The translations under genes were made by a program, and so were the position numbers. Under the pieces are notes generated by a model. That model had not been told where the DNA came from, did not search any database, and saw nothing but the letters and a program-made list of their open reading frames with translations. DNA of 62,987 nt from an uncultured Hyphomicrobiales bacterium (GTDB taxonomy: Bacteria; Pseudomonadota; Alphaproteobacteria; Rhizobiales; Xanthobacteraceae): positions 1 to 62,987 of the forward strand of contig CAIRGJ010000033.1 of NCBI GenBank assembly GCA_903878085.1, written 5' to 3'. Positions 1 to 62,987 of the stretch are shown one piece after another (the first letter of the stretch is position 1; every line of letters begins with the position of its first letter).

Positions 1-2843
1 ACCAGACCTGGGAACAGGCGGGCGCCTTCAAGGCCGGCCGGCCCGACCGCGCCGGTGCGCCAGCGTATTCTATCGTCATCCCGCCGCCCAACGTCACCGG
101 CTCGCTGCATATGGGCCATGCGCTCAACAACACGTTGCAGGACGTGCTGTGGCAGCCCGGCACCGATCATGCCGGCATCGCGACGCAGATGGTGGTCGAG
201 CGCCAGCTGATGGAGCGCCAGTTGCCCTCCCGCCGCGAGATGGGGCGCGAAGCCTTCCTCAAGCGCGTCTGGGAATGGAAGGCCGAGTCGGGCGGCACCA
301 TCGTCAACCAGCTCAAGCGCCTCGGCGCGTCGTGCGACTGGTCGCGCGAGCGTTTTACGATGGACGAGGGCCTGTCCAAGGCGGTCGCGAAAGTCTTCGT
401 GCAGCTTTACAACGAAAAGCTCATCTACAAAGACAAGCGGCTGGTCAATTGGGACCCCAAGCTCTTGACCGCGATCTCCGATCTCGAAGTGGTGCAGGTT
501 GAGACCAAGGGCCACCTCTGGCACATCAAATATCCAATTTTAGGTCAGCCTGGCCGCTTCATCACGGTCGCGACGACGCGACCTGAAACGATGCTCGGTG
601 ATATGGCCGTCGCTGTGCATCCGAATGATGACCGATACCGCGATCTAGTAGGCAAAGAAGCGCTGCTACCTTTTGTTGATCGTCCGATTCCAATAATCGC
701 CGATGAATATTCTGACCCTGAAAAAGGGACAGGTGCTGTGAAGATAACCCCAGCACATGACTTCAACGATTTCGAAGTCTGGAAGCGGTATGTAGTAAAA
801 ATTTCGGATGAGGAACGGCGTCGTTTCGAAGATGAGGTCAACTATCGAGATCTTAACGACCTCATAAGCATTTTTACACCGGATGGAAAACTTAAGTCGT
901 CACCTGAGGACGACTTGGAAGGCGTGAAAAGAGCGGAGTGGCCAATGCCGGAGTACATCCGGCGGTACAAGGCTGAGACTGGCCCGAACAAGAGCGTCAC
1001 GGACAGGGCGTTAGCTTCCTTTGCAGATTTCCAACTAATTCCAGAGGAGTTTCGCGGCCTCGACCGTTTCGCCGCGCGCAAGGTTATCGTCGCAAGGTTG
1101 GAAGAGAAGGGACTGGTTGAAAAGATCGAACCCCATTCGCACGTGGTGCCGCACGGTGATCGCTCTAACGTCGTGATAGAGCCGTTTCTCACCGACCAGT
1201 GGTACGTCAATGCCAAAGAATTGGCCAAGCCCGCCATCGCGGCGGTGCGCGAGGGCAAGACCAATTTCATCCCGAAGAATTGGGAAGCGACCTACTTCAA
1301 TTGGATGGAAAACATCCAGCCGTGGTGCATCTCGCGCCAGCTCTGGTGGGGCCATCAAATTCCGGCATGGTATGGCCCGGAAGGCCAGATTTTTTCCGCA
1401 TTATCTGAATCAGAAGCCACGGCGGAGGCAATTGCATTTTATGAAAGCAAAGGAAGTAACTACGACACAGGATTCATGCCTCTTGATGGCATAGAGTATG
1501 CTGAGGGCCTTCGCACCGGCCGTTATAAGCTCAAGCGCGACGAGGACGTCCTCGACACCTGGTTCTCCTCGGCGCTGTGGCCATTCTCGACTTTGGGCTG
1601 GCCGGACAAGACGCCGGAGTTGTCGCGGTTCTATCCGACCTCGGCGCTGGTCACCGGCTTCGACATCATCTTCTTCTGGGTCGCCCGCATGATGATGATG
1701 GGCCTGCATTTCATGCCCGAGGTGCCGTTCGCCGATATTTATATCCACCGTCTGGTGCGCGACGCCTCCGGCGCCAAGATGTCGAAGTCGAAGGGCAACG
1801 TCGTCGATCCGCTCGGCGTCATCGACGAGTTTGGCGCCGACGCGCTGCGCTTCACCTTGATGCGCAATGTGGCGCCGAGCCACGACATTCGTCTCGGGCC
1901 GCAGGACGTCGAGAACAACCGCAATTTCGCGACCAAGCTGTGGAACGCGGCGCGCTTCGTCGAATTCAACGGCGCCAAGCGCGTCGAGGGCTTCGATCCG
2001 AAATCGGCGAAGGAGCCGCTCAACCGCTGGATCGCGCACGAAACCGCCAAGGCCGCGGCCGAAATCACGCAGGCGATCGAAACTTACGGCTTCAGCGAGG
2101 CCGCGGGTGCTGCCTATCGCTTTGTCTGGAACGTCTATTGCGACTGGTACGTCGAACTGTCGAAGCCGCTTTTGACCGGCCCCGACGGCGCGGCCAAGGA
2201 CGAAACGCGCGCCATGGCCGCCTGGGCGCTCGATGAGATCCTCAAGCTGCTGCATCCGTTCATGCCGTTCATCACCGAGGAACTGTGGATGGTGACGGCG
2301 GAGCAGGGGCCAAAGCGCGCCGCGCTGCTGGCGCTGAGCGATTGGCCGAAACTCGAAGGTCTCACCGACGAGAAGGCCGAAGCCGAGATCGGCTGGCTGA
2401 TCGAACTCATCACCGCTATTCGATCCATTCGCGCGGAAATGAACATCACCGTTCCGGTGCCGCTGGTGCTGGCCGGCGCGTCCGCCGAGACGCAAGGCCG
2501 TGCGCAACGCTGGGCCGACTTCATCAAGCGGCTGGCGCGCGTCTCCGACATCTCGTCCGCCACCACCGCGCCGCAAGGCTCGGTGCAACTGGTCGTGCGC
2601 GGCGAGGTCGCGGCGCTGCCGCTCATCGGCATCATCGATCTCGATGCCGAGCGCGCGCGGCTCGCCAAGGAAATCGCCAAGGCCGAAGCCGACATCGCCC
2701 GCGTCGACGCCAAGCTCAACAACGCCAATTTCGTCGCTCGCGCGCCGGAAGAGGTGGTCGAAGAGGAAAAGGCCAAACGCGACGAGGCGGCCGGCCGCAA
2801 GGTCAAGATCGCCCAGGCGCTTGAAGCGCTCAAGGGCGCATGA
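1..2843 (+). CDS. valS: Valyl-tRNA synthetase, 5' end cut by window edge
   Basis: Class I aminoacyl-tRNA synthetase charging tRNA-Val with valine in the cytoplasm. The reading frame is open from base 3 and the true start lies outside the window. The HIGH-type motif HMGHA is at 108-122 and KMSKS at 1776-1790. The editing domain motif TTRPETMLGD follows near 570-600. The anticodon-binding domain is followed by the C-terminal coiled coil typical of ValRS (about 2620-2835). Two stretches, about 533-1180 and 1384-1500, are clearly AT-richer (28 of 60 bases G+C in 661-720 and again in 781-840, counted by hand) and carry sequence unlike the usual ValRS at these places, the first with a longer insertion in the editing/CP region. 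The stop overlaps the next start (ATGA). Function is certain; the origin of the patches is not. Confidence 0.97.
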   Translation, partial: QTWEQAGAFKAGRPDRAGAPAYSIVIPPPNVTGSLHMGHALNNTLQDVLWQPGTDHAGIATQMVVERQLMERQLPSRREMGREAFLKRVWEWKAESGGTIVNQLKRLGASCDWSRERFTMDEGLSKAVAKVFVQLYNEKLIYKDKRLVNWDPKLLTAISDLEVVQVETKGHLWHIKYPILGQPGRFITVATTRPETMLGDMAVAVHPNDDRYRDLVGKEALLPFVDRPIPIIADEYSDPEKGTGAVKITPAHDFNDFEVWKRYVVKISDEERRRFEDEVNYRDLNDLISIFTPDGKLKSSPEDDLEGVKRAEWPMPEYIRRYKAETGPNKSVTDRALASFADFQLIPEEFRGLDRFAARKVIVARLEEKGLVEKIEPHSHVVPHGDRSNVVIEPFLTDQWYVNAKELAKPAIAAVREGKTNFIPKNWEATYFNWMENIQPWCISRQLWWGHQIPAWYGPEGQIFSALSESEATAEAIAFYESKGSNYDTGFMPLDGIEYAEGLRTGRYKLKRDEDVLDTWFSSALWPFSTLGWPDKTPELSRFYPTSALVTGFDIIFFWVARMMMMGLHFMPEVPFADIYIHRLVRDASGAKMSKSKGNVVDPLGVIDEFGADALRFTLMRNVAPSHDIRLGPQDVENNRNFATKLWNAARFVEFNGAKRVEGFDPKSAKEPLNRWIAHETAKAAAEITQAIETYGFSEAAGAAYRFVWNVYCDWYVELSKPLLTGPDGAAKDETRAMAAWALDEILKLLHPFMPFITEELWMVTAEQGPKRAALLALSDWPKLEGLTDEKAEAEIGWLIELITAIRSIRAEMNITVPVPLVLAGASAETQGRAQRWADFIKRLARVSDISSATTAPQGSVQLVVRGEVAALPLIGIIDLDAERARLAKEIAKAEADIARVDAKLNNANFVARAPEEVVEEEKAKRDEAAGRKVKIAQALEALKGA

Positions 2844-3553
2844 GGATATTTCTTGCAGGCGCGGGCGGTGTGATAGGGCGGCGGCTGACGCCGCTGCTGC
2901 GCGCCGCTGGCCACGTCGTCATTGGCACCACGCGTTCGTCGGATAAAGCCACGGCCATCGCCGCGCTCGGCGCCGAGCCGGTGGTGGTCGATGTGTTCGA
3001 TGCCGCGGCGTTGACGCGCGCGATGATTGCGGCGGCGCCCGACGTCGTCATCCATCAACTCACCGATCTGCCGTTTGCGCCGGGCACGCCGCAATACGCC
3101 GAAGGCCTTGCCCGCAATTCGCGCCTTCGCGTCGAAGGTTCCCGCAATCTGGCGGCTGCGGCGCGCGCTGCCGGCGTCAAACGCCTCATCGCGCAGAGCA
3201 TCGCCTTCATCTATGCGTCCGCGCCGGGCCTACGCATCGAGAGCGATCCGCTCAACGGCGATCCGGCCATGGCCGCGACGGTGACCGGCGTCAAAGCGCT
3301 GGAGGAGGCGACGCTGGCAATGCCGGAAGGCGTCGTGCTCCGCTACGGCTATTTGTACGGACCGGCCACCTGGTACGACGCGCCCGCCAAACCGCCGTCG
3401 GTGCACGTCGATGCCGCGGCGCAGGCCGCCTTGCTCGCCGTCACCAAGGGCGCGCCCGGCATCTACAACATCGCCGAAGACGACGGCTACGCCGCGAGCG
3501 ACAAGGCCAAGCGCGAACTCGGCTTCGACGCCTCGTTCCGCATCAAACCTTGA
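2840..3553 (+). CDS. NAD-dependent epimerase/dehydratase family protein
   Basis: Extended short-chain dehydrogenase fold, 237 aa. The N-terminus [16 protein letters not shown] is a Rossmann nucleotide-binding motif (GxxGxxG type). The region around residues 110-130 ([11 protein letters not shown]) corresponds to the strand carrying the active-site Ser. The usual YxxxK is not obvious, so catalysis is uncertain and it may be a binding-only or atypical member. It is shorter than a full epimerase (about 300 aa). The start overlaps the valS stop by 4 bases, suggesting translational coupling. Its 3' end overlaps the convergent mpg gene by 11 bases. Substrate cannot be read from the sequence. Confidence 0.85.
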
Positions 3554-4118
3554 ACGGCTTGCTGAGAAACTTCGACCCCTTCAGCCCATAACGCCACGGC
3601 GCATCGACCGCCTTGCTGATGCCGATGCGGGCCCCGGCGACAATCTCCGGCTTTGCCGTCCGCGCCCGCAGTTCGAATGGCGGGCGATCCAGCGGCAGGC
3701 CGTTGTGCTTGATGGTGACGTCCAGCGCCTCGCACAATTTGCCCGGCCCCGAGCACAGCGCCCGCGCGTCGACCAGCCCGCGCCGCCGCCGCATAGCGGC
3801 AAGTCCGGCCACAGGCTCGATCGCCCGGATCAGCACGGCGCTGGCCGAGCCTTCCGCCTCGCAGACGAAGTTCAGGCACCAGTGGATGCCATAAGAGCGG
3901 TAAACGTAAGCAAATCCCGGCGGCCCGAACATCACGGCGTTGCGCTCGGTCTGCCCGCCATAACTGTGCGCGGCCGGGTCGGTGTGGTGATAGGCCTCGA
4001 CCTCGACGATCACCCCGCCGGCGCCGCCGACCAAGAGCGTCGCCCCGATCAGCTCTGGCGCCACCTTGTGGACCGAGCGGTCGAAGAAGCCGCGCCGGAG
4101 TTTCGGGGGAAGCGCCAT
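3543..4118 (-). CDS. mpg: 3-methyladenine DNA glycosylase (AAG/MPG type)
   Basis: Base-excision repair glycosylase removing alkylated purines such as 3-methyladenine and hypoxanthine. The 191-aa product has the family signature: [20 protein letters not shown] (metazoan AAG-like, with the catalytic Glu in VEVEAY), then [14 protein letters not shown] and [14 protein letters not shown], and the C-terminal [10 protein letters not shown] segment. I chose the ATG at 4118 because it gives the usual family length and starts just before the conserved LARGFFDR-like segment (here LRRGFFDR); a longer open frame runs upstream to 4385 but looks non-coding. Convergent with the epimerase gene. Confidence 0.93.
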
Positions 4119-4335
4119 GCTGTGTCCTGCTTGCCACACCTTAGGAACATTTAAAGTTTGCCGCGCGATCATCCCCGCCATGCCGCGATTTGGCCATACC
4201 CTCCGGCGACATCGAGGGCGGCCGGACAACGGACAAACCGTTGGGCGGTCACCGGTTTTAAGGCCGGTTAAGGACCCCTCGTTTAAGGCCAGCCGGTATT
4301 CGGCGGTGTAACAAGGGGCGGGGACGACCAGGACG

Positions 4336-6060
4336 ATGGACGTAAAGACCAATTTGAAAGCCAAGCTGCCGAGCCGCCACGTCACGGAAGGCCCGGAACG
4401 TGCGCCGCACCGCTCGTATTATTACGCCATGGGTCTGACGACCCAGCAGATTCACCAGCCCTTCGTCGGCGTCGCCTCCTGCTGGAACGAAGCCGCACCC
4501 TGCAATATCGCGCTGATGCGCCAGGCCCAGGCCGTCAAAAAGGGCGTCGCCTCCGCCGGCGGCACGCCGCGCGAGTTCTGCACCATCACCGTGACCGACG
4601 GCATCGCCATGGGCCACTCCGGCATGCACGCGTCGCTGCCGTCGCGCGAAGTGATCGCCGACTCGGTCGAACTCACCATGCGCGGCCACGGTTATGACGC
4701 GCTGGTCGGTATCGCCGGCTGCGACAAGTCGCTGCCCGGCATGATGATGGCGATGGTGCGGCTCAACGTGCCGTCGATCTTCATCTATGGCGGCTCGATT
4801 CTGCCCGGCACCTTCAAGGGCCAGCCGGTCACCGTGCAAGACGTGTTCGAGGCGGTCGGTAAGCATTCGGTCGGCCAGATGTCCGACGAGGACCTCGAGG
4901 GCCTGGAGCAGGTCGCCTGTCCGTCGGCCGGCGCCTGCGGCGCGCAGTTCACCGCCAACACGATGGCGACGGTGTCCGAGGCCATCGGCCTGGCGCTGCC
5001 CTATTCGGCTGGCGCACCGGCGCCTTACGAAATGCGCGACAAGTTCTGCATGACCGCCGGCGAGCAGATCATGGACCTCGTTCTCTCCGGCCTTCGCCCG
5101 CGCGACATCGTCACCCGCAAGGCGCTCGAGAACGCCGCGGCGACGGTCGCCGCGTCCGGCGGTTCCACCAATGCGGCGCTGCATCTGCCGGCGATCGCGC
5201 ACGAATGCGGCATCGAGTTCACGCTGTTCGACGTCGCCGAAATCTTCAAAAAGACACCTTATATCGCGGATTTGAAACCGGGCGGCCGTTATGTCGCCAA
5301 GGATTGGTTCGAAGTTGGCGGCGTGCCACTGCTGATGAAAACCCTCCTCGATCACGGCTTCCTGCACGGCGACTGTATGACGGTCACCGGCCGCACCATC
5401 GCGGAAAATCTCAAGTCGGTGAAATGGAACCCGGACCAGGACGTCGTGCGTCCGGCCGATAAGCCGATCACCGTCACCGGCGGCGTCGTCGGCCTGCGCG
5501 GCAATCTCGCGCCCGATGGCGCGATCGTGAAGGTCGCCGGCATGAAGAAGCTGACCTTCAGCGGTCCAGCGCTTTGCTTTGACGGCGAAGAGGCCTGCTT
5601 CCAGGCAGTCAAGGACAAGAAATACCGGGCCGGCGACGTGTTCGTCATCCGTTACGAGGGTCCGCGCGGCGGTCCCGGCATGCGCGAAATGCTGTCGACC
5701 ACGGCCGCGCTATACGGTCAGGGCCAGGGCGACAAAGTTGCGTTGATCACCGACGGCCGTTTCTCCGGCGCCACCCGCGGCTTCTGCGTCGGTCATGTCG
5801 GCCCCGAAGCGGCGGTCGGCGGCCCGATCGCACTGATCCAGGACGGCGACATCATCGAGATCGATGCCGTCAACGGCACGATCAGCGTCAAGCTTTCGGA
5901 CGACGAGTTGGCCAAGCGCAAGGCGCAATGGAAGCCGCGCGAGACCGATTTCACGTCCGGCTATTTGTGGAAATACGCCCAGCAGGTCGGGCCCGCCGTC
6001 AATGGCGCGGTGACCCATCCGGGCGGGGCGGCTGAGAAAGAGTGTTATGCGGACAGCTGA
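4336..6060 (+). CDS. ilvD: Dihydroxy-acid dehydratase
   Basis: Fe-S dehydratase of valine, isoleucine and pantothenate synthesis, converting 2,3-dihydroxy-3-methylbutanoate and its homologue to the 2-oxo acids. The 574-aa length matches the family. Iron-sulfur ligand segments are visible: [11 protein letters not shown] near residue 50, [12 protein letters not shown] near 130, and [16 protein letters not shown] near 200. The C-terminal part has [11 protein letters not shown] and TDGRFSG. The roughly 217 bases upstream, back to mpg, hold its promoter region with no other gene. The last 14 bases overlap the next gene. Confidence 0.98.
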
Positions 6061-6868
6061 TACCCTGTTGCGCGTCATTGTGCTCGGCGTCGGCCTTATG
6101 GCCGCGCCGGCCTATGCGCTCGACGGCACCAAGTCCGACGACGTGATGGCGGCCGCGCCCGCGGCGGTATCGCCGACCGAGGCGTTCCGCTCGGGCGCGA
6201 ACTGGCTCAAGGCCGGCGAAACCGTCAAGGCCGTGCACTCGCTCGAATACGCCGCCGAAAAAGGCCACGCCATCGCGCAGTGGAAGCTCGGCCGTATGTA
6301 TGCCGAAGGCGAGGGCGTCGCGCAGAACGACCTCAAGGCCTTCGAATATTTCCGCCGCATCGCCGACGGCCATGCCGAGGACAATCCGGATACGCCGCAG
6401 GCGCGTTTTGTCGCCAACGCCTTCGTCGCGCTCGGCCACTATTATCTCGAGGGCATACCGAAGACCTGGGTCAAGGCCGATGCGGAACGCGCCCGCGAGA
6501 TGTTCAATTACGCGGCGTCGTATTTCCGCGATCCCGACGCGCAGTATTCTCTGGCGCGGGTTTATCTCGACGGCACCGGCGTGCCGCCCGATCCGCGCCA
6601 GGCGGCGCGCTGGTTCGGCCTGTCGGCGCAGAAGGGCCAGTGCCAGGCCCAGGCCATGCTCGGTGCCATGCTGTTTGCCGGCGATCACGTGCCGCGCCAG
6701 GCCGCGCGCGGCCTGATGTGGCTGACGCTGGCCAAGGACTCGGCCCGCACCACCGATCAGGTCTGGGTCGCCAAGCTTTACGACAGCGCCTTCCAGCAGG
6801 CGACCGAGGACGAGCGCGCCTTGGCGCTGGTCTATCTCAAGCGCTGGCTCGAGACGCGCCGCGAATAG
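6047..6868 (+). CDS. ExoR-like periplasmic Sel1-repeat protein
   Basis: The 273-aa protein begins with a signal peptide (hydrophobic [18 protein letters not shown], cleavage near residue 25) and is made of Sel1-like tetratricopeptide repeats: [42 protein letters not shown]. Order and spacing resemble ExoR, the rhizobial periplasmic regulator that holds back the ExoS-ChvI two-component system and so controls exopolysaccharide and motility. No exoS or chvI is in the window. It overlaps the ilvD stop by 14 bases, so it is probably co-transcribed. Sel1 protein is firm; the ExoR role is inferred from repeat layout. Confidence 0.8.
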
Positions 6869-7145
6869 CCGTCGCGTTTTTTGCGCGCGATTATCGGCGC
6901 GCATTTTTAAATCTCAAATCATTTTCGCTGCGCGGCTTTTTGGCCCGGCGCGTCACGCCAAATCTTTCAGCGATTGCCGATACAGTCGCAATCTACTTTA
7001 CCAATCAGCGATATCGCTTGAGATCATTGTTTAATTAAAGTGTTTGCTTATGAGTCATCGCGCATAAATATGACGTGGAATATGGCGAGTTCCATTTAAG
7101 GAATACGCCATTGAAAAATCATCGCCGGTCGCGGGTCGTTCGAGC
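6869..7145. other. AT-rich intergenic region upstream of the first cheW
   Basis: This 277-base gap has no convincing ORF. Its second half is clearly AT-rich and probably contains the promoter of the chemotaxis cluster. It includes the 16-base motif described separately at 7035-7050, which recurs at the same distance before the other complete cheW. Confidence 0.6.
7035..7050 (+). promoter_or_regulatory. Conserved motif upstream of cheW, copy 1
   Basis: TTAAAGTGTTTGCTTA lies 111 bases before the ATG of the first cheW. A copy differing at one base lies at 12271-12286, 107 bases before the third cheW. The match can be seen directly. A promoter or operator role is inference; I could not fit it cleanly to a sigma-28 or sigma-54 consensus. 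Confidence 0.45.
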
Positions 7146-7691
7146 ATGGATCAAAATTCCGTTTCGCTAGAGGCCGCTTCTAACCAGACGATTCCAAACG
7201 GTTTGGCATCCGCCGGCGCCATCGCCCGCGCGTCGGCGTCGATCCAGTTCATCAGTTTTGCCATCGGCGACAATCAATACGGCGTCGACATCATGGCGGT
7301 GCGTGAGATTAAAGGCTGGTCGGATATCGCCCACCTCCCGAAGCAGCCCGAATATGTGCGGGGTGTGCTCAACCTGCGCGGCGTCATCGTCCCGATCATC
7401 GATCTGCGCTGCCGCTTCGGCCAGGGCCTGACCGAGCCGACGCCGTTGCATATCGTAATCATCGTGCAGATCGAAGGGCGTCAGGTCGGTCTGATCGGCG
7501 ACCGCGTGCTCGATATCGTCTCCGCCGAAGCCGCCGAGATTCATTCGGTGCCGCGCACCGCGCAAGGTTCTTCCGCCGATTTTCTGTCCGGTCTGGTGAA
7601 CCACGACGACTCCATGATCGCACTGATCGACCTTTCTCAACTGCTGTCGGACCATCCCGGCGGCGACGCTGTCCGCCAAAAATCGCAATAA
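7146..7691 (+). CDS. cheW: Chemotaxis coupling protein CheW (module 1)
   Basis: Adaptor linking chemoreceptors to the CheA kinase in cytoplasmic receptor arrays. The 181-aa protein has a variable 38-residue N-terminus, then the CheW fold: [21 protein letters not shown], then [18 protein letters not shown] and the C-terminal [18 protein letters not shown]. It is nearly identical to the third-module CheW (12378-12914) from about residue 45 onward. It is followed 22 bases later by its chemoreceptor. No cheA, cheY, cheR or cheB is in the window. Confidence 0.96.
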
Positions 7692-7713
7692 AATATTGCA
7701 TGGAGACCTCATT

Positions 7714-9693
7714 ATGACTTCCAATGTGTTGAACAACCTGAGCATTAAAACCAAACTCTACAGCGGTTTTGGCCTACTCATCGCCATATGCCTGGGGCTG
7801 GCCCTCTTCGGCTTGGTGCAGTTTGGTGCGATCAAGTCGACCACTCATGTCATGCAAGTTCAGGCGGGCAACGCCATACGCTCTGCGGAAGTCGTCGATT
7901 ATCTTGAGAAAATGCGTCGAAGCCTGCTTCGTTACGCCTACGACCATGATGCGCCTTCATTGAAGGAAAATGGCGAAGTCGCCGCGAAGGCCATTGCCGC
8001 CCTGCAAGTGTCCGAAAGAACGGCCATACGTGAGGACCAGCGCAATACATTCAAGTCGCTCCAGGGCGAGGTCGCCATCGCGCAGCAAAAAAGCGCTTTG
8101 TTGGTCGATGTGGTGAAGCGCGCAGAAGCGGAAAATGCCACCGCCTTCAAAAAGGGCAATACATTGGTCGCTGCCAGCGAAAAGCTTGACGATTCGCTCA
8201 AGGGTGCCGAGCCATCGTTTTTGGCCTTGGCGCACGAAATCGATTCGGCGTTGCAGAAAATGCGCATTGCCAGTTGGCGTACGCTGGCGCTGCTTGACCC
8301 GAACGGTCTGACGGCCGTCAAGGCTGCCGCTGGCAAGGTGCTTGCCGCCATTGCGGCGCTGGAGAAGGCCGAGCTCTCGCCAGATGCCCGCGCAGATATC
8401 GCGTCCTTTAAAACAGCCTTCGGCGAATACGCCACGATAGGCTCAACGGCGATTGAGAGTACGCTCAAGATCAAAGACATCTACATTAAAGATGTCGCTC
8501 CGCAAATCGTGAAAATGCAGGAGACCATGGCGGTATCGCAAGCGAGATCAACGCAGGGCTTCCAAAATTCTGGAGTCTCTGTTGACGAAACGATTGCGAG
8601 TTCGGAACTGGCCCAGCAGGTCATTGCCGCATTCTCGGTGTTCTTGGGCCTCGCGATGGCCTGGATTATTGGCCGCGCTATCGCCAACCCCATCGTTACG
8701 CTTGTCGGACAAATTAAGAAGCTCGCCGACGGAGACTTTAATAGCGTGCTGCCGGATTTTCGCCGCAACGACGAGATCGGGCAGATGGCGGCGGCTGTCG
8801 CTGAGATGACGCGGCGGGTACGCGCCATCATCAGCAACATCAAAGTGTCGGCGAACGAGGTCACCAACGCCTCGGCCGAGATCTCGACCAGCACCACCGA
8901 TCTGTCGCAGCGCACCGAGGAGCAGGCCGCCAGCCTGGAGCAAACCTCGGCGTCGATGGAAGAGATGACCGCGACAGTCAAAAAGAACGCCGAGAACGCC
9001 AGGGAAGCCAGCAATCTTGCCGCCAATACGCAAGATGTCGCCGATCGCGGCGGTCAAGTTGTCGCCAAGACCGTCGAGGCCATGGCGAAGATCGAGGACT
9101 CGTCGCGCAAGATTTCCGACATCATCGGGGTGATCGACGAGATCGCCCGTCAGACCAATTTGCTGGCGCTCAACGCGGCGGTCGAAGCGGCCCGCGCCGG
9201 CGAAGCTGGTCGCGGCTTCGCGGTGGTTGCAACGGAAGTGCGCAGCCTGGCCCAGCGTTCGTCGCAGGCCGCCAAGGACATCAAGGAGCTGATCACCAAC
9301 AGCAATGGCCAGGTCAAGGACGGCGTCGATCTGGTCAATAAGGCCGGTCAATCGCTCACAGAGATCGTCGAGTCGATCAAAAGGGTCACAGCCGTTATAG
9401 GTGAGATCGCCAATGCCAGTGCCGAGCAATCGACCGGGCTCGAAGAGATAAACAAGGCGCTGAACCAGATGGACGAGGTCACGCAGCAGAACTCGGCGCT
9501 GGTCGAGGAAAATGCCGCGACCGCCAAGACGCTTGAAGGTCAGGCCAAGTCGATGGACGACCAGGTCGCGTTCTTCCAGATCGCCGAAGGCGCCGGGCAC
9601 GGCGAGGAAGCGCAGGAGTTCAGCGAACAGCGCCCGGTTGCCGCCGCGCCGTCGCGCGGGCCTGCTGCCAAGCTGAAGAATCGCGCGGCATGA
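7714..9693 (+). CDS. Methyl-accepting chemotaxis protein (module 1)
   Basis: Transmembrane chemoreceptor, 659 aa. I start at the ATG at 7714, six bases after GGAGAC, rather than at the in-frame TTG at 7696. TM1 is near residues 15-35, followed by a long all-helical periplasmic region of about 270 residues, compatible with a helical bimodular-type sensor. TM2 (about 310-330) leads into a HAMP domain and a signalling hairpin with the tip motif [20 protein letters not shown]. The C-terminus is [14 protein letters not shown] and has no CheR/CheB docking pentapeptide. The ligand cannot be inferred. Confidence 0.96.
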
Positions 9694-10017
9694 TCCCGCG
9701 GATGTAATTCTCGTTTAATTACTGAAACGAGACGCGGCGCGAATAGGCTCCTCTCGTTATGCGCGAGAGGCGCACACCTCGATAATTTCTACGCGCCCTG
9801 AATGTGTATTTATCTAGCGGCACGCCACATGCGGCCGAGGTTTGACCACAACGAGCGGCCGCAATCTATTTTATCGATCCGTCTTGTTGTTTTGGATCGC
9901 AATATAAATAAGGCATTTCGTTACGATATTGTCGTAGGTGTCCCAATACAGACATCCGAAGAATCGTTTTGAAAAACGCGCCTTTGAGTTTGTTTGTAGG
10001 AAGCGCGTCGCAGACGC
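9694..10017. other. Intergenic region between modules 1 and 2 with two hairpins
   Basis: No gene is seen in this 324-base gap. It has two perfect inverted repeats soon after the receptor stop: TCTCGTTT/AAACGAGA (9709-9732) and CCTCTCG/CGAGAGG (9750-9770). Neither is followed by a good T run, so a terminator role is only possible. The second half is AT-rich and loosely resembles the region before the third cheW, but the 16-base motif is degenerate here. Confidence 0.5.
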
Positions 10018-10368
10018 ATGAATCGACATCTCAATTCGCCATCCACCTCAGCGAGCGCGTCTGCTCCAAGCCATTTTGGAAATGCCGACGCCGCTGAACG
10101 TGCGGCGGCGTCGATCCAAATCATAAAAATAATCAGCGGCGACGATCAATACGACACCGGCATCGTGGCGGCGCCCGAGATCGGCGGCTCGGCCAACATC
10201 ACCGATCTTCCGAAGCAGCCGGAGGAAGATGCGCGCAGCGCTTTCAGTCTGCGCAGCGCCTCCGCTGCACATCATGATCAATCCGCCCGCGCTCTTAGAC
10301 GCGGTCCCAATATCGCCGTTCCAAATCTTCCTCCGCCCAAGGGGAAGAGACATAGCTTTGGAGAATAG
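10018..10368 (+). pseudogene. Truncated, degenerate CheW remnant (module 2)
   Basis: This 116-codon open frame sits exactly where cheW sits in modules 1 and 3, ending 3 bases before the receptor ATG. It aligns in frame with CheW: SIQIIKIISGDDQYDTGIVA against [20 protein letters not shown]; then TDLPKQPEE against AHLPKQPEY; then ARSAFSLRSASAAHHD against [16 protein letters not shown]. After that the similarity ends and the C-terminal 70-80 residues are absent. The hydrophobic core positions of CheW are replaced by polar residues, so a functional CheW fold is unlikely. There is no frameshift or internal stop, which is odd for simple decay. It could be a repurposed small protein. Confidence 0.65.
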
Positions 10369-10371
10369 CCA

Positions 10372-12048
10372 ATGGCCAGTTTTCGGAAGTCTCTTAACCT
10401 GCAAGGCAAGTTCACGCTGGTTGTCGGCGCCGGCGTGTTGGCGCTTGCGATCTCAACCGTAGCGGTCGTCGCCTACCTTGAGTTTTCAAGCCTCGAACAT
10501 AAACTGCGAACCTCGTCGGAGAACGAGGTGAACTCGCTGAACTGGTTGGTCGATAGTGCGATGAAAATGCGGGTCGAGGACCCGGAAAACGTCGCCATCA
10601 AAGTCTTCAACGGGTGGTTCGAGAGCCGCAACAAGGAAAGCGCCGGCAAGCTTTGGAGTGTCTGGGGACCAAGCATTGTGACCTACATGGCGCAGAACGC
10701 TACGGGCCGGCCAGCAATGGTCGCGCGCGACGCCATCGACGAGGAGGCTTTGCGCACCGGTCTGCCGGTCGGGCGCTTCGTCAATGATACGTATCGATAT
10801 AGCTTGCCAATCGTGATGGGTGACAGCGCGGTGACCAAGCAGGAAGTCTGCATCGGGTGCCACGGTCCGGGCATGGGGGCAAAGAACGGCGATGTGATTG
10901 CCGTGTTTTCGAATAGCGTGCCGGCGACCGCCGATTTTGCCGCGTTGCGCCAACGCGCTCTGTTCATGGCGGGCGGCGCGTTGCTGGCAATATTGGCGCT
11001 GACATTGGCCGTCTGGTCGATATTCGGCCGCATGATTGCCCGGCCGCTGCATGCGCTTATCCGCCCGTTTGAGGATCTGGCCGACGGCAACTTCGCCACT
11101 GAGGTGCCGGGCCTCGGCCGCAAGGACGAAGTCGGGCAGATCGCTAACGCGGTAAGTCAGATGGCCGAAAAGGTCAGTGGCACCATTGCCGAGATCAAGG
11201 CGTCCGGGCGCGAAGTCACCAACGCCTCGGCCGAAATATCGACCAGCACCACCGATCTGTCGCAGCGCACCGAAGAGCAGGCCGCCAGCCTGGAAGAAAC
11301 GTCGGCCGCAATGGAGCAACTGTCCGCGACCGTGAAAAAGAACTCGGAAAACGCCCAACAGGCGAGTCAATCTGCTCGCACCACCCGAGACATCGCCGAT
11401 CACGGCGGCCAGGTGGTTGCCAAGGCGGTGGAAGCCATGGCCAAGATCGAGGACTCCTCGCGCAAGATCTCCGACATCATCGGCGTCATCGACGAGATCG
11501 CGCGCCAGACCAATTTGCTGGCGCTCAATGCGGCGGTCGAAGCCGCGCGCGCCGGCGAAGCCGGGCGCGGTTTTGCGGTGGTGGCCTCGGAAGTCCGCAG
11601 CCTGGCACAGCGTTCGTCGCAAGCCGCCAAGGACATCAAGGACCTTATCACCAACAGTAACGGTCAGGTTAAGGATGGCGTTGAACTCGTCAACCGCGCC
11701 GGCGCCTCGCTCGGCGAAATAGTCGAGTCGATCAAGGGCGTGGCCGCAATCGTTGCCGAGATCGCCAACGCGAGCCTCGAGCAGTCGATCGGCATCCAAG
11801 AGATCAACAAAGCCCTGACGCAGATGGACGAGGTGACCCAGCAGAACTCGGCGCTGGTCGAAGAGAATGCCGCCACTGCCAAGACCCTGGAGCATCAAGC
11901 CAAGGCGATGGACGATCAGGTCGCCTTCTTCCAGATTGCCGACGGCGCCGGACACGGCGAACAGCCGCAGCAGGTCAGCGAACAGCGCGCAGTTGCCGCC
12001 GCGCCGTCGCGCGGACCCGCCGCCAAGCTGCGCCATCGCGCGGCTTGA
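10372..12048 (+). CDS. Methyl-accepting chemotaxis protein with c-type haem motif (module 2)
   Basis: A 558-aa chemoreceptor. TM1 is at about residues 15-38. The periplasmic domain (about 40-195) resembles the Tll0287-like/DUF3365 sensor fold and contains CIGCH at residues 160-164, a CxxCH covalent haem-c site. TM2 is near 197-222, then HAMP and a signalling domain almost identical to modules 1 and 3, with the tip [20 protein letters not shown]. The C-terminus [14 protein letters not shown] has no docking pentapeptide. Redox or gas sensing is inferred from the haem motif, as known for haem-c chemoreceptors such as DcrA. It follows the cheW remnant by 3 bases. Confidence 0.93.
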
Positions 12049-12088
12049 TCCCGCGGACACGGCTCTAGCTTATCGCTGAACTGAAACA

Positions 12089-12142
12089 CGGCGGACGGAA
12101 CGATCTCAGATCGGTCCCGTCCGCCGCGCGCATTTCTATTTT
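12089..12142 (+). terminator. Probable rho-independent terminator after module 2
   Basis: A perfect 10-bp stem, CGGCGGACGG at 12089-12098 pairing with CCGTCCGCCG at 12117-12126, is followed by the pyrimidine-rich stretch ATTTCTATTTT. It lies 40 bases after the receptor stop, which suits a transcription end. The T run is interrupted, so strength is uncertain. Confidence 0.55.
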
Positions 12143-12270
12143 GACGAGCCTGTTTTTAGCCACTGTGCGGTGGCGCGGTGCGTTACCGCCGAAATGCGCG
12201 ACGTTCCACGGCCTCGTGCAATCTCAATCTAGATTGGCGTTCCATTTTGTTATTTTGAATCGAGGCCCAC

Positions 12271-12286
12271 TTAAAGCGTTTGCTTA
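12271..12286 (+). promoter_or_regulatory. Conserved motif upstream of cheW, copy 2
   Basis: TTAAAGCGTTTGCTTA matches the 7035-7050 copy at 15 of 16 positions and lies 107 bases before the ATG of the third cheW. Shared position and sequence suggest a common regulatory site or conserved leader of the duplicated modules. Confidence 0.45.
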
Positions 12287-12377
12287 GGCCTCGGCGTGTA
12301 ATGAAAAGAGGTGAGTTGGGTGGGCTCTTTGAAGGGCGCACCTTCAAATCTGGCCGCAAGTCGCGAGTTGTTGGCGT

Positions 12378-12914
12378 ATGCAACAAAATTCCGAGTCTCT
12401 GGTAGCCACTTCAAATCAAATCGCTGCTGCTGCCGCCGCCGGCGCAGACGGGTCGATCAAGTTCATCAGCTTCGCCATCGGCAGCAATCAATACGGCGTC
12501 GACATCATGGCGGTGCGCGAGATCAAAGGCTGGTCGGACATCACCCATCTGCCGAACCAGCCCGAATATGTGCGGGGTGTGCTCAACCTGCGCGGCGTGA
12601 TCGTCCCGATCATCGATCTGCGCTGCCGCTTCAGTCAGGGCCTGACCGAGCCGACGCCGTTGCACATCGTGATCATCGTGCAGATTGAAGGGCGTCAGGT
12701 CGGCCTGATCGGCGACCGCGTCATCGATATCGTCTCCGCCGAAGCCGCCGAGGTTCATCCGGTGCCGCGCACCGCGCAAGGCTCGTCCGCGGATTTTCTG
12801 TCGGGTCTGGTGAATCATGACGACGCCATGATCGCCCTAATCGACCTTCCTCAGCTGTTATCGGACCATGCCAGCGACGCCGCTGCTTTCGATGAAGTCC
12901 GGCGGGTTTTGTAG
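12378..12914 (+). CDS. cheW: Chemotaxis coupling protein CheW (module 3)
   Basis: A 178-aa receptor-kinase adaptor almost identical to the module 1 CheW over the folded part: [21 protein letters not shown], then [18 protein letters not shown], then [20 protein letters not shown]. Only the first 35 or so residues and the last dozen differ, as expected for a tandem duplication whose ends are free to drift. The chemoreceptor begins 26 bases downstream. Confidence 0.96.
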
Positions 12915-12940
12915 ACCTCCCTAAAACTTGGAATTGGAAT

Positions 12941-15088
12941 ATGGCAATGAATATTCGGACGGCCGGAACTCAAGCCTCTGGGGGATTCCGGCTTTTCAAC
13001 GACCGCAAGATCAGCACCAAAATCACCATCGGCTTCGCCTGCGTGCTTGCGATCACCGCGACGATTGCGATCGGCGCTTACAGCGCCTTCGATAAAGCGG
13101 ATGCGGGTCTTGCGAACGTGGTCAGCGGGTCGGGAAATTCACGCCGGGCCGACGATCTGGAATTGCATTTCGTCGTGCTGCAGGCTTCGATTCGAGAATA
13201 CGCTCTGAACAGCAATCCTTCCGCCCGCGATCAGGCGATGAAGTCGATTGTGACGCTGATGGAAATGAGTCGCGATCTGGTGGAGAACGTCAGAAATCCC
13301 GTGCGTAAGAAGCAGGCGGATGATCTGGGGCAACAGTTTGCCGCCTACAGCAAGCCTTTCGAAAGAGTCGTTCAACTGCGGCAAGAGCAGGCCGCGCTCA
13401 CCGCGCAAGTGTTGACGCCGAGCGGCGATAAATTGCGCGCCGATTTCCAGAAACTTCGCGACGTCGCGGCTGCGGCCGGCGACGCGCCATTGCTCGCTCT
13501 CGCCAATGAGGGCAATGACCTGCTGATGCAGGTCCGCATCAATTCGGTCAAGTTCAACGCCCGGCGCGACAAGGAATCCGGCGATAACGTTGAGAAGTAT
13601 TATGGCCAGTTGACCAAGCTCATTGGCGGGCTCGGTCCGGCCATCAAGGACGAGACCCGCAGCGTCTATGAAGACATCAAGACGAGCATTGCCCAATATC
13701 GCCAGGGCTATATCAAGACCGGCGCGGCCGCCGAAGAGATGGTGCGGGTCGAGGCCGAGATGACAAAAATGGCCGGCACAATCAATGCGAAACTCGTGGC
13801 ACTCAAAGAAGGCATCCTGAATTACGGCAAGGCCATCGAACAAGATACCCGCGACATCATCGCGGCCACCAGTTCCTTCATTTTGGCTCTGGCCATCGGC
13901 GGCCTTGGACTCGGCGCCGTGCTCGCCTGGCTCATTGGGCGCGTCATCTCCAAGCCGATCGTGGCCTTGGTTCCCGAACTGGAGAGCCTCGCGCACGGCA
14001 ATTTCAACGTCACGGTGCCCGGTCTCGGCCGCAAAGACGAAGTCGGGCAGATCGCCGGCGCCGTCGCCATGATGGCGCAGAAGGTCAGCGCCACGATCGG
14101 CGAGATCAAGGCGTCCGGCCGCGAAGTCACCAACGCCTCGGCCGAAATCTCGACCAGCACCACCGATCTGTCGCAGCGCACCGAGGAACAGGCCGCCAGC
14201 CTGGAAGAAACTTCGGCGGCGATGGAAGAGCTGTCGGCGACCGTGCAGAAGAACTCGGAGAATGCCCAGCACGCCAGCCAGTCGGCCAACGCCACCCAGG
14301 ACGTCGCCGATCGCGGCGGCCAGGTGGTCGCCAAAGCGGTCGAGGCAATGGCCAAGATCGAGGACTCCTCGCGCAAGATCTCCGACATCATCGGCGTCAT
14401 CGACGAAATCGCCCGCCAGACCAACCTGCTGGCGCTCAATGCGGCGGTTGAAGCGGCGCGCGCCGGCGAAGCCGGCCGCGGCTTTGCCGTGGTGGCGTCC
14501 GAAGTCCGCAGCCTGGCGCAGCGTTCGTCGCAAGCCGCCAAGGACATCAAGGACCTGATCACCAACAGCAACGGCCAGGTCAAGGAAGGCGTCGATCTGG
14601 TCAACCGCGCCGGCGCCTCGCTCAGCGAGATCGTCGAGTCGATCAAGAGCGTCGCCGCGATTGTCGCCGATATCGCGACCGCGAGCATGGAGCAATCGAC
14701 CGGAATTCGCGAGATCAACAAAGCCCTGACGCAGATGGACGAGGTGACCCAGCAGAACTCGGCGCTGGTCGAAGAAAATGCCGCCACTGCCAAGACCCTG
14801 GAGCATCAAGCCAAGGCGATGGACGATCAGGTCGCCTTCTTCCAGCTCGGCGATGGCGCGCAGGGCGCCGCCTCGGAATACGCCAGCGAAGGTCGGCCTG
14901 TGGCCGCGCCGCCGTCGCGCGGACCCGCCGCCAAGCTGAATGTCGTCGCGGCCGGTTCGCGGCCCGCGTTGAAACCGGTTGCCATGCCCAAGCCAGCCGC
15001 CGGCAGCAATGGCGGCGGAGCGGCCAGGAAGTTGCGGCCGGTGCTCGCCACCGCCGTTAAGAGCGATCCGGATTGGGCGGAATTCTAG
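12941..15088 (+). CDS. Methyl-accepting chemotaxis protein with C-terminal docking peptide (module 3)
   Basis: A 715-aa chemoreceptor. TM1 is near residues 27-47, followed by a helical periplasmic sensor of about 255 residues, and TM2 near 305-330. HAMP and the signalling hairpin with [20 protein letters not shown] follow. Unlike its two neighbours it has a 55-residue flexible tail ending in DPDWAEF. DWAEF fits the xWxxF pentapeptide that tethers CheR and CheB, so this receptor may recruit the adaptation enzymes for the group. An alternative ATG lies two codons downstream. The sensor is helical but not close to that of module 1. Confidence 0.96.
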
Positions 15089-15138
15089 ACGCTAGGACTT
15101 TGCGAGTGGCGGCAGAGCGCACAAACAAAAAGCGCGTC

Positions 15139-15930
15139 TCATCGCCCCTCGATATAGAGATCGATCCAGACCGGCACGTGGTCGGACGGCTTGTCCCAGG
15201 ACCGCACGTGGCGGTCGATGCCGGCGGCGGTGAGGCGGTCGGCGGCCTGCGGCGACAGCAGCAGGTGGTCGATGCGGATGCCGTCGTTCTTTTGCCAGGA
15301 GCCGGCCTGGTAATCCCAGAAGCTGTAGAGGTCGTCGGCGTCGCTGGTGGCGCGAATGGCGTCGGTGAGACCGAGATTGAGCAGGGCGCGGAACCGCTCC
15401 CGGGTCTGCGGCAGGAACAGCGCGTCCTTGACCCAGGCCTCCGGCCGTTTGGCGTCGGCCGCCGCCGGGATGACATTGTAATCGCCCGCCAGCACGAACG
15501 GTTCTTCCAGTTTAAGCCGTTCGTGCGAAAATTTAATAAGCCGATCCATCCATTTGAGTTTGTAGTCATATTTGTCGCCGGGCGTCGGGTTGCCATTGGG
15601 CAGATACAGGCTAACCACGCGCACCGCACCGGTCTTGGTCGACACGATCGCCTCCAGGAAACGGGCCTGCACGTCGCTGCTGTCGCCAATCAGCCCGGGC
15701 GCCACCTCGTCGAACGGCAGCTTGGACAGCAGAGCCACGCCGTTGAAAGTCTTCTGCCCGTGCACCGCAACATTATAGCCGAGAGCCTCGATCGGCTCCC
15801 GCGGAAAGGCGTCGTCGACGCACTTGATCTCCTGCAGGCAGACGATGTCGGGTTTTCGCTCGGCCAGCCAAGCCACCAGGCTGTCCATGCGCTGGCGGAT
15901 TGAGTTGACGTTCCAGGTGGCGATTCGCAT
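15139..15930 (-). CDS. xthA: Exodeoxyribonuclease III / AP endonuclease
   Basis: Mg-dependent AP endonuclease and 3' phosphatase/exonuclease of base-excision repair, 263 aa. Visible motifs: MRIATWNVNSIRQR at the start, VCLQEIKC (metal-binding Glu), LAGDYNVIP (catalytic Asp-Asn), and the end motif RIDHLLLS followed by PSDHVPVW (catalytic Asp-His). Length and motif order are typical of ExoIII. It is convergent with the module 3 chemoreceptor. Confidence 0.96.
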   Translation of the reverse strand: MRIATWNVNSIRQRMDSLVAWLAERKPDIVCLQEIKCVDDAFPREPIEALGYNVAVHGQKTFNGVALLSKLPFDEVAPGLIGDSSDVQARFLEAIVSTKTGAVRVVSLYLPNGNPTPGDKYDYKLKWMDRLIKFSHERLKLEEPFVLAGDYNVIPAAADAKRPEAWVKDALFLPQTRERFRALLNLGLTDAIRATSDADDLYSFWDYQAGSWQKNDGIRIDHLLLSPQAADRLTAAGIDRHVRSWDKPSDHVPVWIDLYIEGR

Positions 15931-16115
15931 GGGTGGAGGGTCCGGCGGCCGCGGTCGGGGCTGAATAAACAGGGTTTGGCCGTGTTTACCAGAGGTCCGC
16001 AGGGAAGTGCACTTAGCAACGTTTATATGCTAGTAATGCCGACAACGCGGGTGGGAAACGGCAAGACCGCGACAGAGAGGGAGCGTCCGGCCGTTGCTGA
16101 AACGGTGCGGATTTA

Positions 16116-17246
16116 ATGCAATCGATGATCAAGCGAAAGTGGCTCCTTGGAGCGGCGGCAGTCGCCCTCATAGGCATCGTCGTGCTCGCCCGTGGAATCT
16201 GGGGTGGCGGAGCTGTGGCGCAAGCGCCGACCGAGCGCGTTATCGCGGTCGAAGTAGCCCCGGCGGTCAAGAAAAAGGTGCCGCTGACGGTCGATGCGCT
16301 CGGCACCGTGACGCCGATCACCAGCGTGGCCATCAAGGCGCGGCTGGACACCGAAATCGTCGGCGTGCATTTTGCCGACGGCGCCCGGGTCAAGAAGGGC
16401 GACCTGCTGTTCACGCTCGACAGCCGCTCGGTGCTGGCGCAGATCGCGCAGGCCGAAGGTGTCGTCGCCCGCGACCGCGCCCAGCTCGAAGGCGCGGAGC
16501 GTGACATCGCCCGCTACACCGATCTGGTCGCCAAGAACGCGACGCCGGTCATCAATCTCGATAACGCCAAGACCCAGGCCGACATCTTTCGCGCCGCTAT
16601 CAAGGCCGACACCGCGCTGCTGGATAACCTGAAGATCCAGCTCAGCTACTGCACCATCCGAGCGCCGATCGACGGCCGCGTCAGCGCCGCGTCGGTCAAG
16701 GTCGGCAACTTTGTGCGGCCCGCCGACACCGCGTCACTGGCCACCATCAACCAGATCGCGCCGGTCTATGTCTCGTTCACGGTGTCACAGGACGCGCTGC
16801 CCAATATCCGGCAGGCGATCGCCGCCGAAAGCGCGACCGTCGATGCCACAGTGCCGGGCGACACCAAACACGCCACCGGGCAGGTGACCATGATCGAGAA
16901 TTCGGTCGACGCCTCGACCGGCATGGTCATGATCCGCGCCACCATGGCCAATACGGACGAACTGTTGTGGCCCGGCACGCTGGTGACCACGAAGTTGAAT
17001 ATCCGAGATGACGAAGCCGTGACCGTGCCGTCGGCGGCCATCCAGGTCAGCCAGGCCGGTACCTTCGTTTTCGTCATCAAGGACGGCAAGGCCGAGATAC
17101 AAAAGGTCGAGGTTGAGCGCACCGCCGGCACCACCACGGTTTTGAAATCGGGTCTGCAAGGCGGGGAGAGCGTCGTCACCGACGGGCATCTGCAATTGCG
17201 CAATGGCTCGCGCGTCAATATTCGCGCGCCCAAGACCGGCACCTGA
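16116..17246 (+). CDS. RND efflux periplasmic adaptor (membrane fusion protein)
   Basis: The 376-aa protein bridges an inner-membrane RND pump and an outer-membrane channel. An N-terminal signal anchor (residues about 8-27) is followed by the barrel-sandwich motif VKKGDLLFTLDSR, a helical hairpin (about 110-170), CTIRAPIDGRVSAASVKVGN, then the beta-barrel and membrane-proximal domains. It resembles MdtA/AcrA-type adaptors. The pump gene begins 16 bases later, forming a two-gene operon; no outer-membrane factor gene is adjacent. Confidence 0.95.
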   Translation: MQSMIKRKWLLGAAAVALIGIVVLARGIWGGGAVAQAPTERVIAVEVAPAVKKKVPLTVDALGTVTPITSVAIKARLDTEIVGVHFADGARVKKGDLLFTLDSRSVLAQIAQAEGVVARDRAQLEGAERDIARYTDLVAKNATPVINLDNAKTQADIFRAAIKADTALLDNLKIQLSYCTIRAPIDGRVSAASVKVGNFVRPADTASLATINQIAPVYVSFTVSQDALPNIRQAIAAESATVDATVPGDTKHATGQVTMIENSVDASTGMVMIRATMANTDELLWPGTLVTTKLNIRDDEAVTVPSAAIQVSQAGTFVFVIKDGKAEIQKVEVERTAGTTTVLKSGLQGGESVVTDGHLQLRNGSRVNIRAPKTGT

Positions 17247-17262
17247 GAAACAGGCACCTGAC

Positions 17263-20200
17263 ATGAACATCTCCGAGGCTTGTATCCGTCGGCCGGTGAT
17301 GACTACGCTGATCACGGCCTCGCTGATCGTCTTTGGCATCTTCGGCTACCGGCTGCTGGCGGTGTCCGCGCTGCCCGCGGTCGATTTTCCGACCATCGCC
17401 ATCACCGCGACGCTGCCGGGCGCCAGTCCCGAGACCATGGCGGCTTCGGTCGCGGCGCCGATCGAGCGCCAGTTGTCGACCATCGCCGGCATCAGCGCGT
17501 TGACCTCGACTTCCGCGCTCGGCACCACCACCATCACCATCCAGTTCGAACTCAACCGCAGCATCGACGGCGCGGCGCTCGACGTGCAGACCGCGCTGAC
17601 GGTCGCCGCGCGGCGTCTGCCGGTTGAAATGACGACGCCGCCGTTCTTCCGCAAGGTCAATCCGGGCGACTTCCCGGTGATGTTCATCAGTCTGAACTCG
17701 GCGACCTTGCCGATGTCTAAAGTCGACGAGGCCGGCCAGATCGTGCTGGCCCAGCAGATCTCGCAGCTGCCCGGCGTCGCCCAGGTGCTGGTCTATGGCG
17801 GGCAGAAATTTGCCGTGCGCGTGCAGGCCGATCCGGTCGCCGCCGCCGCCCGCAATATCTCGCTCGACGACATCCGTAACGTGCTCGCCAAGACCAATTC
17901 CAACACCCCGGTCGGCACCATCACCGGCGAGACCCAGAACGTCACCTTGACCGCGTCCGGCGCCATCAGCCGCGCCGCCGACTATCGCAAGATCACCATC
18001 GCCTACCGCAACGGCGCGCCGGTGCGGCTGGAAGAGGTGGCGCGGGTCATCGACAGCGTCGAAAACAACCGCATCGCCAGCTATTTCAACAATAACCGCT
18101 CGGTGGTGCTGGCGATCCAGCGCCAGCCCGACGCCAACACCGTCGCCGTGGTCGACAGCATCAAGGAACGGCTCGACGGCTATCGCGCCCAGGTGCCGGC
18201 CGCCATCAACATGCAGGTCATCATCGACCGCTCGACCTCGGTGCGTGAATCGGTCTCCGACGTTCAAGAGACCTTGCTGATCGCCATCGGCCTGGTCGTG
18301 CTGGTGATCTTCCTGTTCCTGCGCTCGGCTTCCGCCACCATTATTCCGTCGCTGGCGGTGCCGATCTCGCTGATCGCGACCTGCGCCTTCATGTACGCGT
18401 TCAACTTCTCGATCAACAACATGACGCTGCTGGCGCTGACGCTGTCGGTCGGCTTCGTCGTCGACGACGCCATCGTCATGCTCGAGAACATCGTGCGCCA
18501 TATCGAGGGCGGCATGCGGCCGTTCGAGGCGGCGCTGAAGGGCTCGCGCGAAATCGGCTTCACCATCGTTTCGATCACGTTCTCGCTGATCGCCGTGTTC
18601 ATCCCGGTGCTGCTGATGGGCGGCATGGTCGGCCGCGTGTTCCGCGAATTCGCCGTCACCATCGCGATGGCGATCATCATTTCCGGGTTTGTGTCGCTGA
18701 CCTTGACCCCGATGCTGTGCGCCCGCGTGCTGCGTTCGCATCATGAAGGCGAAAAGCAGAACGCGGTGCTGCGCGTCTTCGAGGCGATGTTCAATTCATG
18801 GCATCGCGCCTATGAGCGCTCGCTCGATCTGGTGTTGCGCTACAAGTCCGTCACCTTGATGGTGACGCTGGCCACCATGGTCGGCACGGTCTGGCTCTAC
18901 GTCGTCATTCCGAAGGGCTTCTTCCCCGTCGAGGACACCGGCTTCATCTCGGCGACCGTCGAAGGCCCGGCCGATATTTCGTTCCGCGCCATGACCCAGC
19001 GCCAGCTCGAAATCGCCAACATCATCCGCGCCGACAAGGCGGTGGACTACATCAATTCGACCGTCGGCGTCGGCGGCCCGAACTCGACCAATAATACCGG
19101 CCGCATTTTCGTCGGCCTCAAGCCCAAGAAAACCCGCGGCGAACCGTCGTCGGCGGTGGTCGACCGGTTGCGCAAGTCGGTCGGCTCCGTCATCGGCATG
19201 CAGACCTATTTCCGCGAAGTGCAGAATATCAATCTCGGCGGCCGCATCTCCAAGGGCGAGTTCCAGTACACCTTGCAGTCGAGCGACACCGAGGCGCTCT
19301 ATGCTGGCGCCGAGGACATGCGCCAGAAGATCGCGCAATTGCCGTTCCTGCGCGACGTCAACAGCGACCTCTACATCAAGAATCCGCAGGTCACGATCGA
19401 GATCGATCGCGAGAAAGCCGCGGTCTACGGCATCTCGGTCGATCAGATCCGTCAGGAACTGTACGACGCCTTCGGCACCCGCCAGGTCGCGACGATCTAC
19501 ACGCCGATCAACGACTACCAGATCATCCTCGAGGTCAGCCCGGAGTTCCAGATCGACCCGACCGGCCTGTCCAAGATCTTCGTCAAGACCGCGGTCGCCA
19601 ATCTGGTCGGCGGCACTGCGGTCGGCGCGGGCATCAACGGCGGCAACACGCCGAACGGTCTGGCGATCCCCCTCAGCGCCGTCACCAAGCTGGTGCCGGG
19701 CGTCGGCCCGTTGCAGGTCAACCACCAGGGCCAGCAGCCTTCGGTCACCATCTCGTTCAACCTCGGACTGGGCGCTTCGCTCGGTCAGGCGGTCGACGCC
19801 ATCCAGGGCCTCGAGCGCCAATCGAACCTGCCGGCCTCGATCATCACCGGCTTCCAGGGCAACGCCCAGGTGTTCCAGGAATCCCTGAAGGGCCAGGGCA
19901 TTCTGGTGATCGCCGCGGTGTTTGCGGCCTTCGTGGTACTCGGCATTCTGTATGAAAGCTTCATTCACCCGATCACGATCATTTCCGGTCTGCCCTCGGC
20001 CGGCATCGGTGCGCTGTTGACGCTGATCCTGTTCCGCATGGAACTGTCGGTCATCGCCATGATCGGCATCGTCATGCTGGTCGGCATCGTCAAGAAGAAC
20101 GCCATCATGATGATCGACTTCGCGCTGGAGCGCCGTCACGTCGGCTTGTCGGCCGAAGCGGCGATCCGCGAAGCCTGCCTACTGCGCTTCCGTCCGATCA

Positions 20201-20457
20201 TGATGACGACCTTCGCGGCAATCTTCGGCGCGCTGCCGATCGCACTCGGCACCGGCGCCGGCGCCGAGCTGCGCCAGCCGCTCGGCATCGCCGTGGTCGG
20301 CGGGCTGTGCCTGTCGCAACTGCTGACGCTCTACATCACGCCGGTCGTCTATCTCTACCTCGACCGCGTCGATCGCATCCTCAAGCGCCGTCTCGAGCCG
20401 CAACTGGCGGAAGTCGAAGAGCTGCACGGCAAGCCGCCCGCGGTCGCGGCGGAGTAA
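17263..20457 (+). CDS. RND multidrug efflux transporter, inner-membrane subunit
   Basis: Proton-driven trimeric pump of the HAE1 family, 1064 aa with start ATG at 17263; the frame is open further upstream but overlaps the adaptor gene. MNISEACIRRPVMTTLI is the characteristic cytoplasmic N-terminus and first TM. The motif GFVVDDAIVMLENIVRHIE (about residue 400) carries the conserved acidic residues of TM4. The second half repeats the fold (residue about 880 onward) with MIGIVMLVGIVKKNAIMMID. It looks MdtB/MdtC-like. Substrates unknown. Confidence 0.96.
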   Translation: MNISEACIRRPVMTTLITASLIVFGIFGYRLLAVSALPAVDFPTIAITATLPGASPETMAASVAAPIERQLSTIAGISALTSTSALGTTTITIQFELNRSIDGAALDVQTALTVAARRLPVEMTTPPFFRKVNPGDFPVMFISLNSATLPMSKVDEAGQIVLAQQISQLPGVAQVLVYGGQKFAVRVQADPVAAAARNISLDDIRNVLAKTNSNTPVGTITGETQNVTLTASGAISRAADYRKITIAYRNGAPVRLEEVARVIDSVENNRIASYFNNNRSVVLAIQRQPDANTVAVVDSIKERLDGYRAQVPAAINMQVIIDRSTSVRESVSDVQETLLIAIGLVVLVIFLFLRSASATIIPSLAVPISLIATCAFMYAFNFSINNMTLLALTLSVGFVVDDAIVMLENIVRHIEGGMRPFEAALKGSREIGFTIVSITFSLIAVFIPVLLMGGMVGRVFREFAVTIAMAIIISGFVSLTLTPMLCARVLRSHHEGEKQNAVLRVFEAMFNSWHRAYERSLDLVLRYKSVTLMVTLATMVGTVWLYVVIPKGFFPVEDTGFISATVEGPADISFRAMTQRQLEIANIIRADKAVDYINSTVGVGGPNSTNNTGRIFVGLKPKKTRGEPSSAVVDRLRKSVGSVIGMQTYFREVQNINLGGRISKGEFQYTLQSSDTEALYAGAEDMRQKIAQLPFLRDVNSDLYIKNPQVTIEIDREKAAVYGISVDQIRQELYDAFGTRQVATIYTPINDYQIILEVSPEFQIDPTGLSKIFVKTAVANLVGGTAVGAGINGGNTPNGLAIPLSAVTKLVPGVGPLQVNHQGQQPSVTISFNLGLGASLGQAVDAIQGLERQSNLPASIITGFQGNAQVFQESLKGQGILVIAAVFAAFVVLGILYESFIHPITIISGLPSAGIGALLTLILFRMELSVIAMIGIVMLVGIVKKNAIMMIDFALERRHVGLSAEAAIREACLLRFRPIMMTTFAAIFGALPIALGTGAGAELRQPLGIAVVGGLCLSQLLTLYITPVVYLYLDRVDRILKRRLEPQLAEVEELHGKPPAVAAE

Positions 20458-20460
20458 TCG

Positions 20461-20568
20461 GCCGTCGTCCCGGCCGAGCGCGGTTGCGCGAGGGCCGGGA
20501 CCCATACGCCGTGTCTTATCGATCGTGCAGGGATTATGGGTTCCCGCTTTCGCGGGGACGCCATAAAA
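20461..20568. repeat. Short palindromic intergenic repeat
   Basis: Between the pump and erpA lies GC-rich DNA with inverted parts (GTCCCGGCC ... GGCCGGGAC) and a block GGGACCCATACGCCGTG that recurs in similar form near 34010-34075. It belongs to the dispersed palindromic repeats common between genes in this group; no gene is visible. Confidence 0.6.
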
Positions 20569-20571
20569 TAA

Positions 20572-20901
20572 TTACAGCGAAAAGCTGGTGCCGCAGCCGC
20601 AGGACGCGCTGGCCTTCGGGTTATTCACCTTGAACGAGGCGCCGATCAGGTCGTCGACAAAGTCGATCTCCGACCCGGCCATATAATCGACCGATACCGG
20701 ATCGATCAGCACCACGGCGCCGTCGCGGTCGATCACCAGGTCGTCGCTGGCCTTGGCGCGTTCCATGTCGAATTTGTACTGGAAGCCCGAGCAGCCGCCG
20801 CCTTCCACGCTGACACGCAGCATGGTGCCGGCCGGCTCGTTCTTGAGAATCTCGCCGATCCGCTGGACGGCGCGGTCGCTGACTGTGACGTTGGCGTTCA
20901 T
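20572..20901 (-). CDS. erpA: Iron-sulfur cluster insertion protein (ErpA/HesB family)
   Basis: A-type carrier delivering Fe-S clusters to apoproteins, 109 aa. The three conserved cysteines are present: GGGCSGFQY near residue 37 and SCGCGTSF at the C-terminus. The ILKNEP and YMAGSEIDFVDDLIGASFKVNNP segments are typical of ErpA. It is divergent from dgt, with 78 bases between the starts, so the promoters probably share this gap. Confidence 0.95.
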   Translation of the reverse strand: MNANVTVSDRAVQRIGEILKNEPAGTMLRVSVEGGGCSGFQYKFDMERAKASDDLVIDRDGAVVLIDPVSVDYMAGSEIDFVDDLIGASFKVNNPKASASCGCGTSFSL

Positions 20902-20979
20902 TGAACGTCCTTGTGTGGCCGCTTCGCTGATAGTTAAGTGCGCCGACCCCAGAGGTCAATGCGGGGCCAGGAACACCCT

Positions 20980-22179
20980 ATGGCGATCGAAACCGGCACC
21001 AAGCGCGCTATTTTTGCCGCCGATCCAGGCGGCAGCCGGGGCCGGCGGCATCTTGAGGCGCCAAGCCCGACCCGCAACCCGTTCCGGCGCGATTGTGACC
21101 GCATTATCCATTCCGCCGCGTTCCGGCGGCTGGCGCATAAGACCCAGGTCTTCGTCTATCACGAGGGCGATCACTACCGCACGAGGCTGACGCATACGCT
21201 CGAGGTCGTGCAGATCGCGCGATCGCTGGCGCGCGCGCTCGGCCTCGACGAGGACCTCGCCGAGGCGCTGGGGCTCGCCCACGACCTCGGCCACACGCCG
21301 TTCGGCCACGCCGGCGAGCGCGCGCTCGACCGGGCGCTGCATGGTTTCGGCGGCTTCGATCACAACGCCCAGGCGCTGCGCCTCGTCACCGACCTGGAGC
21401 GCCGCTATGCCGGTTTCGATGGCCTCAATCTCACTTGGGAGACGCTGGAGGGCCTGGTCAAGCACAACGGCCCGCTCACCGACCGCGCCGGCGCACCGAC
21501 CGCACGCTATGCCGAGCACGGCGTGCCGGAAGCCATCCTCGCCTACAACAAGATCCAGGATCTGGAACTATGGACGCAGCCCGGCGCCGAGGCCCAGGTC
21601 GCAGCACTCGCCGACGACATCGCCTATGACGCGCACGACATCGACGACGGCCTGCGCGCCGATCTGTTCACGCTCGACGACATTGCTTCGGTGCCGATCG
21701 TCGGCGACATCGTGCGCGGCATCGACGAGCAATATCCCAAGCTCGAAGACGGCCGCCGCGTCCACGAAGTGATCCGCCGGCTGATCACTCGTATGATCGA
21801 GGACGTCATTGCCGAAACCGGCCGCCGCGTGGCGCGGCACAAGCCGTCCGCCGCGGAAATCCGCGCCGCCGCCGGGCCGTTGATCGCGTTCTCGCCGGAC
21901 ATGCAGAAGGCCGACGCCGCCATCAAGGGCTTCCTCTATCCGCGCATGTACCACCACGAGCGAGTGATGCGCGTGATGGGCGACGCCGAGCGGGTGGTGG
22001 AGGATTTGTTTGCCCATTACGTCAAGGCGCCCGGCGATCTGCCGGCGGAGTGGGGCGCAGGCGCAGCCGATGAGGTCGCGCGGGCGCGGCGCATCGGCGA
22101 TTACATCGCCGGCATGACCGACCGCTACGCGCTGATCGAACACGCCCGGCATTTCGCCACGACGCCGCAACTGACTTAG
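20980..22179 (+). CDS. dgt: Deoxyguanosinetriphosphate triphosphohydrolase-like protein
   Basis: HD-domain dNTP triphosphohydrolase that lowers dNTP pools, 399 aa. Metal-binding HD motifs: [14 protein letters not shown], then [13 protein letters not shown], and later [18 protein letters not shown] chose the ATG at 20980 because it follows CCAGGAAC and matches the family N-terminus; the frame runs 14 codons further upstream. Head-to-head with erpA, the usual order in Hyphomicrobiales. Confidence 0.95.
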
Positions 22180-22192
22180 CGCGCGAAAAAAG

Positions 22193-24106
22193 TTACGCCG
22201 ACTTCGCCTGCCGCGGCAGATTGTCGGCGAGCAGACGCGACACCTCTTTCAACGGCTGCGGCCGGCCGATGTAATAGCCTTGTACCTCGGTGCAGCCGAC
22301 CATGCGCACCAGGTCGAGCTGTTCGGCGGTCTCGACGCCCTCGGCAGTGGTGACCATGCCGAGGCTGTTGGCCAGCGCGGTGACCGAGCGCACGATCGCC
22401 AGCCCGCTTTCGTCGTCCTTCGACAGGTCGCTGATGAAGCAGCGGTCGATCTTGAGTTTGTCGAACGGGAACCGCCGCAGATAGCTGAGCGACGAGAAGC
22501 CGGTGCCAAAATCGTCCATGGAGATTCTCACGCCAAGGCTACGCAACTGGTGCAGCGCCGCCACCGTGGCTTCTGTATTCTGCATCAGCACGGATTCCGT
22601 GATCTCCAGCTCCAGCCGCGACGCCGGCAGACCGGCTGCCGCCAGTGCGCCGACGACCACCGGCACCAGCTTGGCGTTGAGCATCTGGATCGGCGACAAA
22701 TTGACCGCCACCTTGGTGTTGTTCGGCCAGGTCGCCGCGTCGGCGCAAGCCTGCCGCAAAACCCATTCGCCGATCGCCACGATCAAGCCCATTTCCTCGG
22801 CGACTGGAATGAATTCGCCCGGCGCCACCATGCCGCGTTCCGGATGTTTCCAGCGGATCAGCGCCTCGCAGCATGGAATGCGGTTGTCGTCGAGATTGAG
22901 GATCGGCTGGTAGTGCAGCGTGAACTGGCCCTCAACCAAAGCCTCGCGCAGCGAATTTTCCAGGGCGCGGCGCGCCTTGATGGTGGCGTCCATTTCCGCT
23001 TCGAAAAAGCGGAAGACGCCGCGGCCGTCGGCCTTGGCGCGATACAGCGCCATGTCGGCGTTCTTGAGCAGATGGTTGGGCAGGGTGCCGTCGTCGGGCG
23101 CAATCGCGATGCCGATGCTGGTCTCGGTGACCACGCCGTGGCCGAACAGATCGTAAGGTTCGCGGATCGCCTCGCAGATGCGCTCCGCCAGCGCGGCGGC
23201 GTCGTCGAGGCTGGCGAGGTCCGGCAGAATGACGGCGAATTCGTCGCCGCCGACGCGGGCCACGGTGATGTTGTCGTCGACGCAGCCGCGCAGCCGTTCG
23301 GCGACCCGCTTGAGCAGTTCGTCGCCGAACTGGTGGCCGAGCGTGTCGTTGACGGCCTTGAAATTATCGAGATCGAGATAGAACACCGCGAGGCGATTGC
23401 CGTTTTTGGTGTGCAGCAGCGTGTCCGCCAGCCGCTCCTGGAACAGCACGCGGTTCGGCAAGTCCGTCAAGGAGTCATGGTGCGCCATGTGCGCGATGAC
23501 CTTTTCCGCGCGCCGCCGTTCGGTGATGTCCTCGTGGGTCGCCACCCAGCCGCCATCCGGCATCGGCGAGTTGCAGATTTCGATGGTGCGGCCATTGGGC
23601 AGTTCGATGCTGGTGTTGAATGTTTCGCCGCGCGCGATCATGGCCTTGAGGGCCACAGCGTATTCGTCCGGATTGCCGGAATAGGTGCCCACGGCCTGCC
23701 GCCGGTGCAACAGGTCCGCCAATAGCATTCCCGGCTTGATGTCGTCCGGCGACAGTCCGTACATCTCGCAATAGCGCTTGTTGAAGATAACCAGCCGCGA
23801 ATTGGCGTCGAACATCAGCAAGGCTTGCGACATGTTGCTGAGGGCGGCGTCGAAGCGCAGGTTTTGCTCGCGCAATTCCGTTTCGCGATTGGCCAGCGCG
23901 ACGGTGCGTTCCGCCACCTGGCGCTCCAGCGTGCGGTTGAGTTGATCGAGTTCATCGACCATCAGCGTGATCGAACGGTCGGCGCGGCGGTGGTCGCGCT
24001 CGGTCTGTTCGTAGGCCTCCGTCACCAGCCGGCCGAGCATATCGAGATCGACCCCGCCATCGGGCGTGGTCGCCTGCGCTCGTTGGCGGGCAAAGAGTCG
24101 ATGCAC
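22193..24106 (-). CDS. PAS-GGDEF-EAL cyclic-di-GMP signalling protein
   Basis: A 637-aa protein with, in order, a coiled-coil N-terminus (about 25-85), a PAS domain (about 85-195), a GGDEF domain with intact VGGDEFAV, and an EAL domain beginning CCEALIRWKHP and including the MDDFGTGFSSLSYL motif. Both catalytic signatures look complete, so synthesis and hydrolysis of c-di-GMP are both possible. There is no membrane segment. It starts with GTG, 6 bases after the FIST gene stop, so the two are probably co-translated and the FIST protein may regulate it. Confidence 0.94.
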   Translation of the reverse strand: MHRLFARQRAQATTPDGGVDLDMLGRLVTEAYEQTERDHRRADRSITLMVDELDQLNRTLERQVAERTVALANRETELREQNLRFDAALSNMSQALLMFDANSRLVIFNKRYCEMYGLSPDDIKPGMLLADLLHRRQAVGTYSGNPDEYAVALKAMIARGETFNTSIELPNGRTIEICNSPMPDGGWVATHEDITERRRAEKVIAHMAHHDSLTDLPNRVLFQERLADTLLHTKNGNRLAVFYLDLDNFKAVNDTLGHQFGDELLKRVAERLRGCVDDNITVARVGGDEFAVILPDLASLDDAAALAERICEAIREPYDLFGHGVVTETSIGIAIAPDDGTLPNHLLKNADMALYRAKADGRGVFRFFEAEMDATIKARRALENSLREALVEGQFTLHYQPILNLDDNRIPCCEALIRWKHPERGMVAPGEFIPVAEEMGLIVAIGEWVLRQACADAATWPNNTKVAVNLSPIQMLNAKLVPVVVGALAAAGLPASRLELEITESVLMQNTEATVAALHQLRSLGVRISMDDFGTGFSSLSYLRRFPFDKLKIDRCFISDLSKDDESGLAIVRSVTALANSLGMVTTAEGVETAEQLDLVRMVGCTEVQGYYIGRPQPLKEVSRLLADNLPRQAKSA

Positions 24107-24112
24107 GTTAGG

Positions 24113-25261
24113 TTACCTGGCTGCTTCGGTGATGGTCGTGACCGTCATGGTTTGATTATGGAGCTGGCAGATGCCGGACGGGCCGTGCGGTGAAATCTCG
24201 CCGTATGAGTAGAAGCCGAGCGTCGGCATCGTCGCGCCGAGCTCGCCGGCCGCGGCCTCGACTTCGTCGACGGTGCGCTGTCCCATCAGCAGACGGCGGC
24301 CGATGCAGCTCACCAGGATCGCAACGCTGTCGCTGCCGCCCGGTTCGGCAAAGGCCGCGACCGATTGGCGCGCGGCGTCGGCGGCGCCGGCGGCGAGCCG
24401 GTTGAAGTTGCCGCGCATCAGTTGCGACACCCAGCCTTGCGGCATATCGCCGGCAAACGTCATCGAACCTTTGTCGTGATCGACCGCCAGCACCGTGCGC
24501 ACCAAGGCGCGCTCCGGCTGTTTGGGATCGTAAATGCGCAACGGGAACAGCAGCGCGGTGCCGGGCAGGCCGGCCGCTTCGTCGCCGAGATAGCGCTTGT
24601 AGAGATCGAGCGCCGATTTACCGTCGAGTTCGAACAGCACGTTGCCGCTGGAACGGGTGATGTTGCGGCGCGGCCCGAATTCATCCCAGCCGCCGGCATT
24701 GCCGTGGCCGATGCGCACGGCCTTGCCGTAAAATCCGATCGCCGCCACGACGTGCGGGCGTGGCGCGAAATCGGCGCCGACCAGCGTTTCCTGGAACTGC
24801 GCGCCGTCGCCGGCGAGCCCGCCGGTGACCGGCACGCGCTCGCCCGCCATCGCGGTGATGCCTGCGACCAGCGCGCTGCCGTTGACGTTGAGCCCGTCGG
24901 ACAAAACGAAAATTCCAGCCAGATCGTCGGCGGCGAGCGCGCGGCCGATGCTCTCGCCGCAGCTGCGCGAGTTTGCGGCGTCGCTCGCCGGCGCGGTCGC
25001 GAGCCGTAACCGCGTCCGATCGAAGCGCAGCGCGATCGCCGCGATGTCGTCGTCGCTGATATCGTTGTTGCGAATCTGTCCGCCGGTCGAGCAGCCGACG
25101 ACGTGGGCGCCGGGAAACATGTCGCGCAATTCGGCAAAGCGCTTGCCGTTAGCGAGCGCCTCGCGCGTGCCGAAATACAGCACCAGGCCGGCTTGGTCCG
25201 GAATCTCGCCTTGGGCCTGCCAGCCGGAAACAACGTTCCACGCCAATGGGACCGCTTGCAT
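24113..25261 (-). CDS. FIST N- and C-domain sensory protein
   Basis: A 382-aa cytoplasmic protein with a FIST N domain (GLVLYFGTREAL, then VVGCSTGGQI, then PVTGGLAGDG) and a FIST C domain ending GFYSYGEISPHGPSGICQLHNQTMT. FIST domains are thought to bind small ligands such as amino acids and are often encoded beside signalling enzymes. I chose the ATG at 25261, preceded by GCGAGGATTTC; another ATG in frame at 25291 would add ten residues. It lies directly upstream of the GGDEF-EAL gene. Confidence 0.9.
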   Translation of the reverse strand: MQAVPLAWNVVSGWQAQGEIPDQAGLVLYFGTREALANGKRFAELRDMFPGAHVVGCSTGGQIRNNDISDDDIAAIALRFDRTRLRLATAPASDAANSRSCGESIGRALAADDLAGIFVLSDGLNVNGSALVAGITAMAGERVPVTGGLAGDGAQFQETLVGADFAPRPHVVAAIGFYGKAVRIGHGNAGGWDEFGPRRNITRSSGNVLFELDGKSALDLYKRYLGDEAAGLPGTALLFPLRIYDPKQPERALVRTVLAVDHDKGSMTFAGDMPQGWVSQLMRGNFNRLAAGAADAARQSVAAFAEPGGSDSVAILVSCIGRRLLMGQRTVDEVEAAAGELGATMPTLGFYSYGEISPHGPSGICQLHNQTMTVTTITEAAR

Positions 25262-25315
25262 GAAATCCTCGCTTCGTGCGTGTGGCGACATTAGCCGGCA
25301 CGTACGAAGATAAGG

Positions 25316-25603
25316 TTATGCAACGACGTTCGGCCGTTTACGCGCCGTCAACCATAGCGGCTCCGGCAGATCAATAAGCCAATAATGACGGGCTTTCTCG
25401 CGGAGGCTCACGTCAAACTTGGCCGAATGTCGACACCGAACCTTAACCGTAGCCGCGAGTTCGTCGGCAAAGCGCCGGGGTCTTGGCCACCCCGGTATTT
25501 CGACACCGAAAGATTGCGCCCGCTCGCCGCGGCCGATCAGCGGTGCGAACGTATCTGGCGTAGCCACGTTCATCATCGAGATCGTGAACGCGATCGATGG
25601 CAT
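25316..25603 (-). CDS. Small hypothetical protein, possible first gene of the FIST operon
   Basis: A 95-codon frame starting ATG at 25603, stop at 25316, 54 bases before the FIST start. I do not recognise the family. Codon third positions favour G/C as in real genes here, and the position gives a tidy 93-base divergent gap to argS. There is no clear Shine-Dalgarno. The product is basic, without membrane segments, with a C-terminal [13 protein letters not shown] segment. It may be non-coding. Confidence 0.35.
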
Positions 25604-25696
25604 AGTGGGCCCGAATCGAAAGTCGTTACCGAAGGCGACCGCTATGCCTCCATCCCTTTGACTCCCCCCCGAAAATCCATTACCCGCAGCGCCACA

Positions 25697-27703
25697 ATGG
25701 CATCCGCGACTAAGCGAAAACGCAAAACCAAGCCGAAAGCCAAGCCGAAAGCCAAGGCGCGGCCTAAGGCCAAGGCGAAGCCAAAGGCCAATTCGAAAGC
25801 CAAGGCTAAAACCAAGGCTAAAACCAAGCTCAAATCCAAGGCTAAGCGTACCTCTAAGGCTAAGCCCAGAGCCAAGGTGACGCTCAAGGCCGCCACCGCA
25901 CCCCAACACCTGTTCACCACCATGCTCGCGCAGGTACGCGCCGCTGCGGCGCCGCTTGCCGGCAACGCGGATCTGTCGCGCGTCGTGGTCGAGCCGCCGC
26001 GCGATCCGTCGCATGGCGACATGGCGACCAACGCCGCGATGGCGCTGGCCAAGGATGCCGGCAAGCCGCCGCGCGAACTCGCCGATGCGATTGCTGCGGC
26101 GTTGCGCAGCGATCCGCTGGTCGCGAAAGTCGACGTCGCCGGGCCGGGCTTCATCAATCTCACTTTGAAGCCGCACGTCTGGGGCGAGGAGCTTGGCGTC
26201 ATCCTTGCCGCCGGCAAGGATTACGGCCGCTCCACCATGGGCGCGAACGAAAAGGTCAACGTCGAATACGTCTCGGCCAATCCGACCGGCCCCTTGCATG
26301 TCGGTCATGGCCGCGGCGCGGTGTTCGGCGACGCGCTGGCCAATCTGCTGGCTTATGCCGGCTATGACGTGACGCGCGAATATTACATCAACGACGCCGG
26401 CGCGCAGGTCGATGTGCTCGCGCGCTCAGCCTTCCTGCGGTACCGCGAGGCCTTGGGCGAGGCCATCGGCGACATCCCGGAAGGTCTTTACCCCGGCGAT
26501 TATCTCAAGGAATGCGGCGCCGAATTGGCCGCGGACTACGGCGCCAAGCTCAAGGACATGCCGGAGGCCGAATGGCTGCCCATCGTCCGCCTGCGCGCCA
26601 CCGACATGATGATGGCGGAAATCCGCAACGATCTGATGCGGCTTCGAATCGTGCCGGATGTGTATTTCTCCGAGCTGTCGCTGATCGAGGGCGAACAGCC
26701 GGACCCGTTTTCCAACAAGCCGCCGGTCGAGCGGCCGAACGACATCGTCGCCACGGCGATCGCAGAGCTGCGCGCCCTCGGCCATGTCTATGAAGGCCGC
26801 TTGCCGCCGCCCAAGAGCGGCGCGGTCGAGGACTGGGAAGATCGCGAACAGACGTTGTTTCGCTCGACCGATTTCGGCGACGACGTCGACCGGCCGCTGC
26901 TGAAGTCGGACGGCAGCTACACTTATTTCGCCACCGACATCGCCTATCACAAATCGAAAGTGGACCGCGGCTTTCGCCAATTGATCGACGTGTGGGGCGC
27001 CGACCATGGCGGCTACGTCAAGCGCATGAAGGCGGCGGTAAAAGCGCTCAGCGGCGGCAAGGCCGAGCTGGACGTGAAACTCGTTCAACTCGTGCGTCTT
27101 CTCCGCGCCGGCGAGCCGGTGAAGATGTCGAAGCGGGCCGGCGATTACGTGACGTTGCGCGAAGTTGTCGACGAGGTCGGCAAGGATGCCGTGCGGTTCG
27201 ACATGCTGTATCGCAAGAACGACGCGGTGCTAGATTTTGATCTCGCGAAAGTCATCGAGGCATCCCGCGAAAATCCGGTGTTCTACGTCCAGTACGGCCA
27301 TGCCCGCGGCGCTTCGATCTTCCGCACCGTCAAGGTTGAGATGCCGGATCTGCCGCTCGAGCCGCTCGACCGGCGGCTGGCGGCCATGAAAAAGGCGCCG
27401 CTCGCCAAGCTTACCGACGAGGGCGAACTGTCGATCATGCGCAAGCTGGCGCTGTACCCGCGGCTCGTCGAAGCCGCCGCCGCGGCCCATGAGCCGCACC
27501 GGGTGGCATTCTATCTCTATGAATTAGCTAGTGAATTTCACGCGCAATGGAGCCGCGGAAAAGACTTGCCTCATTTACGCTTCATTATCCAGAATGATCC
27601 AGAAATGACCATGGCGCGGCTCGCCTTGGTTCAGGGGGTCGCGACGATTTTGGCTTCGGGCCTGGCTCTGCTCGGGGTCGAAGCGCCTGACGAAATGCGT
27701 TAA
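25697..27703 (+). CDS. argS: Arginyl-tRNA synthetase with lysine-rich N-terminal extension
   Basis: Class I synthetase charging tRNA-Arg. The catalytic part has [20 protein letters not shown] (HIGH-type) and [10 protein letters not shown] (KMSKS-type), then the DALR anticodon-binding domain. With the ATG at 25697 it is 668 aa, about 75 longer than usual. The extra N-terminus (residues 1-65) is a low-complexity Lys/Ala/Pro tract of repeated KAK, KPKA and KTK units that looks like a histone H1 tail. Alternative starts are a GTG at 25878 or an ATG at 25922, which would remove the tract. About 27515-27610 is AT-richer than the rest. The frame is open to 25385 but that stretch looks non-coding. 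Confidence 0.94.
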
Positions 27704-27798
27704 TTTTTGAGCCAAACGCATTTATAATGCGGTGCAAGATCGGGCCAAGCTGGGCAGGCCGGACGGCTGGGCCGGGGGGCCTGAAAACCGGGGACTAA

Positions 27799-29259
27799 AT
27801 GGTGGACGACCGAACCCAACGACCCTTCGGCTCGAATGAGCCTGCCGCGCGCGGGCAGGCCGCAAAGCCGAGCGGCAGCGATCCGCTCGCCGAATTGGCG
27901 CGGCTGATCGGTCAGAGCGACCCGTTTGGCGAGTTCGGCCGCGACAATACACGGCGTGCGAGCGCGCCGCCGGCGCATGAGCCGCCGCCGTCCTGGGCCG
28001 ACGAGCCGGCGAGCTTCACTCCGCCGAAACCGCCGGCACCCGCTGCCGCGCCCGCACCGCAAGTTTCCGCAAGCGACAATTATTTCGCGGCGCCGACGCC
28101 GTCGGTGCTGCCGCCGAATTTTGGCCGTCAGCCGTTTGGCGGCGCTCCGCTCGGCAACGACGCCGATATGTATCAGGTCGAGACCACGGTGCCGGGTTTT
28201 GCGCCGCAACCGGCGCCCGGCTACGAACAGCACGAGCCGTATAATCAGAACGCGCCGCAGTTCGACCCCGTGGAAGACGACTATTACGAGGACGAACAAC
28301 CGTCGCGCCGCCGCATGGGCATCCTGGTCATCGCCGGCATTTTCGCGCTGGCCGTGATCGGCACCGCCGGTGCTTTCGGCTATCGCGCGCTGTTCGGTTC
28401 GTCGTCGGTGGGCGGCCCGCCGCCGGTGATCAAGGCGGAATCCGCGCCGAGCAAGGTGGTCCCGGCTGCGGCCAAGGATTCGCAGTCGAGCAAGCAGATC
28501 ACCGACCGCATCAACGACAAGGGTCTCGGCGAGAAGCTGGTGTCGCGCGAAGAGCAGCCGGTCGCGATCACGCCGCAGCCGAACGACCAGGCGCCGCAAT
28601 CGGCTATGCCGTCATCGTCGATGCCGCCGGCCCAAGGCAGCGGCGTCGTCGGCAGCGAGCCGAAAAAAGTTCGCACCATCGCCATTCGCCCCGACCAGGG
28701 CACCTCCGATCCAGCGGCGGCGCAGCCGCCGCCGCCAACCGCCGCGCCCGCGCCGGTGCGCGTGATCGCGACGGCCAAGCCCGCCCAGCCGGCGCGCGCC
28801 GCCAGCAATCCGCTGCCCGCGGCCGAAGCCACTGCCGAACCGACGCCGCGGCAGGCGAGCCCACGCGCACCGGCTCAATCGGCGGAGGCCGCCGCGCCGC
28901 GATCGGCCAATGCCCCGCTGTCGCTTAATCCCGATGCGTCTCCTGCGCGTGCGCCGGCCCGCGCCGCCGTGCCTGCTGCGGCCCCTGTAGCCGCCCCGGC
29001 CGCTTCCGGCGGCGGCAGCTATCTGGTGCAGGTGTCGTCGCAACGCAGCGAGGCCGAAGCCCAGGCCGCATTCCAAGCCCTGCAGGGCAAATTCCCGGGC
29101 CAGCTCGGCGGCAAGCAGCCGGTCATCCGCAAGGTCGACCTCGGCGAGAAGGGCACTTTTTACCGCGCCTTGGTGCCCGCCGGCAGCTCCGGCGAAGCGG
29201 CCGAACTGTGCAGCGGCATGAAGGCCGCTGGCGGCAGCTGCCTGGTGCAGAAGAATTAA
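27799..29259 (+). CDS. SPOR domain protein, single-pass membrane
   Basis: A 486-aa cell-envelope protein. The first 170 residues are Pro/Ala-rich and cytoplasmic, followed by one membrane segment near 174-198 (MGILVIAGIFALAVIG), a long Ala/Pro-rich periplasmic linker, and a C-terminal SPOR domain from about residue 408 (SYLVQVSSQRSEAEAQAAF). SPOR domains bind denuded glycan strands at division sites. The place between argS and nagZ is the usual order in this group, which supports a role in division or wall turnover. Confidence 0.93.
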   Translation: MVDDRTQRPFGSNEPAARGQAAKPSGSDPLAELARLIGQSDPFGEFGRDNTRRASAPPAHEPPPSWADEPASFTPPKPPAPAAAPAPQVSASDNYFAAPTPSVLPPNFGRQPFGGAPLGNDADMYQVETTVPGFAPQPAPGYEQHEPYNQNAPQFDPVEDDYYEDEQPSRRRMGILVIAGIFALAVIGTAGAFGYRALFGSSSVGGPPPVIKAESAPSKVVPAAAKDSQSSKQITDRINDKGLGEKLVSREEQPVAITPQPNDQAPQSAMPSSSMPPAQGSGVVGSEPKKVRTIAIRPDQGTSDPAAAQPPPPTAAPAPVRVIATAKPAQPARAASNPLPAAEATAEPTPRQASPRAPAQSAEAAAPRSANAPLSLNPDASPARAPARAAVPAAAPVAAPAASGGGSYLVQVSSQRSEAEAQAAFQALQGKFPGQLGGKQPVIRKVDLGEKGTFYRALVPAGSSGEAAELCSGMKAAGGSCLVQKN

Positions 29260-29303
29260 CAGGCAAACTTGCCCCCAGCGGACGCGCGGGCTAATCCGCG
29301 CCG

Positions 29304-30335
29304 ATGGCGGCACGCGCATTTATCACCGGTCTGGCGGGTCTCGAACTCGCCGCCAATGAACGTGCCTTCGTGCGCGAGGCCCAGCCGTGGGGTCTCATCG
29401 TTTTCAAGCGAAACATAAGTTCCCCGTCGCAACTCACTGAACTCGTGCGATCATTTCGCGATGCCGTCGGCAGCGAAGCGCCGGTTTTGATCGACCAGGA
29501 AGGCGGCCGGGTGCAGCGCCTCGGCCCGCCGCATTGGCCGGTCTATCCGCCCGGCGCGCGCTACAGCGAGCTATACGACCGGGAACCGTCGATGGGCCTG
29601 GCCGCCGCCACCCTGGCCGGCCATTTGATCGCCGCCGACCTGATCGCGCTCGGCATCGACGTCGATTGCCTGCCGATCGCCGACGTTCCGGTCGTAGGCG
29701 GCGACCCGGTGATTGGCGACCGCGCCTATGGCACCGAGCCGGGCAAAGTGGCCGCGATTGCCGGCGCCGTGGCCAAGGGCCTGCTGGCCGGCGGGGTCTT
29801 GCCGGTACTGAAGCACCTTCCGGGACATGGCCGCGCCACCGCCGACAGCCATCACCGCCTGCCGGTGGTCGATACCGACCGCACCACGCTGGAACGAACC
29901 GATTTTGCCGCCTTCAAGCCGCTGGCCGATCTGCCACTCGGCATGACCGCACATGTTGTGTTTAGCGCTATCGACGCGGTCGCACCCGCCACCACTTCGG
30001 TCACAATGGTGGAGCAAGTGATTCGCGGCTTTATCGGGTTCCAAGGCTTACTGATGAGCGATGACGTCTCGATGAACGCTTTGTCGGGGACAATTGCCGA
30101 GCGCAGCCGCTCGGCGCTCGCAGCCGGCTGCGACGTCGTGCTTCATTGCAACGGCAAGCTCGACGAGATGGCAGCGGTCGCAGGGTGTTGTCCGGAACTG
30201 TCCGGCGACGCTGCGCGGCGCGCCGATGCGGCGCTGGCCTTGCGGTCGGGGCCGGAACAATTCGACGTTGAGGCCGCACGCAATATTTTCAACCGGATGA
30301 TCGCCGGCGGAACGCAACACGTAGGCAACGCATGA
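29304..30335 (+). CDS. nagZ: Beta-N-acetylhexosaminidase (NagZ)
   Basis: Glycoside hydrolase family 3 enzyme releasing GlcNAc from anhydromuropeptides in cell-wall recycling, 343 aa. Motifs: KHLPGHGRATADSHH (His-Asp catalytic dyad region) and GLLMSDDVSMNAL with the nucleophile Asp. There is no signal peptide, as expected for the cytosolic enzyme. The stop overlaps the scpA start by 4 bases. Confidence 0.95.
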   Translation: MAARAFITGLAGLELAANERAFVREAQPWGLIVFKRNISSPSQLTELVRSFRDAVGSEAPVLIDQEGGRVQRLGPPHWPVYPPGARYSELYDREPSMGLAAATLAGHLIAADLIALGIDVDCLPIADVPVVGGDPVIGDRAYGTEPGKVAAIAGAVAKGLLAGGVLPVLKHLPGHGRATADSHHRLPVVDTDRTTLERTDFAAFKPLADLPLGMTAHVVFSAIDAVAPATTSVTMVEQVIRGFIGFQGLLMSDDVSMNALSGTIAERSRSALAAGCDVVLHCNGKLDEMAAVAGCCPELSGDAARRADAALALRSGPEQFDVEAARNIFNRMIAGGTQHVGNA

Positions 30336-31165
30336 ACGCCGAACAATTCGACACTGCACTGGCCGGCTCGCTCGCCGCCGACCGCGCCGACAGCGAACCG
30401 GCGATGATGGTCGACGTCGAGGGTTTCGAAGGCCCGCTCGATCTGTTGCTCGCTTTAGCGCGCCAGCAGAAGGTCGACCTCGCCAAGATTTCCATTCTGG
30501 CGCTGGCCGACCAGTATCTCGTTTTCGTCGAAGAGGCGCGCAAGCTGCGGCTCGAACTCGCCGCCGATTATCTGGTGATGGCGGCCTGGCTCGCTTATCT
30601 CAAATCGCGGCTGCTGCTGCCGGAAGCAGCTCCCGGCGAGGGGCCTTCCGCCGAGGATATGGCGCTGGCTTTGGCCTATCGGCTGCGCCGTCTCGAGGCG
30701 TTCCGCGAAGTCGCGACGCGGCTGATGAACCGCCCGCAGCTCAACCGCGATATATTCGGACGCGGCGCGCCGGAGCCGATCGCCGAAATCAAGCGGTCGG
30801 AATTCTCGGCGACGCTGTACGATTTGCTGTCGGCCTATTCCAGCCAGCGCCAGCGCACCGTGCTGTCGCGCGTCAGTTTCAAGAAACGCACGGTGTGGTC
30901 GCTCGCCGAAGCGCGCGCCTGCCTGGAGCGCCTGATCGGCCAATCGTCGGACTGGTCGCGCATCGACTCTTATTTGATCAGCTACGTGGTCGAACCGGCG
31001 CTGGCCGCGACCGTGTTCGCGTCGTCGTTTGCCTCGGCGCTCGAACTGGTGCGCGAAGGCCACGCCGAGATTCATCAGAAAGACGCCTTCTCGCCGATCT
31101 ACATGCGCAAGCGTGTCGGCGGGATCGCCAACGCTAGCCTGCATGACGCACAAGAAAACGCATAA
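30332..31165 (+). CDS. scpA: Segregation and condensation protein A
   Basis: Kleisin subunit of the SMC-ScpAB condensin, 277 aa. The N-terminal motif VEGFEGPLDLLLALARQQKVDL is typical, followed by the helix YLVMAAWLAYLKSRLLLP; the C-terminal winged helix is at about 200-265. It is coupled to nagZ by an ATGA overlap and followed 13 bases later by scpB. Confidence 0.96.
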   Translation: MNAEQFDTALAGSLAADRADSEPAMMVDVEGFEGPLDLLLALARQQKVDLAKISILALADQYLVFVEEARKLRLELAADYLVMAAWLAYLKSRLLLPEAAPGEGPSAEDMALALAYRLRRLEAFREVATRLMNRPQLNRDIFGRGAPEPIAEIKRSEFSATLYDLLSAYSSQRQRTVLSRVSFKKRTVWSLAEARACLERLIGQSSDWSRIDSYLISYVVEPALAATVFASSFASALELVREGHAEIHQKDAFSPIYMRKRVGGIANASLHDAQENA

Positions 31166-31178
31166 GGAGACCGGGTCC

Positions 31179-32027
31179 ATGCCGAGCGCGGCCAAAAAGC
31201 TGTCGATCGTTCACAACGACGAGCCGACCAACGACGTGCAGCAAGATGCGCTGCAAGAAGCCTTGCAAGAGGTGATGCAGGAAACGCTGCAGGAGACGCT
31301 GCAAGAGGTGCTGCAGGACGTGCAAGAGTCGCTGCAAGAGACCTTGCAAGAGTCGCTGCAAGACGGTCCGGTCGCGCGGCCGGAAGAACTGCGCCTGCTC
31401 GAGGCGCTGCTATTTGCCGCCGAAGGGCCGCTCGACGAGGCGACGCTCAAGCGTCCGCTGCCGGACGGCGTCGATCTCAAGGCCGCGCTGTCGATGCTGC
31501 AGGCCGAATACGCCACGCGCGGCGTCAATCTGGTGCGCATCGGCAAGAAGTGGACCTTCCGCACCGCCGGCGATCTGTCGTGGCTCCTGACCAAGCAGAC
31601 CATCGAGACGCGCAAGCTGTCGCGCGCCGCCATCGAGACGCTGGCCATCATCGCCTATCACCAGCCGGTGACGCGCGCCGAGATCGAGGACATCCGCGGC
31701 GTGCAGACCGCGACCGGCACGCTCGACGTGCTGCTCAAGACCACCTGGATCCGCCCGCGCGGCCGCCGCAAGGCGCCGGGCCGGCCGATCACCTACGGCA
31801 CCACCGAGGTGTTCCTGTCGCATTTCGGGCTGGAGGAGGTCGGCGATCTGCCGGGGCTCGACGAGCTCAAGGGTGCGGGGTTGTTGGAAGGCAACATGCC
31901 GTCCGGCTTCGGCGTGCCGATGCCGTCCGACGACTCCACGCTGCGCGACGACGAGGAGCCGCTGGAACCTGGCGATCTCGAGCTCGACCTCGGCCTGGCG
32001 CCGCCGGAAGGCCAGACGGAGAAGTGA
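31179..32027 (+). CDS. scpB: Segregation and condensation protein B with N-terminal glutamine-rich repeats
   Basis: Winged-helix partner of ScpA in condensin, 282 aa. The start ATG at 31179 follows AAGGAGA. The core begins near residue 65 (LRLLEALLFAAEGPL) and contains AIIAYHQPVTRAEIEDIRG and GRRKAPGRPITYGTT. Residues about 25-62 form an unusual run of LQEx-type units (ALQE, VMQE, TLQE, SLQE), absent from ordinary ScpB and probably helical. The acidic C-terminal tail is also variable. Confidence 0.94.
   Translation: MPSAAKKLSIVHNDEPTNDVQQDALQEALQEVMQETLQETLQEVLQDVQESLQETLQESLQDGPVARPEELRLLEALLFAAEGPLDEATLKRPLPDGVDLKAALSMLQAEYATRGVNLVRIGKKWTFRTAGDLSWLLTKQTIETRKLSRAAIETLAIIAYHQPVTRAEIEDIRGVQTATGTLDVLLKTTWIRPRGRRKAPGRPITYGTTEVFLSHFGLEEVGDLPGLDELKGAGLLEGNMPSGFGVPMPSDDSTLRDDEEPLEPGDLELDLGLAPPEGQTEK
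31251..31364 (+). repeat. In-frame 12-bp tandem repeats within scpB
   Basis: About nine degenerate units of CTGCAAGAG plus one variable codon encode LQEx repeats. The repeat is in frame with scpB and could expand or contract without frameshift when units are a multiple of three. Confidence 0.75.
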
Positions 32028-32029
32028 CC

Positions 32030-32175
32030 ACCTTTGGTCATCACCGGGCCGGCGCCAACGGGTCCGCGCAAGGCGCGGCCCGATGACAGGCTCCGCGCCG
32101 AGACCCGGTGATCTCGGCCCACGAGTCGAGGTTACTAAGCGGGATGGCCGGGACAAGCCCGGCCATGACAATTGA
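32030..32175. repeat. Palindromic intergenic repeats after scpB
   Basis: The gap between scpB and tatA holds inverted blocks: ATCACCGGG ... CCCGGTGAT, and GGCCGGGACAAGCCCGGCC with ATGACAA. The second block recurs at 38085-38102. Possible terminator or REP-like function; no gene is visible. Confidence 0.6.
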
Positions 32176-32334
32176 AAAGCCGAACTCCGCGCTTTTTCCG
32201 CCCCTTAGCGCTTAACCGCGTCCGGCCAGGGCGCGGTTAAGTCCTTGTTTTTGACAGCTTTGGGGCCTAGTTTCGGGGTGAAACATGGATGGGACGGCGC
32301 TTTAAGGGCGCCGGGACCCGTGGAGGGTAAGCCG

Positions 32335-32571
32335 ATGGGTTCGTTTAGCATTTGGCACTGGATGATCGTGCTGCTGGTGGTCATGGTCATGTTCGGCGGC
32401 CGCGGCAAGATTTCCTCGCTGATGGGCGACTTCGCCCAGGGCATCAAGGCCTTCAAGAAGGGCATGGCGGAGGACGACAAGACCGCCGACGCCAAGCCCG
32501 AGCCGGTCAAGACCATCGAGCCGGCAGCTGCGGCCAAGACCGAAAGCCGCGCCGAGAGCGTCCGCTCTTAA
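32335..32571 (+). CDS. tatA: Sec-independent translocase subunit TatA
   Basis: A 78-aa pore-forming subunit of the Tat system, which exports folded proteins. An N-terminal membrane helix (about 6-20, [16 protein letters not shown]) leads into an amphipathic helix ([20 protein letters not shown]) and an acidic/Ala tail. The ATG at 32335 follows GGAGGG; the longer open frame upstream is not needed. First gene of tatABC. Confidence 0.95.
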
Positions 32572-32649
32572 ATATCGTGCGCCGGCGTTTCGCGCCTGCA
32601 GGCCCTGGGCCGCAGGCTTTGCCCGGATGCGTTGGAGTTAAATAAGCTC

Positions 32650-33156
32650 ATGTTCGGTCTAGGCTGGGGCGAGATGGTGGTCATCGGCATCGTCGCGCTG
32701 ATCGCGATTGGGCCGAAAGAACTGCCGACGGTCCTGCGCACCATCGGCATGTGGATGGGCAAGGTCCGCCGCATGGCCAACGAATTCCAGGGCCAGTTCC
32801 AGGAAGCGTTGCGCGAGGCCGAACTCACCGACCTCAAGAAACACGCCGACGACATCGCCTCCGACATTTCCAACTTCGATCCGATGAAGGATACGCAGAA
32901 GGAAATGGAGCAGGCCTTTGCCTTCGACGATCCGCTCAAAGACATCAACACCTCGCTCGACGCGCCGGCCGCCACGGCAACGCCCGCCGTGGCCGATGCC
33001 GCGCTGCCGGCGATCGACGTGCCGCTGCCCGACGCGCTGCCGCCGTTGACCGACAAAGATTTCGCGTCCGTCGAGCCGCTGCCGCCGCCGGCAACGCAAG
33101 ATCACGCGCATGAGGTCGTGACCGAGCCCCACGTTAAGAGCGGGACCGGAACGTGA
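32650..33156 (+). CDS. tatB: Sec-independent translocase subunit TatB
   Basis: A 168-aa substrate-receptor subunit with Tat[21 protein letters not shown] is the single membrane helix, followed by the GPKELP turn and a long amphipathic helix, then a Pro/Ala-rich variable tail. I use the ATG at 32650; a TTG at 32632 would add six residues. The stop overlaps the tatC start. Confidence 0.94.
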
Positions 33157-33998
33157 GCCAGGAAGACATCGAGTCGACCAAGGCGCCCTTGATGGAGCAC
33201 CTGATCGAGCTGCGCTCGCGGCTGATCAAGGCGCTGCTTGCCTTCGGCGTGATGTTCGCGATCTGCTTCTTTTTCGCCAAGGATATCTACAACATCCTGG
33301 TCTGGCCTTTCGTGTGGATCGCGGGGCCGGAGAATTCGAAATTCATCTACACCGCGCTGTTGGAATATTTCATCACGCAGTTGAAGCTGGCGATGTTCGG
33401 CGCGGCCTTCCTGTCGTTCCCGGTGGTGGCGTCGCAGATCTATATGTTCGTCGCGCCCGGCCTCTATCGCCACGAGCGCAAGGCTTTCCTGCCGTATCTG
33501 GTGGCGACGCCGTTCTTCTTCGCGCTCGGCGCCACGGTCGTTTATTTCCTGGTGCTGCCGATGCTGGTGCGGTTCTCGCTCGGCATGCAGCAGCCCGGCA
33601 CCGCGAGCGAAGCCTCGATCGCGCTCTTGCCCAAGGTCGGCGAATATCTGTCGCTGATGATGACGCTGGTGCTGGCCTTCGGCGTCGCGTTTCAATTGCC
33701 GGTGATCCTGACGCTGCTCGGACGTATTGGCGTCATCACGTCGCAGCAGCTCAAAGAGAAACGCCGCTACTTCATCGTCGCCGCCTTCATTCTCGCTGCG
33801 GTGCTCACGCCGCCCGACGTCATCAGCCAGATGTCGCTCGCCATACCGCTGCTGATTTTATACGAGGGCTCGATCATCTCGGTGCGCGTCGTCGAGAAGA
33901 CCGCCAAGGCCGAAGCCGAGGCGAAGGAGGCGGCCGCGAAAGCCGCTGCCGACGGCACGCGGCCGCCCGACGACACCGCCGCGAAGCCGGCGGAGTAG
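33153..33998 (+). CDS. tatC: Sec-independent translocase subunit TatC
   Basis: Polytopic receptor for twin-arginine signal peptides, 281 aa with six membrane helices. The signature [16 protein letters not shown] near the N-terminus and the [18 protein letters not shown] loop are typical. It starts with GTG overlapping the tatB stop (GTGA), indicating coupling. The C-terminal tail is Ala/Glu/Lys-rich. Confidence 0.96.
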
Positions 33999-34002
33999 CA
34001 AT

Positions 34003-34110
34003 GTGTCGTCCCCGCGAAAGCGGGGACCCATACGCCGCAGCCCATCGATAGCGCACGGCGTATGGGTCCCGGGCCTCCCTCGCTTTGCTCGGTCGCCCAG
34101 GACGACGCGA
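34003..34110. repeat. Palindromic repeat downstream of tatC
   Basis: CCCGCGAAAGCGGGGACCCATACGCC and a later inverted CGGCGTATGGGTCCCGGG form a large imperfect hairpin. Related blocks occur at 20461-20568. It directly precedes the IS element target site. Confidence 0.6.
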
Positions 34111-34134
34111 TACCTCTTGACATTAAATCCTAGG

Positions 34135-34142
34135 ACTATATG
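34135..34142 (+). repeat. Target-site duplication, left copy
   Basis: ACTATATG immediately before the left inverted repeat of the IS element; identical to 36014-36021 after its right end. Eight bases is the usual duplication for IS1595-type elements. Confidence 0.85.
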
Positions 34143-34165
34143 GGCGATTATCCCGTACTTGACTT
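34143..34165 (+). repeat. Left terminal inverted repeat of the IS element
   Basis: Starts GGCGATTATCCCG and ends ACTTGACTT. It pairs with 35991-36013 at 22 of 23 positions; the only mismatch is base 14 (T against G). Confidence 0.9.
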
Positions 34166-34243
34166 TAGGAGAATGACCGCCTACCCCGGCTAGGACAGGG
34201 CAGCTTTGCGTGCTTAAATGGCCCCCACAATCTGGGGGAGAAA

Positions 34244-34573
34244 ATGGGCGAGAACGACAAGAGTGAGGCGGCTCCGGCGGCAATCGCTCCCGAATATCCG
34301 CCGCAGCATTTGCCTGTGGCCTTTGCGGACGGGGTTAAGAGCATTAGTTGGGGTCTTGGCGTCGTTAAGTTCTATTTTCATCGCTACGACCCCGATATGA
34401 ACGCGAAGTTTGATAACCAGGCACAGCCAGTTGCGCAGGTGGTCATGCCGATCGCGGGGTTTTTGCGGACTTCCTTGTTCTTTCAGAGAACAGTAGAAGG
34501 CATGGTCAAGGACGGGACTATCCCGGCAGAATTGATGGCTGAAGTTCAAAAGGCCTCTGCGGGTCCTAAATGA
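34244..34573 (+). CDS. IS passenger protein 1, hypothetical
   Basis: A 109-aa soluble protein with a good GGGGGAG ribosome site. After an Ala/Pro-rich start, the core (about residues 25-95) has alternating strand-like segments and the stretch PVAQVVMPIAGFLRTSLFF. It weakly recalls small DUF3467-like proteins, but I cannot confirm a family. It is inside the insertion sequence, opposite the transposase, and overlaps the next ORF by 4 bases, so both are probably cargo of one transcript. Confidence 0.65.
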   Translation: MGENDKSEAAPAAIAPEYPPQHLPVAFADGVKSISWGLGVVKFYFHRYDPDMNAKFDNQAQPVAQVVMPIAGFLRTSLFFQRTVEGMVKDGTIPAELMAEVQKASAGPK

Positions 34574-35061
34574 TGCCGGTAAGCCGACTCGCAGACTATC
34601 GGCAAGGGTCGAACAAGCCTCGCGGGCTTGCGGCAGGCCAAAAACAGGCCTCGCTGCGATATGCCGTCGATACTGATTGGGACGTTGCGAGCTACAGCGG
34701 GCTTGGCTCTGATGTTGGCGCGATGCCTAAAGCGGAGAGTTCTCAAATGCCGACCGACCAAGAACTATTTGATGCCAAATTGGGCAAGGTGAGCGCAGAG
34801 ACAGATGCGAAGTTTGCTCAGTTGATTGGAAAAATTGACCGCCTATCCGATAATATTTCCGCGATGAAAGATGAGGAAGTTGCAACAAGAGCAGCCGTTA
34901 AAGACGAGGGCACATTAACTCGATATACGATTATCGGGCTGGTAATTGCAGGTCTTGCGGCGCTCTGGGTGACGCAAAGCAATATGCTTGCCTCATTTAC
35001 TGCTGGCATTGCTGTGCATGAGGCGCAAAAGCCATCTACTCCAATTACGCCCCCGAAATAG
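34570..35061 (+). CDS. IS passenger protein 2, hypothetical membrane-anchored coiled coil
   Basis: A 163-aa protein. Residues about 60-115 are predicted coiled coil (heptad-like AKLGKVSAETDAKFAQLIGK), then one membrane segment at about 120-140 (YTIIGLVIAGLAALWV) and a short tail. It starts at an ATG overlapping the previous stop, and its end overlaps the transposase 3' end by 17 bases. No family recognised; its lower GC content matches passenger 1. Confidence 0.6.
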   Translation: MMPVSRLADYRQGSNKPRGLAAGQKQASLRYAVDTDWDVASYSGLGSDVGAMPKAESSQMPTDQELFDAKLGKVSAETDAKFAQLIGKIDRLSDNISAMKDEEVATRAAVKDEGTLTRYTIIGLVIAGLAALWVTQSNMLASFTAGIAVHEAQKPSTPITPPK

Positions 35062-35944
35062 CCGCTCCGAAAATATCGTCGTTGAAGCGGTTATTGTAGC
35101 GGAATTGAAACTCAGCAACGTAGAGCGGCAGATACTTGCGGCTGACTTTGTGGAAGCTACCAACAACGCCGCGCTTGAAGATGCTCCAAAACCCTTCAAT
35201 CGTATTCGTGTGAACCGCACCGACAACGTATTGTTTGGCGGCGTGGTGAACCCGCTCATGCGGATAGTCAGACAAGCCGCCGTAGATGCGGCTTTCGTCG
35301 GTCGCCAGCAGGCTAACCTTGTTGGAGACGCATTCACGCACGAATGCTTCGGCGTCGGTCTTGTTCACCGATTGCAGGACGCGAGCGATGACGTTGCCCT
35401 TACGCTGCATGGCGCCGATGACGGGGACTTTGGTAGTCGGAGCGTGTTTGCCACCGCGCCCGCGCTTGTCCCAATGCTTGTTCTTGTCCTTGCCTCCGAT
35501 GAAAGTCTCATCGACCTCGACAATGCCACCAAGCTTGGTTTCCGGCTCAACGAGCGCGGCGCGGATTTTATGGCACATGCCCCAAGCGGTTTTGTAAGAG
35601 CCAAAGCCCATGAAGCGCATGATCTGTAGCGCGGACATTCCCTTTTTGCTCGTCAGCATCAAGTGAGTGACCTTGAACCAGTCCCGGAGTGGCTTGTTGG
35701 TGTTCTCGAAGATCGTACCGGCGATATGGGAGAAGCGATAGGAGGTCTGCGGCGCGCAAGCGTAGCAGTGCCAATGCCAGCCATCCTTAAGCTCAGTGAC
35801 CTCCGTAGAGCCGCAGCGGGGGCAATGGACGCCATTGGGCCAGCGCCGGGCGATCAAGTAGCGCCCGCAGGCTTCCTCATCGGGGAAAGCAGCCTCGAAT
35901 TGAGCGGCGGTCATTTGGTGGACTGGTTTAGGACGGCGGGCCAT
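35045..35944 (-). CDS. IS1595 family transposase
   Basis: A 299-aa transposase of the ISXO2-like (DDE_Tnp) type. The N-terminal zinc ribbon has Cys at 41, 44, 60 and 63 (CPRCGS ... CYAC). Catalytic acidic residues lie in IVEVDETFIGG, LLATDESRIYGG and HTNTIEGFWSIFK. The ATG at 35944 fits the usual N-terminus; the longer frame upstream runs out of the element. It looks intact. Confidence 0.94.
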   Translation of the reverse strand: MARRPKPVHQMTAAQFEAAFPDEEACGRYLIARRWPNGVHCPRCGSTEVTELKDGWHWHCYACAPQTSYRFSHIAGTIFENTNKPLRDWFKVTHLMLTSKKGMSALQIMRFMGFGSYKTAWGMCHKIRAALVEPETKLGGIVEVDETFIGGKDKNKHWDKRGRGGKHAPTTKVPVIGAMQRKGNVIARVLQSVNKTDAEAFVRECVSNKVSLLATDESRIYGGLSDYPHERVHHAAKQYVVGAVHTNTIEGFWSIFKRGVVGSFHKVSRKYLPLYVAEFQFRYNNRFNDDIFGAAISGA

Positions 35945-35990
35945 CGGTCGCTCCCTGAGCGTGGAATGAAGATAGCGTGCCAAATTCAAT

Positions 35991-36013
35991 AAGTCAAGTC
36001 CGGGATAATCGCC
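35991..36013 (-). repeat. Right terminal inverted repeat of the IS element
   Basis: Reverse complement starts GGCGATTATCCCGG and continues ACTTGACTT, matching the left end at 22 of 23 bases. Confidence 0.9.
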
Positions 36014-36021
36014 ACTATATG
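36014..36021 (+). repeat. Target-site duplication, right copy
   Basis: ACTATATG, identical to 34135-34142. Confidence 0.85.
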
Positions 36022-36119
36022 TTGGAGCCGTCCTGCTCATCGAGGGCGCTGTCATGAGGCGTTGGGATGGTGGAGCAGGGCACGGCGCCCGCGGGTTTGG
36101 AGAAACGCACTCCAGACTC

Positions 36120-36256
36120 CCGGGCGGCGCCGGACCCCGCCCGGGCACACTAGGGTGCCCTGCGAGGAGCTCGCTGACGGCGTGTCCTTCGGGAGACTGG
36201 CCGAAAGCGCGGACCGGACGCCGTAAGACGCCGCGATGGAGCGCCGAGAGGCGCCG
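36120..36256 (-). repeat. 137-bp dispersed repeat, copy A
   Basis: This stretch is the reverse complement, with few differences, of 58831-58966. Shared blocks on the opposite strand include GCGTCTTACGGCGTC, TTTCGGCCAGTCTCCCGAAG and CACCCTAGTGTGCCCGGGCG. Next to it (36257-36280) is a hairpin built on CACACCG/CGGTGTG. No credible protein is encoded. It could be a structured RNA, a MITE-like repeat or a protein-binding array; I do not recognise it. Confidence 0.75.
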
Positions 36257-36615
36257 CACACCGTATTCGGTGTGCGCACTTGCTAAAAGGATGCGCCGAT
36301 CGGCGCTCCATCCCCTCGGCTTGTCCGAGGGGCAGACGAGAAAGGCCCCGCAAATGGGGCAGGGACGACGGCCTACCCGGGGCCGCAAAGAACACGGGCG
36401 CTGACGCGCGCCTATCTTACTTCACCTCCCCCTGGAGGGGGGAGGTCGACGCGCGGTAGCGCGTCGGGAGGGGGTGATCTTTCTTCGCGCCGAGGCTCAC
36501 CCCACCCCGCCGCTTCGCGGCGACCCTCCCCCTCCAGGGGAGGGTGAAGAAAGCAAAAGCTTTGCGTATCGAACCCTTACTTTCCCACCCCCCGAAATCC
36601 GACTAGAACCCGCCC
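36257..36615. other. Non-coding repeat-rich gap before serS
   Basis: After copy A the gap continues without a credible ORF. It contains a large near-perfect inverted repeat: CCTCCCCCTGGAGGG at about 36425 pairs with the CCCTCCCCCTCCAGGGG block at about 36528-36545, with the nested palindrome GACGCGCGGTAGCGCGTC between. The last 60 bases must hold the serS promoter and leader. Confidence 0.6.
36423..36548. repeat. GGAGGGGG-type inverted repeat
   Basis: Two arms rich in CCTCCCC / GGGGAGG at each end with a small palindrome in the middle form a stem-loop of over 120 bases. It is typical of intergenic GC-rich palindromes in Hyphomicrobiales. Confidence 0.65.
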
Positions 36616-37989
36616 ATGTACGACATCAAATGGATTCGAGACCATCCCGACACCTTCGACCGCGGCCTCAAGCGCCGCGGTCTGGAGCCGCTGTCGGCCA
36701 AGCTGATCGCGCTCGACGAGCAGCGCCGCTTAGCGATCACCAAGTCCGAGGTTGCGCAGGCCCGCCGCAACGCCGTGTCGAAGGAAATCGGCCAAGCTAA
36801 AGCGAAGAAGGATGAGACCACGGCCGCCGCATTGATGGCCGAAGTCGCGACCTTAAAGGAGACAATGCCCGCGCTCGACAAGGAGCAGGCCGAATTCGGC
36901 GCGGCGCTCGACAAGGAGCTGGCGCAGATTCCGAACATGCCGCTCGACGAAGTGCCGGATGGCGCCGACGAGCACGGCAATGTCGAAAAGAGCGTCTACG
37001 GCAAGAAGCGCGAATATTCGTTCAAGCCGAAAGAGCATTTCGATCTCGGCGCAGCGCTCGGCATGATGGATTTCGAACTCGCCGCCAAACTCTCCGGCGC
37101 GCGTTTCGTCGTGTTGCAGAAGGGGCTCGCGCGCATGGAACGCGCGCTCGGACAATTTTTCCTCGACACACATACGAGCGAGCAGGGCGGCTACACCGAG
37201 GTCAATCCGCCGTTGATGGTACTCAACGACGTAATGTACGGGACGGCTCAGTTACCTAAATTCGCGGATGACCAATTCCGTGTGAGCAGAGAACGCAATG
37301 CCGAAGAAAAGCAGCAACTGGCTGCTGCTAATATCGGCCCTGAGATAGTCGCGCGGTTTCCAGGAATTAATCAGACATCTAACCTCTGGCTCATCCCCAC
37401 CGCCGAAGTGCCGCTGACCAATCTCGTCCGCGAATCCATCGTCGACGAAAACACGCTGCCGCGGCGTTACACCGCCTGCACGCCGTGCTTCCGCGCCGAA
37501 GCGGGTGCGGCGGGCCGCGATACGCGCGGCATGATCCGCCAGCATCAGTTCACGAAAGTGGAACTGGTCTCGATCACGACGCCGGAAGAGTCCAAAGCCG
37601 AGCATGAGCGCATGCTGGCCTGCGCCGAGGAGGTGCTGAAAAAGCTCGATCTGCACTATCGCGTCATTACGCTGTGCACCGGCGACATGGGATTCGCCTC
37701 GCAGAAGACCTACGACATCGAGGTCTGGCTGCCGGGCCAGAACATGTATCGCGAGATTTCGTCATGCTCGGTGTGCGGCGACTTCCAGGCGCGCCGCATG
37801 AACGCGCGCTATCGCGGCAAGGACGGCAAACCGGCTTTCGTCCACACGCTCAACGGTTCCGGCGTCGCCGTCGGCCGCGCGCTGATTGCGGTGATGGAAA
37901 CCTATCAGCAGGACGACGGCTCGATCCTCGTGCCCGACGTCCTCAAGCCCTATATGGGCGGCGTGACGAAGATCGAGAAGGCGAAGTGA
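36616..37989 (+). CDS. serS: Seryl-tRNA synthetase
   Basis: Class II synthetase charging tRNA-Ser and tRNA-Sec, 457 aa. The N-terminal coiled-coil arm is at about 30-105. Motif 2 appears in [18 protein letters not shown] and [14 protein letters not shown], and motif 3 in [20 protein letters not shown]. Residues about 205-258 (37225-37390) form an insertion relative to E. coli SerRS, between AQLPKFADD and [12 protein letters not shown]. This stretch is AT-richer (61 of 120 bases G+C in 37261-37380, counted by hand). Confidence 0.96.
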
Positions 37990-38007
37990 TGCGCGCGTAT
38001 CTATTTC

Positions 38008-38103
38008 GGTTGTCATCGCCGGGCTTGGCCCGGCGATCCCGCTTAGGAGGGCACGGTGCGTCCCTAAGCGAGATGGCCGGGACAAGCCCGGCCATGACAA
38101 GCA
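38008..38103. repeat. Palindromic repeat between serS and surE
   Basis: Two hairpin units: CGCCGGGCTTGGCCCGGCG at about 38018-38036 and GGCCGGGACAAGCCCGGCC at about 38076-38094. The second is the same block as in 32140-32165. Likely REP-like, perhaps with terminator function for serS. Confidence 0.6.
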
Positions 38104-38113
38104 AGGATTTGTA

Positions 38114-38875
38114 ATGCGCATCCTCGTCACCAATGATGACGGCATTCACGCGCCGGGCCTGGAAGTCTGCGAGAAAATCGCGCGCGCTTTGTCCGACGAC
38201 GTCTGGATCGTCGCGCCCGAGACCGATCAGTCCGGCGTGTCGCATTCGCTGTCGCTCAACGATCCGCTGCGCCTGCGCGAAGTCGGCGACAAACACTTTG
38301 CCGTCAAAGGCACGCCGACCGACTGCGTCATCATGGGTGCGCGCCACATCATGAAAGAGATGCCGGACCTGGTGCTGTCCGGCGTTAATCGCGGCCGCAA
38401 CTGCGCCGAGGACGTGACCTATTCCGGCACGGTCGCCGCGGCGCTGGAAGGCACCGTGCTCGGCATCAAGTCGATCGCGCTGTCGCAGGCTTACGCCGCC
38501 GCGAGCGGCCATAAGCCTTATTGGGACACCGCGATTGCGCACGCGCCCGATCTGATCCGCCGCGTGCTCGACGCCGGCATTCCGCGCGACGTGCTGGTCA
38601 ACATCAATTTCCCCGATTGCCCGCCGGCGGACGTTGCCGGCATCGCGGTCGCGGTGCAGGGCAAGCGCGATCAGGAATTGCTGCGCATCGAACCGCGCCG
38701 CGACGGCCGCGGCAATGCGTATTTCTGGATCGCGTTCGGCCGCGGCGGGATTACCGGCGCCGCGCCCGGTTCGGACCTCGCGGCGTTGAACGAAAACCGG
38801 ATTTCGGTGACGCCGCTGCGGCTCGACCTGACCGACGAGCCGTTCCTGACGAAATTGGCGGAGGTGTTGGGGTAG
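38114..38875 (+). CDS. surE: 5'/3'-nucleotidase SurE
   Basis: Metal-dependent nucleotidase of stationary-phase survival, 253 aa. [16 protein letters not shown] carries the DD metal ligands; [16 protein letters not shown] and the [23 protein letters not shown] segment complete the active site. In rhizobial genomes it lies between serS and pcm, as here. Confidence 0.96.
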
Positions 38876-38879
38876 ATGC

Positions 38880-39013
38880 CCTTGTCCCGGGCGCAGCGCA
38901 GCGCGCTTGCGGTGCGCTGCAGAACCGGGACCGTATCGAATTCGGAGCTTGGAACGGCCCCGGATCTGCGTCGCATCACTTCGCTACGCTGCCTGCTGCG
39001 ACGCGTCCGGGGA
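38880..39013. repeat. Palindromic repeat between surE and the response regulator
   Basis: Inverted blocks GTCCCGG ... CCGGGAC and CCCCGGA(T) ... (G)TCCGGGG flank short GC-rich sequence. No gene; similar in style to the other intergenic palindromes. Confidence 0.55.
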
Positions 39014-39019
39014 AGGAAG

Positions 39020-39388
39020 CTAAGCCTTCGCCAGCAACTCAGCCAGCGTGCGCTCGATCTGCTCGGCCTGGAACGGCTTCTGCAAAGCGGGGCGGTCGCG
39101 ATAGGGTTCGGCCAAACTGCCTTCGCCGTAGCCGCTGACGAAAACAAACGGCACGCCGCGCTTGGCCAGGATATCCGCCACCGGATAAATTTGTTGTCCG
39201 GCGACGTTGACGTCGAGGATGGCGCAATGCAAATCGGCCGTCGCCGCAAGTTCGGAAGCTTCGGCGATGGTGCCGACGGCGCCTGCGATCTCATAACCGA
39301 GATCGGCCAGCATATCTTCCAGCAACATGCGAATGAGGTATTCGTCTTCGACCAGGAGAATACGCGGCGTGATAGTGGCTTCAGCCAT
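39020..39388 (-). CDS. Single-domain response regulator
   Basis: A 122-aa CheY-like receiver without an output domain. The acidic pocket is in LVEDEYLIRM, the phosphoacceptor Asp in CAILDVNVAG, the Thr/Ser position in PFVFVSGYG, and the conserved Lys in LQKPFQAEQI. It has no neighbouring kinase, so its partner is unknown. It is inserted between surE and pcm on the opposite strand. Confidence 0.93.
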   Translation of the reverse strand: MAEATITPRILLVEDEYLIRMLLEDMLADLGYEIAGAVGTIAEASELAATADLHCAILDVNVAGQQIYPVADILAKRGVPFVFVSGYGEGSLAEPYRDRPALQKPFQAEQIERTLAELLAKA

Positions 39389-39504
39389 GCTCTCGTTCCG
39401 TCCTCATTACTCCGTCCAAGAATGTCCGGTTCCGCGCCGCTGTGCAAGTTTGCCAGAATGCGCGGCAAACATGCTAAAAGCGCGATAGGCGGGGAGCGGC
39501 GTCC

Positions 39505-40158
39505 ATGTCATCGCGCGGCGGACAAGACGACAGGCATATGGAATTCCTGCTGACGTTGCGCCGTCGCGGCATTGGCGATCAGGCGGTGCTGCGGGCGATG
39601 GACGAGATTCCGCGCGAGCGCTTCGTCGAGTTGGAATTCACCGACAACGCCTATGACGACCGGGCGTTGCCGATTTGCTGCGGGCAGACCATCAGCCAGC
39701 CTTACGTCGTCGCCTATATGAGCGAACAGCTGCAGCTGCGGCCGCATCATCGCGTGCTCGAGATCGGCACCGGCTCGGGCTATCAGGCCGCGGTGCTGTC
39801 GCGCCTGGCGCGCGAAGTCGTCAGCGTCGAACGCTACCGCACGCTCGCTGAGCACGCCCGCGAACGTTTGCGCGCGGTCGGTTGCAGCAATGTCGAGGTC
39901 GTGGTCGGCGATGGCATGCTAGGCGCGCCGGGCAGGGCGCCGTTCGATCGCATCATCGTCACCGCCGCGGCCGAAACCGTGCCGCAAGCTCTGCTCGATC
40001 AGCTTGCCGATGACGGTATCATGCTGCTGCCGCTCGGCCCCCACGACGGGCCGCAGCACATCGTCAGAATTGTTAAATCGGCGGCCGGCGTCACGCGCGA
40101 CAATCTAATCGCGGTTCGCTTCGTTCCTTTATCGCCCGGGCAGGCGCAGGAACTGTAA
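39505..40158 (+). CDS. pcm: Protein-L-isoaspartate O-methyltransferase
   Basis: SAM-dependent repair of isoaspartyl residues, 217 aa. [16 protein letters not shown] is the SAM motif, and [17 protein letters not shown] is the family signature. The ATG at 39505 follows GGGGAG. It is downstream of surE in the conserved order but is now separated from it by the response regulator. Confidence 0.94.
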
Positions 40159-40278
40159 CGTTTCGTTAAGCGTGCAAGGTGAAGTTCGCATTTACGAATC
40201 CGTTATTCTTAAAGTCTTATTTACTCACCAATGGTTTATTTCGAACGCAATCTATTTTGTGTATGAGTGAGTAACCAC

Positions 40279-41616
40279 ATGCCGCGCTCCAACGTGCCGC
40301 AATATCCACGTGCACTCTTGCAGGGTTGGCCGCGCGTTGCGGTTCTGGCGCTGGCCGGCGTCGCGGTCGCAAGCTGCTCGGATAGCGGACGTTTCGGTTA
40401 CACCAATACCTCCAGCCGTCAGGCGCCCCCGCAAGAGGTGACCGGTTCGATCGCGCCGCGGTCGGCGCCCAGCACCCGCGTCGTCGCGCAGCCTTTGCCG
40501 GCGCCGAGCGCGCCCGCGACCGTCGCCAGCAATCAGGGTTACACGAGCGGTACCGGTTCCTCCAGCGGCGCCCAGGGCCTTGGCGCCTATCGCCCGAGCG
40601 CTCCGACTTATTCCGCGCAGCCTGCCGCGCCGGCATACGGCGACGTCACCGGTTCGGTGCGCCCGATCGCGCCGCCGCCGCCGAAGCCTTCGGGTGAGTG
40701 GACCTGGGACGGCGGCTCGCCGGTCACCGTCGGTTACGGCGAGACGGCCGAGCAGATCGCGCGCAAGCATGGCGTGCCTTTGGCCGCGCTGCTGCAGACC
40801 AACGGCATCACCAATGCCGCTGCCATTCGGCCCGGTCAGCGTCTGGTCATTCCGCGCTACATCTCGCATTCGGCGCCGCAAGCGGCGGCCGTCCCGGCCC
40901 GCATGCCGGCCAATGAAAACGTCCACGTCGTCGCGGCCGGCGAAAGCCTGATGAGCATTTCGCGCCAGCATGGCGTGTCGCTCACCGCTTTGGCGCAGGC
41001 CAACAACCTTCAGCCCTCGGCGCGGATCAGCATCGGCGATCGTTTGACGGTTCCCGGCGGACGTCCCGCGGTTGTCGCGCGCGCGCCGCAAGCACCGGCG
41101 CCGCAGATCGCGCAGCCGCGCTCGGTGCCGTCCGATCAGGTCGCGACCGTGCCGGTGCAAAGCGCGCGCATGGCGACGCCTGAGCCTGTCGCGAAAGCCG
41201 AAGACACCGTCAAGGCCGCGGAGCCTGCCGGCGCCATGCAGACGTTCCGCTGGCCGGTGAAAGGCCGCGTCATCGCCGGCTTCGGTGCGAAGGCGAGCGG
41301 CGGGCAGAACGACGGCATCAATCTTGCGGTGCCGGAAGGCACGCCGGTCAAAGCCGCCGACGACGGCGTCGTCGCTTATGCCGGCAACGAACTCAAAGGC
41401 TACGGCAATCTGGTGCTGATCCGCCACTCGAATGGCTTTGTGTCGGCCTACGCCCACGCCAGCGAGTTGATGGTCAAGCGCGGCGACACCATCAAGCGCG
41501 GCCAGGTGATCGCCAATGCGGGGCAGACCGGCAACGTGACGTCGCCGCAGCTGCACTTCGAAATCCGCAAGGGGTCGACCCCGGTCGATCCGACCAAGTA
41601 TCTCAGCGGCGGCTGA
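40279..41616 (+). CDS. LysM and M23 peptidase-domain lipoprotein (NlpD-like)
   Basis: A 445-aa cell-wall protein. The signal peptide ends in a lipobox, VAVASC, so it is probably an outer-membrane lipoprotein. There are two LysM-type repeats (about residues 150-195 and 215-262: VTVGYGETAEQIARKHGV; VHVVAAGESLMSISRQHGV). A C-terminal M23 domain follows (about 325-440) with YAHASEL and SPQLHFEIRKG. NlpD-like proteins often activate amidases. A GTG at 40267 would add four residues. Confidence 0.92.
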   Translation: MPRSNVPQYPRALLQGWPRVAVLALAGVAVASCSDSGRFGYTNTSSRQAPPQEVTGSIAPRSAPSTRVVAQPLPAPSAPATVASNQGYTSGTGSSSGAQGLGAYRPSAPTYSAQPAAPAYGDVTGSVRPIAPPPPKPSGEWTWDGGSPVTVGYGETAEQIARKHGVPLAALLQTNGITNAAAIRPGQRLVIPRYISHSAPQAAAVPARMPANENVHVVAAGESLMSISRQHGVSLTALAQANNLQPSARISIGDRLTVPGGRPAVVARAPQAPAPQIAQPRSVPSDQVATVPVQSARMATPEPVAKAEDTVKAAEPAGAMQTFRWPVKGRVIAGFGAKASGGQNDGINLAVPEGTPVKAADDGVVAYAGNELKGYGNLVLIRHSNGFVSAYAHASELMVKRGDTIKRGQVIANAGQTGNVTSPQLHFEIRKGSTPVDPTKYLSGG

Positions 41617-41623
41617 TCGAAGC

Positions 41624-42565
41624 TTAGTCTTTCAGCGCGACGCCGAGACGTCCGGCGAGATCCTGCACGAACTGCCAGGCGACGCGGCCGGAACGCGAGC
41701 CGCGCGTGGTCGACCACTCCAGAGCATCGCGGCGCAATTCGTCCGCATCGATCTTGATGTTGTAGTGCGCGATATAACTGTCGATCATCGCCAGGAATTC
41801 GTCCTGGCTGCAGCGATGGAAGCCCAGCCACAGACCGAAGCGGTCGGACAGCGACACTTTCTCCTCGACGGTCTCGCCCGGATTGATCGCGGTCGAGCGC
41901 TCATTCTCCATCATGTCGCGCGACATCAGATGGCGGCGGTTCGAGGTGGCGTAGAAGATCACGTTCTCCGGGCGGCCTTCGATGCCGCCTTCCAGCACCG
42001 CCTTAAGCGACTTGTAGCTGGTGTCGTCGTTATCGAACGACAGGTCGTCGCAGAACACGATGAAGCGAAACTTCGAGCCGCGGGTGATCGCCATCAGCTC
42101 AGGCAGGCTCTCGATATCCTCGCGATGAATTTCGATCAGCTTGAGCGGCCCACGTTTGCTGTTGCCGAGCGTGGCGTTGATGGCGGCATGCGAGGCTTTG
42201 ACCAGCGACGATTTGCCCATGCCGCGCGCGCCCCAGAGCAGCGCATTATTGGCCGGCAGCCCATTGGCGAAGCGTTCGGTGTTCTCGACCAGCATGTCGC
42301 GGACCCGGTCGATGCCTTTGAGCAGCGACATTCCGACGCGGTTGACGCGCGGCACCGGCGCGAGCCGGCCATCGGGATGCCAGACGAAGGCGTCGGCCGC
42401 GGTCAAATCTGGTTGCAGACCACGCTGCGGCGCCAGGCGCTCGAGCGCGGCGGCGATGCGGGAGAGGACGTCGTTTGGCCCCGCCGCGGAACCGCTTTGC
42501 GGCTTCGACTTCAGCGTCGACTTGGGCTTGGTCTTTAGCTTGGATTTGGACTTCGATTTGGCCAT
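41624..42565 (-). CDS. DUF815 AAA-type ATPase with lysine-rich N-terminus
   Basis: A 313-aa P-loop ATPase of the DUF815 family. Walker A is LLWGARGMGKSSLVKA, Walker B FIVFCDDLSF, and a sensor-like stretch is VIFYATSNRRH. Residues 1-25 are a low-complexity run of Lys/Ser (AKSKSKSKLKTKPKS), reminiscent of the argS extension. The gene is convergent with the M23 lipoprotein. Cellular role unclear. Confidence 0.9.
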   Translation of the reverse strand: MAKSKSKSKLKTKPKSTLKSKPQSGSAAGPNDVLSRIAAALERLAPQRGLQPDLTAADAFVWHPDGRLAPVPRVNRVGMSLLKGIDRVRDMLVENTERFANGLPANNALLWGARGMGKSSLVKASHAAINATLGNSKRGPLKLIEIHREDIESLPELMAITRGSKFRFIVFCDDLSFDNDDTSYKSLKAVLEGGIEGRPENVIFYATSNRRHLMSRDMMENERSTAINPGETVEEKVSLSDRFGLWLGFHRCSQDEFLAMIDSYIAHYNIKIDADELRRDALEWSTTRGSRSGRVAWQFVQDLAGRLGVALKD

Positions 42566-42778
42566 GGATGGGTACTTTCGGCGATTGCGCTGCTCTTAGC
42601 GGGGTGGGGCAGGCCCTGCAAGCCGGAAGGCCGGGAAAAGGCCAAAAGTGGCGGGATTTGAGGGGCCTAGCGGCGTTGCAATTGGGGCTACGGCCGCTAT
42701 AGTCCGCGCGAAATTCGAGCGCGTAAGGCGGCCGGGGACGCCGGCTGGCGCGCGTTAAATCCAACCAAGGAAGCTTCG

Positions 42779-43141
42779 ATGTTCATTTCGCCCGCACATG
42801 CGCAAGGGTCGCTGGGATCGCTGTTTGGCGGCGGGGCAGGCGGCGACGGCGGCATGCTGATGTCGCTTTTGCCCTTCGTCCTCATCTTCGTCATCATGTA
42901 TTTCCTGATCCTGCGGCCGCAGCAGAAGCGGGTGAAGTCGCATGCTGAAATGGTCAAGAACGTGCGCCGCGGCGACACCGTCGTCACCAATGGCGGGCTG
43001 ATCGGCAAGGTCACCAAGGTGGTTGACGACGATCAGATCGAAATCGAAGTCGCCGAAGGCGTTCGCATTCGCCAGATGCGGCAGATGGTCAGCGACGTGC
43101 GCGCCAAGGGTGAGCCGGTGAAGGACGACGCCGCCAGCTGA
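42779..43141 (+). CDS. yajC: Preprotein translocase subunit YajC
   Basis: A 120-aa SecDF-YajC subunit with one membrane helix (about residues 20-45, LMSLLPFVLIFVIMYFLILRP) and the motif RPQQKRVKSHAEMVKNVRRGD. First gene of the yajC-secD-secF block; secD begins 70 bases downstream. Confidence 0.95.
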   Translation: MFISPAHAQGSLGSLFGGGAGGDGGMLMSLLPFVLIFVIMYFLILRPQQKRVKSHAEMVKNVRRGDTVVTNGGLIGKVTKVVDDDQIEIEVAEGVRIRQMRQMVSDVRAKGEPVKDDAAS

Positions 43142-43211
43142 GCGGCTGTCGTTTTTCGATCCAAGTCTTCTTACCTAACTAAGTTTCCTTACCGAACCGA
43201 GTCGGGACTTC

Positions 43212-44813
43212 ATGCTTTATTTCACGCGGTGGAAGGCGGCGGCGATTGTGCTGACGGCATTGTTCGTCTGCCTGTTCGCTGTGCCCAATTTCCTGCCCGA
43301 CAAGATGGTGGCGAGCTGGCCAAAATGGGCGCAGCGCCACGTCGTGCTCGGCCTCGATCTGCAGGGCGGTTCGCACATTCTGCTCGAGGTCGATACCAAG
43401 ACCGTACGCAAGGACATGATCGAGACGCTGCGCGATGATGTCCGCCGCGTGCTGCGCGACGCCCGCGTCGGCTATACCGGGCTGGCGGTGCGCGGCACCA
43501 CGGTCGAGGTCCGCATCCGCGAGGCGGCAAGTTACGACACCGCGCTCACCAAGCTGCGCGAACTGTCGCTGCCGCTGGGCGGCATTCTCGGCGGCAGCGG
43601 CCAGCGAAGCCTGGATGTCAGTAATGAAGCGGACGGCCTGATCCGGCTGACGCAGACCGATCCGGCCGTCATTGAACGGGTGCGTCAGTCGCTCGAACAG
43701 TCGATCCAGATCATCGAACGCCGGGTCAACGAACTCGGCACCGTCGAACCGCTGATCCAGCGCCAAGGCACCGACCGCATTCTGGTGCAGGTCCCCGGCC
43801 TGCAGGACCCGACCCGTCTCAAGCAATTGCTCGGCAAGACCGCCAAGCTTGATTTCCGCATGGTCGATACCGGAACTTCGGTCGAAGCGGCGCTGCAGGG
43901 CCGCGCCCCCCCGGAAGACGAGATCCTCTACAGCACCAGCCAGCCCAAGACTCCCTATCTGGTCGAGCGACGCGTCCTGGTCTCCGGCGGCGAACTCACC
44001 GACGCGCAACCCGGCTTCGACCAGCGCACCAGCGAGCCAATCGTGTCGTTCCGCTTCAACACCAGCGGCGCGCGCAAGTTCGCGCAGGTGACGCAGGAAA
44101 ACGTCGGTAAGCCCTTCGCCATCGTGCTCGACAACGAAGTGATCTCAGCGCCGGTGATCCGCGAGCCGATCCTCGCCGGCTCGGGCCAGATTTCCGGCAG
44201 CTTCACGGTGCAGAGCGCCAACGATCTGTCGATCCTGCTGCGTGCCGGTGCGCTGCCGGCGCCGTTGACCATCATCGAAGAGCGTACCGTCGGTCCCGGC
44301 CTCGGCGCCGACTCGATCGCCAAGGGCAAGATTTCGTCTTATGTCGGCGCGGCCATGGTGATCATCTTCATGATCATGACCTACGGGCTATTTGGTGTGT
44401 TCGCTAACATTGCGGTCGCGATCAACGTCGCGATGATCTTCGGCGTGCTGTCGCTGCTTAACGCCACGCTGACGCTGCCGGGCATTGCCGGCATTGTGCT
44501 CACCGTCGGCATCGCGGTGGATTCGAACGTGCTGATCTATGAGCGCATCCGCGAGGAAGTGCGTGGCGGCCGCACTCCGATCAACGCGATCGATGCGGGC
44601 TTTAGCCGGGCGCTCGCCACCATTCTCGATTCCAACATCACCACCTTCATCGCCGCCGCGGTGCTGTTTTATATCGGCACCGGTCCGGTGCGCGGTTTCG
44701 CCGTGACGCTCGGCATCGGCATCATCACCACGGTCTTCACCGCCTTCACCCTGACGCGGCTCATCGTCGCCTATTGGGTCTGGTGGCGGCGTCCGCAACG
44801 CGTTCCGATCTAG
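43212..44813 (+). CDS. secD: Protein translocase subunit SecD
   Basis: Membrane subunit that uses proton motive force to complete Sec export, 533 aa. LGLDLQGGSHILLEVD is the D1 motif. The large periplasmic P1 domain is followed by six membrane helices including VGIAVDSNVLIYERIREE (D5) near the C-terminus. Length and layout are typical; secF follows after 18 bases. Confidence 0.97.
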   Translation: MLYFTRWKAAAIVLTALFVCLFAVPNFLPDKMVASWPKWAQRHVVLGLDLQGGSHILLEVDTKTVRKDMIETLRDDVRRVLRDARVGYTGLAVRGTTVEVRIREAASYDTALTKLRELSLPLGGILGGSGQRSLDVSNEADGLIRLTQTDPAVIERVRQSLEQSIQIIERRVNELGTVEPLIQRQGTDRILVQVPGLQDPTRLKQLLGKTAKLDFRMVDTGTSVEAALQGRAPPEDEILYSTSQPKTPYLVERRVLVSGGELTDAQPGFDQRTSEPIVSFRFNTSGARKFAQVTQENVGKPFAIVLDNEVISAPVIREPILAGSGQISGSFTVQSANDLSILLRAGALPAPLTIIEERTVGPGLGADSIAKGKISSYVGAAMVIIFMIMTYGLFGVFANIAVAINVAMIFGVLSLLNATLTLPGIAGIVLTVGIAVDSNVLIYERIREEVRGGRTPINAIDAGFSRALATILDSNITTFIAAAVLFYIGTGPVRGFAVTLGIGIITTVFTAFTLTRLIVAYWVWWRRPQRVPI

Positions 44814-44831
44814 GGGCAGGGAGACATTATC

Positions 44832-45758
44832 GTGCGCCTGCTTCGCATCGTCCCCGACGATACCAAATTCGACTTCATGCGCTTTCGGCGCATCAGCTTT
44901 CCGATTTCGGCGCTGATGTCGATTCTGGCGATCTCACTGTATTTCTTCCACGGCTTGAATTTCGGCATCGACTTCAAGGGCGGCACGCTCATTGAAGTCC
45001 AGGCGAAATCGGGTGACGCCGATCTTTCCAAGATGCGCTCGTCGCTCGGCGCGCTGGGGCTCGGCGAAGTGCAGTTGCAACAATTCGGCGGACCGAGCGA
45101 TGTGTTGATCCGCATTGCCGAACAGCCCGGCGGCGAAGCCGCGCAACAGGATGCCGTCGGCAAGGTGCGCACCGCGCTCGGCGACGGCGTCGATTACCGC
45201 CGCGTCGAAGTGGTCGGCCCGCGCGTGTCCGGCGAGTTGCTGTCCTATGGCGTCGTCGGCCTCGGCCTCGCGATCCTCTGTATTCTGGTTTATCTCTGGT
45301 TCCGGTTTGAATGGCAGTTCGCGCTCGGCGCCATGATCGCCAACGTGCACGACATCGTGCTGACGATCGGCTTCATGTCGGTCACGCAAGTGGACTTCGA
45401 TCTGACCAGCATCGCGGCCTTGCTGACCATCCTTGGCTATTCGCTCAACGACACGGTCGTCATCTATGACCGAATTCGCGAGATGCTGCGCCGCTACAAG
45501 AAGATGCCGATGCCGGATTTGCTCAACGCCTCGGTTAACCAGACGCTGTCGCGCTCGGTCATCACCCACGTCACCGTCAGTCTGGCGCTGTTGGCGCTGT
45601 TGCTGTTCGGCGGCCAGGCTATCCACAGCTTCACCGCCACCATGATGTTCGGTGTGGTGCTGGTCGGCACCTATACCTCGGTCTTCATCGCGTCGCCGAT
45701 CCTGATCTATCTCGGCGTCGGCACCGGCCGCGATGCGATGACCAAATCCGGCAAATAG
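44832..45758 (+). CDS. secF: Protein translocase subunit SecF
   Basis: SecD partner, 308 aa with six membrane helices. FGIDFKGGTLIEVQ and the motif YSLNDTVVIYDRIRE are diagnostic. It starts with GTG at 44832. The next gene begins 2 bases after its stop, so the operon continues. Confidence 0.96.
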   Translation: MRLLRIVPDDTKFDFMRFRRISFPISALMSILAISLYFFHGLNFGIDFKGGTLIEVQAKSGDADLSKMRSSLGALGLGEVQLQQFGGPSDVLIRIAEQPGGEAAQQDAVGKVRTALGDGVDYRRVEVVGPRVSGELLSYGVVGLGLAILCILVYLWFRFEWQFALGAMIANVHDIVLTIGFMSVTQVDFDLTSIAALLTILGYSLNDTVVIYDRIREMLRRYKKMPMPDLLNASVNQTLSRSVITHVTVSLALLALLLFGGQAIHSFTATMMFGVVLVGTYTSVFIASPILIYLGVGTGRDAMTKSGK

Positions 45759-45760
45759 CG

Positions 45761-46150
45761 ATGGCGGGCGGGCTGACAGCCGATAGCCCGCATCTGCCGA
45801 CACCGGCGCAGATCGAAGCCTATGGCAATGGCGGCTTCCGCTTCGGCGGCATGTCGCACCGCGGCTCGCTGTTGTGCCTGCCGGACGGCGTCTGGGCCTG
45901 GCCGGTAAAAGACGTCAGCGAAATCACGACGACCGCGCTCCAGCCGGCTTTGGCGCGCGGCAACGTGTTGGACGTGTTTCTGATCGGCGTTGGCCGCGAT
46001 CCCTGGCCCTTGCCGGAACGGTTGCGGACGCGCTTTCGTGACTTGGGCGTATCGGTCGACACCATGGCGACCGGCGCCGCGGTGCGCACGTATAATGTTC
46101 TGCTGGCGGAAAACCGCCGCGTCGGCGCCGGGTTCATTGCCGTCGAGTAG
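45761..46150 (+). CDS. Mth938/DUF498-domain protein (NDUFAF3-like)
   Basis: A 129-aa protein of the Mth938 family: YGNGGFRFGGMSHRGSLL, then DVFLIGVGRDPWPLPERLR. Human NDUFAF3, a complex I assembly factor, is in the same family. Tight linkage to secDF and to a phytoene-synthase-like gene fits a role in membrane complex assembly; the link to complex I is inference. The start is 2 bases after secF. Confidence 0.88.
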   Translation: MAGGLTADSPHLPTPAQIEAYGNGGFRFGGMSHRGSLLCLPDGVWAWPVKDVSEITTTALQPALARGNVLDVFLIGVGRDPWPLPERLRTRFRDLGVSVDTMATGAAVRTYNVLLAENRRVGAGFIAVE

Positions 46151-46157
46151 CGAGACC

Positions 46158-47009
46158 ATGCCGAACAATTCCGATTATTGCGCCGAGCTGGTGCGGGATG
46201 CCGACCGGGACCGCTATCTCGCGACATTGTTTGCGCCGGCGCAGCATCGCGACGCTTTGTTTGCGCTTTACGCTTTCAACGTCGAAATCGCGCGGGTGCG
46301 CGACAAGGCGCGCGAGCCTCTGCCGGGCGAAATCCGGCTGCAATGGTGGCGCGAGGTCTTGTCGGGCGAGCGGACAGGCGAAGCGGATGCCAATCCGGTC
46401 GCAGCGGCTTTGCTGGCGGCGCTCAAAAACTATGGGTTTGTTGCGGCGCCATTGCTCGAATTTATCGATGCGCACGGATTCGATCTGTATGGCGAGCCGA
46501 TGGCAAATGTCGGCGATCTGGAGCTGTACGGCATCCAAACCCAGTCGCCATTGCTCGCAATAGCCGCTGGCATTCTCGTGCAAGGCAGTCCGCTGCCGGA
46601 GACATTCACGTTGGATGCCAGCGTTGCAATGGCGCTTGGCAAAATCCTGACCGATCTTCCCCGGCACGCGTCGCGGCGGCAGCTTTATATCCCGCTCGAT
46701 GTCGTCGATCGCCACCGCGTCGAGCGCGAGGCCATTTTTGCCGGGCAGGCGACCGATGCGCTACGGGCCGCCCTCGCCGAGATGCGCGGGCTGGCGCGCG
46801 GGCACTTGGCAAAAGCGCGCGAGACATTGCGCTCCGCGCCGCCACAAGTTCTGCCGGCGTTTCTGTCGATCGCGCTCATCGAGCCGACGCTGAGCTTGAT
46901 GGATCGCGCCGATTATGAACCGTTCAAGTTCCAGCCGTTGCCGGCGTGGCGGCGGCAATGGCTGATCTGGCGCGCGGCGCGCAATCCGGCCCGAATTTTC
47001 GGGGTCTAG
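46158..47009 (+). CDS. Squalene/phytoene-synthase-like protein (NDUFAF6-like)
   Basis: A 283-aa protein with the all-helical squalene/phytoene synthase fold. The first Asp-rich motif of active enzymes is replaced: LFALYAFNVEIARVRD lacks DxxxD. That segment and IRLQWWREVL resemble human NDUFAF6, a complex I assembly factor, rather than a prenyl synthase. I begin at the ATG at 46158; longer frames upstream are out of register with the neighbour. It follows the Mth938 gene by 7 bases, in the same operon. Confidence 0.85.
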   Translation: MPNNSDYCAELVRDADRDRYLATLFAPAQHRDALFALYAFNVEIARVRDKAREPLPGEIRLQWWREVLSGERTGEADANPVAAALLAALKNYGFVAAPLLEFIDAHGFDLYGEPMANVGDLELYGIQTQSPLLAIAAGILVQGSPLPETFTLDASVAMALGKILTDLPRHASRRQLYIPLDVVDRHRVEREAIFAGQATDALRAALAEMRGLARGHLAKARETLRSAPPQVLPAFLSIALIEPTLSLMDRADYEPFKFQPLPAWRRQWLIWRAARNPARIFGV

Positions 47010-47011
47010 AG

Positions 47012-48439
47012 CTATTCTGCTGCGGCGGCGGCCGCTTGCCCGCCGATCCAGCGCGCCAGATCCTCGAGCGCGCGCTCGCTCATGGCGGTCTTGCGGGCGA
47101 GGTTCTTGGCCGAGCCGCGGCCGAATTTGCGGCCGTCTTTGTCGTAGGCGACCTTCTCGGTCAGCGGCGGAAACAGCCCGAAATTGACGTTCATCGGTTG
47201 GAACGAGGACGGCCCGGCGTCGATGGTTTCGATATGGCCGCCGGTAATATGCGCGAGCAGGGCGCCATGTGCCGTCGTGGGCGGTGGGGTGACGATCGCA
47301 TCGCCGCGGCGTTCGGCGGCGGCGAACCGGCCGGTGAGCAGGCCGATGGATGCGGATTCCACATAACCCTCGCAGCCGGTAATCTGGCCGGCGAAGCGCC
47401 AGCGCGGATTGGCCTTCAGGCGCAAGGTGTCGTCGAGCAGCTTCGGCGAATTGAGAAATGTATTGCGATGCAGTCCGCCGAGCCGGGCGAATTCCGCGTT
47501 CTGCAGCCCGGGAATGGTGCGGAAGACTCGGACCTGTTCGCCGTGCTTCAGCTTGGTCTGGAAGCCGACCATATTGAACAAGGTGCCGAGCTTGTTGTCC
47601 TGCCGCAATTGCACGACGGCATAAGGTTTCTCATCGGGCGTGCGCGGATTGGTCAGGCCGAACGGCTTCATCGGGCCATGGCGCAGCGTTTCGCGGCCAC
47701 GCTCGGCCATCACCTCGATCGGCAGGCAACCGTCGAAATAAGGCGTCGAGGCTTCCCATTCGTGAAACGTCGTCTTGTCGCCGGCAATCAGCGCGTTGAT
47801 GAAGGCGTCGTATTGGTCGCGCGACATCGGACAATTGATGTAATCGGCGCCCGAGCCGCCGGGTCCGACCTTGTCGTAGCGCGACTGAAACCAAGCCTGA
47901 TCAAGATCGATGCTGTCGCGATGCACGATCGGGGCGATGGCGTCGAAAAACGCCAGCGCGTCTTCGCCCGTCAGAGAGCGGATGGTGGCGGCGAGGTCGG
48001 GCGAGGTGAGCGGACCGGTCGCGATGATGACGCTGTCCCATTCGTCCGGCGGAATGGAGATTTCGCCACGCTCCAGCGTAATGAGCGGATGACCGGCCAG
48101 AGCAGCCGTCACCGCCGCGGAAAAACCGTCGCGGTCGACCGCTAGCGCGCCGCCGGCGGGCACTTGATTGGCGTCGGCCGCGCGCATCACCAGCGAGCCG
48201 AGCCGGCGCATTTCCTCGTGTAGCAGACCGACTGCGTTGTGGTCCTTGTCGTCGGAGCGGAAGGAATTGGAACAGACCAGTTCGGCGTAGCCGTCGGTTT
48301 TGTGCGCGGCGGTCGCGCGCAACGGTCGCATTTCATGCAGCGTGACGGGAACGCCGTGCTCGGCCAGCTGCCAGGCGGCCTCGGAACCGGCGAGCCCGCC
48401 GCCAATGATGTGAACCGCTTGTAATGAGGCTGTTGTCAT
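47012..48439 (-). CDS. trmFO: Methylenetetrahydrofolate-tRNA-(uracil-5-)-methyltransferase
   Basis: Folate- and FAD-dependent enzyme forming m5U54 in tRNA, 475 aa. [19 protein letters not shown] is the FAD-binding motif, then [13 protein letters not shown] and [10 protein letters not shown] follow, with [16 protein letters not shown] further on. I use the ATG at 48439, which gives the family length; the frame is open to 48502. It converges on the NDUFAF6-like gene with 2 bases between stops. Confidence 0.95.
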
Positions 48440-48500
48440 CGGATGATAACTAGGCCGCCAAGGGGCAGGCGGCAATGGTTCTGATGCGTAAGGATCAGTC

Positions 48501-49049
48501 ATGCCCGTGCCGGTCTTGTTTCGCTGTTTCGCCGCTGTGGCTTTGGTTTGGGTAATTTCGGCACCCGCTATTGCCGATATGGCGGCCGTCGAGCACGCGG
48601 CCTACAGCGATTTTTCCGTGTCGGCGCCAACCCCGACGACAGTGTTCGTCTGTCACGGCTATGGCTGCAAGTATCGCGATGAGGTGGATTTTACCGCGTC
48701 CGATCGCGCGCCGCTGGGGCATTTTCTGGCTGGGAGCCATAGCTCCGCCGCAGCGGAGCGGCGCGCGGTGGCTGCGGCAGGGGCCTGGTTCGACCGGCGG
48801 ATTGCTGCGGCGGCGGGAACGAAGGGCCACGTTGCACGGGCCGGCGTCGCTCACATGAATGAGGTGGCGCAATTCGATTGCATCGACTCCAGCCGCAACA
48901 CCACCAGCCTGTTGCTGGTGCTCGAAGAGCTTCATCTGCTGCGGTTCCACAGCGTCGATAGTCCGGAAGCGCGCGGCCATCTGTTCGACGGTCGGCCGCC
49001 CCATGCCACCGCCGTGTTGACCGAGAATGCCAGCGGTGTGCGCTGGTAG
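48501..49049 (+). CDS. Secreted hypothetical protein ended by a probable premature stop
   Basis: A 182-aa protein with signal peptide (residues 1-25, ending ISAPAIA) and two Cys in the motif [13 protein letters not shown], then [18 protein letters not shown]. Its TAG at 49047-49049 follows GVRW, and the frame continues to TAA at 49124 with plausible sequence, VDSWTRAYGQPPEIMPL. This fits homologues that end with a Trp/Pro-rich tail, so the TAG is probably a nonsense mutation or a read-through point. Function unknown. The ATG follows AAGGATC. Confidence 0.75.
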
Positions 49050-49130
49050 GTCGACTCCTGGACCCGGGCCTACGGCCAGCCGCCGGAAATCATGCCGCTG
49101 GCGGTGTGGCAGACCCTCGACTAACCGCGC

Positions 49131-49160
49131 CAAAACGAAAAGGCCCGCAAGACTGCGGGC
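49131..49160 (-). terminator. Rho-independent terminator of the DUF1127 gene
   Basis: GCCCGCAAGACTGCGGGC (49143-49160) forms a hairpin; on the minus strand it is followed by CTTTTCGTTTT. This is 30 bases after the DUF1127 stop and also ends close to the opposite gene. Confidence 0.7.
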
Positions 49161-49189
49161 GCTTATGACGTGGTTCTTTGGACTATAGC

Positions 49190-49345
49190 TTAGCGCTGTT
49201 GCGCGGCGCTCCAGGCAAGGCGCGGAATGTCCGAGCGGCTGACGCCGATATCGGCCAATTCGCGATCGCCGAGGCGGTTCAGTTCGCTCAGGCTGCGATT
49301 GTAGTTCTTCCAGGACTGGATGAAGCGGACGAGGGCGGTAAACAT
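49190..49345 (-). CDS. DUF1127 (YjiS-like) small protein
   Basis: A 51-aa protein with the typical DUF1127 layout: an N-terminal helix, then LNRLGDRELADIGVSRSDIPRLAW. Small DUF1127 proteins are frequent in alphaproteobacteria and are linked to stress and phosphate or RNA metabolism. The start ATG at 49345 has a purine-rich upstream stretch. Too short for most ORF lists. Confidence 0.88.
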   Translation of the reverse strand: MFTALVRFIQSWKNYNRSLSELNRLGDRELADIGVSRSDIPRLAWSAAQQR

Positions 49346-49632
49346 GATATTTCTCTTTCTCTCTAATCCGGTCCGGAGGTTCAGTCTGGGCCGGTCGTCT
49401 GTTGAGAGGAAAATAGGCCGTTTCTAGCGTTTGAAAAGTAATTATGTTGCGCTGCAGCTAATCCCAAAACGCATAGCTCAACGAACTGATTATTAAGAAG
49501 AAAGTCAAAATTCGAAGGGTTTTCGTGCGTCTTTTAGTGGGAAAAATTACCGCAGCGCGAAAGAAGCTCTTAACACGCCGAAACAGCCGGTTGTCGTGTA
49601 GATTGGATATCGGTCAGGGAGGAATTAGACCC

Positions 49633-50403
49633 ATGAAATCGCATATGTACCGTGCCGCCGTCGTCGCGGCCGCTTTCGGGTTCGGCGGCCTGCTGCCGGC
49701 GTCCGCCGCCGACATCAAAGTGCTCAGCGCCGGCGCCTTCAAGCAGGTGGTGGTGGCGTTAGCCCCTGACTTCGAGAAGCAGACCGGACACAAGGTGACC
49801 ATCGATAATGGTACCGTCGGCGAATTGAAGAAGCGGATCGATGGCGGCGAGGCCTTCGACATCGTGGTAGTCACGCCCGAGCAAGTCGACGCGTTTGCCA
49901 CGGCGGGTAAGGTCGCTCCTGGCAGCAAAGTGACGCTCGCCAGCGTTGGCGTCGGCGTCGTCGTGAAGGAGGGCGCAGCGAAGCCGGATATCAGCACCGT
50001 CGAGGCCTTCAAGCGCGCGCTGCTGACGGCGAAGTCTGTTGCCTATATCGATCCGGCGAGCGGCGGCTCAAGCGGCATTTATTTTGACCAGTTGCTGGAA
50101 AAGATGGGCATCGCCGATCAGATCAGGCCGAAGGCCAAATTGAAAAAGGGCGGCCACGTCGCCGATCTCATCGCCAGCGGCGAGGCTGAGCTCGGCGTGC
50201 ACCAGATCAGCGAGATCGTGCCGGTGAAAGGCGTGACGCTGGTCGGTCCGTTGCCGAAGGAAATCCAGAACACCACCGTCTACGCCGCCGGCGTGAGCGC
50301 CTCGGCGAAGGACAAAGAGGCGGCGCAAGAGCTGGTTAAATATCTATCGGGTCCCGACGCTGCCCGGGTGCTCAAGTCCAAAGGCATGGATCAGGTCAGC
50401 TAG
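49633..50403 (+). CDS. ModA-like extracellular solute-binding protein
   Basis: A 256-aa periplasmic binding protein with signal peptide ending LPASAA. The mature part (IKVLSAGAFKQVVVALAPDFEKQTG; then DIVVVTPEQVDAF; then YIDPASGGSSGIYF) resembles the molybdate-binding ModA family. No permease or ATPase genes are adjacent, so its ligand and partner are uncertain. The 290 bases upstream are AT-rich and hold its promoter. The MFS gene follows 9 bases later. Confidence 0.85.
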   Translation: MKSHMYRAAVVAAAFGFGGLLPASAADIKVLSAGAFKQVVVALAPDFEKQTGHKVTIDNGTVGELKKRIDGGEAFDIVVVTPEQVDAFATAGKVAPGSKVTLASVGVGVVVKEGAAKPDISTVEAFKRALLTAKSVAYIDPASGGSSGIYFDQLLEKMGIADQIRPKAKLKKGGHVADLIASGEAELGVHQISEIVPVKGVTLVGPLPKEIQNTTVYAAGVSASAKDKEAAQELVKYLSGPDAARVLKSKGMDQVS

Positions 50404-50412
50404 GCGACGCGT

Positions 50413-51624
50413 TTGCAATTCAAGGACAAGACCGGCCAGTTCGATCGCCGCGCCGTCATCACCGCACTCGGCTTTGCCCAGATCCTGGCTTGGGGCACGT
50501 CGTTCTATTTCCCGGCGGTATTCGCGACCGCGATCGTTGCGGATACCGGCTGGTCGCTGGCGTGGGTCGTCAGCGGCACCTCGATCGGATTGCTCGTCGC
50601 CGGTCTGATCTCGCCGCAGGTCGGCCGCATCATCGACAGGCATGGCGGCCGTCCGGTGTTGCTGGCGAGCTCGCTGTTCTATGCCGCCGGTCTGGCCGGC
50701 GCCGGATTCGCGCCGAATCTGCCGTTGTTTTTATTGGCCTGGATGCTGATCGGCATCGGCATGGGAACAGGCCTTTACGACGCCGTGTTTGCGGCGCTCG
50801 GCCGGCTCTACGGCAGCGAGGCGCGCGGCCCGATCACCAACCTGACATTGTTCGGCGGCTTCGCCAGCACCATATGCTGGCCACTCAGCGCCTTCATGAT
50901 CGATCACGTCGGCTGGCGCATCGCCTGTCTGATCTATGCCGGCCTGCATCTGGCGATCGCGCTGCCGTTGCAGATGCTGGTGATACGGCGAACGCCCGCG
51001 CGTGTAACGCCTGCTACCGAGTATGTCGATCGACCTGCCGAACCCGCGCGGATTGAAAACGAGACGCTGATCTTCACGCTGCTGGCCGTGGTGCTGTCGA
51101 TCTCGGCCGGTATCGGCTCGATCGTAATCGTAAATTTCATGATCTTCTTGCAGGCGAGGGGCGTGGACTACGCCGTCGCCGTCAGCCTCGGCACGCTATT
51201 CGGCCCGGCCCAGGTCGGCGCCCGCGTGGTCGAACGGCTGTTCGGCAATCGCTATCACCCGATCTGGACCATGATCGCCTCATGCAGCCTGATGGCGATC
51301 GGTCTGATGTTGCTGCTGGGCTACTTTCCGATCCTGCTGCTGATCATTCTCTTGTACGGCGCCGGCTACGGTATTTCCTGGATCGGACGCGGCACCTTGC
51401 CGCTGGCGCTGTTCGGCCCGCTGCGGTTTCCGCGGCTAATGGGCAAGCTCGCCTTTCCAAGTCTAATCGTGCAGGCTGCCGCGCCATCGGCCGGCGCCTG
51501 GCTGATCGTGGCCAGCGGCGCCAACGTCACGATCGGCATGTTGACCGTGCTGGCGTTGGTCAATGTGGTGCTGATCGGCGTATTATGGACGACCTGCCGC
51601 GCGCGAATATCGACGGACGCATGA
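50413..51624 (+). CDS. MFS transporter
   Basis: A 403-aa protein of twelve membrane helices. The first loop has GLISPQVGRIIDRHGGRPVLL, a classic MFS motif A variant. It appears to start with TTG at 50413. It overlaps the MaoC gene by 4 bases, making a likely operon with the ModA-like gene. Substrate unknown; it resembles the NNP/OFA-type MFS group by eye only. Confidence 0.85.
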   Translation: MQFKDKTGQFDRRAVITALGFAQILAWGTSFYFPAVFATAIVADTGWSLAWVVSGTSIGLLVAGLISPQVGRIIDRHGGRPVLLASSLFYAAGLAGAGFAPNLPLFLLAWMLIGIGMGTGLYDAVFAALGRLYGSEARGPITNLTLFGGFASTICWPLSAFMIDHVGWRIACLIYAGLHLAIALPLQMLVIRRTPARVTPATEYVDRPAEPARIENETLIFTLLAVVLSISAGIGSIVIVNFMIFLQARGVDYAVAVSLGTLFGPAQVGARVVERLFGNRYHPIWTMIASCSLMAIGLMLLLGYFPILLLIILLYGAGYGISWIGRGTLPLALFGPLRFPRLMGKLAFPSLIVQAAAPSAGAWLIVASGANVTIGMLTVLALVNVVLIGVLWTTCRARISTDA

Positions 51625-52082
51625 GCATGCTGACGCTGCAAACATTATCGTTCGAGGACCTTTCGGTCGGCATGACTGAGCGGCTCTCCAAGAAGGTTGC
51701 GTCATCCGACGTGGTCGGTTTCGCCGAGGTCACGGGCGACCGCAATCCGATTCATTTGTCCGAGCATTTTGCCGCCAAGACGCCGTTCGGCACGCGGATT
51801 GCGCACGGTCTCTACACCGCCAGTTTGATTTCCGCGGTGCTCGGCACGCGGCTGCCGGGGCCGGGCGCCGTCTATATCTCGCAGACGTTGAATTTCCGCG
51901 CGCCGGTCAGGATCGGCGATACCGTTGAGGTAGCAGTGTCCGTCGCCGAATTGGTGCCGAAGCGATTTCGCGCACGGCTGACCTGCACCTGCTCGGTCGC
52001 TGGCGAAATCGTTCTCGATGGTGAAGCCTGGGTTAAAGTGCCGTCAAAGCTGAGCGGCGGCCGGCCGCTACCGCGCGTCTAA
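51621..52082 (+). CDS. MaoC-family (R)-specific enoyl-CoA hydratase
   Basis: A 153-aa single hot-dog domain. The hydratase motif is complete: TGDRNPIHLSEHFAAKTPFG then RIAHGLYTASLIS, with the Asp-His pair. It resembles PhaJ, which feeds beta-oxidation intermediates to polyhydroxyalkanoate synthesis. The start overlaps the MFS stop (ATGA). Confidence 0.9.
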   Translation: MSMLTLQTLSFEDLSVGMTERLSKKVASSDVVGFAEVTGDRNPIHLSEHFAAKTPFGTRIAHGLYTASLISAVLGTRLPGPGAVYISQTLNFRAPVRIGDTVEVAVSVAELVPKRFRARLTCTCSVAGEIVLDGEAWVKVPSKLSGGRPLPRV

Positions 52083-52118
52083 ACAAATCCTCATAACAGC
52101 ATTGCGAATGAATCCGCC

Positions 52119-52144
52119 GGAACTTTGCGCCGGGACCTTGCGTT
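52119..52144 (+). promoter_or_regulatory. Probable EcfG (sigma-EcfG/RpoE2) promoter
   Basis: GGAAC at 52119-52123, 17 bases, then CGTT at 52141-52144: the consensus of the alphaproteobacterial general stress response. It is 58 bases upstream of the small membrane gene at 52203. Confidence 0.65.
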
Positions 52145-52202
52145 ACACCAACGTGGGCACAGATTTTGCCTGACAAAAGGCAAATCGACTGGAGTCCTCG
52201 GC

Positions 52203-52505
52203 ATGTCAACCTACGTTCCCAAGCGCCCGCGCGCGAAAGCGATTCGGAGCGAAGACGATTTCCGCCGGCACGAGAATCGTATGCGCCGGGATCGTATGGG
52301 CCAGGGAAGTGCCAAACACTCAATCGACACCATTGATTGGCTGGCGCTGTGGGCGTTGTCGCTTGCCGTCAGTGCCCTTTTTATCGCGAGCTGTTCATTT
52401 TTCGGTGAAGGCGACGTCAAAGGTGCGGCCGCCGTTCTGATCGGCACCGCAATCATCATGGCGCTCGCGCTTGGCGTCACCAAAGCGCCAGACGACTTAC
52501 AATAA
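52203..52505 (+). CDS. Small stress-type membrane protein, hypothetical
   Basis: A 100-aa protein with a highly basic N-terminal third (SEDDFRRHENRMRRDR) and two membrane helices (about 45-67 and 75-92). The ATG at 52203 gives a compact protein; the frame is open 26 codons further up. The EcfG-type promoter upstream suggests general stress induction. Function unknown. Confidence 0.7.
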   Translation: MSTYVPKRPRAKAIRSEDDFRRHENRMRRDRMGQGSAKHSIDTIDWLALWALSLAVSALFIASCSFFGEGDVKGAAAVLIGTAIIMALALGVTKAPDDLQ

Positions 52506-52512
52506 ATACCAT

Positions 52513-52890
52513 TCAGCTTCCGGACGGCGGCGCGAAAAAACAGCGTGGCGTTCCGTCCGGCCGCTTGCAGCGCCAGTAGGCGCCATCGGGCGAGGGCAGC
52601 GATTGGCTGTAAGGAATCGCCTCGTTGAGATTTTCCTGCCGTGTCGGGCCGTCGGCTGCATTGCCGGTGACGCCGACGCCGTAGGTGACGGGCCCGCGCA
52701 GCGAATATCCACCAGTCCCTGCCTTTACGGCATTCGGCGACACGACGCCGCAATCCTCGGCGCCGCAGCACCACTCGCCGGCGGGATTTTTGTACGTGCC
52801 GCGGCTGATCCACACATCGTGGGCCAAAGCCGTGTAACTGAACTGCGACAGAACAAGCACGAGCAGTGAGCGTACCAGAGTTCGCGACAT
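52513..52890 (-). CDS. Secreted hypothetical protein
   Basis: A 125-aa protein with a signal peptide (residues 1-23, LVRSLLVLVLSQFSYTALA) and an aromatic/Cys-containing mature part (DVWISRGTYKNPAGEWCCGAED, CKRPDGTPRCFFAPP). Family not known to me, though such proteins are common in Bradyrhizobiaceae. It converges on the stress-type gene at 52203. Confidence 0.75.
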   Translation of the reverse strand: MSRTLVRSLLVLVLSQFSYTALAHDVWISRGTYKNPAGEWCCGAEDCGVVSPNAVKAGTGGYSLRGPVTYGVGVTGNAADGPTRQENLNEAIPYSQSLPSPDGAYWRCKRPDGTPRCFFAPPSGS

Positions 52891-53156
52891 CGATGGCCTC
52901 CTCGTATTGGCCCGGCGTGGCGTCTCAACGGTTTCTTCTCTGCCTTCCTTGCTCCCTATGGGGCTGCCGCATGTCGTTGCCCGGCTCGGCAGCGTCATTG
53001 CGCCCAACTTTGTGATCGGTTGTGACGAATCGAACCAACTGGAAAATGCTAGCACGGTCCCACAGATTGGGAAGGTGAAATTGTGCGGTGCGGCATGACG
53101 GTTATGCAGTGGTTGCGGGGCTTATTCGCCGCGCGGGGCCGTGGTAGCAGCGGACG

Positions 53157-54035
53157 ATGAAACCAGCCAAAGCGAAGCGTCGCTGGCAGATCTGGCGCGA
53201 CCGGCGCGGACAACTATCGCCGCTGCGGATCGCGGCGCTGGCGCTGTTGTTGTTCCCGCTGGCCAAGGCGCTGTTCGAGGCCGGCGACATCGCCCACGGC
53301 GCGCGGCCGCTCAACGACCTGATCCATCGCGCCGGCTTCTGGACGCTGATGTTCCTGGGCGTGACGTTGGCGGTGACGCCGTTCCGGCGCATCGCGCGCT
53401 ACGGCAATCTGATCGATGTGCGGCGCATGCTCGGCGTCGGCACGTTCTTCTATATCGCCACACATCTCACACTGTTCATCGCCGACCAGGGCTACGATCT
53501 CGGCAAAGTGGCGCACGAGATCAGCCATCGCGTCTATCTGATTGTCGGTGCGGTCGCCTGGCTTGGACTTGCGGCGCTGGCCATAACCTCGACCGACGCG
53601 ATGGTGAAGCGCCTTGGCGGCCTGCGCTGGCGCCGGCTGCATCAGGCGATCTATGTCATCGCGTTACTAGCGCTGATCCATTATTTCCAGCAGACCAAGG
53701 CGGACGTCACGGTGCCGACCTTCGTCGCCAGTCTGTTCGTGTGGCTGATCGGCTATCGCATGGTGGCGTGGTGGCAGGACAGTGGCGAGTTATCGACGCT
53801 TAGCCTGCTGGCGCTCGGCGTCGTGGTGTCGCTGCTGACCTTTGCGGGCGAGGCCATCGGCATCGGCATCGCGTTTCATGTCTCGCCGCTGCGCGTGCTC
53901 GATACGGTGTTCGATTTCGACGCCGGCATCAGGCCGGGCTGGCAGGTGCTTGCGGCCGGGCTCTGCGTCGTCATCATCGACTTCGTTCGCGCACGCCGGA
54001 ATAACAGGAATCTGCGCACCGTCGCGGCGGAATAG
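53157..54035 (+). CDS. msrQ: MsrQ-type haem membrane subunit
   Basis: A 292-aa ferric-reductase-like membrane protein (YedZ/MsrQ family) with several helices. The His-bearing segments DLIHRAGFWTLMFLGVT, YIATHLTLFIAD and LRWRRLHQAIYVIALLALIHYF fit the haem ligands. MsrQ feeds electrons to the periplasmic methionine sulfoxide reductase MsrP. No msrP is visible here; it may lie elsewhere. Confidence 0.88.
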   Translation: MKPAKAKRRWQIWRDRRGQLSPLRIAALALLLFPLAKALFEAGDIAHGARPLNDLIHRAGFWTLMFLGVTLAVTPFRRIARYGNLIDVRRMLGVGTFFYIATHLTLFIADQGYDLGKVAHEISHRVYLIVGAVAWLGLAALAITSTDAMVKRLGGLRWRRLHQAIYVIALLALIHYFQQTKADVTVPTFVASLFVWLIGYRMVAWWQDSGELSTLSLLALGVVVSLLTFAGEAIGIGIAFHVSPLRVLDTVFDFDAGIRPGWQVLAAGLCVVIIDFVRARRNNRNLRTVAAE

Positions 54036-54042
54036 GGCACGG

Positions 54043-54552
54043 CTAAATCTTCCGGCTGTCATAGGCCCAGTGCAGCAGGGCCTGACGCTGCCGCGGCCGG
54101 CAGAACACGTCGCCCGGTTCGCAATTCATCTGGATTTGGCGGACGTGACGGCGGATCGCTTTCCAGCGCCCGATCTGGCGTCGATCTTCGTCGGGCATCC
54201 GGCGGCCCCTATAATAGCGGCAATACCACTGGAACCAGCCGCGCGGATCGTCGGCGTGCAGCCAGCCTTTGGCCCGCCACACCGACAGCGGCTGACTGGC
54301 ATCGACGCCGAAAAAGTTGAGCGAGGGGGCGCGCTTTTTCGGCGCGAGTTTGGCGTTGGCGAACCAGCTCTTGGGAAATTCCTTGCGGCAATCGGTCATG
54401 TATTTGCCGGCGAACACGCCGAGCTTGAGCATCTGCGCCGGCGTCAATTGCGGCTTGAACGCGGGATCGAAACCGCGGCCGACGCCCGCTGTCAGGGTGT
54501 AGCGATAACCCTGCTGCATCTTGTCATGCACGATGACGGTGCGTTTACGCAT
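54043..54552 (-). CDS. Conserved hypothetical protein, basic and aromatic
   Basis: A 169-aa protein beginning MRKRTVIVHDKMQQGYRY at the ATG at 54552. Another ATG at 54609 would add 19 residues, MANVSLHF-type, that do not look like part of the family core. It has LTPAQMLKLGVFAGKYMTDCRKEFP and a Trp/Arg-rich C-terminal half (WFQWYCRYYRGRRMPDEDRRQIGRW). Family unknown to me. It lies opposite the flavodoxin-fold gene, with a short divergent gap. Confidence 0.8.
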   Translation of the reverse strand: MRKRTVIVHDKMQQGYRYTLTAGVGRGFDPAFKPQLTPAQMLKLGVFAGKYMTDCRKEFPKSWFANAKLAPKKRAPSLNFFGVDASQPLSVWRAKGWLHADDPRGWFQWYCRYYRGRRMPDEDRRQIGRWKAIRRHVRQIQMNCEPGDVFCRPRQRQALLHWAYDSRKI

Positions 54553-54639
54553 GGCGCTGGCATGCCCGGCAAATTGCGCCAAGTCAAAGTGCAATGAGAC
54601 GTTAGCCATTAGCGTCCATTCAAATCCTTGCGAGGGGCC

Positions 54640-55221
54640 GTGGCTAAAAAGATTATCATCATCGTCGGCAATTCGCAGACCGGCAGCTATAGCGAGGCGC
54701 TCGGGCAGGCTTATCTGCGCGGTGCCCAAAGCGGCGGGCACGAGGCGAGGCTGTTCGTCCTTGCCGACATGAAGTTCGACCCTATTTTGCGCGAAGGCTA
54801 TCGCCGGGCACAGCCATTGGAACCCGATCTTGCCGTCGCGCGTGAGGCATTCCTGGCGAGCGACCACGTGGTCTTCGTGTTCCCGCTTTGGCTTGGCGAC
54901 ATGCCGGCGCTGCTGAAGGGCTTTCTCGAGCGTCTGGTGCAGCCCGACTTGCTTGCGATCCAAGCCGGCCACGGCAACACGAGATGGAAGGTGTTCAAGG
55001 GTAAGTCGGCGCGCATCATCATGACCATGGGCATGCCGGGATGGTTTTATCGCTGGTTCTTCGGCGCGCACGCGTTGAAGCTGCTTAAGCGCAACATCCT
55101 GCACGGTGTTGGCATCAAGCCGGTGCGCACCGCCATCTACGGCAGGATCGAAGCGGTCGGCGAAGAGAAGCGCAAGCAGTGGCTGCGCGAGGTCGCGGCG
55201 CTTGGCCGCGCCGCCGCTTAA
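54640..55221 (+). CDS. NAD(P)H-dependent oxidoreductase, flavodoxin-like fold
   Basis: A 193-aa protein. KKIIIIVGNSQTGSYSEALG is the FMN phosphate-binding loop, and HVVFVFPLWLGDMPALLKGFLE is a typical second motif. Homologues include NQO/modulator-of-drug-activity-type enzymes. I use the GTG at 54640 after GAGGGG; a TTG at 54628 is possible. The end overlaps the convergent desaturase gene by 4 bases. Confidence 0.85.
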   Translation: MAKKIIIIVGNSQTGSYSEALGQAYLRGAQSGGHEARLFVLADMKFDPILREGYRRAQPLEPDLAVAREAFLASDHVVFVFPLWLGDMPALLKGFLERLVQPDLLAIQAGHGNTRWKVFKGKSARIIMTMGMPGWFYRWFFGAHALKLLKRNILHGVGIKPVRTAIYGRIEAVGEEKRKQWLREVAALGRAAA

Positions 55222-56231
55222 GCCTGCTTGCGCTCGGCAACCGGCAGCGCCTCGGCGCGCTTCGGCATCAACTGTCTGAAATGGCCGGCGGCCTTGATCA
55301 ACGGTGCCACCAGTTCGCCCTTCACCGTATGCGCGTCGGGATTGTCGGCAAAACCGAAAGTGAGCGGCTCGCGCTCCTTGGCGGGCACATAGAGCGTGCC
55401 GAACATCCAGTCCCACAGCGCCAGGCAACTGCCGAAGTTCTTGTTGAAGTGTTTCGGGTTGTCGGAGTGATGCACCTGATGGTGCGCCGGCGAGACAAAG
55501 ACGCGGCCGATTAAGCCGCGGAACGAGATCCACATATGCGAATGCTGCAGATGTACGTAAGTGTGGATGAACAGCACCAGAATAATGTTGGTATCGCTTA
55601 GTGCGTATTGGTACGTCGTATCGCCGAATAGGTAATTGCCGAGGCCGTTGGCGATCGCCGCCGAGACCGCGAGAATGTTGGCGAAGATCCAGGTGTAGAC
55701 CGGATGAACGCGGAAATTGGTCAGCGGTGTGAGGACCTGCGCGGTGTGGTGCACTTTGTGGAATTCCCACAGCACCGGCACCTTGTGGCTGAGCCAGTGG
55801 TTGAACCAGTAGCCGAGCTCGTAGGATAAAAACAGCATCGCGGTGATGATCGAGCGCGAGACATAAGTCGGCAAAGCCGACGGCGTCACCGGGCCTATGA
55901 CCGCGATCAATCCCGCGATGATGCCGTTGCTGATGAACTGATAGGACAGCACCGCCCAGCCGAACACCACGCCGAACACGAACACGTTGAAGAACAGATA
56001 GCCGATGTCGGCCTGGTTCGATTTGCTGGTGACGATGTGCTTGGGAAACAGTGCGCGCAGGATGGTGCGCCAGCGGATTTTGCGGCCGCGCTTGAGGCGC
56101 TGCCAGACGAAAAATGCCGCCGCGAAAAACAGCGCCGCGCCGAGCGAGGTCAGCGAGAAGTGCGAGCCGAGCGAGAAGAACAGCTTGCCGAGTTGGCCGA
56201 AGAAAAATCCGATGCCGGCTGAAAAATCCAA
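55218..56231 (-). CDS. Sterol desaturase/fatty acid hydroxylase family protein
   Basis: A 337-aa membrane di-iron enzyme with all three His motifs: NHWLSHKVP, WEFHKVHHT and SPAHHQVHHS. Three or four hydrophobic stretches precede them. The C-terminal third is soluble. The start is uncertain: I use a TTG at 56231 preceded by GGAG six bases upstream; a TTG at 56273 or a GTG at 56249 are alternatives. Substrate unknown. Confidence 0.85.
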   Translation of the reverse strand: MDFSAGIGFFFGQLGKLFFSLGSHFSLTSLGAALFFAAAFFVWQRLKRGRKIRWRTILRALFPKHIVTSKSNQADIGYLFFNVFVFGVVFGWAVLSYQFISNGIIAGLIAVIGPVTPSALPTYVSRSIITAMLFLSYELGYWFNHWLSHKVPVLWEFHKVHHTAQVLTPLTNFRVHPVYTWIFANILAVSAAIANGLGNYLFGDTTYQYALSDTNIILVLFIHTYVHLQHSHMWISFRGLIGRVFVSPAHHQVHHSDNPKHFNKNFGSCLALWDWMFGTLYVPAKEREPLTFGFADNPDAHTVKGELVAPLIKAAGHFRQLMPKRAEALPVAERKQA

Positions 56232-56314
56232 CGGATGCTCCTGATCCACGCGGAGCGTCCAATGTCTTACCAATCGGTAAATATTGCGTTAGGCAATCGA
56301 CGCAGAGTTGCGCC

Positions 56315-56590
56315 TTAGGCCAGCAAATCCGCATATTCCGCGTGCCGGGCGATGAAAGCGCCGACGAAAGGGCACAGCGGCACCACTTTGGCGCCTTCGG
56401 CGCGCAGCAGATCGAGCGCGCCGCGCACCAGCGCTGTGCCGATGCCCTGGCCGTTAATGTGCCGCGGCACTTCGGTGTGCATGATGGTGACGACATCGCC
56501 GTTGCGGCGGTAATTGGCAAAGGCAATTTGCCCGCCGGCATCGAGCTCGAAGCGGCGGCGTTCGGGATTGTCGCGAACCGCATTGGCCAT
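56315..56590 (-). CDS. Small GNAT-type acetyltransferase
   Basis: A 91-aa protein of the short GNAT (YjdJ-like) type: FANYRRNGDVVTIMHTEVP then INGQGIGTALVRGALDLLR with the Gln/Gly-x-Gly acetyl-CoA motif. The ATG at 56590 is the natural start. Role not clear. Confidence 0.85.
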   Translation of the reverse strand: MANAVRDNPERRRFELDAGGQIAFANYRRNGDVVTIMHTEVPRHINGQGIGTALVRGALDLLRAEGAKVVPLCPFVGAFIARHAEYADLLA

Positions 56591-56627
56591 ACGCCAAAAT
56601 GTAGTGCGCGCGGCCGGGAACGACAAG

Positions 56628-57218
56628 CTAGTGCTGCGGCGCCCTCGCATTGACCTGGACGAAGGCCGGCTCGCCCATGCCGAACAAGGTCGCCGTCGTC
56701 GCCACGGGAGGCTTGGTCGCGGCGAGGCCGAAGAAGAAGCTGGTCTTTCCCGCGCACAGATAATCGCTGAAGGTGAAGGTGATGACGTCGCCATCCTGTT
56801 CCGCCGATTTCAGGCCGATGCTGCCGAGCCCGCCGGTGGTGATGACGAAGACGTCGGCCTGGCTGTTCTGCACATAAGGCAGCGAAGCGACCGGCCCGAA
56901 ATTGATCACCAGTCCGGCGGTGCATTCGGTGAAACCGGCGCCGTTGGTGAGGTCGACGCGATAGAGATAGCCGGTCTTGCCGGCGGCGGGGGTGCCGGCC
57001 TTGGCCGCGAAAGTGCGCGACTGCAGCCGCGCGCCGGCGCCGAGCGGCATAAAGGTCAGATTGCCGACCGTGTCGCTGACGACGATCTTGCAACCGGGGT
57101 CGAACACGCAATTGACCGCCGGCGCGTTGACGTTGACGACCTTTAACGTGGCGGCGCGCGCATCGCCCGGCGCGAATAGCGCGACGACGGCTGTGACAAT
57201 GACAGTGATGAATTTCAT
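56628..57218 (-). CDS. Secreted hypothetical protein
   Basis: A 196-aa protein with a signal peptide (MKFITVIVTAVVALFAPGDARA, cut near 22). The mature part is beta-rich, with three Cys and motifs NAPAVNCVFDPGCKIVV and GYLYRVDLTNGAGFTECTAGL. The ATG at 57218 follows AAGGGGGC. No recognised family; probably periplasmic or surface. Confidence 0.75.
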   Translation of the reverse strand: MKFITVIVTAVVALFAPGDARAATLKVVNVNAPAVNCVFDPGCKIVVSDTVGNLTFMPLGAGARLQSRTFAAKAGTPAAGKTGYLYRVDLTNGAGFTECTAGLVINFGPVASLPYVQNSQADVFVITTGGLGSIGLKSAEQDGDVITFTFSDYLCAGKTSFFFGLAATKPPVATTATLFGMGEPAFVQVNARAPQH

Positions 57219-57384
57219 GGTGCCCCCTTGCCAGACGCCAAGCTGAAGCACGCAGTTTGCCTCCGCCCGAAACACAAGGCAAGGTTGCAGGGGCGACAGG
57301 GGCGCCCGTTTTCTGGCATAGTCCGCTGCGGCGGTTCGAAAAGCTCACCGCGCCGCGCTGCAACGTCCTGCCGGGAGACCTTTT

Positions 57385-58005
57385 ATGGCCGCCAACCTCA
57401 CGCTCTATCACGCCTCGCCGTCGCGCTCGTCGGTCGTGCTGTGGATGCTGGAGGAGGTGGGCGAGCCCTATGACGTCGAGCTCCTCAGCCTGAGCAAGGG
57501 CGACAACATGAAGGCCGGCTATCTGGCGGTCAATCCGATGGGAAAGGTGCCGGCGCTGCTGCACCACGGCGTCGCCATCACCGAACTCGCCGCGATCTGC
57601 AGCTATCTCGCCGACGAATTTCCCGACACCAAACTGAGCGTGCCGATCGGCACGCCGCGCCGCGGCGTCTACCTGAAATGGCTGTTCTTCGGGCCGGGCT
57701 GCCTCGAGCCGGCGATCATCGACCGGGCCGCGCCGCGCGCGGAGCCGGCCCGCCGCGGCATGCTCGGCTATGGCGACTTCGACACCACCATGAATGTGAT
57801 CGCCGATGCGGTGAGCAAGGCGACCTATCTGATGGGCGACCAGTTCACCGCCGCCGACGTGGTGATCGGCGCCAATATCCGCTGGGGCATGTCGTTCAAG
57901 ATCATTCCGGAGCGCAAGGAATTCGTCGATTACGTGGCCCGGCTGCTGGAGCGGCCCGCCTTGCAGCGCGCCGACGCCAAGGACAAGGCCTTCGCCGCGG
58001 CCTAG
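57385..58005 (+). CDS. Glutathione S-transferase family protein
   Basis: A 206-aa protein with an N-terminal thioredoxin-like domain (LTLYHASPSRSSVVLWMLEE, cis-Pro NPMGKVPALL, and the glutathione-binding ITELAAICSYL) and a helical C-terminal domain with the TAADVVIGANIRW motif. The ATG follows GGGAGA. Function beyond the family unknown. Confidence 0.92.
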   Translation: MAANLTLYHASPSRSSVVLWMLEEVGEPYDVELLSLSKGDNMKAGYLAVNPMGKVPALLHHGVAITELAAICSYLADEFPDTKLSVPIGTPRRGVYLKWLFFGPGCLEPAIIDRAAPRAEPARRGMLGYGDFDTTMNVIADAVSKATYLMGDQFTAADVVIGANIRWGMSFKIIPERKEFVDYVARLLERPALQRADAKDKAFAAA

Positions 58006-58128
58006 CGCGTTGGCCCGCCCTGCGGGCTTGTGACTAACTCCCCAATCGCGGCTTCGCAACGCGGCGGCGCTTGCTAGGATGACGGGCCCGGTGAATCGGT
58101 CCCGCATAGGCAACGGTAAGGAATCCCG

Positions 58129-58329
58129 ATGAAGCTCCTCTGCACGGTGCTCGGCCTCGCTCTGTTCGTTATCGCTGCCGTCTATTTCCTGATGCCGGCC
58201 GACGCGCTGCCGAGCTTTTTCCCCGGGCACGAAACCGGCCTGGCGCGCATGCGCTACAAGCACGGCATCGTTAGCGCGGTGATTGGCGTCGTGCTGCTGG
58301 CGGCGGGTCAGTTCATGGGGCGGCGCTAG
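58129..58329 (+). CDS. Small two-TM hypothetical protein
   Basis: A 66-aa membrane protein: helix 1 at about 3-22 (LLCTVLGLALFVIAAVYFLM), a short loop, helix 2 at about 47-62 (GIVSAVIGVVLLAAG). The ATG follows AAGGAA. It overlaps the convergent gene by 4 bases at the end. Confidence 0.75.
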   Translation: MKLLCTVLGLALFVIAAVYFLMPADALPSFFPGHETGLARMRYKHGIVSAVIGVVLLAAGQFMGRR

Positions 58330-58673
58330 CGGCGCGCTTTTACCGTTCGCGGGCGGGCGGCGCCTTTGCCGTGCTGGGTCAGGACGGCAAGCGCCTCCGG
58401 CGGCAACAGCGGAATACAGACGCGCAAACAGTCGAGCGGTTCGCCGCGGCAGCAGCGGCTGCGCCGGCATTGGCTGCGGTCGCAGAACTGCCAGGCGCCG
58501 ACAATGTTGGCGATCAGACGCCGTTGCACCGCGACCGCCGCAGGGACCGACACATGCTGGCGCGTCAGGGTGTCGAGGATGGCTTCCGCCACATCGATGA
58601 TTTTATGCTGCGCCTGTTTGATCCGATCGCGCAGCTCGGTGTTCGCTAGATCGTTGCCGGATGTTTGGTTCAT
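58326..58673 (-). CDS. Small conserved hypothetical protein
   Basis: A 115-aa protein: a helical N-terminal half (DLANTELRDRIKQAQHKIID), then a cysteine-rich C-terminal part (CDRSQCRRSRCCRGEPLDCLRVCIP) and a basic tail. The Cys cluster may bind metal. Family unknown. Confidence 0.65.
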   Translation of the reverse strand: MNQTSGNDLANTELRDRIKQAQHKIIDVAEAILDTLTRQHVSVPAAVAVQRRLIANIVGAWQFCDRSQCRRSRCCRGEPLDCLRVCIPLLPPEALAVLTQHGKGAARPRTVKARR

Positions 58674-58830
58674 TGCGGGCAAGCTCCATCGTTCTCGCGG
58701 CGCGGAATTGCGCCCGGGTTTTGTCATCCCCGCCGCAGCGGGGGCAGTATTCGCCCTCCCGAAAAGGGAGGGGGACGGCGCGCCAAGAGACGCTAACCAG
58801 TCCGTCTGTCACACCTTCTTCTCGAAGGTG

Positions 58831-58966
58831 TGGCGCCTCTCGGCGCGCCATCCGGCGTCTTACGGCGTCTGGTCCGCGCTTTCGGCCAGTCTCCCGAAGG
58901 ACACGCCGTCAGCGAGCTCCTCGCGGGGCACCCTAGTGTGCCCGGGCGGAGTCCGGCGCCGCCCGA
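58831..58966 (+). repeat. 137-bp dispersed repeat, copy B
   Basis: Inverted near-copy of 36120-36256. Blocks GCGTCTTACGGCGTC, TTTCGGCCAGTCTCCCGAAG, AGCGAGCTCCTCGC and CACCCTAGTGTGCCCGGGCG are shared. A perfect hairpin, CACACCTTC/GAAGGTGTG, sits next to the start, as CACACCG/CGGTGTG does in copy A. No protein is encoded by either copy in a conserved way. Confidence 0.75.
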
Positions 58967-59159
58967 GCGCGTGAGCCTGCTGAGCCCACGCCCGCGGGCG
59001 CCGGCCCGATCCTCACGAGCCGGAGCAACCGGTTCGCGCCCCTCATGGGGATCGGGCGACTAGGAATATAAGGCCGGTTTGGCGCGCGGGGATAAGTTTT
59101 TTGAAATTTTTACAAGGTGCGGAATTCTTGAGGGAATTGGCGGGGATAGATTTTATTTA

Positions 59160-59285
59160 ACCGCTGTCATTGCCGGGCTTGACCCGGCAATCCATGACGA
59201 CGTCCGGCAAAGACGCGCTTACGTAAGATTATCGTTTGCGGAATTATCATCATAGATGCCCGGGTCAAGCCCGGGCATGACGCAT
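59160..59285. repeat. Palindromic intergenic repeat
   Basis: TTGCCGGGCTTGACCCGGCAA and CCCGGGTCAAGCCCGGGC lie about 80 bases apart in opposite sense. Typical REP-like element. Confidence 0.6.
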
Positions 59286-59362
59286 CAGTGATTGCGAGCG
59301 CGGCCTTGGCGAAAATCGGCGAGGGCTTGCATCGCGTCCAACCCGGCCGCCGCAGTTTGCAA

Positions 59363-59629
59363 TCAGAATTCGCGCGTCGGCGCGTCGGTCAGCGGCGACC
59401 GTTTGGCGAGTAGCTTGTCGTGCCATTCGCGCGGCAGGCAGGCGCCGACGCACCAGGCGATGGGCGCGGTTGCCAGCAGGCTGACCGCCATGATCGCGAC
59501 GATCCAGAAACCGGCATTCGGCGTCAGCGGCGGGAAAATGGTCGCCGCATAGACGGCGGCGGTGAACGCAATGACATTGAGCGTCACGTAGAACAGCAGG
59601 GCAATTTGCGCCCGGATTCCGGTCGTCAT
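59363..59629 (-). CDS. Small two-TM hypothetical protein
   Basis: An 88-aa protein with two membrane helices (about 7-30, QIALLFYVTLNVIAFTAAVY; about 40-62, WIVAIMAVSLLATAPIAW) and a soluble tail. The ATG at 59629 is the first in a coding-like stretch. The DUF3828-like gene is upstream on the same strand. Function unknown. Confidence 0.7.
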   Translation of the reverse strand: MTTGIRAQIALLFYVTLNVIAFTAAVYAATIFPPLTPNAGFWIVAIMAVSLLATAPIAWCVGACLPREWHDKLLAKRSPLTDAPTREF

Positions 59630-59814
59630 TGGCAAAGCCTTTCGTTTCCCCGTTGGCGGGTTTGCCCCGCGCTGATCCGGACTACCGCGTCGAGGCGGCG
59701 CCCGATGTTCCGATTTGCGTATGATGTGCAAAAGCAACTGCGGACGCAACGATATTCGCGGGCGTTTACCGGAAGGGTGTTGTGCGATGCAGCAGGGATG
59801 GGCTCAGGCCAGCA

Positions 59815-60324
59815 TCAGCCTTTGAAGTCGGCGAGCATCTTGCGCAGCGACCAGGGCGTGTCGATGGCACCGCGGATGTCGTCGATGCGCCAGCGGTCGT
59901 TTTCCAGCACCATGTCGTAGCGGATGGTGCCGCGCGGTGTGGGCGTCATCGGGCCGGCTTTGTCCGAGATGTGAACGACGACGATCGCCGTGCGCGCGTC
60001 CTGCTTTTCGATGGCGACGTCGAAAGCTTTGACCAGCGGGTCCTGCGAATTGGTGACCAGATCGAAGTCGATCGGCCCCTGATCGCCTTGCGGCGTCTTG
60101 GCGGAGGCCTCAAGCCAGAGCTTGACGATGCGCGCGGAGAAATAGCGGCGGCGGTCTTTCTCCTCGACCCAGACAAACGCGCCGCCGGAGTCGCCCGCGC
60201 CGGTGGCGACGCGCTGGTAGATCGCGGTGATGACCGCGTCCGGCCCGTTGGCGGCGAAGGCGGGAAGGGCGGCAACGGTGGCTGTTGCGAAGGTGAGGGT
60301 GAGGAGAGTGCGGCGGGTGAGCAT
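59815..60324 (-). CDS. Secreted hypothetical protein, DUF3828-like
   Basis: A 169-aa protein with a twin-Arg-like signal peptide (MLTRRTLLTLTFATATVAALPAFA). The fold looks like the NTF2-like DUF3828 group: FSARIVKLWLEA, then FDVAIEKQDARTAIVVVHI, then DMVLENDRWRIDDIRG. The start ATG is at 60324. It is the last gene before the AT-rich island. Confidence 0.8.
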   Translation of the reverse strand: MLTRRTLLTLTFATATVAALPAFAANGPDAVITAIYQRVATGAGDSGGAFVWVEEKDRRRYFSARIVKLWLEASAKTPQGDQGPIDFDLVTNSQDPLVKAFDVAIEKQDARTAIVVVHISDKAGPMTPTPRGTIRYDMVLENDRWRIDDIRGAIDTPWSLRKMLADFKG

Positions 60325-60467
60325 GGAGGGAGTGTAGTTCGGTGTCCGCATGAAGCGAAGCGGAATGCGGGCCCATCCCGGGTTTTGCTGGGGCGACCTA
60401 CGTACAATTATTGGTTGTTTCGGTAGATGGTACCGCCATAATATCATCCTAGGTCAGGGGACCGGGA

Positions 60468-61202
60468 ATGGTAAAAAAAGTGAAGCGGCAGCGCCGCCGA
60501 AAGCGCGAAGCCTTGGTCCATCAGCATTTGGAAAACGTATCTCGTGATCTGCTTGAGCAGCATCCCGATATAGTTCGCCAATTTATTGGCCGCAACGCCG
60601 GCATCTACGCACTGTATCGAAAAGACAAATTGTATTACGTAGGCCTCGCGACCGGGCTTCGTGGCCGGCTAAAAGCGCACGTAAAGAATCGACACAGGGA
60701 GTCTTGGGACAGATTTTCAATCTATCTAACGATCAGAGACCAACACCTACGTGAAATTGAGGCGTTACTACTTCGTATCGCCAATCCACCAGGTGCAAAG
60801 CAGCGAGGTAAGCTCGCTCAATCGAAAGACATGCGCCGCGGTATTGCGCGGGCGATACGCGAAAAGCAATCCAATGAAGCGTCGGCTTTATTCGGACGAG
60901 AGACAACACCGGTCAGAAACCAAAAGCAGTCTGACGGGCGTGATAACGATCTTCTACGGCTTCTTCCACAGGGCGCGAGACGTAGAGGTACGCTCAGGGG
61001 TAAAACGTTCCGGGCTCGGGTTCGGCAAAACGGAAAAATATGGTTTGCCGGAAAATTCTATGAGTCCCTTTCGCTTGCTGCGCGTGCCGCAACTAAACAT
61101 CCAACGAACGGCTGGTGGTTTTGGCGAATTGAACGCGGTCGCAAGAATTGGGTGCGTTTGAACAAAATTCGCAAAGCTGGCACGCCGATTTATTTGAGGT
61201 AA
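60468..61202 (+). CDS. GIY-YIG nuclease with RAMA-like C-terminal domain
   Basis: A 244-aa protein. Residues 45-47 GIY and 57-59 YVG form the GIY-YIG motif, Arg 65/67 and Glu 97/98 are the expected catalytic positions. Residues about 168-240 (GKTFRARVRQNGKIWFAG, then NGWWFWRIERG) resemble the RAMA/DUF4357-type domain seen with methylation-linked restriction systems. N-terminus is Lys/Arg-rich. The gene is AT-richer than its neighbours. A defence role is inferred from domains and location. An ATG at 60468 with weak upstream GGGA. Confidence 0.8.
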   Translation: MVKKVKRQRRRKREALVHQHLENVSRDLLEQHPDIVRQFIGRNAGIYALYRKDKLYYVGLATGLRGRLKAHVKNRHRESWDRFSIYLTIRDQHLREIEALLLRIANPPGAKQRGKLAQSKDMRRGIARAIREKQSNEASALFGRETTPVRNQKQSDGRDNDLLRLLPQGARRRGTLRGKTFRARVRQNGKIWFAGKFYESLSLAARAATKHPTNGWWFWRIERGRKNWVRLNKIRKAGTPIYLR

Positions 61203-61262
61203 CACCAGAGCAGCGTTGCTACGAGAGACTTAGTCAACCTCTGCGATTCAATGGACGATTAA

Positions 61263-61559
61263 ATGGCCAAAATATTCTTGTCATATTCTCAATCTGATCA
61301 CGAGTTCGCATATCAAATGGCGGAACGGTTGAAGCTTGTCGGCAACGAAATAACGATCGACGTCGAGTCAACCTCTGCAGGGCAGGATTGGCGAGGACGA
61401 CTGTCAGAAGGTCTGAGAAATGCGGAAGTGTTTATTGTTCTAGTCTCGCAATCATCGATTAGATCTCCCTTCGTACAACAAGAGCTGGGTGCGGCCAGAG
61501 CGTACGCGGCTGAGTCTGACCGCATGCTTGTTGTCCCGGTTCTTATCGATGACATTTAA
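61263..61559 (+). CDS. TIR-domain protein, N-terminal part of a split gene
   Basis: A 98-aa TIR domain: KIFLSYSQSDHEFAYQMAERL is box 1, then the DVESTSAGQDWR and SEGLRNAEVFIVLVSQ segments, with Glu 74 in SPFVQQELGAARAY at the position of the NAD-cleaving residue. It ends with TAA directly after VPVLIDDI, the exact place where longer TIR domains continue. The next ORF starts at the following base in the same frame, so TIR and downstream part look like one protein interrupted by a single ochre codon. AT-rich, atypical for this chromosome. Confidence 0.85.
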   Translation: MAKIFLSYSQSDHEFAYQMAERLKLVGNEITIDVESTSAGQDWRGRLSEGLRNAEVFIVLVSQSSIRSPFVQQELGAARAYAAESDRMLVVPVLIDDI

Positions 61560-62222
61560 ATGCCGTCTGCTATCCAAGATATACTTGCCATAAGAGGTGC
61601 GGATAGGAATCTAGATGAGATCGTAACAAAAATAAGCAGCGCGATATCAGTGTTTATTGGTCGTCGCGTTGCCAAGGATGAGAAGGCCGCAGAAGTCGCA
61701 AAAAGAATTGAAACAAATGCAGCCACGTACATTGACGAAGCTGTGCAAACGCAAAAAAACGCAGAATCTCAAAACCGGATAATTGGAATAGTTTGGTATG
61801 TATCTGGCTTTCTATCCCTTTTGGGTGGAATCGGTTTCGCGGCGTTTGCTCTGTCGCATCCCAATACGGCGAAGTCGGTTGAGTGGGCTGATGTTGGTGT
61901 AGCAGCGCTGAAAAGCATTGTTGTTATTGGCCTTTTAGCCGCATGTTCTAAATATGCTTTTGCACTGGGGAAGTCGTACATTAGTGAATCGTTGAAATGC
62001 TCCGATCGAATCCACGCTATTGCGTTCGGAAAATTTTATCTTCAGGCTTACGGAGATAAAGCCACGTGGGCTGAATTAAAGGAAGTATTCCAGCACTGGA
62101 ATATTGATCGGACGTCCACGTTTTCGTCGTTAGATGCGGCGCAAATTGATCCGCAAATTTTGAGCTTGCTGGGTGACGTAGCTAAGTCCGCGCTTGGCCA
62201 GAAAAATAAAAAGACCAGCTAA
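61560..62222 (+). CDS. Two-TM effector-like protein, C-terminal part of a split TIR gene
   Basis: A 220-aa protein. Residues 1-35 (MPSAIQDILAIRGADRN...) read as the last segment of a TIR domain. Coiled helix at about 35-72, TM1 at about 73-97 (IIGIVWYVSGFLSLLGG), TM2 at about 112-130, then a soluble helical C-terminus. The two-TM plus helical layout recalls SLATT-type effectors, but I cannot confirm. The ATG is immediately after the TAA, so translation by reinitiation is possible. No Shine-Dalgarno of its own. Confidence 0.75.
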   Translation: MPSAIQDILAIRGADRNLDEIVTKISSAISVFIGRRVAKDEKAAEVAKRIETNAATYIDEAVQTQKNAESQNRIIGIVWYVSGFLSLLGGIGFAAFALSHPNTAKSVEWADVGVAALKSIVVIGLLAACSKYAFALGKSYISESLKCSDRIHAIAFGKFYLQAYGDKATWAELKEVFQHWNIDRTSTFSSLDAAQIDPQILSLLGDVAKSALGQKNKKTS

Positions 62223-62236
62223 GGCAGTGAGTCGTT

Positions 62237-62987
<751 letters not shown>

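What the first reader, a model, noticed from the sequence alone, without database searches (positions are those of the whole stretch)
60430..62225. AT-rich defence-like island beside uvrA
Between the DUF3828-like gene and uvrA lies about 1.8 kb at clearly lower G+C (27 of 60 in 61681-61740, counted by hand) holding a nuclease and a TIR/two-TM pair on one strand. Tight packing and foreign composition suggest one acquired unit, perhaps a two- or three-gene anti-phage system in which the nuclease senses or cuts modified DNA and the TIR protein triggers abortive infection. I know of no described system with this exact set.
Basis: inference. Interest (0 to 1): 0.7.

Follow-up and report, generated by a model that had tools for sequence, protein, structure and literature searches.

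The report
Swappable defence-gene slot beside uvrA
Beside the DNA-repair gene uvrA this bacterium carries a predicted DNA-cutting enzyme and a broken cell-suicide-type gene, which look like two unrelated arrivals in a slot where its relatives carry many different defence genes against viruses.

Summary
The island is real: it is the lowest-G+C 1.5 kb of the window (0.483 against 0.625). It holds an intact GIY-YIG + RAMA nuclease gene (60468-61202) and one TIR-2TM gene that an in-frame stop splits into two ORFs (61263-61559, 61560-62222). Intact relatives of the second gene are single 306-321 aa proteins.

The "one acquired unit" reading is not supported. None of 4 full-length nuclease relatives has the TIR gene in the flank held, and no fetched TIR-2TM or 2TM relative has the nuclease.

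What recurs is the place. DNA just 3' of uvrA is low in G+C in 14 of 19 genus slots (p=0.016) and 30 of 36 family slots (p=5e-7). Cargo within 3 kb differs: DarTG, Mrr, OLD-like, SIR2-like, PDC-S18, CAP12-type TIR, retron XI, LmuB. In 14 of 70 slots a displaced copy of part of uvrA's last 200 bases lies downstream; other ORF ends gave 2 of 45.

Best reading: two independent defence cargoes in a uvrA-flank hotspot, nuclease probably working, TIR gene probably dead here. Defence function is untested.

The parts
60468..61202 (+). GIY-YIG + RAMA predicted endonuclease, 244 aa, intact
   Evidence: Pfam RAMA 36.6 bits (cut-off 35.2), GIY-YIG 21.0 (cut-off 22.6); PADLOC PDC-S14 5e-15; G45, Y47, Y57, V58, G59, R65, R67, H71, E96, E98 invariant in 5 aligned sequences, the window and 4 relatives; differences from the G004 copy fall 38/33/132 on codon positions 1/2/3 of 244 codons, i.e. 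purifying selection (dN 0.13, dS too high to compute)
60993..61175 (+). RAMA domain, similar to the C-terminal domain of the host's own CcrM
   Evidence: only two RAMA hits in the genome, this one and one in an ORF that is CcrM by NCBIfam, 608.8 bits but under its cut-off of 830; the CcrM model touches the window protein at E=0.006; BLASTP 32% over 44 aa, E=5e-6 for the single comparison
61263..61559 (+). TIR part (98 aa) of an interrupted TIR-2TM gene, ends at an in-frame TAA
   Evidence: TIR_2 1.4e-20, covering positions 1-92 of 122 of the model; Glu74 invariant in 4 aligned copies and aligned with a Glu in solved TIR proteins 9m0n and AbTIR 8g83
61560..62222 (+). Remainder of the same gene: coil, two membrane helices, conserved C-terminal DRIHAI.FGKFYL...F.HWN tail (220 aa)
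   Evidence: hydropathy peaks at residues 73-99 and 107-138; family alignment; phrog_2628, unknown function, 1.4e-15; no Pfam match at E<=1 and no NCBIfam match at E<=0.01
62237..62987 (-). 3' end of uvrA, the conserved flank of the slot
   Evidence: ORF; displaced copies of parts of its last 200 or so bases lie downstream of uvrA in 14 of 70 slots tested
59815..60447 (-). DUF3828-like gene on the other side of the island, itself patchy in the genus
   Evidence: 22.5 bits, cut-off 26.0; hits in 9 of 60 genomes incl. its own, 5 of the 36 genus genomes among them
57385..58005 (+). GST gene, far-side marker of the slot
   Evidence: found downstream of uvrA in 8 of 30 fetched genus flanks (up to 8 kb, many shorter), about 1 kb from uvrA in G003, G018 and G021

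Best explanation
The island is the current cargo of a defence-gene slot at the 3' end of uvrA. It holds two single-gene cargoes, not one system. (1) The nuclease: RAMA, the DNA-holding domain also found at the end of the host's CcrM methylase, is predicted to dock the protein on DNA, and the GIY-YIG domain to cut it, so that incoming DNA is destroyed as in a type IV or stand-alone restriction enzyme. Domain make-up and purifying selection are shown; the cut, the target and any modification sensing are inferred. (2) The TIR-2TM gene: in intact relatives a TIR domain with its conserved Glu is joined through a coil to two membrane helices, so the likely action is NAD+ consumption at the membrane when infection is sensed, killing or stalling the cell (inferred). 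Here the gene is cut by an in-frame stop inside the TIR part and is probably inactive. Delivery: DNA carrying a defence gene together with a piece of the uvrA tail is repeatedly joined beside uvrA, leaving displaced uvrA tails; the recombination route is inferred.
For: Lowest G+C of the window. Low G+C next to uvrA in 14 of 19 genus slots (p=0.016) and 30 of 36 family slots (p=4.9e-7), against DNA 3.5-6 kb away. Unlike cargo within 3 kb of uvrA from genome to genome: DarG 6e-57 + DarT (G008), PDC-S18 1e-135 (G010), Mrr-type (G016, G064), OLD/AriA/GajA-like (G017, G005), SIR2-like (G002), CAP12-type TIR (G027), retron XI 3e-172 (G137), LmuB 7e-42 (G108). GIY-RAMA lies within 1.5 kb of uvrA in the window, in G004 (82% identical) and in L020, another genus (70%). 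Displaced pieces of the uvrA tail in 14 of 70 slots against 2 of 45 other ORF ends; 5 of 11 displaced tails score higher against another genome's uvrA tail than against their own. No pairing of the two genes elsewhere. An intact TIR-2TM gene lies beside a patatin gene and an annotated nucleotidyltransferase on Sinorhizobium pSinB; others lie in phage-like contigs.
Against: The window's own slot has no displaced uvrA tail within 8 kb. Five of 19 genus and 6 of 36 family slots show no dip in G+C (e.g. G313, G714, G131). Of 20 cargo proteins from 19 genomes scanned with PADLOC, 7 gave no hit and 2 only weak ones, and the 20 were picked by eye, so hit rates are not unbiased. In the tail test, genus slots were queried with about 104 bases of uvrA and family slots and controls with 250; the controls are mechanical ORFs of 4 loci, not one conserved gene across the same genomes. 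Two of the 5 tails nearer to a foreign uvrA are so by a hair (G005 55 against 54, G030 58 against 54). The nuclease's GIY-YIG score is under the Pfam cut-off. Two nuclease relatives lie beside DNA methylase genes (L021, L022), which fits an R-M partner role too. The pSinB nucleotidyltransferase had no Pfam hit. No phage test exists.
Confidence: 0.68

Rival explanations
1. One acquired two-gene system: the nuclease senses or cuts modified phage DNA and the TIR-2TM protein triggers abortive infection.
For: Same strand, 60-base gap, shared low G+C, shared slot.
Against: The pairing is seen only in loci of the window itself: 0 of 4 full-length GIY-RAMA relatives and none of the other TIR-2TM/2TM loci hold both. 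G004 and L020 keep the nuclease near uvrA without the TIR gene. The TIR gene is interrupted.
Confidence: 0.1
2. The nuclease is an accessory of restriction-modification systems: RAMA reads or tolerates a methylation mark set by a partner methylase, and the window copy has lost its partner or uses the host's CcrM mark.
For: In L021 it precedes a D12 adenine methylase (3.8e-20) and a DpnII-like gene (1.9e-8); in L022 it is in a row with an N6/N4 methylase (4.5e-38). The host has a CcrM-type gene, whose RAMA is the only other one in the genome.
Against: No methylase is seen next to it in the window, G004 or L020.
Confidence: 0.22
3. The split TIR gene works as two proteins by termination and immediate restart (TAA directly followed by ATG).
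For: The second ORF starts with ATG right after the stop and stays open for 220 codons. One phage-like copy, L036, is also in two ORFs (188 and 106 aa), though that looks like damage of another kind.
Against: Five distinct relatives seen whole are single proteins (L031, L032, L038, L091, L114); the TIR_2 match here ends at position 92 of 122, so the domain is cut short. One in-frame stop with no other damage also fits a recent mutation or a sequencing error.
Confidence: 0.1
4. Ordinary gene turnover: any intergenic space of these genomes collects such genes, and uvrA is nothing special.
For: 2 of 45 other ORF ends show a downstream copy, both inside what looks like a tandem gene array of the window; I made no control with another conserved gene across the same genomes.
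Against: G+C dip at the same place in 30 of 36 family slots and displaced pieces of the uvrA tail in 14 of 70.
Confidence: 0.15

Closest known systems
GIY-YIG-RAMA fusions / PADLOC candidate PDC-S14
   Same: Same two domains; PADLOC PDC-S14 models match it and 3 relatives. The fusion is named in the discussion of PMC11037411 as one that might use RAMA like a methylation-sensing domain (passages seen).
   Different: Match to PDC-S14 is moderate (53 bits). No activity is published in what I saw; three PMC papers hold the name PDC-S14 (listing only).
wH-GIY-YIG endonucleases Ahi29725I and Apa233I (PMC11037411)
   Same: GIY-YIG nuclease fused to a DNA-reading domain; reported as m6A-dependent type IV enzymes (passages).
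   Different: Reader domain is a winged helix at the other end, not RAMA.
TIR effectors of Thoeris, CBASS and TIR-NLR systems; PADLOC 'TIR-TM'
   Same: TIR_2 domain with the conserved Glu; membrane part in TIR-TM by its name.
   Different: The 2TM + tail module does not match the PADLOC TIR-TM model; only the TIR half matches TIR models. The same 2TM module occurs behind HNH or coil N-termini in other loci.
Defence islands and hotspots of E. coli (PMC10121019, search listing only)
   Same: Defence systems clustered at recurring sites.
   Different: Here the flank is uvrA in Xanthobacteraceae-type genomes, with displaced uvrA tails. Three searches listed no paper on such a site (listings only).

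Membership tests
GIY-YIG endonuclease superfamily | GIY...YIG motifs plus downstream Arg and Glu of the active site | tested here: met
   G45, Y47, Y57, V58, G59, R65/R67, H71, E96/E98 invariant in 5 sequences; Pfam score 21.0 is below the 22.6 cut-off. Which residues are catalytic is recalled
RAMA domain | Match to the Pfam RAMA model above cut-off | tested here: met
   36.6 bits against 35.2
Type IV (modification-dependent) restriction enzyme | Cuts modified but not unmodified DNA | not testable with these tools
   Biochemistry needed; published RAMA data point both ways
TIR domain NADase effector | TIR domain with conserved Glu | tested here: met
   TIR_2 74.4 bits, cut-off 28; Glu74
TIR domain NADase effector | Intact reading frame in this genome | tested here: not met
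   In-frame TAA at 61557-61559
PADLOC TIR-TM | Full-length match to the TIR-TM model | tested here: not met
   Only 16.1 bits over the TIR part; the 2TM part has none; of 4 intact TIR-2TM relatives scanned, 1 has a weak N-terminal match and 3 none
Thoeris | ThsA-type partner gene beside the TIR gene | tested here: not met
   Neighbours are the GIY-RAMA gene, uvrA and a DUF3828-like gene
Two-gene GIY-RAMA + TIR-2TM defence system | Pairing recurs in unrelated genomes | tested here: not met
   Of 176 loci held, only the 8 taken from the window's own stretch hold both
Defence hotspot beside a conserved gene | Same flank, unlike defence cargo in different genomes | tested here: met
   no matched control gene
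Site-specific integrative element | Integrase gene and exact attachment core | tested here: inconclusive
   Displaced pieces begin at varying points, 27 to about 200 bases before the uvrA stop; slots were not scanned for integrases as a whole

The most novel reading that the evidence does not exclude
In Xanthobacteraceae-type bacteria the last 100-200 bases of uvrA act as a landing platform for very small defence cassettes (one or two genes, no integrase of their own seen, though not searched for systematically) that travel with their own copy of the uvrA tail and stack up in tandem, possibly helped by a cutting enzyme supplied in trans such as the GIY-YIG nuclease found at the same spot in two genera. 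The platform would be a new kind of defence-gene exchange site built on a DNA-repair gene.
Probability: 0.15. Interest if true: 0.75.

Novelty: new variant of a known kind. Interest (0 to 1): 0.47.

Why it matters
If right, the place is worth more than the pair of genes: uvrA's 3' flank becomes an address at which to look for new defence genes across a family of bacteria, and 7 of the 20 low-G+C cargo proteins scanned with PADLOC matched no model there. The TIR-2TM protein shows a membrane module that recurs behind different front ends (TIR, HNH, coil), which hints at a swappable effector family with no Pfam or NCBIfam model found here.

Tried and rejected
Rejected: that the TIR and 2TM ORFs are two genes (intact relatives are one protein; one relative, L036, is itself split). 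Rejected as shown: a joint system. Considered and left open: homing by the GIY-YIG enzyme, and R-M partnership.

Led nowhere: the GIY-RAMA alignment against viral contigs (none), phage records for the 2TM part (none), E. coli genomes with one P2-like TIR gene (near mode, none), Rfam on 54000-62987 and tRNA/tmRNA on the window (none), solved structures for the nuclease (nothing credible), promoter scan.

First run of the slot test had the uvrA stop misplaced in four genomes (G004, G013, G017, G023), because the displaced tail scored higher. One search corrected this for the G+C test; the genus result went from p=0.0002 (17 of 21, also counting the window and L020) to p=0.016 (14 of 19). Family slots: I fetched 40 of the 88 matched genomes outside the genus, mostly better-scoring ones with long contigs, so this is not a random sample. 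L052 and L053 were cut with extra uvrA sequence; their apparent second tails are uvrA itself and were not counted.

Full report
1. What is there. The stretch 60430-62225 has G+C 0.487 against 0.625 for the window, and no 1500-bp window elsewhere (1230 tested in 50-base steps) is lower. It carries an intact 244-aa ORF at 60468-61202 and, 60 bases on, an ORF at 61263-61559 followed in the same frame by another at 61560-62222. The island ends 14 bases from the stop of uvrA, which runs the other way.

2. The nuclease. RAMA passes its Pfam cut-off, GIY-YIG falls just short, but the motif residues (G45, Y47, Y57, V58, G59), Arg, His and Glu are invariant among the window and four relatives at 44-82% identity. 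PADLOC files it as candidate PDC-S14. Between window and G004 the differences fall 38, 33 and 132 on codon positions 1, 2, 3, so the gene has been kept working. The only other RAMA in the genome is in a CcrM-type methylase, and the two RAMA domains share a recognisable block. In passages of PMC9963953 the CcrM RAMA is said to contact DNA backbone without base-specific contacts, and 6mA did not change binding by MPND, against an earlier pull-down result cited there; in passages of PMC11037411 GIY-YIG-RAMA fusions are mentioned as possible modification readers. DNA holding by RAMA is therefore a fair inference; modification sensing is open. Since the host carries a CcrM-type gene, cutting of every m6A site would hurt it (inference).

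3. The TIR gene. TIR_2 is clear, and Glu74 is invariant in 4 aligned copies and aligned with a Glu of solved TIR proteins. The next 220 codons hold a coil (by eye), two hydrophobic segments and a conserved tail that matches phrog_2628, function unknown. Intact single proteins of this layout occur on Sinorhizobium pSinB (L038, 310 aa), in phage-like contigs (L031 and L032, 321 aa; L033-L035 match alike; L091, 316 aa, its TIR part by eye, no PADLOC hit) and in genome G895 (L114, 306 aa). L036 is a split copy. In L032 and L033 the gene stands among P2-like tail genes (by eye); on pSinB it stands beside a patatin gene and an annotated nucleotidyltransferase, the latter without a Pfam hit at 0.001, a CBASS-like set by recall. 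In other loci the same 2TM module follows an HNH domain (L092; L093 by eye) or a coil, in L106-L111 near repressor-like and integrase-like genes (by eye). The window copy is cut inside the TIR part by an in-frame stop; whether this is a mutation or a sequencing error cannot be told here.

4. The pairing. Full-length GIY-RAMA relatives: 3 of 295 other family genomes (G004, G082, G315), with 4 more partial hits; 3 of 5 loci in the genome collection, two of them the same contigs by length (L020=G082, L021=G315) and one new (L022); none besides the window among 385 class genomes at E<=1e-15. The 2TM part: none besides the window among 296 family genomes, 1 other of 385 in the class, 1 other of 398 in the phylum at E<=1e-8, 12 plasmid records, 6 and 21 viral loci in two scans that overlap. 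tblastn of all pieces on the 176 loci held finds nuclease and TIR or 2TM together in 8 loci, all of them the window's own stretch. Flanks held differ: L026 19 kb, L020 and L021 16.7 kb, L022 3.7 kb in all; among TIR-2TM loci L031 starts at the gene and L114 has about 1.5 kb a side. Nuclease neighbours elsewhere: in L021 a D12 adenine methylase, a DpnII-like gene, AIPR and SLATT_5; in L022 an N6/N4 methylase; in L020 a DUF5677-like gene (below cut-off) and an 8xMP membrane protein; in G004 a DUF4258 gene and a membrane-type protein.

5. The slot. GIY-RAMA lies within 1.5 kb of uvrA in the window, G004 and L020, which made me look at the uvrA flank itself. uvrA was matched in 31 of 43 genus genomes including the window's own (E<=1e-100); I fetched the 3' flank of the other 30, and of 40 more genomes of other genera. 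The first 1.5 kb after uvrA is lower in G+C than DNA 3.5-6 kb away in 14 of 19 genus slots (p=0.016) and 30 of 36 family slots (p=4.9e-7) that were long enough to test; window (0.483 against 0.650) and L020 (0.510 against 0.636) are not counted in these. Cargo within 3 kb differs: DarG/DarT (G008), SIR2-like (G002), PDC-S18 (G010), CAP12-type TIR/PDC-S35 (G027), Mrr (G016, G064), OLD/AriA/GajA-like ATPases (G017, G005), DUF2971 (G013, G124), retron XI RT-protease (G137), LmuB (G108). Of the 20 proteins from 19 genomes scanned with PADLOC, no hit: G033, G023, G113, G104, G087, G110, G086; weak only: G124, G114 (at E<=0.001, 82 at E<=1e-5). The 20 were picked by eye; all are among 72 low-G+C ORFs in 44 genomes listed.

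6. Displaced uvrA tails. In 14 of 70 slots with at least 1 kb of sequence a second copy of part of the last 200 or so bases of uvrA lies downstream (10 genus genomes, L020, and G062, G154, G064), best pieces 33-203 bases long and 74-95% identical; G023 has two copies. In G062 the piece is only 33 bases, and in G154 it is an inner part (-198 to -121). The same kind of test on 45 other ORF ends (mechanical ORFs of 250 aa or more in the window, L026, L020 and L021) gave 2, both in what looks like one tandem array of the window; genus slots were queried with a shorter stretch (about 104 bases) than family slots and controls (250). The copies begin at different points before the stop. Of 11 tails examined, 5 score higher against another genome's uvrA tail than their own: G004 99 against 91, G013 61 against 51, G064 85 against 79, G030 58 against 54, G005 55 against 54. 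In G004, G017 and G005 a short unknown gene ends within about 90 bases before the displaced tail. This points to foreign DNA with a uvrA tail being joined repeatedly beside uvrA; whether by a site-specific enzyme or by ordinary recombination is not decided. The window itself shows no such copy within 8 kb.

7. Conclusion. Acquired, defence-like, but two cargoes of a hotspot rather than one new system; nuclease probably active, TIR gene probably broken. Literature: searches; no paper on a uvrA-flank defence slot in the listings. Only passages of PMC11037411 and PMC9963953 were seen.

Noticed in passing
uvrA flank in G004, G005, G013, G017, G023, G026, G028, G030, G034, G250, L020, G062, G064, G154: Displaced second copies of parts of the uvrA 3' tail downstream of uvrA, two of them in G023; sign of serial insertions.
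   Followed up: partly
L038 3631-6597 (Sinorhizobium pSinB): Intact TIR-2TM gene directly beside a patatin gene and an annotated nucleotidyltransferase, a CBASS-like set.
   Followed up: partly
L092, L093, L106-L111: The 2TM + tail module (phrog_2628-like) sits behind an HNH domain or a coil, in several phage contigs near repressor-like and integrase-like genes; may be a family of swappable membrane effectors.
   Followed up: partly
G004 (L026), G005, G010, G017, G026, G250 near uvrA: A short unknown gene of about 70 aa ('gene Y') recurs beside uvrA, twice in G017, and ends shortly before the displaced uvrA tail in G004, G017 and G005.
   Followed up: no
L021 7950-13048: Bradyrhizobium frederickii island: GIY-RAMA, D12 adenine methylase, DpnII-like gene, AIPR, SLATT_5 in one stretch.
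   Followed up: partly
window 7696-12048: Two long ORFs on the + strand whose 3' ends recur 2-3 kb downstream at 85-87% identity, in a stretch of lower G+C; looks like a tandem gene array.
   Followed up: no
window 59166-59281: Inverted repeat with 35-base arms (83% complementary, 46 bases apart) beyond the DUF3828-like gene; looks like a dispersed palindromic repeat.
   Followed up: no
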